DNA from: Halichondria panicea
Lineage: Eukaryota > Porifera > Demospongiae > Suberitida > Halichondriidae
Length of the DNA stretch: 64,000 nt
Direction of reading: 5' to 3'
NCBI RefSeq assembly: GCF_963675165.1
Contig: NC_087382.1
Coordinates: 3,759,963 to 3,823,962, forward strand
Below are positions 1 to 64,000 of this stretch, one piece after another. A program made the translations under genes and the position numbers. Positions within the stretch are counted from its first letter, which is position 1. Each line of letters begins with the position of its first letter. Below the pieces are notes generated by a model. It was not told the origin of the DNA and did no database searches. It saw only the letters and a program-made list of their open reading frames with translations.

Positions 1-149
1 AACAAGCACAATGCAGTATAGTTATTTGAAGTGCTTTAGCAATAGTTATAATTATACGTAGCTGCATCCACGGGCAGTTTAGCACTGATAGATCAAGACC
101 AATAGAACTATATATATATACATATATATATATAGTTTCATGCATGCAA

Positions 150-1049
150 AGACAAGACAGCTCTTCTTTATCTACCGATACAAGTCTAAACTTTTACATC
201 GTCAATTCCTCTACACAACAGTTGTTGTCATACTACTGAATGTAATCTACATTATATACCCGAGCACTGTTGATGTCGGTTGTCCTTTCTTTCAACAAAT
301 TGTAACTAGTTTAATTTGAATCGGTATTTGTTCTATGTGGAGATGATGCAAATGACAACCATCCATCTTCTACTCTTGTACAAACTCTGCAAGCACATGG
401 AAACAAGAACCATGCAATGACTACAGACACTTTGCTGTAATATTCGTCCACGCTTATGGCATGATGTGATGATTGTATATGCATTCAATTTGGCCTCCCA
501 TTACCGTTACTAATAGCTGAAGTAGTGGTGATGATAAAAACATTTTCAATGTTGGAATTCCTCATCGATGTGGAAATGAACTGCTTTATTAGACCCCTGT
601 GGGTATTCAACATACTACTGGGCCTGATATGCATAGTGTTGCTGGTGCTCTGGGGCTATAGATTGTGGAAGATTAATTTGTTAAAAAGTAAAGTGAAATT
701 TGTGTGCACTCAAATGGGCCACATACTGTTCGTTTTAGTCGTCTATATAATCTGGAACTTAATATGTTTGTTTTCATTCTTTCCTTATAATGGTATAGTA
801 CTTTCTGTTATGCGAACTTTTGCTCCAGTCTCCTTTGGTGTATATATTGTCATGAGTATACCAAAACTCCCCCAAAAAGTCACTACAGCAAAGGCCGAAG
901 TGTTTGCAACTAATCGCCATACCAACCCGCCCTCTACTAGAGTCAGCCTGCCTACAGATACAGCCGAACATGCTCCAAACTTTCTAAGCCCAAGCACATC
1001 AGAACCTTGAGAAGTGACTCCGCTAGTGAACAATGAAACCTTATTGTAA
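150..1049 (+). pseudogene. Receptor-family pseudogene (twin of 15092-16114)
   Basis: This is a nearly identical but dead copy of the intact gene at 15092-16114. The 5' leader runs into the body at about 168: the leader ending GACAAGACAG is fused to CTCTTCTTT, which in the intact copy lies after ATCTTGCAG. A deletion at the shared CAG therefore removed the start codon and TM1. Further damage includes a TGA in place of CGA in the second intracellular loop (about 418), an extra base near 478, small indels near 305-315, and TCA changed to TGA in the tail near 1008. The 3' two-thirds (from about 525) still reads as TM5-TM7 plus tail. Its helices are otherwise like those of the family. Confidence 0.85.
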
Positions 1050-1410
1050 TCTTGTACAAGCACGTTATATTTGTATACATATACATGCACACACAATACT
1101 ATAATGAAGTTATTGTCGCAAACCAATGTGCGTACTATAGCTCTACAGCCTTGTTAAAAAACTAGCTGTATATATATATACAGAGTTGAGAACCTGGCCA
1201 AGGTTGCCAGAAGTGCTTGAGGGCACAAAATACTGAAGTGAGTCATATAAGTCACATTACAAGCTTGTGTTCTACACTGGGGTATCAATTACATAATTAT
1301 TGTAAGATCAGACAACCTCTCATATTGTACGTGTTCACTATATTCATGCATGGGAGCACTGCATGCATGATGTTCACACAATCCTTCAATGTATACACAG
1401 GCTTGCCCCA

Positions 1411-1450
1411 TATATAAGCATACAGTCTTTGTCTAACACAATGCAGGTAC
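1411..1450 (+). promoter_or_regulatory. TATA box and initiator of receptor gene 1591
   Basis: TATATAAGCA at 1411 is followed about 25 bases later by GTCTAACACAATGCAG. The same arrangement precedes most copies in the array, so the conserved CTAACACAATGC is a good candidate initiator. Transcription start was not measured. Confidence 0.6.
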
Positions 1451-1590
1451 TGTAACATCAGAAGTGCTTTAGCAATATAGAACTAGCTATACATGTACCA
1501 AAGTCAAGCCTGACAGTTTAGTACTATATCTAGTAGACCAAGTCAAATCAAAAATCGAGGCACTGACTCAAGAATCTGACTACAAGGGAA

Positions 1591-2592
1591 ATGGATGGAC
1601 TAGATTATTATGAGGACAACAACACGAACTGTCTAAATATCAGCGAAAATGTGATAAATCAATTTCCAGTTCGTAAGATTTCTAGTATAATCAGCATACC
1701 ATTGCTATTGGTTCCCACATTGATCTTGCAGCTTTTCTTTATCTACCAATACAAGTCTACATTTCTACACCGTCAATTCCTCTACACAACAGTTGTTGTC
1801 CTACTACTGAATGTAATCAACATCGTATACCCGAGCAGTCTTAATCACTGTCCTTTGTCTTTACTTATTGTGTATAGATTGAATTGGTACTTTTACTATG
1901 TGGAAATGCTGCAAATAGCAACGATCCACCTTCTACTCTTGTACAAGCTCTGTAAGCACATGCAAACTAAAACCACGCAACGACTACAGACACTTTGCTG
2001 CAATATTCGTCCACGCCTGTGGAATGATGTGATGATAGTGTGTACTCAACTTGGTCTCCCATTACCCGTACTAATAGTTGACATTGTGGTGATATTGAAA
2101 ACAAATTCAGACGCCTTTACAATCAGGGAATATAATTATTTTTTTTTACCTCTGGTGGCAGTCAATACGCTATTAGGCCTGGTATGCATAGTCTTGCTGG
2201 TGGTCTGGTTTTGTATGTTGGTAAAGAAAAAATTGTTGAAAAGCAGAGCAAAATTTGTGTGCACTCAAATGGGTCACATATTAATCGTCTTAGTCGTCTT
2301 ATTAATCGCGAACACAGCTTATTTCTATTCAAATTATGTTAATTTTTCTCTTGCAGTATTTACTGCAGTACGAACAATTGCTCCGGTATCTTTTGGTGTG
2401 TATATTCTCATAAGTCTACCAAATCTCCAAAGGAAAATCACTACAAAGGCCCAAGTTCCTGCAACTAATCGCCACACCAATCCGCCCTCTACTAGAGTCA
2501 GCCTGCCTACAGATACAGCCGAACATGCTCCAAACTTTCTAAGCCCAAGTAACGCAGAATCTTCAGAAGTGACTCCACTAATAAACAATTAA
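1591..2592 (+). CDS. Seven-transmembrane receptor-like protein, array member, intact
   Basis: This is an intronless reading frame of 333 residues, starting at the ATGGATGGACTAGAT common to the family. Visible layout: a short N-terminus with N-glycosylation sequons (NNT, NIS); TM1 about 30-53; TM2 62-82; TM3 88-118 beginning at a CP pair; TM4 145-169 with a GLPLP core; TM5 184-211; TM6 222-245 after the basic KFVCTQMGH stretch; TM7 253-277 with PVSFGVYI; and a cytoplasmic tail 278-333. Intracellular loop 2 is Cys-rich (LCCNIRPRLW). I see no DRY or NPxxY, so it is not an ordinary rhodopsin-class receptor. The family is unrecognised and ligand and coupling are unknown. The tail ends SSEVTPLINN, which contains an E-x-x-x-L-I sorting-type motif. 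It is nearly identical to 16599-17600. Confidence 0.85.
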   Translation: MDGLDYYEDNNTNCLNISENVINQFPVRKISSIISIPLLLVPTLILQLFFIYQYKSTFLHRQFLYTTVVVLLLNVINIVYPSSLNHCPLSLLIVYRLNWYFYYVEMLQIATIHLLLLYKLCKHMQTKTTQRLQTLCCNIRPRLWNDVMIVCTQLGLPLPVLIVDIVVILKTNSDAFTIREYNYFFLPLVAVNTLLGLVCIVLLVVWFCMLVKKKLLKSRAKFVCTQMGHILIVLVVLLIANTAYFYSNYVNFSLAVFTAVRTIAPVSFGVYILISLPNLQRKITTKAQVPATNRHTNPPSTRVSLPTDTAEHAPNFLSPSNAESSEVTPLINN

Positions 2593-3244
2593 ACCCTTAT
2601 TGTAAAAAGAAGATGTTAATTTGTACACGTACATGCACACACATTACATGACAGTTTGAAAGTACTATCACAAACCAATGCATGAGTACTAGCTCCAGCC
2701 TTATTCATAAACTATATATATACTGACACTGCAAATAACTAGTGTTCAAGCTGGCGCTGTGCTAATGCCTCTCGCCATGTTTTTGCTTTCGCTCAAAAGT
2801 ATTAGAGTGTTATCTATAATGAATTTTATATTAAAGTTAGCTTATCTATATAAAGTCACTGAGAAGAAAAGACTTATTTACATGTTCTATTGTTGTTATT
2901 TATTGTATTATGTGGCTTACCAGGACCTCAAGAAAGAAGAAAATTGATTCTTCCAGGATCTGTAGTTCAGTGTATATAATATCTAAGAAGAAAAGACCTG
3001 TGTACATGCATATTGTTATCTATATTGTTATATGGTAGTGTTTTGTGGTTTACCAGGCCCTCAAGACAAAAATGATTCTGCCAGGAGAATCTGGATCTGG
3101 ATCTTGGATATCACACGTGGGAATGAGCGCGCATGCGCATTACATCCACAGGAATAATTAAAGGGTGTGTCCAAAGAGATCAATTTCACAAATGGCTACT
3201 GTACTGCTAGCTAGCTAGCTGTTTTAACAGATATTTTCTGAGTA
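2593..3244 (+). other. Array 3' flank and unique spacer, no gene
   Basis: The first 140 bases are the family's conserved 3' flank (TTGTACATGCACACACA and the GAGTACTAGCTCTAGCCTTATTCA block). After about 2740 the sequence is AT-rich and shows no convincing coding frame. Two diverged copies of an AAGAAAAGACTTATTTACATG-like stretch occur near 2866 and 2988. Confidence 0.5.
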
Positions 3245-3575
3245 TTGTAGCTAACAAAAGCTAGCGCTTTAGTGCAAGGCTAACTCATATGTTGAATAGA
3301 AAGTTTGTGCGGACAGATGATGCTATGAAAGATTCTGAAGAGACTGCAACAGCCTTCAATGTGAGTCAAACTAGCCGTAACTCGAGAAAGAAGCTTTAGT
3401 TTGCTAATCCACGAATCAAAATCCAAGAGAACGTGGCAAGAAGCCTATAGAAGCTGTTAGTTTTCGTCGCATTGCAACCGTTGAGCAGTTATAGCTGGAA
3501 TACACACACACACAGACAGACAGACAGCTTTACTGTATCCCTCGTGCGGCTACGCCTCGAGGCATAATAATAAAT
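3245..3575 (+). repeat. CA-tailed dispersed repeat, copy 1
   Basis: The segment contains AACTCGAGAAAGAAGC, ATCAAAATCCAAGAGAAC and AGAAGCCTATAGAA, then a CA/CAGA simple tail and a GC-rich end (CCTCGTGCGGCTACGCCTCG). Related copies lie at 45240-45740 in the same orientation and at 35491-35860 inverted. Size, simple-sequence tail and dispersal suggest a SINE-like or other non-autonomous element. No coding capacity is visible. Confidence 0.6.
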
Positions 3576-3614
3576 CTATCTTCTACTGTTGTACAAACTC
3601 TGCAAGCACATGGA
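3576..3614 (+). pseudogene. TM3-loop receptor fragment
   Basis: About 40 bases match the receptor TM3 end (ATCTTCTACT..TTGTACAAACTCTGCAAGCACATG) and stop abruptly at the next copy's upstream flank (ACACAATCTCCACTAT). The same truncation point recurs at about 10840 and 17925, so one ancestral deletion product seems to have been spread by duplication. Confidence 0.55.
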
Positions 3615-3689
3615 CACACAATCTCCACTATACCACATAATTACACGCCCTATATAATTATAAGCAAGTGTACAATCTTTGTCTAACCA

Positions 3690-3985
3690 AGAGCTCATAA
3701 ATAAAGAGAAGTAACTTCAGTGTATATGCTCGAAGTTCACGTTTTGTATAGTAATTGTCAGTGAAACCGCATTTCTTTATATGAAAAGCCACCAAACTAC
3801 AGGATTGTATTGTGTATAACAGGTATATTATAGGAATTCAACCTAGTACTTTAGTTTACAAATTCCCATTCTCCATATATGGCATTGCAGTCATAGCCAT
3901 GACGCTCCTATTTAAGGCTCCTGGTCTAACACAATGCATGCATGTATAGTAGCTACATTAGAAGTATTCTAGCAATAGCTGCATG
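3690..3985 (+). promoter_or_regulatory. Type-B upstream/promoter module
   Basis: This is a roughly 290-bp module that recurs upstream of several receptor copies (here, 9925-10215, 11993-12110 partial, 17985-18270, 29725-29945, 46880-47160). It begins near GAGCTCATAAATAAAGAG and includes GCCAGTGAAACCGCATTTC. It ends with GCTCCTATTTAAGGCTCCT, GGTCTAACACAATGCATG and GTAGCTACATTAGAAGTA. ATTTAAGG sits where the TATA box lies in the other promoter class. Confidence 0.55.
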
Positions 3986-4066
3986 CACACAAGTCAAAAC
4001 AGTTTAGTAATAGACAAAGTTAAGTCAAGAGAGGTACTGACTCAAGAATCTAACTATACAAGGGAA

Positions 4067-5130
4067 ATGGATGGGCAACTTTACATTTTGTCCAACAGTA
4101 CAAACTTGTACTTGGCTGTCATACTACTGAATGTAATCTACATTATATGCAAATGACAACCATCCATCTTCTACTCTTGTACAAACTTTGCAAGCACATA
4201 GAAACAAGAACCATGCAACGACTACAGACACTTTGCTGCAATATTCGTCCACGCTTATGGCATGATGTGATGATAGTGTGTATTCAACTTGGTCTCCCAT
4301 TACTGTTGGCAGAGTTGAGTGCTAGAACTAGCTAAGCGGCGGAGTCAGCTCAAGATTTGACAAGGATTTAACATTAAACAAGATAGACAAAAGTAACAAC
4401 TGACAAAACAGAGATCATACATGCACCAAAAACAAGAGAGACACACAGGGCCTCTTTACAACAAAGAATCTATTGTTAACACAAAAGGAGGCTCTGCTCC
4501 ACAGGAAGTAAATTAACCTACTTAACATTCCTATAACAGAAACCATAGCTACAGTACAAATTAACTAAGTAAACAATGTACACATTAGTCAAGTGCACAC
4601 ACATACACATAATAATAACAACAATTACCCATACTGAGATTGTGATAATATTGAAAACACTTTCAATTGATGAGGAACTCAGAAACTTGGAAATGAATGG
4701 TACTATTAGACCTCTGCTAGCAGTCAACATACTATTGGGCTTGATATGGACGATAATTATTAGTTGTTTTTGTATGCTGTGGAAACGAAATTTGTTAAGC
4801 AACAAAGTGAAGTTTGTGTGCACTCAAATGGGTCACATATTATTCGTCTTGGTCGTCTTTTTCATCTGGAATATAATTTATTTGTGTTCATTCTTTCCTT
4901 ATAGTATTATAGTAGTTTCTGTAATAAGAACATTTAGTCCGTTATCCTTTGGTGTGTACATTCTCATAAGTCTATCAAGTCTACAAAAAAAGTAACTACA
5001 AAGGTCCAAGTTCCTGCAACTAATCACCACACCAACCCACCCTCTACAAGAGTCAGCCTGCCTACAGATACAGCCAAACATGGTCCAAACTTTCTAAGCC
5101 CAAGCACAGCAGAACCTAATTAGCACTCTC
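4067..5130 (+). pseudogene. Receptor-family pseudogene with two deletions and an insertion
   Basis: The start ATGGATGGGCAACTTTAC is present. The N-terminus is then joined to TM2 sequence at about 4113 and TM2 to TM3 at about 4146, so TM1 and most of TM2-TM3 are missing. A foreign segment of about 320 bp (4308-4625), without family similarity, splits TM4. From 4626 the TM5-TM7 part is recognisable (residues like LLAVNILLGLIW and CTQMGHILFVLVV). The tail is then frameshifted after LQKK at 4993. The tail DNA through 5120 is still close to the family consensus. No functional product is expected. Confidence 0.85.
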
Positions 5131-5277
5131 TTATTTGTGTTATAGTTACAGCAAGCTAGCTAAGTTCTTGGTTACGAATTATCTATACATTGTATAGTTC
5201 CCACAATAGCACAATAGCACCTTATGAATAAACCACTTCCATGCACATGCACATTCCTTCACTCCCAGGCTCCTCCC

Positions 5278-5310
5278 TATAAAAGCAAGTCTTTGCTGAC
5301 ACAATGCATG
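5278..5310 (+). promoter_or_regulatory. TATA box and initiator (type A) of copy 5400
   Basis: TATAAAAGCAAGTCTTTG at 5278, followed by CTGACACAATGCATGCAG, is the type-A array promoter. Confidence 0.6.
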
Positions 5311-5399
5311 CAGTAGCTACATTAGAAGTATTTTATCAATATAACTAGCCAAAGTCAAGACAGTTTAGCAATATACTAATGAACCTGGCTGCAAGAAAC

Positions 5400-6415
5400 A
5401 TGGATATGAGCAAGATTACTATGCATGAGGACAACAATATCACCTGTTCAAATATCGGGATAAAAGATTTGGATTTGGAAATTCTAAGGATCTTCAGTAT
5501 AATAATTATACCGTTACTATTGGTTCCCTCATTGATCGTGCAGCTTTCCTTTACCCATCAGTACAAGTCTACATTTCTACATCGTCAATTCCTCTACACA
5601 ACAATTGTGACGATAATTATTACTGAATATCATTATTATTTTTTATATATCTTATATTTTATACGTACATTGGATGACGAGCATTGGTAATGCTGGCTGC
5701 TTTTGGTTTTTGTTTTTAAAATCAGTACTTATTATATGTGGAGATGACGCAAATAACAACCATCCATCTTCACCTCTTGTACAAACTCTGCAAGCACATG
5801 CAAATAGGAACCATACAGCGACTACAGACACTTTGCTGCAATATTCGTCCACGGCTATGGCATGAAGTGATAATCGCGTGTATTCAACTTAGTATCCCAC
5901 TACCCTTAGTTATAGCTGACATGGTGACCTTGAAAACAAATTTAATCTACACTTTAGAGGTGATAATTTGTTATAGTATTGTGCTGGCAGTCAACATACT
6001 ATTAGGCCTGATATGCACAGTCATACTGGTTCTTTGGTTCTGCATGCTGTGGAAAAGAAGATTGTTGAAAAGTAAAGCAAAATTTGTGTGCACTCAAATG
6101 GGCCACATATTATTCGTCTTAGCCGTCTTTTTCATCATTAACGTATTAACTGTGTATAAATTGTTCCGCCTTCGTTATATTAATACAATATTGGCTGCAA
6201 TGCAAACATTTCTTCCCGTATCATTTGGTGTGTATATTCTCATGAGCATACCAAGTCTACAAAGGAGAGTCACTACAAAGGCCCAAGTTCCTGCAACTAA
6301 TCGCCACACCAACCCGCCCTCTACTAGAGTCAGCCTGCCTACAGATACAGCCGAACATGCTCCAAGCCCAAGTACGGCAGGACCTTCAGAAGTGACTCCG
6401 CTAATAAACAATTAA
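5400..6415 (+). pseudogene. Receptor-family copy with a frame break in TM2-TM3
   Basis: The family start equivalent is ATGGATATGAGC at 5400; an in-frame ATG also occurs at 5379. The N-terminus, TM1 and TM2 start are readable to about 5610. The expected TM2-TM3 sequence is then replaced or scrambled to about 5735 and the frame changes. From 5738 the frame continues uninterrupted to 6415: TM3 to the full tail, ending SEVTPLINN. The tail lacks the NFL residues (HAPSPSTAG). I call it a pseudogene because the break removes the TM2-TM3 link. An assembly error or an unrecognised intron is a less likely alternative. Confidence 0.7.
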
Positions 6416-6613
6416 TTTGTAAAAAGAAGACGTTAATTTGTACATGCACACACAACGAGAAGACAGTAACTGTTTATAATGAAAGTATTATCACGAACGA
6501 ATGAGTACTATAATTATAATAGTAGCATTATTCAGAACTATATATCTGATACAGATAACTCAATCCTCATGCATATGATAATCAACTGCCCAAATAGTGG
6601 CAAGTCCGAAGTT

Positions 6614-6790
6614 GTGTACAATATAATGAAGGTCAGTAATTACGCTGAGATTGCAATTCTTGTGGCCTAGGGGTTAGATGATGGTGATGTCCAGTAACTT
6701 GTGTACTTAGTTAAAGTGCAAGGGTTTATTAACCAGTGTCATAAGTCCTTGGTTACACACAATGAGAACCTGAGTAGTTCCGGATCCTCA
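6614..6790 (+). repeat. Distal upstream module of the array
   Basis: A conserved stretch beginning near GAAGGTCAGTAATTACGCTG runs through TTGTGGCCTAGGGGTTAGAT and AACCAGTGTCATAAGTCCTT. Copies occur at about 19547-19700, 23065-23220, 32067-32225, 36310-36480 (diverged), 39640-39850 (diverged) and 49355-49500. Each lies 150-400 bp upstream of an array promoter, so it is part of the ancestral amplified unit. No coding frame is shared among the copies. Confidence 0.6.
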
Positions 6791-6851
6791 CACTAGCAAT
6801 TTATGAGAATAAGCCATTCTTACACAATATACCCAGGTGTATACTCCCCGC

Positions 6852-6890
6852 TATAAAAGCAAGCCTTTGTATACCATGCATTCAGTATAA
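6852..6890 (+). promoter_or_regulatory. TATA box of pseudogene copy 7005
   Basis: TATAAAAGCAAGCCTTTG at 6852 is the type-A promoter. The usual CTAACACAATGCATG initiator is altered to TATACCATGCATTCAG. Confidence 0.5.
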
Positions 6891-7004
6891 TTACAAATCA
6901 AAAGTACTTTAGCATAGCTGCATGCTGCACACAAGTCAAGACAGTTAGCACTAGACCAAGTCAAGTCAAGAGAGGTATATAAAAAAAAAATTATACTGAC
7001 TCAG

Positions 7005-7935
7005 GAATCTGACTACAAGACAACAATACAAACTGTTCAAATATCAGAAATCCAAGTAGTGAGGACCTTTAGTATAATTGACGTAGTGATATCGGTTCCC
7101 ATAGTGATCTTGCAGCTCTTCTTTATCTACCGGTCCAAGTCTACATTTCTACACCGTCAATTCCTCTACACAACAGTTGCTGTGCTACTAATATAATTAT
7201 ATAACGAACATTGTAAACCCAAGCACTATTGATGTTGGTTGTCCTTTTTTCTTTTATTAGGTACATAATTTATGTGGAGACATTGCAAATGACAACCATC
7301 CATCTTCTATACTCTTGTACAAACTTTGCAAGCACATGGAAACAAGAACCATGCAACGACTACAGACACTTTGCTGCAATATTCGTCCATGCTTATGGCA
7401 TGAAGTGATGATAGTGTGTATTCAACTTGGCCTACCATTACCCATACTAATAGCTGAGATTGTGGTGATATTGAAGACACATAGTTTTATGAATTTAGTC
7501 AACTTCATTGACATGGAAATAAATTCCATTTTTCTACCTATTGTGGCAGTCAACATACTACTAGACCTGATATGCATAGTGATGCTGGTGGTATGGTTCT
7601 GTATGTTGATAAGAGACAATTGTTTAAAAGCAAAGAAAACTTTGTGTGCACCCAAATTAGTCACATATTAATCGTTTTAGTCGTCTTATTAATCGGGAAT
7701 GTAGCTTATTTTTTATTCACGTTTTTATAATCCTTTTTTAGATTTTGCACTGCAACTATAGTTGTTATTGTATCTTTTGGTGTGTACATTCTCATAAGTC
7801 TACCATGCATGCAAGTCTACAAAGGAGAGTCACTACAAATTAAAGGCCCAAGTTCCTGCAACTAATCGCCACACCAACCCGCCCTCTACTATATAGAGTC
7901 AGCCTGCCTACAGATACTGACGAACATGCTCCTAA
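7005..7935 (+). pseudogene. Receptor-family pseudogene without start codon
   Basis: The leader ends GAATCTGACTACAAG and runs directly into ACAACAATACAAACTG, so the ATGGATGGACTAGA segment has been lost. Frameshifts follow in TM1-TM3 (for example AATATAATTATATAACG near 7190-7205). TM3-TM5 is readable at 7315-7671. An indel then shifts the frame after KTLCAPK, and small insertions disrupt TM7 (CATGCATG near 7804) and the tail (TTAA near 7840, ATAT near 7891). The tail is cut at GAACATGCTCCTAAGCC, where it folds back into the palindrome at 7906-7975. Confidence 0.85.
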
Positions 7936-7975
7936 GCCATATGGCTTAGGAGCATGTTCGTCTGTATCTGTAGGC
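7906..7975. repeat. 70-bp near-perfect palindrome made of receptor tail sequence
   Basis: Arms 7906-7940 and 7941-7975 are reverse complements with one mismatch in 35 bp and no spacer (centre CCATATGG). The sequence is the receptor tail segment CCTACAGATAC..GAACATGCTCC, first forward and then inverted. The right arm ends 7 bases before the ATG of the next copy. Confidence 0.95.
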
Positions 7976-7982
7976 AAGGGAA

Positions 7983-8992
7983 ATGGATGGACTACTGTAC
8001 TATGATGACAACAATACAAACTGTATGAATTTCAGTGAAAATCTGATAAAGGAGTATCTAGGTCTCAGGATCTTTGGTATAATCGGTATACCGTTGCTAT
8101 TAGTTCCCTCATTGATCTTGCAGTTCTTCTTTATCTACCGGTACAAGTCTACACTTCTACACCGTCAATTCCTCTACACAACAGTTGGTTGTCATACTAC
8201 TGAATGTGATCTACATTATATACTCGAGCACTGTTTATGTCGGTTGCCCTTTCTTTTACCTACTTGTGAATAGTTTGACGGTATTTGTTCTATGTAGAGA
8301 TGATGCAAATGACAACCATCCATCTTCTACTCTTATACAAACTCTGCAAGCACATGGAAACAAGAACTATGCAACGACTACAGACACTTTGCTGCAATAT
8401 TCGTCCACGCCTGTGGCATGATGTGATGATAGTGTGTATTCAATTTGGTCTCCCATTACCCGTACTAATAGCTGAAATTGTGGCGATATTGAAAACACAA
8501 ACAGTCTACTTTAAACATGACGTAGCATATTACTTTTTTCTACCTATTGTGGCAGTCAACATACTATTAGGCCTGATATGCATTGTCTTGCTGGTGGTCT
8601 GGTTCTGTATGATGATGAAGAGACAATTGTTGAAAAGTAAAGCAAAATTTGTGTGCACTCAAATTAGTCACATATTAATTGTCTTAGTCGTCTTATTAAT
8701 CGGGAATGCAATTTTTTTTTCAGATTATGATTATTCTCTTGTAGTTTTTTCTGCCCTGCGAGCAATTGCTCCGGTATCTTTTGGTGTGTATATTCTCATG
8801 AGCATACCAAATCTACGAAAGAAAGTCACTACAAAGGCCCAAGTTCCTGCAACTAATCGCCACACCAACCCGCCCTCTACTAGAGTCAGCCTGCCTACAG
8901 ATACAGCCGAACATACTCCAAACTTTCTAAGCCCAAGCACAGCAGAACCTTCAGAAGTGACTCCGCTAGTGAACAATGAAACCTTATTGTAA
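7983..8992 (+). pseudogene. Receptor-family copy with two frameshifts, promoter missing
   Basis: The family start ATGGATGGACTACTG lies at 7983. An extra G in GTTGGTTGTC (about 8187), relative to GTTGTTGTC in intact copies, shifts the frame. A 2-bp loss in GACGG (about 8279) against GAATCGG shifts it again, and the net change is not a multiple of three. From 8285 to 8992 TM3 through the complete tail is intact (ends SEVTPLVNNETLL). There is no leader, TATA box or initiator: the palindrome at 7906-7975 abuts the start. The copy is probably silent and dead. Its closest relatives by sequence are 15092 and 49674. Confidence 0.8.
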
Positions 8993-9319
8993 TCTATAGC
9001 TAGTATACAAGCACGTTATATTTGTAATTATATACATGCACACACAATGCTAATAAAGTAATTATCGCAAACCAATGAGTACTATATATAGCTCTAGCTG
9101 TATTCAGAAACTATAGCTAGTACGACAACATCTCTCATATAGACAGCCAACTGCCCATAGTGGCAAGTCCAAAACGTGAATACAATTACAAATTGTTCGA
9201 TATAAGCTATAGGGTGACTTCCACACAATCTTCCCTATATTCGGGCTCCCTCCTAATAAGCACAAGTCTTTGTCTAACACATGCAGTGCATGTAGTATAT
9301 ATAGCTACATATAATTATA

Positions 9320-9621
9320 CCAGAAATGCTTTTTCTTTAATCGGGAACAGAGAATTACGGTGGTTTCATGCAGGTTGGTCTTGTAGTAGTATTTGCAATA
9401 CGAACAATTGCTTCGGTATCTTTTGGTGCATGTATAATTATCATGAGGATACATACCAACTCTAAAAGAAAGTCACTACAAGAGCTTGTGCAACTAATCG
9501 CCACACCAACCCACCCTCTACTAGAGTCAGCCTGCCTACAGATACAGCCGAACATGCTCCAAACTTTCTAAGCCCAAGCACAGCAGAACCTTCAGAAGTG
9601 ACTCCGCTAGTAAACAATTAA
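9320..9621 (+). pseudogene. Receptor 3' fragment fused to an array leader
   Basis: A type-A-like upstream flank (TAATAAGCACAAGTCTTTGTCTAACAC at about 9254) and leader run to about 9330. The sequence then jumps to TM6-TM7 (TTTAATCGGGAACA, then GTATCTTTTGGTG). TM7 and the tail DNA to TCAGAAGTGACTCCGCTAGT are near consensus, but indels break the frame. Everything from the start codon to TM6 is missing. Confidence 0.8.
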
Positions 9622-10221
9622 ACCCTATTGTAAAAAGAATTGACGTTAATTTGTACATGCACACACACACAATGAGAGACAGTTTATAATGAAAGTACTA
9701 TCACAAACAAATGAGTACTAGTTCTATAGCCTTATTCAGAAACCATTCTTTATAATTATCTAGATAGACAAACTGCCTATAATACTTATAGTGGTAATTA
9801 CCTAAACTAATTACAAATTGTGTTCAATACAAGGGAAGATGTGCGTGTCCAGCAACTACACACAATCTCCACTACCACACATACACACACTAAGCATGCA
9901 TGCAAGCATACATGCAGTCTTGTCTAACCGAGAGCTCATAAATAAAGAGAATTAACTTCAGCGTATGCTCGAGGCTTACGTTTTGTATAGTAATTGCCAG
10001 TGAAACCGCATTTCTTTATATATGGAAAGCCATCAAACCGCAGGGCTGTATAACTGTGTATAGGGATTCAACCCACTTCAGTTTTACAAATTCTCATGCA
10101 TTATCCATATATGGCAATGCAGTCATAGCCACGACGCTCTTATTTAAGGCTCCTGGTCTAACACAATGCATGTAGTAGCTACATTAGAAGTATTCTAGCA
10201 ATAGCTGCATGTGCCAAAGTC
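9622..10221 (+). promoter_or_regulatory. Conserved 3' flank followed by a type-B upstream module
   Basis: 9622-9760 is the conserved 3' flank of the preceding fragment. From about 9925 to 10215 lies a complete type-B module with GCTCTTATTTAAGGCTCCTGGTCTAACACAATGCATG near 10135-10170. It now drives only the truncated fragment at 10222. Confidence 0.5.
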
Positions 10222-10575
10222 AAGACAGTTTAGAACAGTAAAGTGAAATTTGTGTGCACTCAAATGGGCCACATATTATTTGTCTTAGTCGTCTTTTTAA
10301 TGTGGAACATAACTAAGTTCTTATCAACTATTAAACATGAAGTGGTAGTACTTTCGGTAATAAGAACATTTAGTCCAGTATCTTTTGGTGTATATATTCT
10401 CATGAGTCTACCAAAGCTAAAAAAGAAAGTCACTACAAAGGCCCATGTTTGTGCAACTAATCGCCACACCAACCCGCCCTCTACTTTAGTCAGCCTGCTT
10501 ACAGATACAGCCGAACATGCTCCTAAGCCCAAGCACGGCAGGGCCTTCAGAAGTGACTCCACTAATAAACAAAAA
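10222..10575 (+). pseudogene. Receptor 3' fragment (TM6 to tail)
   Basis: The leader AGTCAAGACAGTTTAG is fused to AACAGTAAAGTGAAATTTG at TM6. TM6, TM7 and the tail are readable from 10237, but the tail is frameshifted after EHAPKPK because AACTTT is missing from CCAAACTTTCTAAGCCC. The first two-thirds of the gene is absent. Confidence 0.8.
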
Positions 10576-10644
10576 AGACACTACGTTATAACAGCTTACT
10601 GTATACGAATATATTTGCAGATGCATGCACACTCTAATAATAGT

Positions 10645-10845
10645 TACCGGTACAAGCCTAAATTTCTATACACCGTCAATTCCTCTACACAACAGATGAA
10701 CATTGTGTATACAAGCACTGTTGATGTTGCTTGTCCTTTATTTTCTTTATTTGTGAATAGTTTGGTTGAGCACATAATTTATGTGGAGATACTGCAAAAA
10801 ACAATAATCCATCTTCTATACTCTTGTACAAACTCTGCAAGCACA
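10645..10845 (+). pseudogene. Receptor fragment (end of TM1 to TM3)
   Basis: Starting at CCGGTACAAGCC, the sequence matches intracellular loop 1, TM2 (with a deletion), the CP-containing TM3 start and TM3 to CTCTGCAAGCACATC. It then switches to an upstream flank (GCACACAATCTTCACTAT). This is the same truncation point seen at 3614 and 17932. Confidence 0.75.
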
Positions 10846-10903
10846 TCGCACACAATCTTCACTATACTACACATACACACACTATTATAAGCAAGCGTAC
10901 AAT

Positions 10904-11983
10904 TAGCCTCGATCCCAGGCCGAGTTTTCGCTTTTATAACGGGTTAGGCGAACAACTAGGCCTGGTACTAGTTGTCTGCGCATGCGTCAATCGTTAGTCA
11001 GATTCTGACTAATGGATATTCTCGTTAACTTTTGTGACATTTATATTCGTGTACTATCGTGCACTAGAAGTCAGTTCCCGTTTTATCATTATTGGAATGG
11101 CTCTTAGCTGAAGCTTCTCTCTTCTCTGAAGCTTAGAAAACATTATTCTGAAGACTGAACAACAAGGGAAGAGGTATACAGCTTTGTTAAGGTCAGACAT
11201 TTTTGTGTGGGCCCTGTGCTATCATCATGTTTGGCAAGATCTAGGTAGACTATAGTTTCATCATTAATATGGTGGATCAAGTGAAGAGTGTGAGCTAGAG
11301 AACTTGGTGCTGCCATCATCAGTTCGTCGACAATGACACTATAACCTGTTTAAAATATGAGAAATTTAATATAGATCTACACGTATTTAGAATGTCTACT
11401 TCTCTGTACAGGAGCAATGGCTAATATCCAGCTATCCCAACAGTGCTCCTCTTGGCTATACTAATGGACGAGACTGGACAGTTTAAGGTAAGGGTTTAAC
11501 CGTGTTTGGTTTCTTTAATATTGTCCTATACTTACAGGACTGGAGTATGACCTGCTCGTTCGAGCGTTGCTGGGTAGCTCAGAGGCATCAAAAGAATCTA
11601 CGTTTTCTCAAGCAAAGTTTAACTGAGTTACGAGTTGGGGCCTAGAATCAGAGAAGTCCAGCAGCCTGCTAAATCGTTGAAACGTAATTTGAAGACATTC
11701 AATCATCTTGAAGTTGCCCTGGGTCACTGTAATCGTGCTGCAGCACAACTGGCAACTCCCCAGGCCCTTGTGAAGCAGCTCCCTATGTGCATATTTTGTG
11801 TGTACTCACTCTGTGCATTTTCTGTGCATTTTCTGTGTACAAATTTCGATTATTGATTTATTAAATATTTTTGCCGACCACAAATACAATGAAAATTTGA
11901 CGCATGCGCAGACAACTAGTACCAGGCCTAGTTGTTTGCCTAACCCATTATAAAAGCGAAAACTCGGCCTGGGATCGAGGCTA
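10904..11983. mobile_element. MULE-like DNA transposon, 1080 bp, non-autonomous
   Basis: Long terminal inverted repeats of roughly 80 bp begin TAGCCTCGATCCC at 10904 and end GGGATCGAGGCTA at 11983. Perfect 9-bp target duplications GCGTACAAT flank it (10895-10903 and 11984-11992). It interrupts the array flank sequence GCAAGCGTACAATCTTTGTC, present elsewhere uninterrupted. Long TIRs plus a 9-bp duplication are typical of Mutator-like elements. The interior encodes no recognisable transposase. It carries exon-like blocks bounded by AG and GT (for example around 11410-11490 and from 11538), shared with the copy at 34601-35296, which suggests captured gene fragments. Confidence 0.85.
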
Positions 11984-12109
11984 GCGTACAATCTTTGTCT
12001 AACCGAGAGCTCATAAATAAAGAGAAGTAACTTCAGTGTATGCTCGAGGCTTATGTTTTGTATAGTAATTGCCAGTGAAACCGCATTTTTTTATATGGAA
12101 AGCCACCAA

Positions 12110-12925
12110 ACCTGTTGTGCTACTATATTATATACTTTTCATTGTGTACCTGATCACTGTTGATGTTGGTTGCTTCTTTGCTTTATTTGTGAATAGTTTG
12201 GGATGGTACTTGTTGTATGTGGAGATAATGCAAATAACAACCATCCATCTTCTCCTATTGTACAAACTCTGCAAGTATATGCAAACAAGAATCATGCAAC
12301 GACTACAGGCACTTTGTTGCAATATTTGTCCACGCCCACGGCATGAAGTGATGATAGTGTGTATTCAACTTGGTCTCCCATTACCCATACTAATAACTGA
12401 GATTGTGGTGATATTGAAAAAAAATTCAATCTACTTTGTATTCAGTGTGGAATCCTACATTCAAATATCTCTGGTGGCAGTTAACACACCAATGGGCCTG
12501 ATATGCACAGTGTTACTGGTGTTCTGGTTTGGTATACTGTGGAAAAGAAGATTGCTAAAGAATAAAGTGAAATTTGTGTGCACTGAAATGGGCCACATAT
12601 TGCTTGTCTTAGTCGTAGGTTTAATTGGGAACATATTTTGGTTCCTTATATTGTTGCCTTCAAAACTTATAATTATGATTATAATATTGTAATTTCTGTA
12701 ATGCAAACATTTCCTCCCGTCTCTTTTGGTGTATATATTATCATAAGTATACGAAGTCTACGAAAGAAAGTCACTACAAAGGCCCAAGTTCCTGCAACTA
12801 ATCGCCACACCAACCCGCCCTCTACTAGAGTCAGCCTGCCTACAGATACAGCCGAACATGCTCCAAACTTTCTAAGCCCAAGTACGGCAGGACCTTCAGA
12901 AGTGACTCCACTAATGAACTATTAA
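12110..12925 (+). pseudogene. 5'-truncated receptor pseudogene fused to type-B module
   Basis: The upstream module (GAGCTCATAAATAAAG at about 12006, then GAAAGCCACCAAACC) joins directly to TM2 sequence at about 12114, so promoter end, leader, start codon and TM1 are absent. TM3 to TM6 is open to 12692. A frame change near 12650 then separates TM7 and the tail (12638-12925, ending SEVTPLMNY). An open frame runs without a stop from the module into TM2, but no ATG starts it, so it is not taken as a fusion gene. Confidence 0.8.
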
Positions 12926-13243
12926 ACCCTTATTGTAAAAAGAAGACGCTAATTTGTACATGCACACACACACAATGAGAGACAGTTTACAATGAAAGTA
13001 TTATCACAAAACAATGAGTACTATAGCTCTAGCCTTATTCAGAAACCATTCTTCATATCTAGATATTGCCTATAGATCGAGGCAATTACTTAAACATGAA
13101 TAAATATAAGAGAATATGTGCATATACTATAATTATGATCTATATAGTATTGATGGCAATTATATCATCAATACTATATATATTAGCTCTATATATACAG
13201 CCTAGGAGTACTGAGCTGGTACATATAACCTGAGTTCTCATTC
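12926..13243 (+). other. Conserved 3' flank, AT-rich spacer
   Basis: The usual receptor 3' flank occupies about 12926-13060. The rest is AT-rich with a short inverted ATATAGTATTGATG / CATCAATACTATAT pair around 13143-13183. No gene seen. Confidence 0.5.
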
Positions 13244-13360
13244 AAGATAACTAACTGAACATGAATACGATTACTGTAACAATTGTTCAACATAAGGGGA
13301 GGCTGTTATTCTCTCTAAACAAGCTCAGTCAACAACACAAGCTATCAAGCAAGCTGCTCT
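13244..13360 (+). repeat. Solo copy of the 5' flank of gene 50957
   Basis: These 117 bases match 50822-50938, the DNA just upstream of the divergent member at 50957, from AAGATAACTAACTGAACATG to AAGCAAGCTGCTCT, with only a few differences. No trace of that gene's coding sequence follows here, so this is an orphan upstream segment. Confidence 0.85.
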
Positions 13361-13439
13361 ATATATATGTAGTTGGAAAAATACAGAAATGGTAGAACTT
13401 CAAAAAATACGTAATAGAAAATGTTGTAGTTTTTTCTGC

Positions 13440-13620
13440 ATGACTTCCTTGATAACTGACCAATCCGAGCGCCTGCCATAGAGCCGCCACTTGCCTCGAG
13501 GCAGCAATAATATTATTACCAAATTGTCATTATTGATCGCACGTTTCAGACAGAAAGTCACGTACTCTCCGCATACATCTGAGCAAGGTAAGGCTTCGTT
13601 CGATAAATCGTCTCTTTTAT
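13440..13620. mobile_element. MITE related to 52321-52546
   Basis: The segment with GACTTCCTTGATAACTGACCAATCCGAG, GCACGTTTCAGACAG and the GCAAGGTAAGGCTTCGTTCGATAA end matches the inverted-repeat element at 52321-52546. Here the left terminal repeat is degraded. No coding capacity. Confidence 0.6.
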
Positions 13621-13903
13621 TATGGACCCTTAGTTACAGCTCAAGGGTTTATAAGTCCTTGGTTACATGCAATGAGCACACGACTAGTTCCCACATTAGC
13701 ATTAGCATTAGCACCTTATGAATAACTATACTCTTATGCACACAATTTCCACTACTCAAGCTCACCCCATAATTATAAGCAAAAAAATCTTTGTCTAACA
13801 CAGGGCATGTATAGTAGCTATACCTTCAGAGTACTTATAGCAATAGAACTAACACTATATATTGTAGAGACCAAGTCTAGTCAAGAATCTGGCTACAAGT
13901 GAA

Positions 13904-14405
13904 ATGGATGGACCAGATTACTATGACGACAACAACACATACTGTCCAAATATCACCACAGAATTTGTGATAAAGCATCTCCTCCCAGCGCTTAGGACTT
14001 CTAGTATAATCAGTATAGTGATATTGGTTCCTACATTGATCTTGCAGCTCTTCTTTATCTAGACCTATACCGGTACAAGTTTACATTTCTACACCGTCAA
14101 TTCCTCTACACAACAGTTGTAACAGTTGTCATACTAATGAATACTGTCTACATTATTTACCCGAGCACGGTTGATGTCGGCTGTCCTTTGTTTTACCTAT
14201 TTGTGAATACAGTGAATTGATACTTGCTGTATGTGGAGTCACTGCAAATTATGACTATCCATCTTCTACTCTTGTACAAACTCTGCAAGCACATAGAAAC
14301 AAGAATCATGCAATCTTCTTTTTACAATAGGGGTTATAATTGTTTATTAGTGGAGTCACTTCTGAAGAAGAATCATGCAATTAATAACTACAGACACTTT
14401 GTTGC
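13904..14405 (+). pseudogene. Receptor pseudogene, 5' half with inverted filler
   Basis: ATGGATGGACCAGATTAC starts at 13904. The N-terminus resembles gene 49674 (NNTYCPNITTEFVIK). A short insertion after TM1 (ATCTAGACCTATACCGG near 14058) introduces a stop. TM2 and TM3 follow with more indels (AGTGAATTGATAC near 14213). At 14314-14367 a 54-bp reverse-complemented piece of a paralogue's tail end and 3' flank is inserted between two copies of AAGAATCATGCAA. The gene stops at about 14403, where transposon-like sequence begins, so TM4 to the tail are absent. Confidence 0.85.
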
Positions 14406-14883
14406 AGGGGCGGATCCAGAAATTTTGAAAAGGGGGGCAGTTTAAAGAAATGTTTACTAGGTCAACAGTTGGCCGATTTAACTTGGATGGGTATAAGAAA
14501 AAAATCCCCAGAAGACCATGCAGCTATACAATGACAAACAATAACATACTTTGTGTACTGATGCATGCATATTAATAACAATCATGTCAGTTGTATGATC
14601 TTCACTATGTAGTATTGTATTCAATAGCCAAAGGCAATTAATAGAGCACATTACCAGGTGCTCTATTAGAAATAGACCACATAGCAACAATAAGCAAATA
14701 CTGTAACACTTAACTTAAGTGATGAGGTCTAAATATAGAATAGAACTGGCGTACAGCAGTCAGCAATTTTTTAATTAGTTATACATACAAAAAATATTTG
14801 AGTAAGTGGTTCTCATGCACGTATAGCAAGTCATGAATACACTCCTACACAATCTCCACTACACATGTGCAGGCTCGCCCCAT
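14406..14883 (+). other. Possible transposon end and spacer
   Basis: GGGGCGGATCCAG at 14406, followed by a G-rich run, resembles a hAT-type terminus, but I could not find a matching opposite end. The remaining sequence to 14800 has no recognisable gene. From about 14810 it is array flank (GTGCAGGCTCGCCCC). Confidence 0.35.
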
Positions 14884-14925
14884 TATAAACAAGGGTTTCT
14901 CTAACACAATGCAGTATAGTTATTT
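14883..14925 (+). promoter_or_regulatory. TATA-like box of receptor gene 15092
   Basis: TTATAAAC at 14883 precedes AGGGTTTCTCTAACACAATGCAG, the array initiator block. The corresponding region at the window start (positions 1-20) lacks the GGTTTCTCTAA stretch. Confidence 0.5.
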
Positions 14926-15091
14926 GAAGTGCTTTAGCAATAGTTATAATTATACGTAGCTGCATCCACAGGCAGTTTAGCACTGATAGATCAAGACCAA
15001 TAGAACTATATATATAGCTTCATGCATGCAAAGACAAGACAGTTTAGCAATAGACCAAACAAACTACTGACTCAGGAATCTGACAAGGGAA

Positions 15092-16114
15092 ATGGATGGG
15101 CTAGTTTACAATGAGTCCAACAATACAAACTGCTTGAATTTCAGTGAAAATCAGATAAAAGAGTATCTAGGTCTCAGGATCTTCGGTATAATTGGCATAC
15201 CGTTGCTATTGGTTCCCTCATTGATCTTGCAGCTCTTCTTTATCTACCGGTACAAGTCTACACTTTTACATCGTCAATTTCTCTACACAACAGTTGTTGT
15301 CATACTACTGAATGTAATCTACATTATATACTCGAGCACTGTTGATGTCGGTTGTCCTTTGTTTCAACGAATTGTGAATAGTGTGAATCGGTATTTGTTC
15401 TATGTTGAGATGATGCAAATGACAACCATCCATCTTCTACTCTTGTACAAACTCTGCAAGCACATGGAAACAAGAACCATGCAACGACTACTGACACTTT
15501 GCTGCAATATTCGTCCACGCCTGTGGCATGATGTGATGATAGTGTGTATTCAATTTGGCCTCCCATTACCCTTACTAATAGCTGAAGTAGTGGTGATGAT
15601 AAAAACATTTTCAATGTTGGAATTCCTCATCGATGTGGAAATGAACTGCTTTATTAGACCCCTGTGGGTATTCAACATACTACTGGGCCTGATATGCATA
15701 GTGTTGCTGGTGCTCTGGGGCTATAGGTTGTGGAAGATTAATTTGTTAAAAAGTAAAGTGAAATTTGTGTGCACTCAAATGGGCCACATACTGTTCGTTT
15801 TAGTCGTCTATATAATCTGGAACTTAATATGTTTGTTTTCATTCTTTCCTTATAATGGTATAGTACTTTCTGTTATGCGAACTTTTGCTCCAGTCTCCTT
15901 TGGTGTATATATTGTCATGAGTATACCAAAACTCCCCCAAAAAGTCACTACAACAAAGGCCGAAGTGTTTGCAACTAATCGCCATACCAACCCGCCCTCT
16001 ACTAGAGTCAGCCTGCCTACAGATACAGCCGAACATGCTCCAAACTTTCTAAGCCCAAGCACATCAGAACCTTCAGAAGTGACTCCGCTAGTGAACAATG
16101 AAACCTTATTGTAA
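15092..16114 (+). CDS. Seven-transmembrane receptor-like protein, array member, intact
   Basis: This is an intronless frame of 340 residues. The family features are all present: N-terminal sequons (NNT, NFS), a basic first loop (YKSTLLHRQF), the CP pair at the start of TM3, Cys-rich loop 2, GLPLPLLIA in TM4, CTQMGHILFVLVV in TM6 and PVSFGVYIVMS in TM7. Loop 3 differs from most paralogues (WGYRLWKINLLKSK instead of WFCMLWKRRLLK), and the tail reads TTTKAEVFATNRH rather than TTKAQVPATNRH. It ends SEVTPLVNNETLL, five residues longer than the NN-ending copies, as in 7983 and 49674. Its broken twin lies at 150-1049. Function is unknown beyond membrane receptor-like topology. Confidence 0.85.
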   Translation: MDGLVYNESNNTNCLNFSENQIKEYLGLRIFGIIGIPLLLVPSLILQLFFIYRYKSTLLHRQFLYTTVVVILLNVIYIIYSSTVDVGCPLFQRIVNSVNRYLFYVEMMQMTTIHLLLLYKLCKHMETRTMQRLLTLCCNIRPRLWHDVMIVCIQFGLPLPLLIAEVVVMIKTFSMLEFLIDVEMNCFIRPLWVFNILLGLICIVLLVLWGYRLWKINLLKSKVKFVCTQMGHILFVLVVYIIWNLICLFSFFPYNGIVLSVMRTFAPVSFGVYIVMSIPKLPQKVTTTKAEVFATNRHTNPPSTRVSLPTDTAEHAPNFLSPSTSEPSEVTPLVNNETLL

Positions 16115-16308
16115 TCTTGTACAAGCACGTTATATTTGTATACATATACATGCACACACAATGCTAATGAAGTAATTGTCGCAAACCAATGCGTACTATA
16201 GCTCTACAGCCTTGTTAAAAAACTAGCTGTACAGAAAACCTCTCATATTGTACGTGTTCACTATATTCATGCATGGGAGCACTGCATGCATGATGTTCAC
16301 ACAATCCT

Positions 16309-16475
16309 TCAATGTATACACAGGCTTGCCCCATATATAAGCATACAGTCTTTGTCTAACACAATGCAGGTACTGTAACATCAGAAGTGCTTCAATGTAT
16401 ACACAGGCTTGCCCCATATATAAGCATACAGTCTTTGTCTAACACAATGCAGGTACTGTAACATCAGAAGTGCAT
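16309..16475 (+). promoter_or_regulatory. Tandemly duplicated promoter of gene 16599
   Basis: An approximately 83-bp unit (TTCAATGTATACACAGGCTT through TATATAAGCA and CTAACACAATGCAG to CATCAGAAGTGC) occurs twice head to tail. This gives TATA boxes at 16334 and 16417, each with its own initiator. The equivalent region upstream of 1591 has one unit. Confidence 0.85.
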
Positions 16476-16598
16476 GCTTTAGCAATATAGAACTAGCTAC
16501 ATGTACCAAAGTCAAGCCTGACAGTTTAGTACTATATCTAGTAGACCAAGTCAAATCAAAAATCGAGGCACTGACTCAAGAATCTGACTACAAGGGAA

Positions 16599-17600
16599 AT
16601 GGATGGACTAGATTATTATGAGGACAACAACACGAACTGTCTAAATATCAGCGAAAATGTGATAAATCAGTTTCCAGTTCGTAAGATTTCTAGTATAATC
16701 AGCATACCGTTGCTATTGGTTCCCACATTGATCTTGCAGCTTTTCTTTATCTACCGATACAAGTCTACATTTCTACACCGTCAATTCCTCTACACAACAG
16801 TTGTTGTCCTACTACTGAATGTAATCAACATCGTATACCCGAGCAGTCTTAATCACTGTCCTTTGTCTTTACTAATTGTGTATAGATTGAATTGGTACTT
16901 TTACTATGTGGAAATGCTGCAAATAGCAACCATCCACCTTCTACTCTTGTACAAGCTCTGTAAGCACATGCAAACTAAAACCACGCAACGACTACAGACA
17001 CTTTGCTGCAATATTCGTCCACGCCTGTGGAATGATGTGATGATAGTGTGTACTCAACTTGGTCTCCCATTACCCGTACTAATAGTTGACATTGTGGTGA
17101 TGTTGAAAACAAATTCAGACGCCTTTACAATCAGGGAATATAATTATTTTTTTTTACCTCTGGTGGCAGTCAATACGCTATTAGGCCTGGTATGCATAGT
17201 CTTGCTGGTGGTCTGGTTTTGTATGTTGGTAAAGAAAAAATTGTTGAAAAGCAGAGCAAAATTTGTGTGCACTCAAATGGGTCACATATTAATCGTCTTA
17301 GTCGTCTTATTAATCGTGAACACAGCTTATTTCTATTCAAATTATGTTAATTTTTCTCTTGCAGTATTTACTGCAGTACGAACAATTGCTCCGGTATCTT
17401 TTGGTGTGTATATTCTCATAAGTCTACCAAATCTCCAAAGGAAAACCACTACAAAGGCCCAAGTGTTTGCAACTAATCGCCACACCAACCCGCCCTCTAC
17501 TAGAGTCAGCCTGCCTACAGATACAGCCGAACATGCTCCAAACTTTCTAAGCCCAAGCACAGCAGAACCTTCAGAAGTGACTCTACTAGTTAACGATTAA
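16599..17600 (+). CDS. Seven-transmembrane receptor-like protein, array member, intact
   Basis: This is an intronless frame of 333 residues, almost identical to 1591-2592, with differences such as IYRY for IYQY after TM1, VML for VIL after TM4, and LLIVNT for LLIANT in TM6. The tail differs more: KTTTKAQVFATNRH and SEVTLLVND instead of KITTKAQVPATNRH and SEVTPLINN. That the tail and 3' flank diverge more than the seven helices points to a local conversion event with another paralogue, since both flanking segments also changed. The duplicated promoter upstream could alter expression relative to its twin. Confidence 0.85.
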   Translation: MDGLDYYEDNNTNCLNISENVINQFPVRKISSIISIPLLLVPTLILQLFFIYRYKSTFLHRQFLYTTVVVLLLNVINIVYPSSLNHCPLSLLIVYRLNWYFYYVEMLQIATIHLLLLYKLCKHMQTKTTQRLQTLCCNIRPRLWNDVMIVCTQLGLPLPVLIVDIVVMLKTNSDAFTIREYNYFFLPLVAVNTLLGLVCIVLLVVWFCMLVKKKLLKSRAKFVCTQMGHILIVLVVLLIVNTAYFYSNYVNFSLAVFTAVRTIAPVSFGVYILISLPNLQRKTTTKAQVFATNRHTNPPSTRVSLPTDTAEHAPNFLSPSTAEPSEVTLLVND

Positions 17601-17876
17601 GCAAAAAAACTAGATTAGTAGATTCGCATGCACACAATGAGAAAAACACTCTAATGAGTAATTATTACAGAAGTGACTCAGTCTACTATAATTATAATAC
17701 TATAATTATGGTAAATAATTTAACCTTATTGCACTGTCTTTTTAAACAATTAAACCCTATTGTAAAAAGACGATGTTAATTTGTACATGCACACACATTA
17801 CAAGACAGTTTGAAAGTACTATCACAAACCAATGAGTACTAGCTCTAGCCTTATTCAGAAACTATATATATACTGA

Positions 17877-17932
17877 TACTGCAAATAATAACAATCCACC
17901 TTCTACTGCTGTATAAACTCTGCAAGCACATA
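17877..17932 (+). pseudogene. TM3-loop receptor fragment
   Basis: ACTGCAAATAATAACAATCC to CTCTGCAAGCACAT matches the end of TM3 and then stops at array upstream flank (AATTACACGCCC). It has the same right breakpoint as 3614 and 10845. Confidence 0.6.
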
Positions 17933-17984
17933 ATTACACGCCCTATATAATTATAAGCAATTAGTGTACAATCTTTGTCTAACC

Positions 17985-18270
17985 AAGAGCTCATAAATAA
18001 AGAGATGTAACTTCAGTGTATGCTCGAGGCTTACGTTTTGTATAGTAATTGCCAGTGAAACCGCATTTCTTTATATGGAAAGCCACCAAACCGCAGGGCT
18101 GTATTGTGTATAACACGCATATTATAGGGATTCAACCCACTTTAGTTTACAAATTCCTATTCTCCATATATGGCAATGCAGTCATAGCCACGATGCTCCT
18201 ATTTAAGGCTCTTGGTCTAATACAATCCATGCAGTAGCTACATTAGAAGTATTATAGCAATAGCTGCATG
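17985..18270 (+). promoter_or_regulatory. Type-B upstream module of gene 18345
   Basis: A complete module from GAGCTCATAAATAAAG to ATTTAAGG (18201-18208) and the GGTCTAATACAATCCATG initiator. This is the best-preserved type-B promoter in front of an intact gene. Confidence 0.6.
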
Positions 18271-18344
18271 CACACAAGTCAAGACAGTTTAGCAATAGAC
18301 CAAGACAAGTTTACTCGGATCAGGAATCTGACTATACAAGGAAA

Positions 18345-19340
18345 ATGGATGGACAAGATTACAACGAGGACAACACACTCTGTCAAAATATCAGTGCAAA
18401 GCAGTTCCAAGATCTGAGGATTGTTAGTATAATCAGCATACTGTTGCTATTGGTTCCCACACTGATCGTGCAGCTCATCTTTATCTATCGATACAAGTCT
18501 ACATTTCTACACCGTCAATTCCTCTACACAACAGTTGCTGTGATACTAATATATATAATATTCACTTTGTACCCAAGCACTATTGATGTTGGTTGTCCTC
18601 TCTTTTATTTATTAATGACTAGTTTGGGAGTGTACATAACTGTTGTAGAGATAATGCAAATAACAACCATCCATCTTCTACTCTTGTACAAACTCTGCAA
18701 GTACATAGAAACAAGAACCACACAGCGACTACAGGCACTTTGCTGCAATATTCGTCCACAACCATGGCATGATGTGATAATAGTGTGTATTCAACTTGGT
18801 ATACCATTACCCTTACTAATAGCTGACATTGTGGTGATATTGAAAACACGTTCAATCGAAGTGTACAAGGTGGAAAACTATATTAAGTACATTGAAAAAC
18901 CTCTGCTGGCAGTCAACGCACTATTGGGCCTGATATGCACAGTGTTACTGATGCTCTGGTGTTGTATGCTGTGGAAAAGAAGATTGTTAAAGAATAAAGT
19001 GAAATTTGTGTGCACTCAAATGGGCCACATACTAATCGTCTTAGTCGTCTTATTAATTGGGAGCATACTTTTATTACCTTCATATTATAGTTATGGTCTT
19101 GCAGTAAGTTCTGTAATGCGAACATTTATTCCCGTATCTTTTGGTGTGTATATTCTCATGAGCATACCAAGTCTACAAAGAAAAGTCACTACAAAGGCCC
19201 AAGTTCCTGCAACTAATCGCCACACCAACCCGCCCTCTACTAGAGTCAGCCTGCCTACAGATACAGCCGAACATGCTCCAAACTTTCTAAGCCCAAGCAC
19301 GTCAGGACCTTCAGAAGTGACTCCGCTAATAAACAATTAA
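18345..19340 (+). CDS. Seven-transmembrane receptor-like protein, array member, intact
   Basis: This is an intronless frame of 331 residues starting ATGGATGGACAAGAT. N-terminus with NIS sequon; TM1 IVSIISILLLLVPTLIVQLIF; TM2 has AVILIYIIFTLYP; the TM3 segment is unusual in having TSLGVYITVVEIMQITTIH. TM5 and loop 3 read LLMLWCCMLWKRRLLKNK, shared with 23451 and pseudogenes 21835 and 28495, marking a WCC subgroup. TM6 is followed by SILLLPSYYSYG. The tail is the standard 50-residue block ending SEVTPLINN. It is driven by a type-B module. Homogeneous tails combined with subgroup-specific helices are visible here. Confidence 0.85.
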   Translation: MDGQDYNEDNTLCQNISAKQFQDLRIVSIISILLLLVPTLIVQLIFIYRYKSTFLHRQFLYTTVAVILIYIIFTLYPSTIDVGCPLFYLLMTSLGVYITVVEIMQITTIHLLLLYKLCKYIETRTTQRLQALCCNIRPQPWHDVIIVCIQLGIPLPLLIADIVVILKTRSIEVYKVENYIKYIEKPLLAVNALLGLICTVLLMLWCCMLWKRRLLKNKVKFVCTQMGHILIVLVVLLIGSILLLPSYYSYGLAVSSVMRTFIPVSFGVYILMSIPSLQRKVTTKAQVPATNRHTNPPSTRVSLPTDTAEHAPNFLSPSTSGPSEVTPLINN

Positions 19341-20361
19341 TTGTAAATTAATTTGTACATGCGCACACAATGAGATGACCATTTATAATGAAAGTATCAC
19401 AAATCAATGAGTACTATAGTAGCCTTATTCAGAAACTATGGCTGGTACAGATAACTCCCTCGTATAGATAGTCAACTGCCCAAATAGTGGCAAGTCTAAA
19501 TGTGCAATTAATGCAATTATAAAAGTTGTGTACAATATAATGAAGGTCAGTAATTACGCTGAGATTGCAATTCTTATGGGCTAGGGGTTAGATGATGGTG
19601 ATGCCCATGCAGCAACTTGTGTACTTAGTTACAGTGCAAGGGTTTATCAACCAGTGGTCATAAGTCCTTGGTTACATACAATGAATATATGAGTGGTTCC
19701 CACACTAACAACTTACGAGAATAACCCACTTCCACACAATAATCGTCTTAGTTGTCTACCAAATCTACGAAAGAAAGTCACGAAAAAGGCCCAAGTAAAG
19801 TAGTGGAAATTTTCCGAACATGAATACAATTACAAATTGTGTTGTATACGGGAAGATGTGCATGTCCAGCAACTATACACACAATCTCCACTACCACACA
19901 TACACGCCCTGTATAAGCAAGCACACAATCTTTGTCTTGCCTTTCGTATAGTAATTGCCGGTGAAACCACATTTCTTTATAGGAAAGCCACCAAACCGCA
20001 GGTTGCAGCAAAGCAGGAGAGTTTTCAGAGACTTTAGGAGGTCTGAGACACAACAACCTCTTTGTTTTTAAGGGAATCGTCGGTGAGGCTGTGAACAAAC
20101 TTGATTGCTCTGACAATGCTCTTAGAGAGAAGAACCTAGGGCTGTATTGTGTATAACACTTATAGGGATTCAACTCACTTTAGTTTCCATTATCCATAAT
20201 TATATGGCAATGTGGTCATAGCCACTTAATGATACGTAACACATGTATAGATAGAGGCTGTGAATAGTTGTAATGAGTGTATAGTTCCCACGCGTAGGAT
20301 CTTATGAAAAAACCACTTTCACACAATCTCCATTTTTCGTCGAGCCCCTCCCCTCTCCCCC
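19341..20361 (+). other. Array flanks with a tiny receptor remnant, no gene
   Basis: Conserved 3' flank at 19341-19450; distal module at 19525-19700. At about 19739-19800 a remnant of TM6 (ATCGTCTTAGTTGTC) is fused to the TM7-tail border (CTACCAAATCTACGAAAGAAAGTCAC). Parts of a type-B-like module (GTAATTGCCGGTGAAACCAC) lie at 19930-20030, disrupted by unrelated sequence 20005-20140. No intact coding region. Confidence 0.5.
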
Positions 20362-20400
20362 TATATAAGGTTTATCTTGCACAATTTATGCAGCAGCTAT
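20362..20400 (+). promoter_or_regulatory. TATA box of copy 20531
   Basis: TATATAAGG at 20362 sits after a CCCCTCCCC-rich stretch, with a degenerate initiator (TTGCACAATTTATGCAG). A similar arrangement precedes 43712, its close relative. Confidence 0.5.
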
Positions 20401-20530
20401 ATAACACCAGAAGAAGTTTAGCAATAGAACTATAATTATAGCCACAAGTCAAGACCCTTCTAGTATATAAGCCAAGTCATTTAAGGGAAGTATATAATTA
20501 TACTGCCTCACGAATCCCTCGACAAAAGAA

Positions 20531-21575
20531 ATGGATGGACTGGATTATAATGAGTCCAACAACACATACTTGTACTGTCCAATTGTTTTTGAAGATCTGT
20601 TTCAAGTTTACATGATCTTTGGTATAATTGGCATAGTGCTATTGGTTCCCACATTGATCTTACAGCTCATCTTTATGTGCCGGTACAAGTCTACACTTCT
20701 ACACCGTCAATTCCTCTACACAACAATTGTTTTGATACTAATAGGTATAATTAACATTATATACCTGAGTAGTTGTCCTTTGTTTTCTCCAATTTTAATA
20801 ATGTAAATCTGTACATGTTGTATGTGGAGATACTGCAAATAACAACCATCCATCTTCATGCACCTCTTATACAAGTTCTCTAAGCACATGGAAACAAGAA
20901 TAATGCAACGGCTACAGACTCTTTGCTGCAAACTCTGCAAAAACATGGAGGAAATAAAAACCATTCAAAGGTTACACCTTGCTGCAATATTCGTCCACGC
21001 CTATGGAATGATGTGATGATAGTGTGTATTCAACTTGGTCTCCCATTACCCTTACTATAATAGCTGAGATTGTGGTGATATCGAAAACACATTCAGACTA
21101 TTTTATATTCGGGGAATATAATTAATTTTTTCTGCCTACGCTGGCAGTCAACATACTATTGGGCCTGATATGCATAGTGATGCTGGTGGTCTGGTCCTGT
21201 ATGTTGATAAAGAGAAAATTGTTGAAAAATAAAGCAAAATTTGTGTGCACTCAAATGGGTCGCATATTAATCGTCTTAGTCGTCTTATTAATCGGGAACA
21301 CAACTTATTTCTATTCAGATTATGTTCATTTTTCTCTTGCAATAATTATTTTCTGCACTACGAACAATTGCTCCCGTATCTTTTGGTGTGTATGTTCTCA
21401 TGAGCCTACCAAACCTACAAAGGAAAGTCACTACAAAGGCCCAAGTTTTTGCAACTAATCGCCACACCAACCCGCCCTCTACTAGAGTCAGCCTGCCTAC
21501 AGATACAGCCGAACATGCTCCAAACTTTCTAAGCCCAAGCACGGCAGAACCTTCAGAAGTGACTCAGCTAGTATA
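20531..21575 (+). pseudogene. Receptor pseudogene with duplicated loop-2 segment
   Basis: The start and TM1-TM2 are intact, but an indel in TM3 (TTTTAATAATGTAAATC near 20800) creates a stop; gene 43712 reads through here. Loop 2 contains an internal repeat (TTTGCTGCAAACTCTGCAAA), so that the KLCK..QRL..CC motif occurs twice, as in 43712. Further indels (ACTATAATAGCTG near 21055; AATAATTATTTTCTGC near 21342) break TM4 and TM7. From 21055 on the sequence is nearly identical to gene 27230, so the copy is a mosaic: a 43712-like 5' half joined to a 27230-like 3' half. Confidence 0.85.
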
Positions 21576-22900
21576 AGAAAAGACTGTCTTTATAAATACA
21601 TTATATTTGTACATGCACACATGCACACACAATGAGAAACACAATCTATTGAAGATAATTATCACAAGACAATGAGTATTACTACATATAGCTCTAGCCT
21701 TATTCATAAACTACTTGCTATACAGATTTACTACAGAAGCAGATTTAATACAGAAGCAGATACAACAGGTCCAAGCTATCGCGTGCGCAGTATAATTGTA
21801 CATCGCATGAGGTTCACAATCAATATCTGGTTACAAGGAAATGGACAAACAAGTTTACTATGAGGACAACACAAACTGTCAAAAATCAGTGAATTTATGA
21901 TAAAGTAGATCTAGTTAGTATAATTAACATACCGTTGCTATGGTTCCCATATTTATCTTACAGTTCTTCTTTATATATACAGGTACATTTCTACACCGTC
22001 AATTCCTCTATACAACAGTTGTTGTCATACTATTCACCATAATATACATTGTAAGCCAAAGCACTGTTGATGTTGGTTGTCTATTTGTGACTAGTTTGAG
22101 TTAATTCCATGGTACATAATTTATGTTGAGATACTGCAAATAACAACCATCCATCTTCTACTCTTGACAAACTCTAAGCACATAGAAACAAGAATCATGC
22201 AACGCCGACTACAGACACTTTGCTGTAATATTCGCTTATGGCATGATGTGATGATAGTGTGTATTCAACTTGGAGTGTGTATTCAACTTGGTCTCCCATT
22301 ACCCTTACTAATAGCTGAGATTGTGGTGATATTCAACTGATCTACTTTATATATACAAGGTGGAGTGCGATTACATTGAAATATTTCTGCTGGCATGCAG
22401 TCAACATACTATTGGGCCTGACATGCACGGTGTTACTGGTGCTCTGGTTTTGTATGCTGTGGAAAAGAAGATTGCTAAAGAATAAAGTGAAATTTGTGTG
22501 CACTGAAATGGGCCACATATACTACTCGTCTATATACTAGTCGTACTATTAATTGGGAGCATACTTTGTTGCGTTATTTGTTGCCTTCAAAATATAGTGA
22601 TTATAGTCTTGCAGTAACTTCTGCATGTGATACAAAAATTTCTTCCATTATCTTTTGGTGTGTATATTCTCATAAGCATACCAAGTCTCCAAAGGAGAGT
22701 CACTACAAGAGCTTTAATTTGCAACTAATCGCCACACCAACCCGCCCTCTACTAGAGTCAGCTTGCCTACAGATACAGCCGAACATGCTCCAAACTTTCT
22801 AAGCTCAAGCACATCAGAACCTTCAGAAGTAACTCCACTAGTGAACATTGTTAATTAAACATAAATTATTGTTAATTTGTATACATGCACACACACACAC
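21055..22900 (+). repeat. Segmental duplication 2, copy A
   Basis: This matches 27715-29440 from TM4 of one receptor copy, across its tail and 3' flank, into and along the next pseudogene. Both copies carry the same dead second gene, so that gene was already inactive when the block was duplicated. Confidence 0.8.
21835..22858 (+). pseudogene. Receptor pseudogene, duplicated while dead
   Basis: The start region reads AAATGGACAAACAAG. A stop follows within the N-terminus (AAAGTAGATC), a base is missing in TTGCTATGGTTCCC, and CTCTTGACAAACTC lacks the TAC of CTTGTACAAACTC. All three defects are shared with 28495-29440. Specific to this copy are a 17-bp tandem repeat (GTGTGTATTCAACTTGG twice, near 22257-22290), ATATACTACTCGTCTATATAC in TM6 and frameshifts around TM7. 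The tail DNA is still close to consensus. Confidence 0.85.
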
Positions 22901-23291
22901 AATGAGAAGACACTTAATATTATCACAAGCCAATGAGTACTAGCCCGAGCCTTATTCAGAACTAGCTATACAGATAACTCCCTCGTATAGATAGTCAACT
23001 GCCCAAATAGTGGCAAGTCCAAATTTGAATTAATGTAATTAGAAGTTGTGTACAATGAATGAAGGTCAATAATTAATACGCTGAGATTGCAATTCTTGTG
23101 GCCTAGGGGTTAGATGATGCCTAGCAACCTGTGTACTTAGTTAAAGTGCAAGGGTTTATCAACCAGTGGTCATAAGTCCTTGGTTACATACAATGAGAAC
23201 CTGAGTAGTTCCCACACTAGCAATTTATGAGAATAAGCCACTCCTACACAATCTTCACTATAGCCAGGACTGAGGTGTATATGCTCCCCCC

Positions 23292-23330
23292 TATAAAAGC
23301 AAGTCTTTGTCATTCAGTAATAATTATAGC
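23292..23330 (+). promoter_or_regulatory. TATA box of receptor gene 23451
   Basis: TATAAAAGCAAGTCTTTG at 23292 is the type-A promoter. The initiator block is shortened to TCATTCAGTAATAATTATAG. Confidence 0.55.
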
Positions 23331-23450
23331 AGAAGTACCTTAGCATAGCTGCATGCATGCACCAAAGTCAAAACAGTTTAATTAGCAATAGACCAAGCTA
23401 AGTTAAAAGAAGTATAATTATACTGACTCAAGAATTTGACTACAAGGAAA

Positions 23451-24452
23451 ATGGATGGACTAGATTACCATGAGGACAACGATACAAACTGTCTAAATAT
23501 CAGTGATTCTGTGATAAAGCAAAACATTATGATTTCTAGTATAATCATCATAGTGCTATTGGTTCCCACATTGATCTTGCAGCTCTTCTTTATCTGTCGG
23601 TACAAGTCTACGTTTCTACACCGTCAATTCCTCTACACAACAGTTTTTGTGCTCTTATTTAATATAATAATCATTGTAAGCCAAAGCACGATTAATATTG
23701 GTTGTCCTTCCTTTTATTTATTAGTGACTAGTTTGACTAGGTACATAACTTATGTAGAGCTACTGCAAATAATAACAATCCATCTTCTACTCTTGTACAA
23801 ACTCTGCAAGCACATGCAAACAAGAACCATGCAACGACTACAGACACTTTGTTGCAATATTCATCCACGCCTGTGGCATGAAGTGATGATAGTGTGTATT
23901 CAACTTGGTCTCCCATTACCCATACTAATAGCTGACATTGTGGTGATATTGAAAACCCGTTCAATCGAGGAGGAACTTTATTATATTTTTAACTTTATTC
24001 TTAAACCTCTGCTAGCAGTCAACGCACTATTGGGCCTGATATGCACGGTGTTACTGATGCTCTGGTGTTGTATGCTGTGGAAAAGAAGATTGTTAAAGAA
24101 TAAAGTGAAATTTGTGTGCACTCAAATGGGCCACATATTACTCGTCTTAGTCGTCTTATTAATTGGGAGCATACTTTTGTTGCCTTTAAATTATAGTTAT
24201 GGTGTTGCAGTAACTTCTGTAATGCGAACATTTATTCCCGTATCTTTTGGTGTGTATATTCTCATGAGCATACCGAGTCTACAAAAGAAAGTCACTACAA
24301 AGGCCCAAGTTCCTGCAACTAATCGCCACACCAACCCGCCCTCTACTAGGGTCAGCCTGCCTACAGATACAGCCGAACATGCTCTAAACTTTCTAAGCCC
24401 AAGCACAGCAGAACCTTCAGAAGTGACTCCGCTAGTGAACAATGTAATCTAG
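23451..24452 (+). CDS. Seven-transmembrane receptor-like protein, array member, intact
   Basis: This frame has 333 residues from the family ATG at 23451; an in-frame ATG at 23436 would add five residues but lies upstream of the conserved GACTACAAGGAAAATGG context. The N-terminus has NDT and NIS sequons. TM1 is shorter than usual, because the PLLL of IIIPLLLVP is reduced to IIIVLLVP. TM2 is VFVLLFNIIIIVSQ. TM5-loop 3 carries the WCCMLWKRRLLKNK subgroup signature shared with 18345. TM6 continues LLIGSILLLPLNYSYG. The tail is standard, with EHALNFLSPS instead of EHAPNFLSPS, and ends SEVTPLVNNVI. Confidence 0.85.
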   Translation: MDGLDYHEDNDTNCLNISDSVIKQNIMISSIIIIVLLVPTLILQLFFICRYKSTFLHRQFLYTTVFVLLFNIIIIVSQSTINIGCPSFYLLVTSLTRYITYVELLQIITIHLLLLYKLCKHMQTRTMQRLQTLCCNIHPRLWHEVMIVCIQLGLPLPILIADIVVILKTRSIEEELYYIFNFILKPLLAVNALLGLICTVLLMLWCCMLWKRRLLKNKVKFVCTQMGHILLVLVVLLIGSILLLPLNYSYGVAVTSVMRTFIPVSFGVYILMSIPSLQKKVTTKAQVPATNRHTNPPSTRVSLPTDTAEHALNFLSPSTAEPSEVTPLVNNVI

Positions 24453-24903
24453 TACAAGCACGTCATACAATTAATACTAGAGCACTAAAGTGCAAACCCT
24501 CGGCTGGTGACATGATTATAAAGAAACCAGAAGACTGATATAATGCAGTGCATATAGTGATGTTGTTATCATCATCATGCATGACTTGCACAGCAACTCA
24601 GGAGCAATAAAACTAAACCAGACTGGAGGCATGCTGAAACATTTGAGAACAGGTAGTAGTACTATAAATATATGCACTGTGGATTAGGATCACAGCAAAG
24701 AAGCATGGAGTCTCAGAGAAGTATGGCTCCAGGTCCTGCATGGATCCCAGTCAGCTAAAGCAAGCTTTCTGGTTTAGTGACCCTGTTCCAATATTGTTCC
24801 TGGTATATACAGCTTTCTACTTTAGTGACCCTGTTCCATTGTTTCTGGACCTGGTACAGGATCACTTCAGTTATAAGTAACGCATGTGCAAGTTCTGTTC
24901 AAG
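24453..24903 (+). other. Non-coding spacer with a short direct repeat
   Basis: No gene is seen. A roughly 55-bp unit containing TTTAGTGACCCTGTTCCA occurs twice between about 24765 and 24860. Confidence 0.5.
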
Positions 24904-26439
24904 CATAGATGATACAGTACTGACGTGGATGTGAAACGTTTCCGGATTCCGGTATTCTGCTTGAAGCTATCATAGTAACGGGCATATCCGAGGTAATTTA
25001 CTAGTTTCCGTAAATTAGGCAATTTGTTCCAAATAAACGCCGAGGAAATTATCGAGGTTATACCAAGCAGCTGTGTAAGTGGAGTTGGCAGAACTGGCCA
25101 GAGACAGTAAAAGAGAATCTATGTATTAACAGAAAGGATATTGATGCTGCAAGTGTATTAAGCGAAGACAGTAGTAGTGACTGTGAGGAGGTAGAATGAG
25201 TAGAGGAAGTACAGTCCAGTGCAAGATGATATTAACTATTCTATAATTAGTCTAGTAAATAGTCTATAATTATTATTTTATAGTAGATCTACCCCTGTAC
25301 CCATGTAATTATATCCAAAAAGCAAGTCACTCAATGTTGATAGCATGCATGTAGATCAAAAGAAGTGTGGCTGACTCATAACACTAGCATGAGATAAGCA
25401 AACGGGTGAAATTGTTGATGATCTGTACGTGTACGTGTACATGCTAATATTATAATAGTCTTGAGAGTATTAATTTATAGTACACGATAAACTGTTTCTT
25501 GATCGTTTACAAAGTGGCTGTGAGAGAGACACATTCCAACTTGCCGGTTCGAAATTCCTATACAAGTGTAGATACACGGCACTTGAAAAGAGGTTGGACG
25601 TTAATTGCTGTCTTCACCGATGGTGTTGCCTAGAGAAGTAGCACTCGAGTAGGTTCTGGGATAAATTTCACTTGATAGTATAATTAGCTAACATTTGGCA
25701 ATTGATATCTTAGCTCAGCGAAAGACAACACTGCAATTTGGAAAGTTAATGACATGTACATGTACGTGTGAACTTATTGATAGAAATCATAATAGTAGTT
25801 AGTTGTAATAAGAATGTAGGATTAATTTTTGTTTAACATGTACATGGATTTTACATATTTTTCTTGAGGCTGTATTTTTCCAATAACTTTACTGTATGCT
25901 TAGTTAATAGATTCTCCTGCTGCATCAATACACGAAGGTTTTCATCAGCTAAATATGCAAAAAGTAGGCTCACAGGTTTAGAAATAATCTCACGCAAAAA
26001 GTGCAACTAACTCATGCTTTAGCCCTTTCTATAGCACTTAAACTTTCATAACAGTTGTCAAACATAGATTCTCCTCGTAGTTTACAGTGTACTTCAAGTA
26101 TTACTACTGTATGGTAACCTGAATATTTACTGTCCAAGCCAAAAATCTCACACAAAGTATTTTTACAGAAAAATTTATGCTAAAATATGATATTCTCCCA
26201 TGAGCTTAGAGAAACTAGTCTTACCTACAAGCCCACTGCAAGTATCAATGTGTGCCAGTCATTTTCACCAGTTTTCAGACACGGAACACTGTTTACTACG
26301 CTCTGGTTGCTATATAAACATGACAGTTACAGGGTTTCTAACATAATCTGCTCGTTACGATGATAGCTTCAGACAATTCCCGTGGACCCCTCCGGATACT
26401 AGGCCGTTTCACATCCACGTCAGTACTGTATCATCTATG
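24904..26439. mobile_element. DNA transposon with 35-bp TIRs and 7-bp target duplication
   Basis: The terminal inverted repeats 24904-24938 and 26405-26439 are perfect over 35 bp, starting CATAGATGAT. They are flanked by perfect 7-bp duplications GTTCAAG (24897-24903 and 26440-26446). Length is 1536 bp. No full transposase frame is visible; one 61-codon open segment ending in an acidic tail is listed separately. CAT-starting TIRs with 7-8 bp duplications are known for P-superfamily elements, but that assignment is only a suggestion. Confidence 0.85.
25014..25199 (+). other. Exon-like coding fragment inside the 24904 element
   Basis: This is an open frame of 61 codons ending TGA with protein-like composition: a Trp-rich stretch (CKWSWQNWPE), then an acidic C-terminus (LSEDSSSDCEEVE). 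There is no ATG start, so it would be a terminal exon or relic. It could be the end of a transposase or DNA-binding protein, or a captured host exon. I do not recognise it. Confidence 0.4.
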
Positions 26440-26442
26440 GTT

Positions 26443-26800
26443 CAAGCTACATTTTGCTCGCTTTTATTAGACAACGAAGCTTTAACACCGAAAGCTGCCA
26501 CTATTAGAAGTACTGACTTGTTGTGTGGAGGCTACCCATGCTGTAAACGCAGTGCTAGAGCATCCAGGTAAGCAGACCCAGTCACAAGCTTCTTAGCTTT
26601 TGCTCGTTTTTATTTGACAACGAAGGTTTAACATGAAATTCTGCCACTATTAAAATTAATAACTTGTTGTATGAAGGCTATCCATGCTGTAAACGCAGTG
26701 CCATGGCATGCAGGTGAGTAGACTCACACATTACAAACAAACAAACAGACCAACGGACTACTATACCCGTGGCCGCCCACGCGCGCCTCGGGTAACAAGT
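26443..26800 (+). repeat. Two tandem 140-bp units with GC-rich repeat end
   Basis: Units 26443-26583 and 26584-26725 share TTTTGCTCG, GACAACGAAG, GCCACTATTA, ACTTGTTGT and CCATGCTGTAAACGCAGTGC. They are followed by ACAAACAAACAGACC and a GC-rich end (GTGGCCGCCCACGCGCGCCTCGGG). That layout resembles the end of the CA-tailed repeats at 3245 and 45240. The transposon at 24904 inserted at the left edge of unit 1. Confidence 0.6.
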
Positions 26801-26963
26801 ACGTTATTGTATATACACACATAATGAGCTTTGCCTTATTCAGAAACTAGACTAATCTACCTTGATAGCTTCCAAAACATGAATAAAATTATGAGTTGGG
26901 GATAGTCACACAATTCTTTACTACTCAGGCTTCCTTCCTAATAAGCAAATTTTTGTCTAGCGC

Positions 26964-27118
26964 AGTGACAGATCCAAAGAGAGGTGTGGTTTTAAATGAA
27001 ACCCCCCTTAGGTTAATGTCTGATCAACAACTTTAATAGTCAACCAACTGAACCACTTTAAGCAGCAAAGTGCTATTTGTAACCCCCTTTCCAATTTCCT
27101 GAATCTGCCACTGCCACA
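26964..27118. mobile_element. Small inverted-repeat insertion in the leader of gene 27230
   Basis: CAGTGACAGATCC at the left and GAATCTGCCACTGCC at the right form an imperfect inverted repeat, hAT-like in style. The element separates the core promoter (TAATAAGCAAATTTTTGTCTAGCGCAG at 26939) from the 5' leader (CAGTAGCTATACACCAGAAG). Target duplication is not clear. Confidence 0.55.
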
Positions 27119-27229
27119 GTAGCTATACACCAGAAGTTTAGATAGAACTAGCTGTATGTAACAAAGTCAAGACAGTTTAGCACTACAAGTCAAGAGAGGT
27201 ATTGACTCAAGAATCTGACTACAAGGAAA

Positions 27230-28228
27230 ATGGATGGACTAGATTACAATGAGGACAACGACACAAACTGTTTCAATATCAGCGAAAGTTTGATAAAGCA
27301 GTTCCCAGTTCGTAGGATTTCTAGTATAATCATCATACCGTTGCTATTGGTTCCTACGTTTATCTTACAGCTCTTCTTTATCTACCGGTACAAGTCTACA
27401 CTTCTACACCGTCAATTCCTCTACACAACAGTTGTTGTCATACTACTGAATGTAATCTACACTGTATACCCGAGCAACGTCAATGACTGTCCTTTGTCTT
27501 TCCTATTTGTGTATAGATTGAATTGGTACTGGTTCTATGTTGAGATATTGCAAATGACAACCATCCATCTTCTCCTATTGTATAAACTCTGCAAGCACAT
27601 GAAAACAAGAGCCATGCAACGACTACAGGCACTTTGCTGTAATATTCGTCCACGCCTGTGGCATGAAGTGATGATAGTGTGTATTCAACTTGGCCTACCA
27701 TTACCCATACTAATAGCTGAGATTGTGGTGATATCGAAAACACATTCAGACTATTTTATATTCGGGGAATATAATTATTTTTTTCTGCCTACGCTGGCAG
27801 TCAACATACTACTAGGCCTGATATGCATAGTGTTTCTGGTAGTCTGGTTCTGTATGTTGATAAAGAGAAAACTATTGAAAAACAAAGCCAAATTTGTGTG
27901 CACTCAAATTAGTCACATATTAATCGTCTTAGTCGTCTTATTAATCGGGAACACAACTTATTTCTATTCAGATTATGTTCATTTTTCTCTTGTAATATTT
28001 TCTGTACTACGAACAATTGCTCCCGTATCTTTTGGTGTGTATGTTCTCATAAGCCTACCACATCTACAAAGGCGGAAAGTCACTACAAAGGCCCAAGTGT
28101 TTGCAGTTAACCGCCACACCAACCCGCCCTCTACTAGAGTCAGCCTGCCTACAGATACAGCCGAACATGCTCCAAACTTTCTAAGCCCAAGCACAGCAGA
28201 ACCTACAGAAGTGACTCAGCTAGTATAA
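27230..28228 (+). CDS. Seven-transmembrane receptor-like protein, array member, intact
   Basis: This is an intronless frame of 332 residues. N-terminus with NIS; TM1 SSIIIIPLLLVPTFILQLFF; TM2 VVVILLNVIYTVYP; the extracellular loop before TM3 is NVNDCPLSFLFVYRLNWYW, close to 1591 and 16599. Loop 3 is WFCMLIKRKLLKNK. TM6 starts KFVCTQISHILIVLVV (S for the usual G in QMGH). The tail reads RRKVTTKAQVFAVNRH and ends TEVTQLV, shorter than the common VNN ending, so the acidic-dileucine-like motif is altered (Q before LV). A small transposon sits in its 5' leader, and its 3' half is duplicated in 20531-21575. Confidence 0.85.
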   Translation: MDGLDYNEDNDTNCFNISESLIKQFPVRRISSIIIIPLLLVPTFILQLFFIYRYKSTLLHRQFLYTTVVVILLNVIYTVYPSNVNDCPLSFLFVYRLNWYWFYVEILQMTTIHLLLLYKLCKHMKTRAMQRLQALCCNIRPRLWHEVMIVCIQLGLPLPILIAEIVVISKTHSDYFIFGEYNYFFLPTLAVNILLGLICIVFLVVWFCMLIKRKLLKNKAKFVCTQISHILIVLVVLLIGNTTYFYSDYVHFSLVIFSVLRTIAPVSFGVYVLISLPHLQRRKVTTKAQVFAVNRHTNPPSTRVSLPTDTAEHAPNFLSPSTAEPTEVTQLV

Positions 28229-29440
28229 AAAAAGACTGTCTTTATAATATTTGTACATGCACACATGCACACACAATGAGAAACACAATCTATTGAAAGA
28301 TAATTATCACAAGACAATGAGTATTACTACATATAGCTCTAGCCTTATTCATAAACTACTTGCTATACAGATTTACTACAGAAGCAGATTTACTACAGAA
28401 GCAGATTTAATACGGAAGCAGATACAACAGGTCCAAGCTATCGCGTGCGCAGTATAATTGTACATCGCATGAGGTTCACAATCAATATCTGGTTACAAGG
28501 AAATGGACAAACAAGTTTACTATGAGGACAACACAAACTGTCAAAAATCAGTGAATTTATGATAAAGTAGATCTAGTTAGTATAATTAACATACCGTTGC
28601 TATGGTTCCCATATTTATCTTACAGTTCTTCTTTATATATACAGGTACATTTCTACACCGTCAATTCCTCTATACAACAATTGTTGTCATACTATTCAAC
28701 ATAATATACATTGTAAACCAAAGCACTGTTGATGTTGGTTGTCTATTTGTGACTAGTTTGAGTTGCTACATAAACTTATGTTGAGATACTGCAAATAACA
28801 ACCATCCATCTTCTACTCTTGACAAACTCTAAGCATATGAAAACAAGACTATGATCACGCAACGACTACAGACACTTTGCTGCAATATTCGCTTATTATG
28901 GCATGATGGGATGATTGTGTGTATTCAACTTGGTCTCCCATTACCCTTACTAATAGCTGAGATTGTGGTGATATTCAACTGATCTACTTTATATATACAA
29001 GGTGGAGTGCGATTACATTGAAATATCTCTGCTAGCAGTCAACGCACTATTGGGCCTGACATGCACAGTGTTACTGGGACTCTGGTGTTGTATGCTGTGG
29101 AAAAGAAGATTGCTAAAGAATAAAGTGAAATTTGTGTGCACTCAAATTGGCCACATATTACTGATTTTAGTTGTCTTTATAACCTGGAACATATTGAAAT
29201 TAGATTTTGAATATAGTCTTGTAGTAATAAGAACATTTGCTCCGGTATCATTTGATGTGTATATTCTCATAAGCCTACAAAATATGCAAAACACAAAGGC
29301 CCAAGTTCCTGCAACTAATCGCCACACCAACCCGCCCTCTACTAGAGTCAGCCTGCCTACAGATACAGCTGAACATGCTCCTAAGCCCAAGTACAGCAGA
29401 ACCTTCAGAAGTGACTCCGCTAATAAACTAAAAACCCTTA
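27715..29440 (+). repeat. Segmental duplication 2, copy B
   Basis: Partner of 21055-22900. Here the first gene (27230) is intact and the second (28495) is dead. Copy B has an extra TTTACTACAGAAGCAGA unit near 28373-28400. Confidence 0.8.
28495..29440 (+). pseudogene. Receptor pseudogene, sister of 21835-22858
   Basis: It shares the inactivating changes of 21835: the early stop after AAAGTAG, the lost base in TTGCTATGG and the shortened CTTGACAAACTC. TM5-TM6 is open (WCCMLWKRRLLKNK, CTQIGHILLILVV), but TM7 is altered (FDVYILIS) and the KPSLQRKV stretch before the tail is missing. The tail itself is frameshifted after EHAPKPK, like the fragment at 10222. Confidence 0.85.
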
Positions 29441-29724
29441 TTGTAAAAAGAAGACGTTAATTTGTACATGCACACACAATGAGAGACTCTTTATAAAGAG
29501 AGTACTATCACAACCAATGAGTACTAGCTCTAGCCTTATTCAGAAACCCTTCTTCATATCTAGATAGACAAACTGCCTATAGTGGTATGTACCTAAACAT
29601 GAATACAATTACAAATTGTGTTCAATACAAGGGAAGATGTGTATGTCCAGCAACTACACACAATCTCCACAACCACACATACACACACTAAGCATGCAAG
29701 CGTACATGCAGTCTTGTCTAACCA
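29441..29724 (+). other. Conserved 3' flank and upstream flank, no gene
   Basis: Standard receptor 3' flank, then the CAACTACACACAATCTCCAC upstream flank seen in other type-B copies. Nothing else is visible. Confidence 0.5.
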
Positions 29725-29945
29725 AGAGCTCATAAATAAAGAGAAGTAACTTCAGCGTATGGTCATTGCCGGTGAAACCGTATATGGAAAGCCACCAAAC
29801 TGCGGGGCTGTATTGTGTATAACACGTATAATATAGGGATTCAACCTACTTTAGTTTCCCATTCTCCATATATGGCAATGTAGTCATAGCCACGATGCTC
29901 CTGGTCTAACACAATGCATGTAGTATATCTACATTAGCAATAGCT
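29725..29945 (+). promoter_or_regulatory. Type-B module lacking its TATA-like box, upstream of 30036
   Basis: The module is shortened. Where other copies read GCTCCTATTTAAGGCTCCTGG, this one reads GCTCCTGG (about 29897). Loss of 13 bases between two GCTCCT repeats removed ATTTAAG. The initiator GGTCTAACACAATGCATG remains. Confidence 0.75.
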
Positions 29946-30035
29946 GCATGCACACTGCACAAGTCAAGACAGTTTAGTAATAGACCAAGTCAAGAGAAGT
30001 ACTGACTCAGCAATCTGGCTATATATATACGGAAA

Positions 30036-30953
30036 ATGGATGGACTAGACAATAACACAAACTGTTTACATATCAGTAATTCAATGATAAAGCAGTTAAA
30101 TGATACGAGAATCTTTGGTATAATCAGCATAGTGCTATTGGTTCCCACATTGATCGTGCAACTCTTCTTTATCTACCGATACAAGTCTACATTTCTAAAC
30201 CGTCAATTCCTCTACATAACAGTTGTTTACGTTGTCGTAGTAATCTTCACTTTGTACACAAGCACTGTTGATGTTGGTTGTTCTTTCTTTCCTTTATTTG
30301 TGAATAGTTTGGCTAGGTACATAATTGATGTTGAGATAATGCAAATAACAACCATCCATCTTCTATACTTGTACAAACTCTGCAAACACATAGAAACAAG
30401 AACCATACAAAGGTTACAAGCATGTTGCTGCAATATTCGTCCACACCTATGGCATGAAGTGATGATAGTGTGTATTCAACTTGGTCTCCCATTACCCTTA
30501 CTAATAGCTGACATTGTGATATTGAAAACACATATAAATTTAGACAACTTTATTGTTGACATGGAATTCAAATACTTTATTCTACCTACGCTGGCAGTCA
30601 ACATACTACTAGGCTTGGTATGCACAGTCATACTGGTTCTTTGGTTCTGTATACTGAAAAAACGAAAATTGTTAAAAAGCAAAGCAAAATTTGTGTGCAC
30701 CCAAATTAGTCACATATTAATCGTCTTAGTCGTCTTATTGTTCGGGAACACAACTTATTTTTATTCTTTTTATGATTCTTTTTTAGTACATTTAGCACTG
30801 CGAACAGTTGCTATTGTATCTTTTGGTGTGTATATTCTCATAAGTCTCACTACAAAGGCCCAAGTTCCTGCAACTAATCGCCACACCAACCCACCCTCTA
30901 CTAGAGTCAGCCTGCCTACAGATACAGCCGAACACATGCTCCAAACTTTCTAA
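30036..30953 (+). CDS. Seven-transmembrane receptor-like protein with frameshifted tail
   Basis: The start ATGGATGGACTAGAC and all seven helices are open, but a CA insertion in GCCGAACACATGCTCC (about 30930) shifts the tail. Translation ends after EHMLQTF at 305 residues and loses the FLSPS..EVTPL end. The PSLQRKV residues before the tail are also deleted (ISLTTKAQ). Other features: NDTR sequon, TM4 IADIVIL, loop 3 WFCILKKRKLLKSK, and TM7 VAIVSFGVYILIS with I for P. With its promoter lacking the TATA-like box, this is a candidate recently inactivated or altered gene. The two-base insertion needs confirming before calling it dead. Confidence 0.7.
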   Translation: MDGLDNNTNCLHISNSMIKQLNDTRIFGIISIVLLVPTLIVQLFFIYRYKSTFLNRQFLYITVVYVVVVIFTLYTSTVDVGCSFFPLFVNSLARYIIDVEIMQITTIHLLYLYKLCKHIETRTIQRLQACCCNIRPHLWHEVMIVCIQLGLPLPLLIADIVILKTHINLDNFIVDMEFKYFILPTLAVNILLGLVCTVILVLWFCILKKRKLLKSKAKFVCTQISHILIVLVVLLFGNTTYFYSFYDSFLVHLALRTVAIVSFGVYILISLTTKAQVPATNRHTNPPSTRVSLPTDTAEHMLQTF

Positions 30954-31233
30954 GCCCAAGTACGGCAGGACCTTCAGAAGTGACTCCGCTAATAAACAAT
31001 TAATTGTAAAAAGAAGACGTTAATTTGTACATGCATGCACACACACACACAACGAGAAGACAGTTTATAATGAAAGTATTATCACGAACGAATGAGCACT
31101 ATATAATAGTAGCATTATTCAGAACTATATATCTGGTACAGATAATTCGATCCTCATATGATAATCAACTGCATGCCTAGTGGCAAGTCCAAATGTGAAT
31201 TAATGCAATTATAGAAGTTGTGTACAATAATTA

Positions 31234-32066
31234 TAAGGGAACAGTGACATGTACAATGGGGGGCTTTGGGGGCTTGAGCACCCCCCTGTCCTCCCAGACA
31301 ACCATGAAACTAATCCTATCACTCAGTAGCTATATAGCTAGCTAGCTAGCTAGTGGTGCGCGTGCAGGTCTAGAGGTACGTGCAGCTCTATCTAGCCAAT
31401 CAGCATTCCAATGTTGCTATGTAATGCATAGATCTAATAGCTGATCAAGATCCTGTGCACTCTCCCAGTCACCTCTTGCTCCACTGAGAGATACTGAGAA
31501 GTAATGACTAACACTAGAATGACTAGACATCCCCATTGCAGTGATTGGCCAGTTTGCTAGGATGTAGACTACCCCAGGAAAATAGTGCATGGAGATCCTA
31601 CAAGATGACTGACTCATAATTATGTCTTATTATCACGCTATATGCATGACAGTTTGTATTAGATCCCATTTGAGTGTATTTAGCAGGGAACTATGAGCTA
31701 TATAGTACCGATACTATAAATTATTCTCGGCTACAAACTATAACATTATACATTGTATTGTCATTTAGAAGATACACATAAAAATTATTGTAGCTCAGAT
31801 GCTTTGTCTAGTATAAATATACATAGTAACAGAACTATAGAATGGAAGAGAGAAGCTCTAGAGTATATTTTTGGCTTTGTTCGAGAATAGTAGGAGCCGC
31901 TCGTTTCTTGGGCAGTGTGCTGTACTTTTTGCTGCATGGGGGAGGAGCTGAAAGATACGCCGCAATAAATGCCGGGGCAGAAAATCGTGTGCGCTATGCG
32001 CGCCGCCCCATTTTTTTTATGCTCTTGAACACCCTCTCCTGCTTCAATCTCTAGAAACGCCCCTGG
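31234..32066. mobile_element. Probable transposon insertion in the intergenic module
   Basis: The flank GTTGTGTACAATAATTATA and the continuation AAGGTCAGTAATTAC are adjacent in other array copies (for example near 6614 and 19525) but are separated here by about 830 bp. The insert starts with a G/C-rich stretch (ATGGGGGGCTTTGGGGGC) and ends ACGCCCCTGGGG. It has no clear TIR and no convincing protein. A 4-bp AAGG may be the target duplication. Confidence 0.55.
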
Positions 32067-32341
32067 GGAAGGTCAGTAATTACCCTGATATTGCAATTCT
32101 TGTGGCCTCAGGGTTTAGATGATGGTGATGCCCAGCAACTTGTGTACTTAGTTACATTATCAACCAGTGTCATAAGTCCGCCTTGGTTACACACAATGAG
32201 AACCTGAGTAGTTCCGGATCCCCACACTAGCAATGTATGAGAATAAGCCACTCTTACACAATACCCAGGTGTATACTCCCCGCTATAAAAGCAAGCCTTT
32301 GTATACCATGCATTCAGTATAATTATAAATCAGAAGCACTT
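32067..32341 (+). promoter_or_regulatory. Distal module plus type-A TATA box, separated from its gene
   Basis: The distal module (AAGGTCAGTAATTACCC onward) and TATAAAAGCAAGCCTTTG at 32283 match the region around 6614-6890. The transposons at 32342-32875 interrupt the leader just after AATCAGAAGCACTT, so this promoter no longer abuts a receptor copy. Confidence 0.6.
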
Positions 32342-32487
32342 GTTTCTTTGTGAGGTTGTAAAGTGCTGAGTCAGCAATATTCCAGCTATAAGCGCTAATA
32401 TATAGCGCTTATAACTTTAGGCGCTATATACTAGCACTTATAGCCAGAATATTGCTGACTCAGCACTTTACAACCTCACAAAGAAAC
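32342..32487. mobile_element. Hairpin MITE, 146 bp
   Basis: This is a near-perfect inverted repeat from GTTTCTTTGTGAGG to CCTCACAAAGAAAC. The arms include TGCTGAGTCAGCAATATTC and its complement. The centre carries several AGCGCTATA-type palindromes. Confidence 0.8.
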
Positions 32488-32488
32488 T

Positions 32489-32875
32489 AGTTGGGCGGAG
32501 TCCAACCAACTGCGTAGGGTTGGGCACCACTGCAATGTCAGGTTTTGTGTCACTGCAGAAATTTTGCAGCCCAATCAGATTGCAGAGTTCAAGTGCTGAA
32601 GGCGTGGCTTATTAATGAACGAGTCAGTAACTAGTAATTCTCTTTAGTCAAATCAAAATGCAACAATAGTAGACAAGCCAGCTTGATCTAGGAACACACC
32701 AGGTCAGTTAGAGCTAGTGGCAAGCAAAAGTGACTCCTGTGGCAGAGCATTCTAACTGAGATTTACGGTTACCGCCCACTTTGTTAGCCACACCCTAAAG
32801 CTAAGTACCAATGGAACAAAACCTGACATTGCAGTGGTACCCAACCCTACGCAGTTGGTTGGACTCCGCCCAACT
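32489..32875. mobile_element. MITE with about 60-bp TIRs
   Basis: The left end AGTTGGGCGGAGTCCAACC and the right end GGTTGGACTCCGCCCAACT are inverted copies extending through CACTGCAATGTCAGGTTTTGT. It lies directly beside the hairpin MITE. An ACAAAGAAACAAG stretch at 32876 repeats that MITE's left edge in inverse orientation, so the two are nested or adjacent. A remnant (AACAAAACCTGACATTGCAG) is also in a nucleotidase intron near 59016. Confidence 0.8.
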
Positions 32876-33421
32876 ACAAAGAAACAAGTGTAGCTTCGCT
32901 TTGCAGGGTCGCCTTTGCTCCACTCTGTACTGCACTCTATCTAGATTGTACTCAGCTTGTGTCAGTTAGCTCTAGCTGTCTGTGTAGTTTGGCAAAAACG
33001 GCGATCGGTACGTTCTGACGAAAATCGAAAAATTCGGTGCTTTTTTCAAGTTATCACTGCTCGGACTGGAAGCAACTTGGCCTATCTAAGTTTTCGCTGG
33101 ATAATAGGCCCATGGCCATCTGTTAGTGTGTGTAATTAGTTTGAATCAGTCTTGTTTTGTTTGTGCGTTACACGCCCTTTTACCTGACGCACTTTGATGT
33201 CTGACAGAGTTTGGCGACTTACTCTACTCTGGCTCCCCCCTAATCTAAGTCTTTGTCTAACACAATGCATGTAGTATAGCTACGTATATCAGAAGTGCTT
33301 TAACTAGCTAATAGAAGTAGCTGCATGCACCGAAGACAAGACAGTTTAGCAATAGACTAAGTCAATTAAGTATAAAGATAACTACTGCATGACATGACTC
33401 AGGAATCTGGCTACAAGAGAA
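32876..33421 (+). other. Spacer and degenerate receptor upstream flank
   Basis: Up to about 33220 nothing recognisable is seen. 33225-33421 is array flank and leader (CTAATCTAAGTCTTTGTCTAACACAATGCATG, then AGACAGTTTAGCAATAGAC). Confidence 0.4.
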
Positions 33422-33580
33422 ATGGATGGAATCATTAAAATTCTAGGCCCCATGGGGGCGCCCAAAATTTATGACACCGGTCCAAGTCTACACTTCTACA
33501 CCGTCAATTCCTCTACACACAATAGTTGTTATCTAAATGCAACTTACATTGCATACTCGAGCACTGTTGATGGCAACTCT
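33422..33580 (+). pseudogene. Receptor fragment (start and TM1-TM2 remnants)
   Basis: ATGGATGGAATC at 33422 is followed by unrelated sequence, then CCGGTCCAAGTCTACACTTC through TM2 (CAATAGTTGTTATC) to GAGCACTGTTGATGGC, with several indels. It ends at about 33580 in unrelated DNA. Confidence 0.75.
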
Positions 33581-33808
33581 CTGCGGCTGATACATTAGAC
33601 TAGCTTAGAAAGGGCGGCTGATTTATGAGACACAAACCATCAGATTCACTGCCCACTTATACAAACCACTTCCGGTGACCCAATGTAGCGCTTGGGTTAT
33701 TCATGGGGCTCCGGAGCTGGTGGTTGGTGGGTGTCGGGAAACTGGCCCACCCCAGAGCGCTAACTTTATCCGGAGTTCTGTAACCATTCACTGCTCGGTG
33801 TGGTGTAC

Positions 33809-34001
33809 CTTATGCTGCCCTAAAAAGCAGTACTTATGCTACCTTAAAAAGTAGTACTTATGCTGCCCTAAAAAGCAGTACTTATGCTGCCCTCAAAAGC
33901 AGTACTTATGCTACCATAAAAAGTAGTACTTATGCTACCCTAAAAAGTAGTACTTATGCTGCCTTCGAAAAGCAGTACTTATGCTACCCTAAAAAGTAGT
34001 A
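33809..34001. repeat. 24-bp minisatellite, 8 units, each a potential hairpin
   Basis: The unit is CTTATGCTRCCCTAAAAAGYAGTA. Four units have G then C at the two variable positions and four have A then T, in the order G,A,G,G,A,A,G,A; no unit mixes them. The two positions face each other in the stem formed by GCTRC and GYAGT. Unit 7 has one extra base. Confidence 0.95.
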
Positions 34002-34064
34002 CTTAACCACTAAGCAGTTTCTGGCCAGATCGCTTTTTTTTTAACGTTGGCACTGATTTGGCAG

Positions 34065-34271
34065 CCGTATAGCGGGTAATTTTCGGGGGACAAAATATTC
34101 GTGGTTCAGCAATATTGAGACATTTCGTGGATAATATTTTCGTGGTTGGAGCTTGCACTGCAGGTAAAGGTAGGCAAGGTCGCTTCATTCGTGGGTAAAA
34201 TATTCGTGGTCAGACCTCCAACCACGAAAACCACGAATATTTTGCCCCATGAAAATTACACGCTATACGGT
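34065..34271. mobile_element. MITE of the CCGTATAGCG family
   Basis: The left end CCGTATAGCGGGTAATTTTC and the right end GAAAATTACACGCTATACGG are inverted. The interior has further inverted TTCGTGGTT/AACCACGAA motifs. Other members or halves: 38700-38780, 58307-58432 and about 62611-62640. Confidence 0.8.
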
Positions 34272-34600
34272 ATATAATTCGCTTTTATGATCTGCATGCT
34301 TGCCACTGTTTCGGCTTATAATTATAATTGAGAGTGACGTTTTAATATGTATACATATTAAGCATAAGCACATAAAAATTATAGTAAAAGTCAACATCAT
34401 GCATGTACACAATATTTAATGTTATAGTCTAAGTAGTCACTAGCGAGTGTGGAAGGTACTGGTCGCCATGGCAAATCTTATTCAAACTGCACATAGTTAT
34501 GTTCCGCCATGCAATCTCTTGTATATAGTATGGTCGGTCACTCAGAGAACTGATCTTTCGCCTTCTCGTCTGAGCAGCTAGCTATGCTATCAAGTCTTGT
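34272..34600. other. Spacer without recognisable gene
   Basis: AT-rich sequence with no shared array motif and no convincing coding frame. It may include the lost left part of the adjacent MULE-like element. Confidence 0.4.
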
Positions 34601-35296
34601 TCATGTTTGGTAAGATCTATAGGTAGACTACTATAGTTTCATTATTAATAATTATGGTGGATCAAGTGAAGAGTGTGAGCTAGAGAACTTGGTGCTGCCA
34701 TTATCAGCTCGTTGACAATGGCACTATAACCTGTTCAATACGAGAAATTTAATAGATATATCTATACACGTATTTCGAATGTCTATACTTCTCTGTACAG
34801 GAGCAATGGCTAATATCCAGCTATCCCAACAGTGCTCCTCTTGGCTATACTAACGGATGAGACTGAACAGTTTGAGGTAAGGGTTTAACCGTCTTTGTAA
34901 TATTGTCCTATACTCACAGAACTGGAGTATGACCTGCTCATTCGAGCGTTGCTGGGTAGCTCAGAGGCATCAAGAGAATCTATGTTTTCTCAAGCAAGAT
35001 TTAACTGAGTTACGAGTTGGCTAGAATCAGAGAAGTCCAGCAGCCTGCTAAATCTTTTTGAAACGTAATTTGAAGGCATTCAATCATCTTGAAGTTGCCC
35101 TGGGTCACTGTAATCGTGCTGCAGCACAACTGGCAACTCCCCAGGCCCTTGTGAAGCAGCTCCCTATGTGCATACTTTGTGTACTCACTCTGTGCATTTT
35201 CATTTCTAATTTGACGTATGCGCAGACAACTAGTACCAGGCCTAGTTGTTCGCCTAACCGTTATAAAAGCGAAAACTCGGCCTGGAATCGAGGCTA
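34601..35296. mobile_element. Left-truncated MULE-like element, second copy
   Basis: Matches the interior and right TIR of 10904-11983, ending AATCGAGGCTA at 35296; the left TIR is missing. The internal exon-like blocks are retained: an AG-bounded block near 34800-34876 followed by GTAAGG, and an open stretch after TCACAG at 34920 reading ELEYDLLIRALLGSS. Conservation of these blocks in both copies supports carried gene fragments. The right end abuts receptor pseudogene 35297 directly. Confidence 0.75.
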
Positions 35297-35490
35297 GCCT
35301 ATGGCATGATGTGATGATAGTATGTATTCAATTTGGCCTCCCACTACCCCTACTATAGTAATTGAATTTGTGAATACAAAGAAAACACAAATGCATTTAG
35401 TCAACTTTTTAGACGTGGAAATAGATTATGTTCTTCTACCTCTTGTGGCAGTCAACATACTATTAGGCCTGGTATGTGGTAGTGTGTTTG

Positions 35491-35860
<370 letters not shown>

Positions 35861-36309
35861 CATAGTTTTTGTGGCTTCAGGTTATGAATATGGTCTTGCT
35901 GCAATACAAACAGTTGCTCCGGTATCTTTTGGTGTGTATATTCTCATGAGTCTACGAAGGAGAGTCACTACAAAGGCCCAAGTTCCTGCAACTAATCTCC
36001 ACACCAACCCGCCCTCTACTAGAGTCAGCCTGCCTATATACAGATACAGCCGAACATGCTCCAAATTTTCTAAGCCCAAGCACGGCAGAACCTTCAGAAG
36101 TGGCTCCATTAGCTCCATTAGTGAACAATTAAATCATATAGATCTAGTATTGTATACATGCACACACAATGAGAAATATATATGCACTATAATGAAACAG
36201 CCCATGCAAGCCTTATTCAAAACTACTTAGAGATTTAACTACACGGATGCAGAGACAACAGGTCCAAGCAGGAGTGCATGAATATATGCACTCCTGGTCC
36301 AAGCCATCG

Positions 36310-36600
36310 GTAATTACTAAAGATGAGGTTGCAATTCATGTGGCCTATAGGGGTTAGGTGATGGTGGTTTTGAACTTGTCCAGTCATGCATGTTGTGCTT
36401 GCTTTTAGCAGTTACAGCAAGATGATTAACCAGGTCATAAGTCAGTCCTTAATGAATATCAATCTAGTAGTTTCTACCTAACACCTTATAATGAATAGCC
36501 TTACATGACTAAACCACTCCTATACACATTCTTCACATGTAGGCTCCCCTATTTAAAGGTCTAACACAATGCATGTAGTAGCTACATCAGATGTTTAGCA
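36310..36600 (+). promoter_or_regulatory. Diverged distal module and promoter of copy 36706
   Basis: GATGAGGTTGCAATTCATGTGGCC and following resemble the distal module. Near 36547 CCCCTATTTAAAGGTCTAACACAATGCATG gives ATTTAAAG plus initiator with very short spacing, since about 15 bases seen elsewhere are missing between them. Confidence 0.5.
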
Positions 36601-36705
36601 ATCAAACTAGCTGCATCACCAAAGTCAAATTGTTATTAGTATATAGATCAAGTCAAGTTAATACGGACTGAGGCACTGGCTCAGGAATCTGGCTATTCAA
36701 GTGAA

Positions 36706-37661
36706 ATGGACTACAATGAATCCAACAACACAAATTGTCCAAGTTATCCGCACTATCTCACATCCCAGTATCAAGGAGTGATGATCTTTGGTATACTTAA
36801 CACACTGTTTCTATTGGCTCCCACATTGGTATTGCAACTATTCTTTATCTGTCGGTACAAGTCTACGGTTTTATACCGCCAATATATACCTCTATGCAAC
36901 AGTTGTTTTGATACTATTGGGTATAATCTCTGCTGTATATTCGATTAGTCTTGGCTGTCCTAGAATTTTTTTCATAAACAGTTTGAATCGGTACATGTTG
37001 TTTGTGGAGATGATGCAAATAACAACCATTCACTTTCTACTCTTGTACAAATTCTCTAAGCACATAGAATCAAGAACCATGCAACAACTACAAGCATGTT
37101 GCTGCAATATTCGTCCACGGCTATGGCATGATGTGATAATAGTGTGTATTCAATTTGGCCTCCCATTACCCTTACTAACAGCTGACATTGCGTTAGTCTA
37201 TTTACGCTTGACTCTGGAAATACTTCTCATTCTTGTATCTCTGCTGATAGCCAGCATACTACTAGACCTGATATGTATAGTGATGCTGGTGGTCTGGGTC
37301 TGTAAGTTGAGGAAGAGAAAATTGTTGAAAAGAAAAACAAAATTTGTTACATATTATCAGTTACATAAAATCAGTTACATATTATTTCTCTTAGTCGTCT
37401 TTTTAAATGGGAATATAGTTTTTGTGATTTCAGGTTTTGATTCTGGTCTTGTAGTAATATTTGCAATATACGAACAGTTGTTCCGGTATCTTTTGGTGTG
37501 TACATTCTCATAAGCCTACGAAAGAACAACACTGCAACTACCAACCCGCCCTCTACTAGAGTCAGCCTGCCTATATACAGATACAGCCAAACATGCTCCA
37601 AATTTTCTAAGCCCAAGCACGGCAGAACCTTCAGAAAAGTGCCTCTACTAGTGGATGATTA
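36706..37661 (+). pseudogene. Receptor pseudogene with several frameshifts
   Basis: The start is ATGGACTACAATGAATCC (shorter MDYNESNN N-terminus). TM1 is intact. Extra bases in CGCCAATATATACCTC near 36885 shift the frame. TM2-TM6 reads in the next frame (36788-37500) with loop 3 VCKLRKRKLLKRK. A duplicated CAGTTACATA stretch alters the start of TM6 (near 37350-37380), and an added base in ATATACGAACAG near 37466 breaks TM7. The tail lacks the TKAQVPATNRH part. Its helix sequence groups with 43712 (IASILLDLICIVMLVVWV). Confidence 0.85.
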
Positions 37662-38441
37662 AGTGAAAAAGACTGTCTTTTTAAATACAATATCACATTA
37701 TATTTGTACATGCACATACAATGAGAAGACACACTCATGATTACATACTATAATAATTATATAGTAAACAATTTCTTTTTTAGCTACATTTTTAATTATT
37801 TGTACATGCACACACAATGAGAAGACACTTTGTAATGAAAGTATAACAACAAAACAAATTACCAATGAGTACTAACCATTCGTGTATAGAAACAGCCTCT
37901 CTCATTTATTTTATAAATAGCCAACTGACTATGAGTATAGCAATTTCCTAAATAGAATTACGAGACTTGTTCTTCAAGCTGCACTGTATAGCAGACATAA
38001 TATTATATTTAATGCAAGGTTCCTAGAGAAGGCATGCAGTATGAACTAATGTACGTACTGATATACAGAAAGTAGTTCTCATGCATATGCATGCATGCAC
38101 GTAGCAAGTCATGTGAGTACACGTGCACTCCTTATGCACCATTACACAGGGCCTGGCTCTCCCCCACATAAGCAAGGGTTTCTCCTAACACATGCAATTA
38201 ATGCATGTATTATAGCTATATATATATACCTGTTTACATTCCCTACAACACACTGTTTACTCCTATGGTACAGTGGGGAGAGCTAGACTACTCCTCTTTG
38301 GATAGCCAGTTTCTATACATCAGAAGTGCTTTGGCAATTATTTATGGAGCTATAATTATAGGTGCCACCAAAGATAAGACAGTTTAGCAATAGACCAAGT
38401 CATGTCAAGAGAGGTACTGAACTCAAGAATATAGAAATAGA
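37662..38441 (+). other. 3' flank, spacer and leader, no gene
   Basis: Two versions of the conserved 3' flank occur (about 37690 and 37795). An upstream flank with CACATAAGCAAGGGTTTCTCCTAACACATGC (about 38167) follows. The leader near 38320-38440 is split by about 100 bp of unrelated sequence. Confidence 0.45.
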
Positions 38442-39127
38442 TGGACTATAGTTTACTACAAGAACAACAACACAAACTGTCCAAATATCAGTGATTCTGT
38501 GATAAAGCAGTTCCATTATGTGATAACTTTTGGCATACTGTTGCTATTGGTGGTTCCTATACATTAATTTTGCGTAGTTGATACATTTCTACACTGTCAA
38601 TTCCCTATGCAACAATTGTTGTGATACCCTACACAACAAATATTATAAATGCTGAGTAAAAAATGTTGTTTCACTTCATTGCGTACACTGCATTACATGC
38701 GTTCTGGTAAAATGGGGAAAATGTTCGTGGGGGTCAGCTTGCCTACCCTCAAAAATTACCCTATACGATAGTCAAGTATGTAGTGCTCGGGTATATAAGT
38801 GTATAGATTCACACATTTCCGCATTCAAGGTAAACAAAATGTTTACCGCACAGAAATTACTCGCTATATATATATGATAGTTTTTTAATTAATGTTGACT
38901 GTTCTTTTGTGGCTGAATTCTCCCACTAATCAGGCTGAACTCACCTGACGTATACGATCACACCGACCGACCACAGATCCAGCGATCGGTTGTAACCTAA
39001 CTTCAATATGTACATAACTTATGTCGATATAACTGCAAATAACAACCATTCTATGAATTAAGTGATGATATAGTGCATATACAATTTAGTCTATAATTAT
39101 AGCTGTGGTAATATTGAAAACACATTC
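38442..39127 (+). pseudogene. Heavily decayed receptor relic
   Basis: ATAGATGGACTATAGTTTAC corresponds to the start with ATG lost. The N-terminus, TM1 and TM2 remnants extend to about 38645. A MITE piece and unrelated DNA follow (38650-39000). TM3-TM4 scraps (TACATAACTTATGTCGATA, GTGATGATATAGTGCATATA, GTAATATTGAAAACACATTC) continue to 39127. This is the most eroded copy of the main array. Confidence 0.75.
38700..38780. mobile_element. Partial CCGTATAGCG-family MITE
   Basis: GTTCTGGTAAAATGGGGAAAATGTTCGTGG to CAAAAATTACCCTATACGATAG matches one half of 34065-34271. The opposite terminus is missing. Confidence 0.55.
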
Positions 39128-40013
39128 GTTATTTGTGTACTTTGCTGCAATAAGTATACAATGCAGCTTGATTTATGTTATAGATATAATCACTGCGTGG
39201 GCGAACACTGCATCCTTAATTGTACACAATGATAATTATAATGAAGTACCAATAATTATTAACGAGCCTTATTCAGGAACGATATAATTATATACTGCAT
39301 GGTACAGATAACTCCCTACGATAGCCAACTGCCTAGCTAGTGGAAAGTCCATGCAAATGTACATGCATGCATGTGTTATATTAAAGTTGTGTAAAGTAAT
39401 GCTACTCCAACTTATATACAAGTTAGTTTCCCCGTCCAGCTCCTTGTGCTCACTGAGGTACCTCATGAAAAACCCCCTTAAATGTATTATAATTGACTTC
39501 TGAGGTCCATTTTTTGAGGCATGTGGTTTTATTAATGACGATGTAATCCAAATTTATAATTAATGTTAATATTCAGATCCATAAAATGCAAGGAAGAGAC
39601 ATAGATGGGAATTCGAAACTATTTATTGTCAGTTTGGAGTACGTGGCCTAGAGGAAAGTCGATGATAACGCCAAGGTTACAATTCTTGTGGCCTATAGGG
39701 GTAAGATGATATATGCATGTGATGCCCCAGCAACTTGTGTACTTAGTTACAGTGTAGGAGTTTATCAACCAGTGGTCATAATTATTGTAAGTCCTTGGTT
39801 ACACAATTATGCACACAATGAATATCTGCATGCATGAGTAGTTCCCATCCAAAAACACGAAACTTTTAATGCAATGAGAATTAATGAGAATTGAAAATCA
39901 ATTGAATAATATGCATAATAATTATTTAATTATGATACCTATAATAATAGTTGATATTATAATAATTTACGTTCTGGTATTGTAAATAATGATTGTCCAT
40001 TAATTAATTAATA
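39128..40013 (+). other. Array edge, diverged flank modules, no gene
   Basis: Receptor-like 3' flank remains near 39220-39330 (GAGCCTTATTCAGGAACG). A diverged distal module lies at 39640-39850 (TTGTGGCCTATAGGGG, AACCAGTGGTCATAATTATT). The rest is AT-rich. No receptor coding DNA follows before USP37. Confidence 0.5.
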
Positions 40014-43000
40014 TTATCTTCCAAACTGTGCAGACACGTTAGTAAAGATGGACCTGCACGGGACAAAGATGACAATTGAATCAATGAATACCAAACAGCT
40101 AGACAATTTGGCCAACTTTTAAAAACGCAACCAAAGGTATAATATATACATTATTCTTTCTGAAATTGGACCTTCCAAACTCAAGATATAAGTGCTCAAA
40201 GTTAGCGACCACTGCAGATTTGCTATACCTGTGGAGATAGAAGAATATGTATCCAGTAGTCTGCCTCCTTTGTCTAATGTCCTCTTCCCTCACTTCACTG
40301 ACTTGTGAGTCATTGTAAGTACGCCAGCTGTGATCAGGGAACGAGTACACGTCACTGATGTAGTGACCTGTGTGAGGGGAGTGGGCGGGTATGTGAGGAT
40401 GTGTGTGTGAGAAGTGATGTACACTAAATACATTCAGTCTCACAAGTCCTTGAATATTATATTGGATACGGTATCATTAAATTCACCACCAGCTGATCCT
40501 CTGCCAATGTGGTTGACTATGCTCACCAGCCGATAAGTCTACAAATGAGAGAGAAAAGGACTAATATTCATTTGTACTTAGAATGCTGAATTCCGAGAAA
40601 TAACATAATGTTTACACTAACAATTGTACCTCTGTCGATAGTTTTTCTGGGGTGGGCGTAGCTGATAGTCGAGGTAACGGGTTACCTTGGGGACAGGGAG
40701 GGGGAGTGGGCGTGGCCTCAGCTGAAATAGAGTCTGTATAAAAAACGTTCATATAATTATATCGATCACACCCATAGGCGTACCTTGAATGCTCAGTTCC
40801 AACGCTAGTCTCAACTGCTCCTCTTCAGACAGACCCTCTAACTGAAACTCACTGCCCTGTGTGCGGAAGTATAAGTATTGGAATTACAGATTATACATCA
40901 CGAGTATACAAGGCCGAAGTACAGCACAAATAATACTTATAAGATTATTTATTGTAAGTTGTAACTTACAATGCATATACAGCAAAGATTATTACACCTA
41001 CAACACACATTAATTTTGAGCATATACGTTCTATAAACAGACCATTCCCCCTTATACCTGTGTCTGTAAGCTCTCTCTAACAGCTCGTTCAAAGTCCTCC
41101 TGCTCATCCAAATAACCTTTAACCTCTGGTAATGCCATGACAGGGACGAGGTCACCATCAGCAGCAGCTGGTGATTTCTGTTCCTTCGTATTCTCGGCCG
41201 GCAAATTAGTTTCACTTGTATCCAAAACAGATGTACATGTAGTATAAGCATTAGTATCCAGTACACTGGTGTCATACGAGGCGCATATATCAGGTGATAT
41301 TGTACCAGTATCAGAGTTTCCCGGGGGCTGGGCGGTCACAATAGTTCTACTAGGTGTGATCAGTTGGGAAGGTTGTACTATTGGAAAGCCAGTGAGTTCT
41401 TCTAGAGGTACAGTAGCCAGCATGGCATCGATCTCCGCCAGCGATTGATCGCGAATTCGCTGAGCTTCTTCTTCACTCATTCCAAGACGTGCATTGCTTC
41501 CTACTACAACAGAAGATTCGGTTCCAGTTCTAATCGACTCCATTCCGATACCAGAATCTGAATTGACAGGATCTTCGTTCAGTAAATCTTTCGTGTCGCT
41601 ACAATAAGAGGTGGCAGTACCACTATCGTCAGTCAAGCTCTCCATTGATACATTTATTCTTGTGTGTTGTGTTTCTTCAAGTTCAGAATATCTGTCAGAA
41701 ATTGTTCTTTTACCGAGCAAAGAGGTGGTGGTTCGATCGCTAACGGCAATGGGTTGAAAATTGTCATCTTTGAAATCTGTTTGTTTTGTTGCTTTTGTTG
41801 TTTCGGTTTTAGCTTCGTCGTCTGAATCCAGGATTACTATCGCACTGTCTTGAGTTGTGCACTTTGTGACTGTGTGGGAGGTGGTGCGTGGGCGAATGGG
41901 AGTGTGTGGAGGCGTGAGAGTGCCGTGATTGCTGTCGTTTGATGCTACTGATGATTTGGATTGAAGTGTACTCTCATGACTGACGATGGGCAATTGTGTG
42001 TGGTGGGCAGAGTCTTGTATGTGGTGGGCGAAGCCTTGTGTGTGGTGGGCGGTGTCTGTACTATTAGTCAGCAGGTTTTCCTTCTCCTCCAATACTGGTG
42101 AGTGAGGGTCTCTGTGTGTAGAGAGAACGGTTTTAATAAATTATGTGCACTTAATATACATTGTAGTTAATAATGGTTCGGGGACTTTTTCAATTAACAG
42201 CCATAACATTAGTAGTGTTGATCCAATGCCAAAGCAATTCAAAAATGTTATGATTTTCTGAAAGCTTAGAAAGAGACCTTTCAAATGGTGTGTTCAAAGT
42301 TCATATTTGAGAGTATTTGTCAATTTGGCCGTACCATGGTTCAAGGCCGAAAAATGACAAATTATGATCCCAACGAAATTTTTGATTTGATTATATCATT
42401 TGAAAGGTATTTTTCTAAGCTTTCAGAAAATCATAACATTTTTGAAATTGGATCAACGGAATTCAAGTTATGGCTGTTCAAAGACGTTCAGCTGAAACCT
42501 CCCCCCCTTCGTTTAATCAATGGTTCAGACTCTTCCAGCTGCCATAACGTGTATTCAATTTCAACGATTTTTTTAGAAAGAGGGCTTTCAACCCAATGCA
42601 TGCATATTAGAGTGTGTGTATGTCACCTCGGTGTGGATGCAGTGAAGAGGGGAGGTGGTTCATACTGAGTCTTGGCTATGTGTCCTGTATGATAAACAGC
42701 AACACAATAAGAAACAAGCTTAGCTATATATATATTCTTTAAGACAACAAACATGTCATGCAATATGGTTCAACAACTGCGTAACTATATTCATTGAAAG
42801 CCAGACATGAATGTTAGCAATGGAACCATTGTCTAGTGTAGCATCTATAAATATACATTTCTTCCATCTACACACTAAAATACCGAAACAGTGATGGTTG
42901 ACTTTTTTGTGTTCTGTGCCCTCAGCTTACCAACATTGATGTATCGTGGTATTCTAATATTGTCCACTCTCTTAGAGTTCTCAGACAGCTGGTAGTTGTA

Positions 43001-46000
43001 ACCATAGCGCTTGAGGTGGAGTATCATAATCCTGTGGGTGTGTGTGTGTGTGTGCATGTGCGTGTGTGTGCGCGTGTGTATGTGTGTATGTGCATGGGGG
43101 TGAGAGGACTGTATAAATACGATTCACACACACTAAACACATCTGTTAAGTTTTGGGAGTATGAAAAAGGCTATAAATAATACCAAATGTACAAGACAGC
43201 AATTAATTTAGTCTGCCATCGACAGATAAACAAACACAAATTTTCCCAAAAAATAAGACAGTGTAAAGTAGAATCATCTCCCCCCACCTTGGTAGTCTAG
43301 CCAGTTGCAGGGAGAGTGTTGCAGTCTGACAGCCACAGCTGGTGCAGTTGAACTCAACCTCCTCAGCCTGTGAGAAGAAAAAGAAGATTCACAGTCATGA
43401 TGAATATTTATAATGTGAGGTATTTATTCCCAAAGCCTGAGGTGCATGAAATAAAAATTCAATGAATATTTGAGTTCCCATGCATACATGCACGTACAGC
43501 ATCTAATTAATAAACCACGTTCACACGATCTATACAGTGTTTGTTGAGCCCCCCCTCCCTCCCTATATAAGCCAGGGTTAATTTGTCTAGCTACATCAGA
43601 AGAAGTTAGCAATATAGACTCTATAGGACTATAATAGCTGCAGTAAAAACTCGAGCAAAAGGCCAAGCCAAGAGAAGTACTGACTCACGAATCGATCCCT
43701 CTACAAAGAAAATGGATGGACTGGATTGCAATGAGTCCAACAACATATACATGTACTGTCCAATTGTCATGTCATGGATCAGTATTGAATATCTGTCACA
43801 AGTTTACAGGATCTTTGGTATAGTCAGCATATTGCTATTGGTTCCCTCATTGATCTTAAAGCTCATCTTTATCTACCGGTACAAGTCTACATTTCTACAC
43901 CGACAATTCCTCTACACAACAATTGTTTTGGTACTAATTGGTATAATTAACATTTTATACCCAAGTAGTTTCTGTTTTCGTCTAATTTTATATAATATAA
44001 ATCTGTATATGTTGTACGTGGAGATACTGCAAATAACAACCATCCATCTTCACCTCTTGTATAAGTTCTCTAAGCACATAGAAACAAGAACCAAGCAACG
44101 ACTACAGGCACTTTGCTGCAAACTCTGCAAAAACATAGAAACAAGACCCATACAAAGGTTACGGGCATGTTGCTGCAATATTCGTCCACGCTTATGGCAT
44201 GATGTGATAATTGTGTGCATTCAAATTGGTCTCCCATTACCCATACTAATAGCAAACTTTTTTTTGAATTCCCACGCATTATACAAGTGGAAATAATTTA
44301 CATTCTTGTACCAGTGCTGATAGCCAGCATACTACTAGACCTGTTATGCATAGTGATGCTGGTAGTCTGGGTCCATAAGTTGTGGAAAAGAAGATTGTTA
44401 AGAAGTAAAGCGAAATTCGTGTTAACTCAAATCGGTCACATGATATTCCTTTTAGTCATCTTTTTAATCGGGAACATAGCTTTTTTGTTTTCAGGTCATT
44501 GTTTTGGTCTTGTAGTAGTATTTGCAATACGAACAGTTGCTCTGGTATCTTTTGGTGTGTACATTCTCATCAGCCTACGAAAGAAAGTCACTACAAAGGC
44601 CCAAGTTCCTGCAACTAATCGCCACACCAACCCGCCCTCTACTAGAGTCAGCCTGCCTACAGATACAGCCGAACATGCTCCAAACTTTCTAAGCCCAAGT
44701 ACAGCAGAGCCTTCAGCAGAGTATCTTCTAATGAATGATTGACCTTGCTGCTGTAAAAAGACTGCATTTTTAAATATATAATGTCACGTTATAATTATAT
44801 GTACATGCATGCACACACAATGAGACTAATGAAGTATCTCTAATTGAACTCTCTTATAATTATTTGTACATGCACACTCTTATATTATTTATTTGTACCC
44901 TGGCATATTAAACATGCACACTCTATATTGAAAATAATTATCACAAAGCAATGAGCTTTAGCTCTCAGAAACCATACTTCATATATATACAAAGAAACAG
45001 CCTCCCTCATTTCTATAATGGCTAACTGACTATATTATAGTGGATAAACAGAATTACGAGACTTTCATGATGACCTTTAAGCTGTATACACTATATGTAT
45101 TACACAATGATAGAGCAGAGACAATTATTCAGTTTGTTCCTCGATAGGTTCATTCATATACGCTGATCAGCTATCTTTTGGTGTGTATATTCGGTATCTA
45201 TAGTAGTTCCCACACTATTATAACACCTTATGAATGAAAGCACCGCAGGTGCTGATGCCTCGGTAGAGATGCCAAAGCATAAAGCTACTAATACACATGA
45301 CATGATGAACCGGGCTCAAGGAGTGGGTAATGATCGACCATGATTGTTGTTAAAAACGATCGATGCCAAAAGTTCAAGTCTAAAATTAATGGCTGCATTA
45401 GCAGAGCCTTGCAGCTCTCTTCTACTCTTGCAGCTACCAATAGCTAGCGTTCTAGTGCAGAGCTAACTACTAAGTAGAGTAGCAACACTCGGTAAACAAG
45501 TTTGGCTACGTGCTCTTCTGAAAAGGCTGCAATGGCATTCCAAGTAAGCAAAACTAGGCATAACTCGAGAATGAAGCATTATTTTGCAAATCCACAAATC
45601 AAAATCCAAGAAAACATGACTAGAAGCCTATAGAAACTCTTACTTGCACTTGATTCATCCTTGAGCAGCTAGCTGTAGCAGTCTACACACACAGACACAC
45701 AAACACACTACCGTATACATCGCTTGCGCATGCAAAATAAAACAAGTGTGCATAATAAAACCAGTTCCCATGCACACAATCTCCACTATATATACACAGA
45801 CTGCCCTCCATATAATTATAAGCAAGTCTTTGTCTAGAAGAATGTATGCAGTAGCTACATCTGAAGCAGTTTAGCAATTATAGAACTAGCTGCAAGCACA
45901 TGCACCAAAATTGGTGATATTTAAAACACCTTTTAAATCAGGAGAACTTATTGAACTGGAATATAATTACTTTATTGACCCTCTGTTGGCAGTCAACATA

Positions 46001-49000
46001 CTATTGGGCCTGATATGCACGGTGTTACTGGTGCTCTGGTTTTGTATACTGTGGAAAAGAAGATTGTTAAAGAATTTGTGTGCACTCAAATGGGCCATAT
46101 AGCTACTATATACTTGTCTTGGTCGTCTTTTTCACCTGCATGGAATATAATCTATTTTCAATTTCCACCCTTTCCTTATACGATATTATAGTAGTTTCTA
46201 CAATAAGAACAATTAGTCCGATATCTTTTGGTGTGCACACATGTATATTCTCATGAGCATACCAACTCTACAATCGAAAGTCCCTATACAAAGGCCCAAG
46301 TTCCAGCAACTAATCGCCACACCAACCTGCCCTCTACTAGAGTCAGCCTGCCTACAGATACAGCCGAACATGCTCCAAACTTTCTAAGCCCAAGCACAGC
46401 AGAACCTTCAGAAGTGACTCCACTAATAAACAATTAAACCCTATGTTAATTTGTACATGCACACACAATGAGAAGACACTTTATAATGAAAGTATTCCTT
46501 ATTCAGAACTAGCTATACAGATAATCCCTCGTATAGATTTCTAAGCTCAAGTATATACAGCAGAACCTTCAGAAGTGACTCCGCTAGTGAAAATTGTCAA
46601 TTGTTAATTTGCATGTACATGCACACACACAGTATAATGAAAGTACTATCACAAACCAATCACAAACCAATGAGTACTAGCTCTAGCCTTATTCAGAAAA
46701 CCATTCTTCATAAAATTATCTAGATAGACAAACTGTCTATAGAGGTAATTACCTGAACATGAATATAATTACAAATTGTGTTCAATACAAGGGAAGATGT
46801 GCATGTCCAGCAACTACACACAATCTCCAATACCACACACACACACTAAGCATGCATGCAAGCGTACATGCAGTCTTTGTCTAACCAAGAGCTCATAAAT
46901 AAAGAGAAATAACTTCAGTGTATATATGCTCGAGGCTTACGTTTCGTAAAGTGATTGCCAGTGAAACCGCATTTCTTTATAATTATGGAAAGCCCCCAAA
47001 CCGCAGCGCTGTAAAGGATTCAACCCGTTTTATTTTTACAAATTCCCATTCTCTATATATGGCAATGCAGTCATCACAACGCTCCTATTTAAGGCTCCTG
47101 GTCTAACACAATGCATGTAGTAGCTACATTAGAAGTATTTTAGCAATTATAGCTGCATGCACACATGCAAGTCAAGACAGTTAGCAAGTCAAGTCAAGTT
47201 AAGAGAAGTACTGACTCAGGAACCTGGCTATACAAGGGAAATGGATGGGCAACTTTACAATTTGTCCAACAGTACAAACTGTCTAAATAATATCAGTGAT
47301 TCTGTGATGAAGCAAATCCAAGATTTGAGGATTGTCAGTATAGTCAGCATAGTGCTTTTGGTTCCCACATTGATCTTGCAGCTCTTCTTTATCTGTCGGT
47401 ACAAGTCTACATTTCTACACCGTCAATTCCTATACACAACAGTTGTGATAATATTACTGAATATTATTTTTTGTTTTGATGTTTGCCTTGGGTTTCTTAT
47501 TACCAATACATTGAATCGGTACTTGTTATATGTAGAGATGATGCAAATAACAACCATCCATCTTCTACTCTTGTACAAACTCTGCAAGCACATAGAAACA
47601 AGAACCACGCAACGACTAAAGGCACTTTGCTGCAATATTCGTCCACGGCTATGGCATGAAGTGATGATAGTGTGTATCCAACTCGGCTTCCCATTAGCCT
47701 TACTAATAACTGAGATTGTGGTGATACAGAAAACAAGCTACCATTTAGAGATGATAATTTGTTATATATAGTATTGTGCTGGCAGTCAACATACTATTAG
47801 GCCTGATATGCACAGTATTACTGGTTCTTTGGCTCTGTATGCTGTGGAAAAGAAGATTGTTGAAAAGTAAAGCAAAATTTGTGTGTACCCAAATGGGCCA
47901 CATATTATTCTTCCTAGCCGTTCTTTTTACCTTTAACCTATTAGCTCTGTGTCAATTGTTCCCTTTTCATTATATTAATACAATATTGGATGTAATGCAA
48001 ATATTTCCTCCCGTATCTTTTGGTGTGTATATTCTCATGAGCATATCAAGTCAACAAAGGAGAGTCACTACAAAGGCTCAAGTTCCTGCAACTAATCGCC
48101 ACACCAACCCGCCCTCTACTAGAGTCAGCCTGCCTACAGATACAGCCGAACATGCTCCAAACTTTCTAAGCCCAAGCACAGCAGGACCTTCAGAAGTGAT
48201 ACCACTAATAAACAATTAAACCCTGTTGTTAATTTGTACATGTACACACAATGAGAAGACACTTTATAATGAAAGTATTATCACAAACCATAATAGCCTT
48301 ATTCAGAACTAGCTATACAGATAACTCCCTCGTATAGATAGTCAACTGCCCAAATAGTGGTAAGTCCAAATGTGAATTAAAGTTGTGTACACAATAACCC
48401 TTTCCTTGCCATTCGTGAAATCTGGAACAGGAGCGTCTTTAGGTCGATCAATTAGTGTGGATCCGGCCTCACCACGCCTCCATGTCATTCTATTAGTCTA
48501 GATCCGGCTAGCAATTCTAGCTGGGACTCCCAGTTCTAGCTCCTTTTGTTTAGCGTGTCAGAGACTGGGAGAAGATGATTGGCACTCCCTGGCTCCTTTG
48601 GATGTACAGCTGTCCAGATCCCTAGAACATACCCTCCATTCTGACGAGTTATCAGTGCATAGGGTGCTTACTAGATTCTTGCCAGCCAGTACAGTTCAAG
48701 CTACACACAGCACCGCTCAACTATTCTCTACCCCATTATCTAGCTAAATCTGGTCCAACTAGACAGCAGACACAGCTAGTTAATTCAGTAAAGCCAGGGG
48801 TAGCCCTACTTCTACGGTTGTTCAGTACCCACGGTAACAATTCCTCTGGGCTGGGCTAACTAGTTGAGCCACGCCTCACAATTCTCAAGGCTAGGTACAT
48901 GTCTCTGTCTAGCTGCTTCTTCAGCTTCTTGCTCAGTTTTGTGGCTTAGAGAAAGGCCAGCTACTCAGGGGGAAGAGTCCAGATGAAAGTCTGGCAGCCA

Positions 49001-52000
49001 GGTGACGTCCAAACGGTCAGTTATTCTTTCCACCAACTTTTTAATCTAGTCTAGTCCTGCTTGCACTGCTACTACTGCTACTGCTACTCTTCCTACTACT
49101 ACTGCTGCTACTCTTCCTAGCTAGTCAAAGGTTTCTTTTTTTTTATTTTTTTTTATAACTACATATGCACAAAGAGACATCAAAGCTTACATCAAAGGAC
49201 ACAGATTTTTAGCCTACTTGACTGATAAGGCGGTTACCTAGACTACAGTTTGTTTGTCAGGGAGGAGCTCACATACAACTTCATCTAATTCATCATAACG
49301 ATTCCTTACCCATTGTTGTAATTTCTACAACAGATTGCCAAGGAAAGAGATAAGGGAAGGTCAGTAATGACACTGAGATTGCAATTCTTGTGGCCTAGGG
49401 GTTAGATGATGGTGATGCCAGCAACCTGTGTACTTGTTACAGCCAAGGGTTTATCAACCAGTGGTCATAAGTCCTTGGTTACACACAATGAATATCTGAC
49501 ACATTAGCAAGTCTTCACTCACAGCTATTTTACCGAAAGTACTATACAAAAGCAAGTCTTTGTCTAACACACAATACACGCAGTAGCCATATACATGTAC
49601 ACACTAGAAGTATAGTTTAGCACGCAGTAGAACTAGCTACACGGCAAGAAAAGAATCTGGCTATACAAGAGAAATGGATGGACTAGTTCACTATGATGAG
49701 GACAACAACACATACTGTCCAAATATCACCACTGAATTTGTGATAAAGCAGCTCCTCCCTGTTCTTCACATTTCTAGTATAATTGGCATAGTGATATTGG
49801 TTCCCACATTGATCTTGCAGCTCTTCTTTATCTACCGATACAAGTCTACATTTCTACACCGTCAATTCCTCTACACAACAGTTGTTGTCATACTACTGAA
49901 TGTAATCTACATTATATACCCAATCACAGTTGATGTCGGTTGCCCTTTCTTTTACCTACTTGTGAATAGTTTGAATCGGTACTTGTTCTATGTTGAGATG
50001 ATGCAAATGACAACCATTCATAATATCCTCCTGTACAAGCTCTGCAAGCACATGGAAACAAGAACCATGCAACGACTACAGGAACTTTGCTGCAATATTC
50101 GTCCACGCCTGTGGCATGAAGTGATTTTAGTGTGTATTCAAGTTGGCCTCCCAATACCCATAATAATAACTGAGATTGTGGTGATATTGAAAGCACCTTT
50201 AATCATAGATGACCTTGAAGAATTCGAAAAGAAAGGCTTTATTAGACCTCTGCTGATAGTTAACGTACTATTAGGTCTGATATGCATAGTATTACTGGTT
50301 AGTTGGTTTGGTATGTTGTGGAAAAGAAGATTTTTGAGAAATAAAGTAAAATTTGTGTGCACTCAAATGGGCCACATATTTTTTGTCTTAGTTGTCATTT
50401 TAACCTGGAACATAATATATTTGTATTCAGAGTTTAAATATCTTCTAGTAATAATTTCTGTAATAAGAACATTTAGCCCCGTATCTTTTGGTGTGTACAT
50501 TTTTATGAGTCTACCAAATCTTCAAAGGAATCTCACTACAAAAGCCCAAGTTCGTGCAACTAATCACCACACCAACCCACCCTCTACTAGAGTCAGCCTG
50601 CCTACAGATACAGCCGAACATGCTCCAAACTTTCTAAGTCGAAGCACAGCAGAATCTTCAGAAGTGACTCCGCTAGTGAACAATGAAACCTTATTGTAAT
50701 CTAGCTAGTAAAAGCACATTATACAAACACACAATGAGAACACACTCTAATGAAAGTAATTATGTCACGAGTACTAGCTCTAGCCTTATTTAAAACTAGC
50801 TGCTACAGATAACCTCATTCGAAGATAACTAACTGAACATGAATATAATTACTGTAACAATTGTTCAACATAAGGGGAGGCTGTTATTCTCTCTAAACAA
50901 GCTCAGTCAACAACACAAGCTATCAAGCAAGCTGCTCTAGTTAGAAAGAAAGACGAATGAGTACCTTGATACCTGCTCTTCAAGCTACACTAGTAGACAA
51001 CAATGAATATGATATTTTTAGTAAAAGCATTTGCTTCAAAGACATTACAGAGGAGCAGAGACAGCAGGTCCAAGCCATTGGTATATCAGGTGTGATATGT
51101 TTCTTTGTCCTCTTACTACCAATCCTGGTACTAGAGGCGCACTACATCTTTGGACATCGCTCCAACTTTCTACTGAGATTGTTTTTCTATATGACACTAT
51201 CGGCTACTTTGTTAGACGCAGTTTACGGTTCATACACTATCACACAAGTGGATTTCAAATGGACGTGCAGTATAATAGATTATGCTCTGTACGTGCAAGT
51301 AATTCTCGTGCTGGCTATAAACTTTGTTCTACTAACTATGATGTACAAGTACATACGTGGTGTCAGAATGTACTCTACGAAAAACATTTGTTGTGCCTAT
51401 CCAAAAGCCAACGAAATGATATTTGTAGTTTGCCTATTTGTTCTCCCGTTAATCGTTCCTATAATCGAAATTGTTATGCAGCAAAATCCTATGGAGAAAA
51501 ATCTCGAACTTAGGTACACTATCGACCGTATTTTCTACACTCTAGTAGCTATAGCTTTGATATTGTGTGTACTTTGCACTGTGTTACTAACAAGCTGGTT
51601 CGTCATGATGATAAGGAATGATCTACTGAGGAACAGAATTGGTCTATTGTGTAGGGAAATGAGTTTATTCATATGGTTTATCGTCTTCGTTTTACTATGG
51701 GGTGTGGCTACAATTATCGAGGCCCTGGATTTAAACTATGCCTGGTACGCAATCTTCCCGATAGTTCAAACCATCACTCCGGTGTCGTTTTTCATCTACA
51801 TTTGGTTAACGTACGAACAAAAACAAAAGACAACTACCCACTCCCCACACACCCTCACACACCGCACACACGCCCTCCCACTTTCGTCACGAGTCAGCCT
51901 CGATTCAGATACAAACAAACGTGCTCTGGTATTTCTAAGTCCAAGCACTTCAGAGCCAACAGAAGTGACTCCACTTGTGAACAATGGTACCACTACTGTG

Positions 52001-55000
52001 TAGATGATTATGGTATAATATATCTTAGTCATTGTGTATATGTAGTATCTATTGATAATGTACCAATGAATATTGTATTACTAGAATGTTTGCAAAGTTT
52101 GATCATTTCGCAAAAATTATTAAATGGTAATGACACACAATCTTTGCCAGAAAACAATAGTTCGATAGCAAACAGGGTTACATTTTCACCTGATATAAAA
52201 TATATGGCTCATTTGTAAAGATTAGATTTTCATCTGCAAAATATTCTAGTAATACGCCTGTTATACAAACAACACAGTATACAGTATATAATAAATCAAA
52301 ATAATAAATCAAGAGTTCATAATAAAAGAGAGAGAGTATCGAACAAAGCCTTGCCTTGCATCAGATGTATCAGAAAAGTAACGTGACTTCCTGCTTGGTA
52401 ACTGACCAATCCGGGCACCTACCATGGAGCTGACACTTGCCTATTGCCTTAATTGATCATCACGCGTTTCAGACAGGAAGTCACATTACCTTCCGAATAC
52501 ATCCGATGCAAGGCAAGGCTTTGTTCGATACTCTCTCTCTTTTATTGGTATAATGCGTACTAAATTACCTTAGTTATAACTCATAATTATACAGTGTAGT
52601 CGATATAAACTAGTCTCGTTACCAGGCCATTTATTGTAACGTTTGGATATATACACGTATGTATTAATTTTTGAACTTAAATTCTTCTATTCTAACTGAG
52701 AAGGATGAGGCTACATGTATATATAGCGGCTACAGACTCACTTCGAAGAACTGGTCAAACAGGAGCTGCAGGTTGGCCTGCTCGTTGTGCTTGTGATGGA
52801 CTCTCTTGGGCAGCTGGAGAGAGAAGTCGTAGCCCATCTGACTCGTACGTGTCACATGACCACACCTGTGTGGGTGTGAGGGGTGGAGTGGGTGGGGTGA
52901 TTAGTTAGTTATATGAACAGTAAGCACACAAAAAAGTTGATTTTAAATATTATAAGACAACCAAAGGACTTAAATTTGGGCCTGATTGATAAATTAATCA
53001 TCAATTGATAGGCCTCCATCTTTTAAAATTGAACTTTCTAAAGCGCAGGCGTTTATCAATTAGACTGTGTATAATTAACTTACTCTTTGCAGACAATCTT
53101 GTGCTCAATATTGCTCTCAAAATTCATCACTACGGGAGATGTGGAATTTGCCGTTGTGTCATTTTTGGAGCCTGTGTTTCCGTGGGAACTGTCATTGCCA
53201 TGGTTACCAACATGTTGGGCATCATCCTTCAACTGATCCAAACACATGCTCAGTAGCTCATGAGCATCCTCAATAATTGAATACACAGTGAACATTTTAT
53301 AATTAGTAACATACGTACGTAAAAATAAATCGTATATGTAAGTTCCTCTGCATTTTTAGAGTACCACATAAAAACAGCCCAAAATAGACTTTGATTTAAG
53401 GCGCCATCTTAACGAGCTCATTGTAAGCTTTCAGAAAATCATAAAATTAACATTATTGGAACAACGGAACTAAATATATAGGGCCATTTAAGGATACTTA
53501 GTTTATACGTTGGGTCGTCGACATATACATGCATGCGTACTACTGTACAGTGTTTGTGCTGTAGTGGATCCTTACCTGTTGTCTGAATCCAACAAATTTC
53601 AGAGTGTTGACTGAAATAGTCGACTTTATCTTCTTCAGCAGTATTCTCTGGTTCTCAAAACTGTCCTTACATCTCTTACACTTGAGCAGCATCACCACCA
53701 TCCTGTGAGATAGACACAGTGGACACTCAAAGTTAGCAACCAATTAACAAGACTTGCTATACTTAGCCAATCAAAAGCCTCACACGCTAAACACATCATT
53801 TAATAAATCTTCTTTAGAGCTACAGAACGCATTATTTCCTTCTGAAATTGAACCTTCCAAACTCAAGTTATGGGCAGTCAAAGTTAGCTAGCAAAATTAT
53901 TTCGAGATGCTTTTCAAAGGCAACACTTGGTTACCTGTAGAGGGAGTTTGGGTGCACGTTTCTGACCAGTTGAGGGGATAACAGATCCTCGGCAAAAGGG
54001 TACAGTCCGAGCAGGCTTTGCAGTACTGCGTTCATGTAGCACGTGTTGCCAAGATTAGCAAACCTGTAATAGTAAAAAGGTCGAGGAAAGAAATCGTGTG
54101 TGAGTGTGTGTGTATATATCCATGCAGATACATTATTATACAAGAAAGTTGTATACATACATGTAGTAATAATTATGGAAATTGACTTGAAAATGCCGCA
54201 ATGTAATTAATGTGCACTGTCAGCACTCTCACCCGTCTGGATCAGCCTCTGATCTCAGCAGCTGTTCCAGTCTCCCGTTACCCTTGGTAACAGATGCGCT
54301 GTTGCCCCTAGCAACATTGCCGACCTGAGGCACGGTACTGAGAGTGCCCAGAGGTGGGCGCTGCGTCTTGGGGGTGGAGTCTCGTGGAGGTCTAGAGGGG
54401 ATAAAAGTTCATAGATAAAGTAGGTAAAGTAGGTAAAATTGTACATTGCAAGTAACTAAACAACTCTACTTTCTTTCTTGCTACCCACGGTACTTCCATT
54501 TGTATATAACTGGGTCCAATCAATGTACGTAATATGTACAGTACAGGTAGTTCAAGCAAGTCATACGGCCAGTGTATACACAACAATAATTATAATGATT
54601 CATAGTTACGGGAGAGGGTCTGCAGGTCTATGCATTGTGCCCATCACCGAGGTACATAATCATTATTACTACTTTACAATAGACCTACACACATTTACAT
54701 GAATATATTTGATGATCATTTCATCCGCTCTTATATACCTGAAGTTTGGAGAAGGTAAGAAATCATCGCTCTCTGCGCTGTCTAGAACAAGCATCCTCTT
54801 TGCTGACTTATTGGCACCAGATCTTTCACCACTAGACAACAGTGTGGGGGGGAGACTAGAGTCCGCAGGGGACCCGTAAAACGAGTTAGTCTTGTAATTG
54901 TTTGACGGAGTGCTTTTGTTGTTGGACTTGGCTGCGGCTACCATGGAGGCCCCTCTCCAATTACGAGGACTGAAAAGTAAAATTGAAGTAACAACGGGCA

Positions 55001-55776
55001 TACAAATTAATGTACATACACTATTTCAGATACATTTATTTTGAGCAACTAAATAATATTACTGTTTCACTTACTGTGGAATAAGACTATAAGCTCTTTT
55101 CTTTTTAACCGATAAACATTGTTGTTCACTGGGTGAGCGTCGATTCAACACCAAGGGGGGCGGGGTCTGTCCAACTACAGGGCCACGCCCACTAGCATCA
55201 ATCACTGGATAGAGTAAAAAAATTGATTCAATAAAACATATGAAATTATAGAAAAAACACTGGAAATTTTTTAATACCTGCTGGGAAGGTACCATGAAAG
55301 AGCCCCTCTAGTTGTCTATGCAGTTGCCCTAGTGATCGTCTATCTTGTACATCAGTAAGGACGATGGTATCCCACTCCTGATTGTAAACTGTCACCGAGA
55401 GACGACCTTCGTTAATTCGAGTGGCCGCCACTGATTTGAGATCACGACGTGAGAACTGTGTGGGTGGTGGTGTGTAGTGTGCGAGGGGGTGGTGTGTGAG
55501 TGTGTGTGTTTTGTGTGCGAGGGGCCGGGGTGGGGGTGAATGCGTTTTGTGGGTGTGTGTGATTATGCTTAGTACATTGCATCGATTGTATGTTTGTTTG
55601 TTTACCTTCATTTTCTTCAATTTCCCCATCCCAGCCCCCTCCAGCATAAAACACGGCTGAGAGCCACCTAACACGGCCAGGGACAACTTGCAACTATGCT
55701 GCACCGGATGACGCGTCCCTCCCGCGAAGTGAAGCTTGACTGTGCACTGAAAGCTCACTAGAACCTCTGATTCCAT
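40014..55776 (-). CDS. USP37: USP37-type ubiquitin carboxyl-terminal hydrolase, 18 coding exons
   Basis: Exons (coding order): 55776-55606, 55455-55278, 55204-55075, 54969-54739, 54391-54233, 54063-53935, 53702-53576, 53268-53084, 52865-52742, 43367-43288, 43031-42931, 42684-42627, 42111-41058, 40856-40784, 40733-40630, 40538-40490, 40367-40229, 40053-40014. Every junction is GT-AG and every phase matches, giving 1043 residues (human USP37 is 979). Family signs: N-terminal PH-like region (1-116); Cys box GFANLGNTCYMN with catalytic Cys about 298; FVGFRQQDAHELL; a Cys pair CTSCGC; HLKRYGYN; and a His box GHYISDVY with His about 986. Between the catalytic halves lie a KEN triplet (about 568), an IVILDSDDE stretch resembling a SUMO-interacting motif, and three UIM-like helices (about 770, 900, 925). 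Expected role: removal of ubiquitin chains in cell-cycle control. Intron 43368-52741 hosts five receptor copies. The last tiny exon is the least certain. Confidence 0.9.
42200..42480. mobile_element. MITE in a USP37 intron
   Basis: Inverted arms include AATGTTATGATTTTCTGAAAG (left) and CTTTCAGAAAATCATAACATT (right), plus GATCCAAT/ATTGGATC. A related fragment lies at about 53430-53475. An open frame through the element is incidental. Confidence 0.65.
43564..43600 (+). promoter_or_regulatory. TATA box of copy 43712
   Basis: TATATAAGCCAGGG at 43564 follows CCCCCCTCCCTCCC, as in copy 20531. The initiator is reduced to TTGTCTAGCTACATCAG. Confidence 0.5.
43712..44742 (+). pseudogene. Receptor copy with duplicated loop 2 and one T-run frameshift
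   Basis: It is open from ATGGATGGACTGGAT at 43712 through TM4, then shifted by one base near a run of eight T (44258-44265). The other frame continues through TM5, TM6, TM7 and the tail to 44742. Apart from this one shift it looks intact. Loop 2 is unusual: CKHIETRTKQRLQALCC is followed by a second CKNIETRPIQRLRACC, an in-frame internal duplication of about 22 residues also present in 20531. The tail ends AEYLLMND, so the usual EVTPLVNN is replaced, though it still holds E-x-L-L. It lies inside the USP37 intron on the opposite strand. A sequencing or assembly slip in the T run is a real alternative to a dead gene. Confidence 0.7.
44743..45239 (+). other. Duplicated 3' flank, spacer
   Basis: Parts of the conserved 3' flank recur (TTATTTGTACATGCACACTCT). 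An isolated GCTATCTTTTGGTGTGTATATTC near 45168 is a TM7 scrap. No gene. Confidence 0.45.
45240..45740 (+). repeat. CA-tailed dispersed repeat, copy 3
   Basis: The core at 45420-45680 matches 3245-3540, and its 3' part matches the inverted copy at 35732-35860. It ends with TAGCAGTCTACACACACAGAC and a GC-rich terminus (CCGTATACATCGCTTGCGCATGC). This copy is not interrupted by the MITE. The left boundary is uncertain. Confidence 0.6.
45905..46437 (+). pseudogene. Receptor 3' fragment fused to a leader
   Basis: A type-A-like upstream region (TATAATTATAAGCAAGTCTTTGTCTAG near 45810) and leader end at CACCAAAA. The sequence then jumps to the end of TM4 (TTGGTGATATTTAAAACACC). TM5 is open. A deletion in AAGAATTTGTGTGC (AAAGTGAAA missing) and insertions in TM6 and TM7 break the frame. 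The tail (from about 46297) is near consensus and ends SEVTPLINN. A second isolated tail piece lies at 46532-46600. Confidence 0.8.
46880..47160 (+). promoter_or_regulatory. Type-B module of copy 47241
   Basis: From GAGCTCATAAATAAAGAG to GCTCCTATTTAAGGCTCCTGG (ATTTAAGG at 47087) and the GTCTAACACAATGCATG initiator. Complete and close to the 18345 module. Confidence 0.6.
47241..48219 (+). pseudogene. Receptor copy with one frameshift in a TA run
   Basis: The family start ATGGATGGGCAACTT is at 47241; an upstream in-frame ATG at 47157 lies in the leader and is unlikely to be used. TM1-TM4 are open. Near 47763 TGTTATATATAGTATTG has four more bases (TATA) than TGTTATAGTATTG in the related copy 5400, shifting the frame. 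From 47776 TM5, TM6, TM7 and the tail are intact (ends SEVIPLINN). No other damage is seen, so it may be freshly inactivated, polymorphic or mis-assembled. Loop 3 (WLCMLWKRRLLKSK) and TM6 (FFLAVLFTFNLLALCQLF) are closest to 5400. Confidence 0.75.
48220..48399 (+). other. Conserved receptor 3' flank
   Basis: Standard 3' flank with TTGTACATGTACACACAATGAG and ATAGTCAACTGCCCAAATAG, truncated by the insertion at 48400. Confidence 0.5.
48400..49352. mobile_element. Probable transposon insertion next to the distal module
   Basis: As at 31234, the flank GTTGTGTACA and the distal module start (AAGGTCAGTAATGAC) are separated here, by about 950 bp. CCCTTTCCTTGCCATT at the left and ATTGCCAAGGAAAGAGATAAGGG at the right form an imperfect inverted end. 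The interior has CTACTACTGCTG simple repeats (about 49063-49118) and no recognisable protein. Confidence 0.55.
49353..49552 (+). promoter_or_regulatory. Distal module and TATA-like box of gene 49674
   Basis: The distal module is complete from AAGGTCAGTAATGAC to GGTTACACACAATG. TATACAAAAGCAAGTCTTTG at 49543 precedes GTCTAACACACAATACACG. Confidence 0.55.
49674..50699 (+). CDS. Seven-transmembrane receptor-like protein, array member, intact
   Basis: This is an intronless frame of 341 residues, MDGLVHYDEDNNTYCPNITT at the start (sequons NNT, NIT). The helices follow the family pattern: TM1 SSIIGIVILVPTLILQLFF, TM3 entered at CPFFYLLVNSLNRYLFYVEM, TM4 GLPIPIIITEIVVIL, TM6 CTQMGHIFFVLVVILTWN, TM7 PVSFGVYIFMS. 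After TM4 the loop is acidic (IIDDLEEFEKKG). The tail has small changes (RNLTTKAQVRATNHHT, FLSRSTAESS) and ends SEVTPLVNNETLL. It lies within the large USP37 intron, transcribed opposite to USP37. Pseudogene 13904 has a similar N-terminus. Confidence 0.85.
   Translation: MDGLVHYDEDNNTYCPNITTEFVIKQLLPVLHISSIIGIVILVPTLILQLFFIYRYKSTFLHRQFLYTTVVVILLNVIYIIYPITVDVGCPFFYLLVNSLNRYLFYVEMMQMTTIHNILLYKLCKHMETRTMQRLQELCCNIRPRLWHEVILVCIQVGLPIPIIITEIVVILKAPLIIDDLEEFEKKGFIRPLLIVNVLLGLICIVLLVSWFGMLWKRRFLRNKVKFVCTQMGHIFFVLVVILTWNIIYLYSEFKYLLVIISVIRTFSPVSFGVYIFMSLPNLQRNLTTKAQVRATNHHTNPPSTRVSLPTDTAEHAPNFLSRSTAESSEVTPLVNNETLL
50957..52003 (+). CDS. Divergent seven-transmembrane receptor-like protein, possible founder
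   Basis: This is an intronless frame of 348 residues starting ATGAGTACC. It shares the seven-helix layout and scattered motifs with the array (HRSNFLLRLFFY for loop 1; MYKYIRG after TM3; CTVLLTSWFVMM in TM5; TPVSFFIYIWL in TM7) but is far more divergent than any two array copies. The N-terminus is longer (about 46 residues before TM1) and its promoter lacks the array TATA/initiator block. Its tail contains a Thr/His-rich stretch and then SSRVSLDSDT and FLSPSTSEPTEVTPLVNN, nearly the same protein sequence as the array although codons differ. It is the last copy, within the USP37 intron. I infer an older paralogue, perhaps near the origin of the array. Confidence 0.85.
   Translation: MSTLIPALQATLVDNNEYDIFSKSICFKDITEEQRQQVQAIGISGVICFFVLLLPILVLEAHYIFGHRSNFLLRLFFYMTLSATLLDAVYGSYTITQVDFKWTCSIIDYALYVQVILVLAINFVLLTMMYKYIRGVRMYSTKNICCAYPKANEMIFVVCLFVLPLIVPIIEIVMQQNPMEKNLELRYTIDRIFYTLVAIALILCVLCTVLLTSWFVMMIRNDLLRNRIGLLCREMSLFIWFIVFVLLWGVATIIEALDLNYAWYAIFPIVQTITPVSFFIYIWLTYEQKQKTTTHSPHTLTHRTHALPLSSRVSLDSDTNKRALVFLSPSTSEPTEVTPLVNNGTTTV
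52004..52320 (+). other. 3' flank of gene 50957
   Basis: Unlike the array 3' flanks. AATAAAGAG-like and AATAATAAATC sequences near 52290-52330 may serve in polyadenylation. No other gene is seen. Confidence 0.35.
52321..52546. mobile_element. MITE with about 45-bp TIRs, 226 bp
   Basis: The left arm AATAAAAGAGAGAGAGTATC with GAACAAAGCCTTGCCTTGCATC and the right arm GATGCAAGGCAAGGC with TTTGTTCGATACTCTCTCTC are inverted. The interior matches 13440-13620. It sits in the USP37 intron. Confidence 0.8.
53725..53895. repeat. Dispersed intronic repeat
   Basis: ACTCAAAGTTAGC occurs at both edges (about 53727 and 53877), with GAAATTGAACCTTCCAAACTC between. Related pieces occur at 40140-40215 and inverted at about 61330-61375 (AAGGTCCAATTTCAAAAAGC). 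The 40140 copy would produce a spurious C-terminal extension of USP37 if read through. Confidence 0.5.
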
Positions 55777-55841
55777 CTTAAAGTAGCTATTTGGTACTGA
55801 TCGTTACCAGTAAAAGCGTAATTGTACTTTTGTGACTGTGT

Positions 55842-56796
55842 GGGCGGTGGTCCGGTGCAGCATAGTTGCAAGTTGTCCCTGGCCGTGTTAGGTGGCTCTC
55901 AGCCGTGTTTTATGCTGGAGGGGGCTGGGATGGGGAAATTGAAGAAAATGAAGGTAAACAAACAAACATACAATCGATGCAATGTACTAAGCATAATCAC
56001 ACACACCCACAAAACGCATTCACCCCCACCCTGGCCCCTCGCACACAAAACACACACACTCACACACCACCCCCTCGCACACTTTTTCCTTCGATCCGCC
56101 ACAATGAAATCAGGGATATCACTGCCGACCTACTCACAGAAATCTGTCATGATGTCTCGGTGGAACCTGATCTCCAACCCCTGACTGGCGAAACCCTTGC
56201 TCACAGAACCGCCAATATATCGGATGGTGCCAGACTTGATGTCTCCATGAAGGGGTTCTGGGGAGGACGCCAAGAGAAGACATTCCTGGATGTCCGGGTG
56301 TTTAACCCACATGCTCCGTCAAACAAAAACTCTAGCATTACAAACTGTTACAAAAAGCACGAAAATGGAAAAAAAAGAGCTTATGAGCAACGAATCCGAG
56401 ATGTCGAACACTCAACCTTCACTCCAATAGCCCTTTCGGCCACAGGGGGCATGGCAAAACAGTCCACAACATTCTACAAGCGACTTGCCTCTCGTCTAGC
56501 TGAAAAATGGGAGCAGACATACTGCTCAACCCTGTACTGGCTACGTGCCCGCCTGTCTTTCTCTCTACTGAGATCTGCAATACAATGTATCCGTGGCGCC
56601 CGCTCATCTAGGGGCCACGCTGTGAAGTCCTCGCCAATTGATCTGATCAGCAGCGAGGCAAGCCTCCACTCCTAGCTACCTGGAGGAAAACTGAATTAAA
56701 GATATAATTTATAACATTACAATTATTTTTCTTGACTTGCTCCCACTACTATGTTGTACACGAAAAAAAAAAAAAAAAAAAAAAAAGGGCGGTGGT
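55842..56796 (+). mobile_element. Chimeric LINE insertion carrying USP37 exon 1 and intron 1 sequence
   Basis: Target duplications GGGCGGTGGT lie at 55842-55851 and 56787-56796. Inside, 55851-56082 is a 232-bp copy of USP37 sense sequence (source 55708-55477 on the minus strand: the later part of exon 1, the GTAAAC splice donor and about 130 bp of intron 1). I see one difference between the two. At 56083 it changes to a LINE 3' segment: an open frame to TAG at 56675 with FPSIRHNEIRDITADLL, FWGGRQEKTFLDVRVFNPHA, YKKHENGKKRAYEQRI, STFYKRLASRLAEKW and SLLRSAIQCIRGARS. This resembles the C-terminal end of a non-LTR retrotransposon polyprotein. A 3' untranslated part and 24 A (56763-56786) follow. 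The whole insert is non-functional as a retroelement. Confidence 0.9.
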
Positions 56797-56945
56797 GCGT
56801 GGGCGGGTAGGAGTATACTTTGATTTGTGGTACTGATCATCACACAAAAATGTTGTATTCCTATGTCGACCACGTGGCTAAAAAGAGTCTAAACCAGCTA
56901 GCTAGCTAGCTGTGCAAGTACGTGTTGCTAGCTATTTTCATTGCA

Positions 56946-59587
56946 ATGGGAAGATTTGGCCTGGATAAGAAAGCACTGTTTTGCTTGTGTGCTGTACTTG
57001 GTTTAGGCATCTTGTTGATGTACGTGTCTCTGTTTCTGGAGAGGGAGCGAGACGATAATATGAAGGTGGGCGGGGCTGGCTGCTATGCCCAGAGTGTTTT
57101 TTTTTATAGAAACTGTTTTCAGTCATGAGTCTAGATATTTCTGGTATGCCCACAAAACAGCAATCTAAACCAACAGCTTTTATATAATTATATAGGCTCT
57201 CTCATTCTCAGCTATAGCTAGTTTAATATTTATATAGAAACTGCTTTCATTGATCAGTATTTCCGGAATGCCAATGTAGCTGTCTGTTTGTAACTTAAGC
57301 CCCCTACCAATATTTCAATATAGTTGAAATAGCTATATCTGTATATCGATATAGTAGCAATGTATAAACCAACAGCTTTATATATTGGCACTGGTATAAA
57401 TATCAAGATTCGTGGCTTAAGGCAGTTGAACTTGAGTCTCCTGTTATCGATATCTATATATCTCGTACCCAAGTAGCTCTTTCAACTATAGTTGAAATAT
57501 CTATGTCTGTCCTGACATTTCTACAGGCTTCTTTAAAGTTGCCTCAAGTGTTGAGACGTTCCTATGTGCACCTCAGCCAGAGCAAAGAGATCATTATGAA
57601 CAAGATTGCTCTCATCAGGGCCGAGGGAAAACAAAAACTCATTGTAAGCCAATCTAATCTCATGGATAATGTTCTAACTTGTGTTTAGGTGGTCAGTGAT
57701 TTTGACTTGACACTAACCAAGTACCGCGTCAAAGGTCAACTGGGAATGACTTCATATCGTAAGGATTATATGCTTGCGGCTATTTTCTCGACCATTCTTG
57801 TATTGGTCCTCCATTTTTCAGGTGTTGTGGATACTTCACTACAAATGTCCGAGGCTTATCGTCAAGAGGTTTGTTGTTTTGTTTGATCCAATTTCAGCAA
57901 AACAAAATTTAAATTCCTATAAATACAGGCACTGTCACTGAGGGATCTCTACGCTCCCATTGAGCATAACCAGTAAGAAACTACACTATGCAACAAAAAT
58001 ATTTTTCTCCTAATGCATCATAAATACATCATCATCGTAATACATAATACACTATTTTGCAGAGATCTTTCACTCCAAGAAAGAGCTCAAGCTATGGAAG
58101 ACTGGTAGGAATGGTTTACTCCCATCCATTAGATATGTACTTTGATCACAGTGTATGTCAATTATTTTGTGTAGGACTACAGGTGCCAATGACTTGCTTG
58201 TCAAACATCAGCTGAGGAGAGATGATATTCCAAACATTGTGGCTAAAGCTAACGTAGAGCTGAGGTACAGGACATGCATGAGTATAATAAGTAATTGATG
58301 TATCATACCGTATAGCGAGTAATTTTTGACGATCGCAAATTGTGGTGATAGCATTTTTTAACGGACTTGTATATTGAACATGCTCCACTTCCGCTGCTTT
58401 TTGGTCCTCGAAAATTACCCGCTATACGATAGTTGGAAACTTATCTTGCCCCCCCCCACACAAAAATTATTATACGTTAAAAATACTTGTATGCAACCAT
58501 TGTCTAAAGCGTCAAATCCAGTTTCTTTTCTTTTTTGCACAGACCTCACTACCACCTCTTCTCAGAGCTCCTCTCTGCTGAGAATATTCCACTGCTAATA
58601 TTTTCTGCTGGTCTGTGGGACTCTGTCTCAGAGATACTGGAGCAGCAACAAGGGCCCCTAGGGGACAATGCACACATTGTGTCTAATAGACTTGTGTTCA
58701 ATAAGGCTGGAGTTGCAGTCGATTATCAAAGGCCCGTGATACACAGTTATAGGAAAGGAACGATTCCTGATCGTTTTATGGACGTGAAGAACTCTATACA
58801 GGTGAGCTTACAATTCATCTGTTACCATAACAGGAGTGCATGAATAATAAATAGTGGGACATTTTCGCTACATGTATTTGGCTCGAGAGCCCTCAGAAGA
58901 AATGTTCTTAGGTTGTAATATTCGTGTTTCAATGCCAAGATCTTTGTACTATTGTTGCATTTTGTTTTGACTAAGAAAATTACGACTCGTTCGGCTTCAA
59001 AATTTCTGCAGCAGGAACAAAACCTGACATTGCAGTAGTGCCCAGCCTCACGTCCACCACACCTATGCTTGTGTTCTGTCATTCGTATAATAATCTGTGT
59101 CCACGCCCAACTATCTATGTTTGTGTGTGTGTGTACAGTCATTTGTATAATCCTCATTATACAGGGTAGGTACAACGTGGTGTTGCTAGGAGACACTCTC
59201 TCGGACACTAAGATGACTGCTGGACTGGAGAGAGTAGATCATGTGATCAAGATTGGATTCCTAAACTCTAATGTAAGTACTTTTTCATCATGCATACAGT
59301 TGTTGTGCATTTACATGCGTTGGTAAATTAGCTCGGTTGGCTTCCAAAAAATGTTTGTTAAGTATACAAATCAAAACGTTTCATTAAAAAGCTGTACCAT
59401 TTATAGTTTGTGGGTTGTAGCAAGAGTTGGTTGTATGTACATGCAGCGTAGTCTTCAATCATCATGTGCTCCCTCTATACAGGAGAAAGAGTTGATGTCC
59501 AAATATAAGGAACGTTTCGATATTGTTCTGACAGGAGACCCTGACTTGAGCACACCTCTGTGTGTACTCAAAACTATACTAGAGTAG
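56946..59587 (+). CDS. NT5C3A: Cytosolic 5'-nucleotidase III-like protein, 10 exons
   Basis: Exons: 56946-57065, 57527-57643, 57689-57758, 57822-57868, 57929-57972, 58063-58104, 58175-58264, 58543-58801, 59165-59272, 59483-59587. All GT-AG, phases agree; 333 residues plus TAG, as in animal NT5C3 proteins (about 300-336). Residues about 9-29 form a hydrophobic N-terminal segment (a signal anchor is likely). HAD-phosphatase motifs: DFDLTLT with nucleophile Asp about 83, IFSAG (motif II), a YRKG Lys region, and LLGDTLSDTKM (motif IV acidic pair). Expected reaction: dephosphorylation of pyrimidine nucleoside monophosphates. It is divergent from USP37 (the chimeric LINE lies between) and convergent with the TRIQK-like gene. 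Symbol by family resemblance; a and b paralogues cannot be told apart here. Confidence 0.9.
58307..58432. mobile_element. CCGTATAGCG-family MITE in nucleotidase intron 7
   Basis: ACCGTATAGCGAGTAATTTTTG at the left and CGAAAATTACCCGCTATACG at the right are inverted. Another half-copy starts at about 62611 in a WDTC1 intron. Confidence 0.8.
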
Positions 59588-59857
59588 GAATATTTCGTCC
59601 TTTTATTTTATAATTACAAAAATGTATTATCAGAACTTCCATGTTACTGTATTCAAATCATGCCCCTCACTGCTTCCCCATGCCATCAATGACATTATTA
59701 ACAATTGTAGTGAGTTTGAGTGCACATGTAATATTATGGGAGTATAAAAATACTACAAAATATAAGGGGCACAAAGATTGCATGGTGGAAGAAGAAGGAA
59801 TTAACATACATGGCTCTATCAGTCTATGTATATTCATTAGAAGTCAGTATAATAAGT

Positions 59858-60148
59858 TCATCCCTTAATTTTCGTCGCGACCCAGGACACAGCGTTGGCC
59901 ATCTCCGCTGCAAACAAGGCATAGAATCCAGTTATTAGAACCAGCAACACTACGAGCAAGATTATAATCAATATCCAATTTTTCTTCTGAGAACGACTTG
60001 AAGTGTTTGACTTGACAGAATGACGGCCTCTGAACTTGGCCCGACTATGCTGACTCTGATAGCGTCCAATTTGACGCCTGTACTCGTCCACATTGCTCCT
60101 AGACGATGAGTGTTTACCACCACTAGCTGCAGCATTTTGCCTCCCCAT
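59858..60148 (-). CDS. TRIQK: TRIQK-like small ER membrane protein
   Basis: This is a single-exon frame of 96 residues, start MGRQNAAAS at 60148. VDEYRRQIGR followed by a basic Q/R-rich stretch (YQSQHSRAKFRGR) resembles the QxxK/R repeats of TRIQK, whose vertebrate members are about 86 residues and also begin MGR. A single transmembrane segment occupies about residues 58-80 (WILIIILLVVLLVLITGFYAL), near the C-terminus as in TRIQK. The cytoplasmic N-terminus is Ser/Arg-rich. The family is ER-associated and its molecular function is poorly known. It is tail-to-tail with the nucleotidase gene (270 bp apart) and head-to-head with WDTC1 (188 bp apart). The identity rests on motif and topology only. 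Confidence 0.65.
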   Translation of the reverse strand: MGRQNAAASGGKHSSSRSNVDEYRRQIGRYQSQHSRAKFRGRHSVKSNTSSRSQKKNWILIIILLVVLLVLITGFYALFAAEMANAVSWVATKIKG

Positions 60149-60336
60149 TGTGTTCCATTTAGTGCACACTTCTTTGTTTTTAAATTACTTTGCACCGTAA
60201 GGTACGGGGTCAAAGTCCAACTTTGAATCGTTAAATTAGAACACAAGGCCAGAAGATCAGCATCTTTGTTTACTTGATTGAGGACTTGTAACATATGGTG
60301 ATACCGGTACTGTACTGAGACAGAGAAGCTTACAAC
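60149..60336. promoter_or_regulatory. Bidirectional promoter region, TRIQK-like / WDTC1
   Basis: Only 188 bp separate the two start codons. No TATA box is obvious in either direction near the expected distance. Both 5' leaders and promoters must fit here. Confidence 0.6.
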
Positions 60337-63300
60337 ATGGCTGCCAATATTCTGGACATGTTGGCAGAGAGACAGGTCTTAGTAAGTTCCTCAAGACCCA
60401 TTGAAATAGTCATTTTGATTCAAGTTTTGATATAAATTATGTATGTACGTACGTACGAATGTAACTATTAGTGTTATATATATAGGGTGATGAGTTTTCC
60501 ACGAGACGGTTGTTTAACCACACCCATGGCCACGCCTCCTTAGTAGAGCGGCTAGGACTCGCTGCTCAATTGAAGGTACGTAGCGTAAATACATGTACGT
60601 GAAATCCTGTTCACTGATTAGTGTACACTATCCCTGCCCACACACCACACTACCCACACCGCACACCCCGCCCACACACACACAGGGTCACAGAGGCTGT
60701 GTCAACTGCCTACAGTGGAGCACTGACGGAAGGTACTACCATATATGGTAGTAGGCTACACTATACATGTACACGTGCCCCTCCCCCCTCGACCTTTTTA
60801 ATGGTTTAACACAACTCTAAGAGTTTTGAGGTTGTATGAAATCAACGTAGATAACTATAAGAAAGAAGAATGAGACAATAGAGCCTATTGTCTTAATTCA
60901 GTGTATTTAGTAAAGCCAATAAAATATATACAATCTATCCACTTGCTAACGTCCCTCCCCTTAGTTACCTCTTGTCAGGATCTGATGACATGTCCGCCAT
61001 TCTCTGGGACCCTTTCAAGAGGAGAGAGGTTGTTACCATGCCAACCGGGCATACCGGCAACATTTTCTCTGTTAAAGTGAGTGTACTTAAAAGTTGTATT
61101 GATATTCAAATTTCCAATCCCTACTATATGAAGTTTATTTATAGTACAACTTTTTACCTACACACACGGTGACACCACACACACACTCACAGTTTGTGCC
61201 GTTCACTGGTGACTCTCAGATTCTAACTGGAGCAGAGGATAGGGACGTAAAATTACACGATCTCCACGCCATGGAAACCAGACGAGTATGTACACACACA
61301 CACTCTGAGAATTGTTTAATGCCTGTTTGAAAGGTCCAATTTCAAAAAGCATTCTGTAGCTCTAGAGGAGGTCTATCAAATAGTGTGTGTTTAGGTTATG
61401 GTTTATGATTAGGCTCGAATTTGTCAAATAGCAATTAAGTCTTTCATAACCCTTAGCTATTATGACCTTACCTTACCTACCATAAATTGTTGCTGCTGCA
61501 CACCCCCCCACACACACCCACACAGGTGTGGTCTTGTAGCAGCAGTCGTGTGAAGAGGCTGGCAGTTCACTCTCACTCACCCCACTTGGTCTGGAGTGCA
61601 GCGGAGGACGGATGCATCAGGTAATGTCATGATCTAGTTTCATTACGTCACACTCCACTTTACCTACTGTACATGGTTAAGAGTAGCCAAATTATCTGTG
61701 TGTGTTATTACAACCTTCTCCTGTAGAGCATTTCTAGCTTTTTAGTTTTATGTATTGTCTGTTGAATAATTATGTTACCCCCCCCACACACGCACACACA
61801 CACACACACCCTACGCCCACTCACACCAACCCACACACACTCTCACACACACACAGACAACTTGACCTCCGAGAGCCTCACACTTGCACAGGGGATGGTT
61901 CGTGCCGCAACGTGCTAATAGACCTCAACCAAACATGTGGTGGTGGTGGCCCAGCCTCCGGGCCGCAGCTCAAATGCCTCGACATCAACCCAGTACGACC
62001 TGAGCAAATAGCTGTGGGTGCATTGGACCCGTTTGTCCGCGTATACGACACTCGAATACTAAGCCTGCAACGAATGGCACAGAGCGCCTCCTCAACCCAC
62101 GGAGACCCAGCCTGTCTGGCACATTTCGCCCCAGGGCATATCTCAAACCCAGCAATTAGAAAAAAGCGGGAACTAAGCGGACTTGCGTCGACGTATGTAG
62201 AGTACAGTCAAGACGGTCGAGAGCTACTTGTGAATTTATCTGGAGAACATGTGTATCTTTTTGATACAACGCTCTTTACCGAATCTTTGAAATACGATTT
62301 CGATAAAGCAGACTCTGATTCTGTACCAATCGTGCGACCACATCACTATGCTACCACCGTCCCATCTATGAGCTGTCATGTGACTACAAGTGCAGGTCAT
62401 GTGACCTCTCGTCAACAAGATGGTGATATTGATGTCAGTATTGAATTGCAGCTACTCAAAGATAAAGCGCTGGATTTGACCAAAGCTAAGCATTACACAC
62501 AGGCTATAGACACTCTCTCCCACGCTATATCGCTGTGTCCCTCCTGGTATGAGCTCTACTACCTGAGGGCAACTGCATTCTACACCAGGAAATGGTCAGT
62601 CTATAATTATTACCGTATAGCGAGTAATTTTTGTATGATGGAAATGTTTGTACTTTGAGAATTAATCCGAAAATTGTTATGCATAATTGGTTCAACGTCA
62701 CTATCCTAGAATACGAAATATTTAATTGGGCAATTCATATACCTTCGCTGTTACGGTACTATTAATATTTCCGACTACATAGGGGGGGTGACTACTATCG
62801 TAACCATAGTAACGTCCATATATAACCGACTACATAGGGATGGTGACTACTATGCTGCACTGAGAGATGCTGAATCAGCACTATCCTTATGCCCCTCCTC
62901 TAAGAAAGTCCACCAACGGCGACTACGATGTCTACTGCACCTTGGTCCTAGGGACGTGGCTCAGAGGCTTCTGATTGGCTACAAGGACGCGTTTCCTAGT
63001 GACAGAGAATTTGTAACGAGATTTCAGACGGAACTGGACAAGCACTCGTCAGATGGTGGGTGTGGTTATGGTATTGCCCGAGTGCATACGTGCATTGATT
63101 CAGATTAAGTTTTACAAAGTAGTTGCTGTGTGGTACATGTACTAGCATATTAAAACTCAAAAGCCATATCTTTATTTCGTTTCTGATTTTTTTACTCAGC
63201 TACTAAGAATGGTGTCTCCGTGGAGAGGCAGCAGCTGTCCCAGTGGGAGGTACATAGACAGAGCATGGCGTACGACTACAAGCAACGCTACTGTGGCCAT

Positions 63301-64000
63301 TGTAACACACACACTGATATCAAGGAGGCTAGCTTTATCGGAGACAGGGGAGATTTTGTTACAGCTGGCAGTGATGATGGTAACATCTTTATGTGAGTGC
63401 ACGGAGCTAGAACTTATCTTTGAGAGCACGTAATTCAGTTCAGTTTGTCCAATCATTAGTACATGTACATGTAGCACTGGCAATGAACGGCGTTTCCAAT
63501 TATTAACGTGTTAAAATTAATGTTTACAGCATTTTGTAACTTGAGTTTCACTCTTTAGCTGTACATGCATGTACATGGTAGTATGCTCCCACCCACCACA
63601 CACACACACACAGCTGGGATAAGTGTAGTGGGCGGTTGGTGCGAGTGCTGCGGGGTGATGACTCCATAGTGAACTGTGTTCAATGGCACCCGAGGGCACC
63701 TCTGTTGGCCTCCAGTGGTATAGAGTCAGTGGTGAGAGTGTGGGAGCCACGCCCCCACGGAGACAAGCACCCTAGGTGGGTGTGGTCAGTAGTGTAGGGC
63801 TTCATTTATGGATAGCGTAATTGTTTGACAATAGGTATGTGTTCGCCTGTTTTACACACACACACACACTCCCCCATATGCACACACATCCCCACACACA
63901 CACACACACTACACACTCACTCATGCCCACACACACACACACACACACTTCACAGATTAGTGACTGAATTTGACAAGGTGTGTAAGGAAAATCAGACACG
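60337..64000 (+). CDS. WDTC1: WDTC1 (WD40 and TPR repeat protein), 5' 11 exons, cut by window end
   Basis: Exons: 60337-60381, 60486-60575, 60686-60732, 60965-61076, 61193-61285, 61526-61620, 61857-62594, 62838-63055, 63200-63392, 63614-63775, 63956-end. Phases agree throughout; about 612 residues visible (vertebrate WDTC1 about 677). WD40 repeats: GHRGCVNCLQWS..LLSGSDDMSAILWD, GHTGNIFSVKFVP..LTGAEDRDVKLHD, and RLAVHSHSPHLVWSAAEDGCIRQLDLRE. A TPR pair follows (LDLTKAKHYTQAIDTLSHAI, YAALRDAESALSLCPSSKKV), then C-terminal WD repeats (VTAGSDDGNIFIWD, SIVNCVQWHPRAPLLASSG). WDTC1 acts as a substrate receptor of DDB1-CUL4 ubiquitin ligases in known animals. Donor GTCAGT at 62595 is weak. Confidence 0.9.
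62768..62855 (+). repeat. Duplicated 3' splice site region in a WDTC1 intron
   Basis: CCGACTACATAGGG followed by GGTGACTACTAT occurs at about 62772-62800 and again at 62826-62853. The second is the acceptor of exon 8; use of the first would shift or extend the exon. Confidence 0.8.

Follow-up and report, generated by a model that had tools for sequence, protein, structure and literature searches.

A truncated LINE joined to an inverted copy of the adjacent USP-family gene start in the sponge Halichondria panicea

The analysed window, a stretch of 64,000 nucleotides from the Halichondria panicea genome (NC_087382.1, positions 3,759,963 to 3,823,962), contains a LINE insertion that most likely represents a rare natural case of a joining error already seen in laboratory experiments. 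Two target-site duplications (TSDs) enclose an inverted copy of the start of a neighbouring USP-family gene, a 5'-truncated LINE and an A tail (Table 1), and this chimeric structure is real and clean. Its probable origin is the insertion of the LINE by target-primed reverse transcription (TPRT), followed by DNA synthesis on nearby chromosomal DNA before the 5' end was joined, with a snap-back as the most likely form of that synthesis.

Table 1. Features of the chimeric insertion and of its source, in window coordinates.
Feature	Position	Strand	Remarks
Left TSD, GGGCGGTGGT	55842..55851	+	10 bp, exact
Inverted copy of 55476-55708	55851..56083	+	232/233 identical; first base common with the TSD
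Single T at the junction of gene copy and LINE	56084	+	Given there by neither source; non-templated or ambiguous
5'-truncated LINE: C-terminal 195 codons of the RT polyprotein and 3' UTR	56085..56762	+	
A tail, 24 nt	56763..56786	+	
Right TSD, GGGCGGTGGT	56787..56796	+	10 bp, exact; directly 3' of the A tail
Source region in the USP-family gene (exon 1, 103 nt; intron 1, 130 nt)	55476..55708	-	
Exon 1 coding part if ATG 55776 is used	55606..55776	-	Upstream in-frame stop at 55806

The insertion bears the marks of TPRT, namely an exact 10-bp repeat of GGGCGGTGGT, a run of 24 As set against its second occurrence, and an element whose family encodes a reverse transcriptase (RT) and has other copies, confirming the TSD-bounded chimera with a 5'-truncated LINE that an initial annotation had described. 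The near-perfect inverted repeat across the gene start, given there as 232 bp, is likewise present, its arms (55476-55708 and 55851-56083) measuring 233 nt each, lying 142 nt apart and differing by one mismatch; a repeat of this kind is not produced by chance. The sole difference between the arms is a C-to-T change at 56032 in the inserted copy, where the source has a CpG, as expected from deamination at a CpG or from an RT error. The TSD, the copy and the LINE adjoin within 0-1 nt, indicating a single-step insertion. About 1 nt of sequence is common to both partners at each of the two junctions, which therefore do not look homology-driven.

These borders bear directly on a two-step history, in which an ordinary truncated LINE insertion was followed later by a replication template switch that added the inverted copy. 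Template-switch inversions occur generally, but here the copy starts right at the end of the TSD and LINE homology follows after 1-2 nt. A subsequent event would seldom coincide with both borders, so this history is improbable. Mis-assembly is another known fate of inverted repeats; yet the copy lies within a TSD-bounded, A-tailed insertion, carries a private base and is separated from its source by 142 nt, features that make an assembly fold-back unlikely and leave an artefact, as an account of the locus, with scarcely any probability. Elsewhere in the window, segments 58306-58339 and 58398-58431 form a 34-bp inverted repeat, 79% complementary, with its arms 58 nt apart.

A search of the sponge's own genome (131.5 Mb in 39 contigs) with 55457-55851 returned 37 matches, comprising the query itself, the inverted copy and 35 weaker matches (71-88% identity), all of the latter confined to the first 114 query bases, which form the GT-rich end of the intron. 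The search skips very common words and does not establish uniqueness; besides the source, the inverted copy and the weak GT-rich matches, it revealed no other copy of the 233-nt piece. The result weighs on the proposal that the chimera already existed as an RNA, formed by ligation or splicing, before it was inserted close to its source gene. In the available excerpts of PMC13174262, ligation of RNAs ahead of retrotransposition figures as a published model for U6/L1, and human mRNA/LINE-1 chimeras are attributed preferentially to cis- or trans-splicing. For the window, however, the junction is no splice site, it would take a coincidence for the chimera to land about 140 nt from the very gene that had provided its RNA, and a further copy of the chimera was not found in the own-genome search, rendering a preformed chimeric RNA very improbable.

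A genome search with 56080-56790 gave at least 44 matches, the window's own stretch among them, and eight LINE loci were cut out, consisting of the window itself and seven others (L002-L008). Six of these (L002-L006 and L008) contain LINE coding sequence upstream of the point at which the window copy is truncated, and L007 is truncated further 3' and has a 14-bp TSD. A LINE family that normally contains the gene piece, the possibility which the initial annotation held against its own reading, was looked for in these seven other loci and is ruled out, the relatives carrying ordinary coding sequence at that place.

The window LINE shows 97.6% identity to L043 over 676 bases and has no stop within its 195 codons. 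The open frame of L043 extends over 756 aa, with a match to Pfam RVT_1 (E 1.5e-5, 25.2 bits) that lies under the 29.6 cut-off, and the 195 aa of the window LINE match no Pfam family. An alignment of 14 LINE proteins displays the motifs DASNAFN, TTQGDPLA and YADD, which we take to be RT-like, together with a block conserved at the C-terminus (C-x-C, H, C, RHN, ARLD and DVRV), a candidate restriction-like endonuclease of the R2/CRE/NeSL type (CCHC plus PD-(D/E)XK-like). Compared with PDB sequences, the profile of this alignment matched only two ribosomal L34 chains, both insignificantly (E 0.47 and 0.61), with no RT and no confirmation of the endonuclease, and the L043 protein gave no match up to E 0.01.

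LINE copies of different families are located at the ends, or close to the ends, of interspersed repeats that also occur at other loci (L043, about 4195; L073, 1418-1508; L079, 485-586 and the 3' flank; the L002 3' flank; L083, 289-631; L084, 474-555; L046, 4732-4823), which hints at a target preference, and one of these interspersed repeats contains a stretch like TACTGCAATTTACGATTACC. In the flanks of L007, L055, L067 and L002, the insertions fall within a motif resembling GGCCTGGGATCGAGGCTAG or close to it, and this motif may represent a SINE-like target.

The gene that supplied the copy runs on the minus strand, with the exon 1 donor at 55606 and the start of exon 2 at 55455, both splice sites picked by eye. 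Intron 1 accordingly covers 55456-55605 (150 nt), of which the copy holds 130 nt, and the copy is sense to the gene with its intron retained. A UCH (ubiquitin-hydrolase) domain is encoded downstream (Pfam E 5.4e-9), and the best PDB sequence matches of the product are USP36, a 'hydrolase 6' and USP28. For the N-terminal 116 aa, Pfam gave no match and PDB a single, insignificant chain (E 1.4). What had been annotated as exon 1 plus intron 1 of USP37 in sense orientation is thus upheld as to the sense, the kept intron and a ubiquitin-hydrolase gene, while the name USP37 is not established.

The first in-frame ATG of this gene is at 55776, with the insertion some 66 bp upstream of it, and the context of this ATG, AAGATGG, counts under the start-codon context rule as better than that of ATG 55647, TTTATGC. 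ATG 55776 lies in an open frame, 68 bp upstream of the breakpoint at 55708. If it is used, this breakpoint corresponds to codon 23 and, as read from the sequence, would fall within the coding frame and not at a transcription start. The breakpoint at 55476 falls within intron 1, with exon 2 beginning 21 nt further on, and the copied piece is bounded by a splice site at neither end. On the other side of the insertion, a plus-strand open frame with its ATG at 56946 probably represents a divergent gene. Further away in the window, three consecutive plus-strand open frames (47133-47771, 49608-50699 and 50945-52003, encoding 212, 363 and 352 aa) have, judged by eye, the appearance of multi-pass membrane proteins, the first two being similar to each other.

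In the preferred course of events, the LINE would have inserted by TPRT upstream of the gene's first in-frame ATG, and an early halt of reverse transcription would have produced the 5' truncation. Before the cDNA 3' end met the upstream flank, synthesis would have proceeded on nearby chromosomal DNA for 233 nt, and the extended product would then have been joined to the TSD end. A snap-back would begin with priming on the minus strand at 55476 by the cDNA 3' end, to which one A had been added, and extension would reach 55708; alternatively, the upstream plus-strand 3' end could fold back and be copied leftwards from 55708, giving the same product. The 233 copied nucleotides would end 133 nt short of the presumed first nick, which counts against the snap-back, since cDNA synthesis on the minus strand could have reached 55841; the lack of evident homology to guide the priming, with about 1 nt common at each junction, counts against it as well.

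Reverse-complemented nearby target DNA is present between the LINE 5' end and the upstream flank. The snap-back is supported by the occurrence of the piece only here and at its source, by its absence from the LINE relatives, and by an orientation and side such as a 5'-flank DNA template must give; the DNA template and the priming strand end are what we infer from these observations. A DNA template is favoured because it explains the inversion, the origin on the 5' side and the disregard of splice sites without extra assumptions, and because R2 snap-back junctions provide an experimental precedent. RNA landmarks appear to be disregarded at both ends, one breakpoint (55476) being intronic and the other (55708) falling within the open frame that starts at ATG 55776.

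The main competitor is the template that the initial annotation named first, the nascent unspliced pre-mRNA of the USP-family gene, to which the RT would have switched from the LINE RNA, entering in intron 1 and copying 5'-ward. The gene-sense copy, its retained intron and its end toward the gene's 5' end agree with such a switch, and an RNA 5' end would explain the stop 133 nt before the nick if transcription began near 55708; yet the copy has a splice site at neither end, the better start-codon context suggests a transcription start upstream of 55776, arguing against 55708, and the switch requires that the gene happened to lie in the right orientation and on the right side. According to the available excerpts of the published work, the extra T at the LINE junction fits the non-templated nucleotide addition known for the R2 polymerase (PMC2718515), and switching of LINE RTs to other RNAs is well documented (PMC2104539, PMC13174262), whereas extra-template RNA in R2 work is almost always U6 (PMC11371274), and human mRNA/lncRNA chimeras mostly involve a near full-length LINE-1, with six precisely at splice donors (PMC13174262). 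Capture of the pre-mRNA is therefore possible but not favoured. The annotated view of a LINE-mediated single event that copied the adjacent gene stands, with local DNA preferred as its template.

The frequency of such junctions was surveyed by comparing LINE-internal 5' boundaries among 47 oriented sequences from 42 distinct loci. The boundary rule gave 23 rows. Four were set aside, L071 and L076 because a tandem repeat forms their boundary, L062 because its LINE runs on further upstream than the boundary as called, and L067 because it seems to be internally deleted, leaving 19 usable junctions. Only one of these 19, the window's own, has at its LINE 5' junction a local inverted copy of near-identical sequence. 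Repeats at four others (L068, L055, L044 and L045) are read otherwise than as local template copies. In the remaining 14, whose upstream flanks were examined over lengths between about 480 bp and several kb, no local repeat reaching 22 bp and 88% identity occurs within 20 bp of the boundary. The sample is small and non-random, with seven of the 19 chosen as truncated copies from two LINE families. The search for other LINE copies joined to gene pieces, as initially suggested, was in this way carried out for local copies with only the window positive, and the lack of a second convincing case counts against the snap-back.

Several loci were considered as further examples and rejected. L068 has 571-bp inverted arms near its LINE 5' end, but these are only 91% alike, whereas its LINE is about 98-99% alike to relatives, and L064 has the same flank sequence after the LINE; the arms of L068 thus look like an older repeat used as target. 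The 3' flanks of L064 and L068 contain a common repeat of more than 600 bp (96% alike), of which an inverted copy at 91-93% occurs upstream in L068. L055 has a palindromic target, L044 and L045 have a tandem or repeated target, and L057 has its arms on the 3' side. In the excluded L067, 408 bp (918-1325) separate the 16-bp TSD from the 3' LINE part and hold a cysteine-rich frame with one weak tblastx match to L047; this segment may be the 5' start of the same LINE in an internally deleted copy.

Parallels to the window are found in several known systems, as presented in the available excerpts of the reports cited. R2 transgene insertions in human cells include snap-back junctions, formed when a DNA strand close by serves as template for extending the 3' end of the cDNA (PMC11371274, PMC11331408), nearby rDNA being the less frequent form of R2 snap-back (PMC11371274); rare snap-backs are mentioned also in PMC12222951, and no lengths of snap-backs onto rDNA were found in these excerpts. 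As in the window, the cDNA end is joined to reverse-complemented nearby target DNA before 5' closure, but the R2 cases are laboratory events at rDNA, whereas the window holds a natural event at a protein-coding locus, involving another LINE family and 233 copied nucleotides. The published snap-backs onto target DNA are those of R2, to which kinship is unsupported by the PDB profile search, and this counts against a snap-back in the window. Natural 5' junctions of Drosophila R1 and R2 also contain extra target-derived sequence, in their case short 28S duplications (16-27 nt in R1 rearrangements, attributed to upstream target sequence in the element RNA), with no inverted copies described in the excerpts of PMC2718515.

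Fold-back inversions at yeast double-strand breaks, ranging from 2 to about 150 bp and mostly below 14 bp, resemble the window in having a local inverted templated copy at a DNA end, with the other end joined through little homology; unlike the window, they were primed at a 10-nt imperfect inverted microhomology and arose without a retrotransposon insertion (PMC11724301, available excerpts). WEIRD, Mg-SINE, MGL and U6-L1 share with the window a foreign piece at the LINE 5' end and short direct repeats, but their partners are other RNAs, whereas the piece in the window comes from the immediate flank and is inverted (PMC2104539, available excerpts). Excerpts of PMC13174262 describe 17 human mRNA/lncRNA-LINE-1 chimeras, six joined precisely at splice donors and four more not judgeable. 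The mRNA chimeras carry, like the window, a sense piece of a gene's 5' part at the LINE 5' end with a TSD and an A tail; they mostly consist of a near full-length LINE and exon pieces, in contrast to the truncated LINE, kept intron and adjacent source gene of the window. In the accessible part of the open-licence literature, we found no report of a natural LINE that carries its own flank as an inverted copy.

The inverted repeat also has a predicted consequence for RNA from the locus. The minimum free energy calculated for a minus-strand RNA across both arms (608 nt) is -522.1 kcal/mol, against a mean of -192.2 kcal/mol for the same 608 nt shuffled (n=20), and a minus-strand transcript spanning both arms would be predicted to fold as a hairpin. 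If the template was nascent pre-mRNA, junctions of this type would record transcription at the integration site; it is doubtful, though, that the RT, on entering the promoter region of the gene, captured its nascent unspliced transcript here, leaving a fossil of co-transcriptional RNA with a hairpin that could yield dsRNA against that gene if transcribed. The class of mechanism is already known, and the locus is a good natural example of it and not a new phenomenon. The insertion suggests that the snap-back of cDNA onto target DNA, known from R2 transgenes, also takes place in natural LINE integration, where it can create a long inverted repeat over a gene start in one step.
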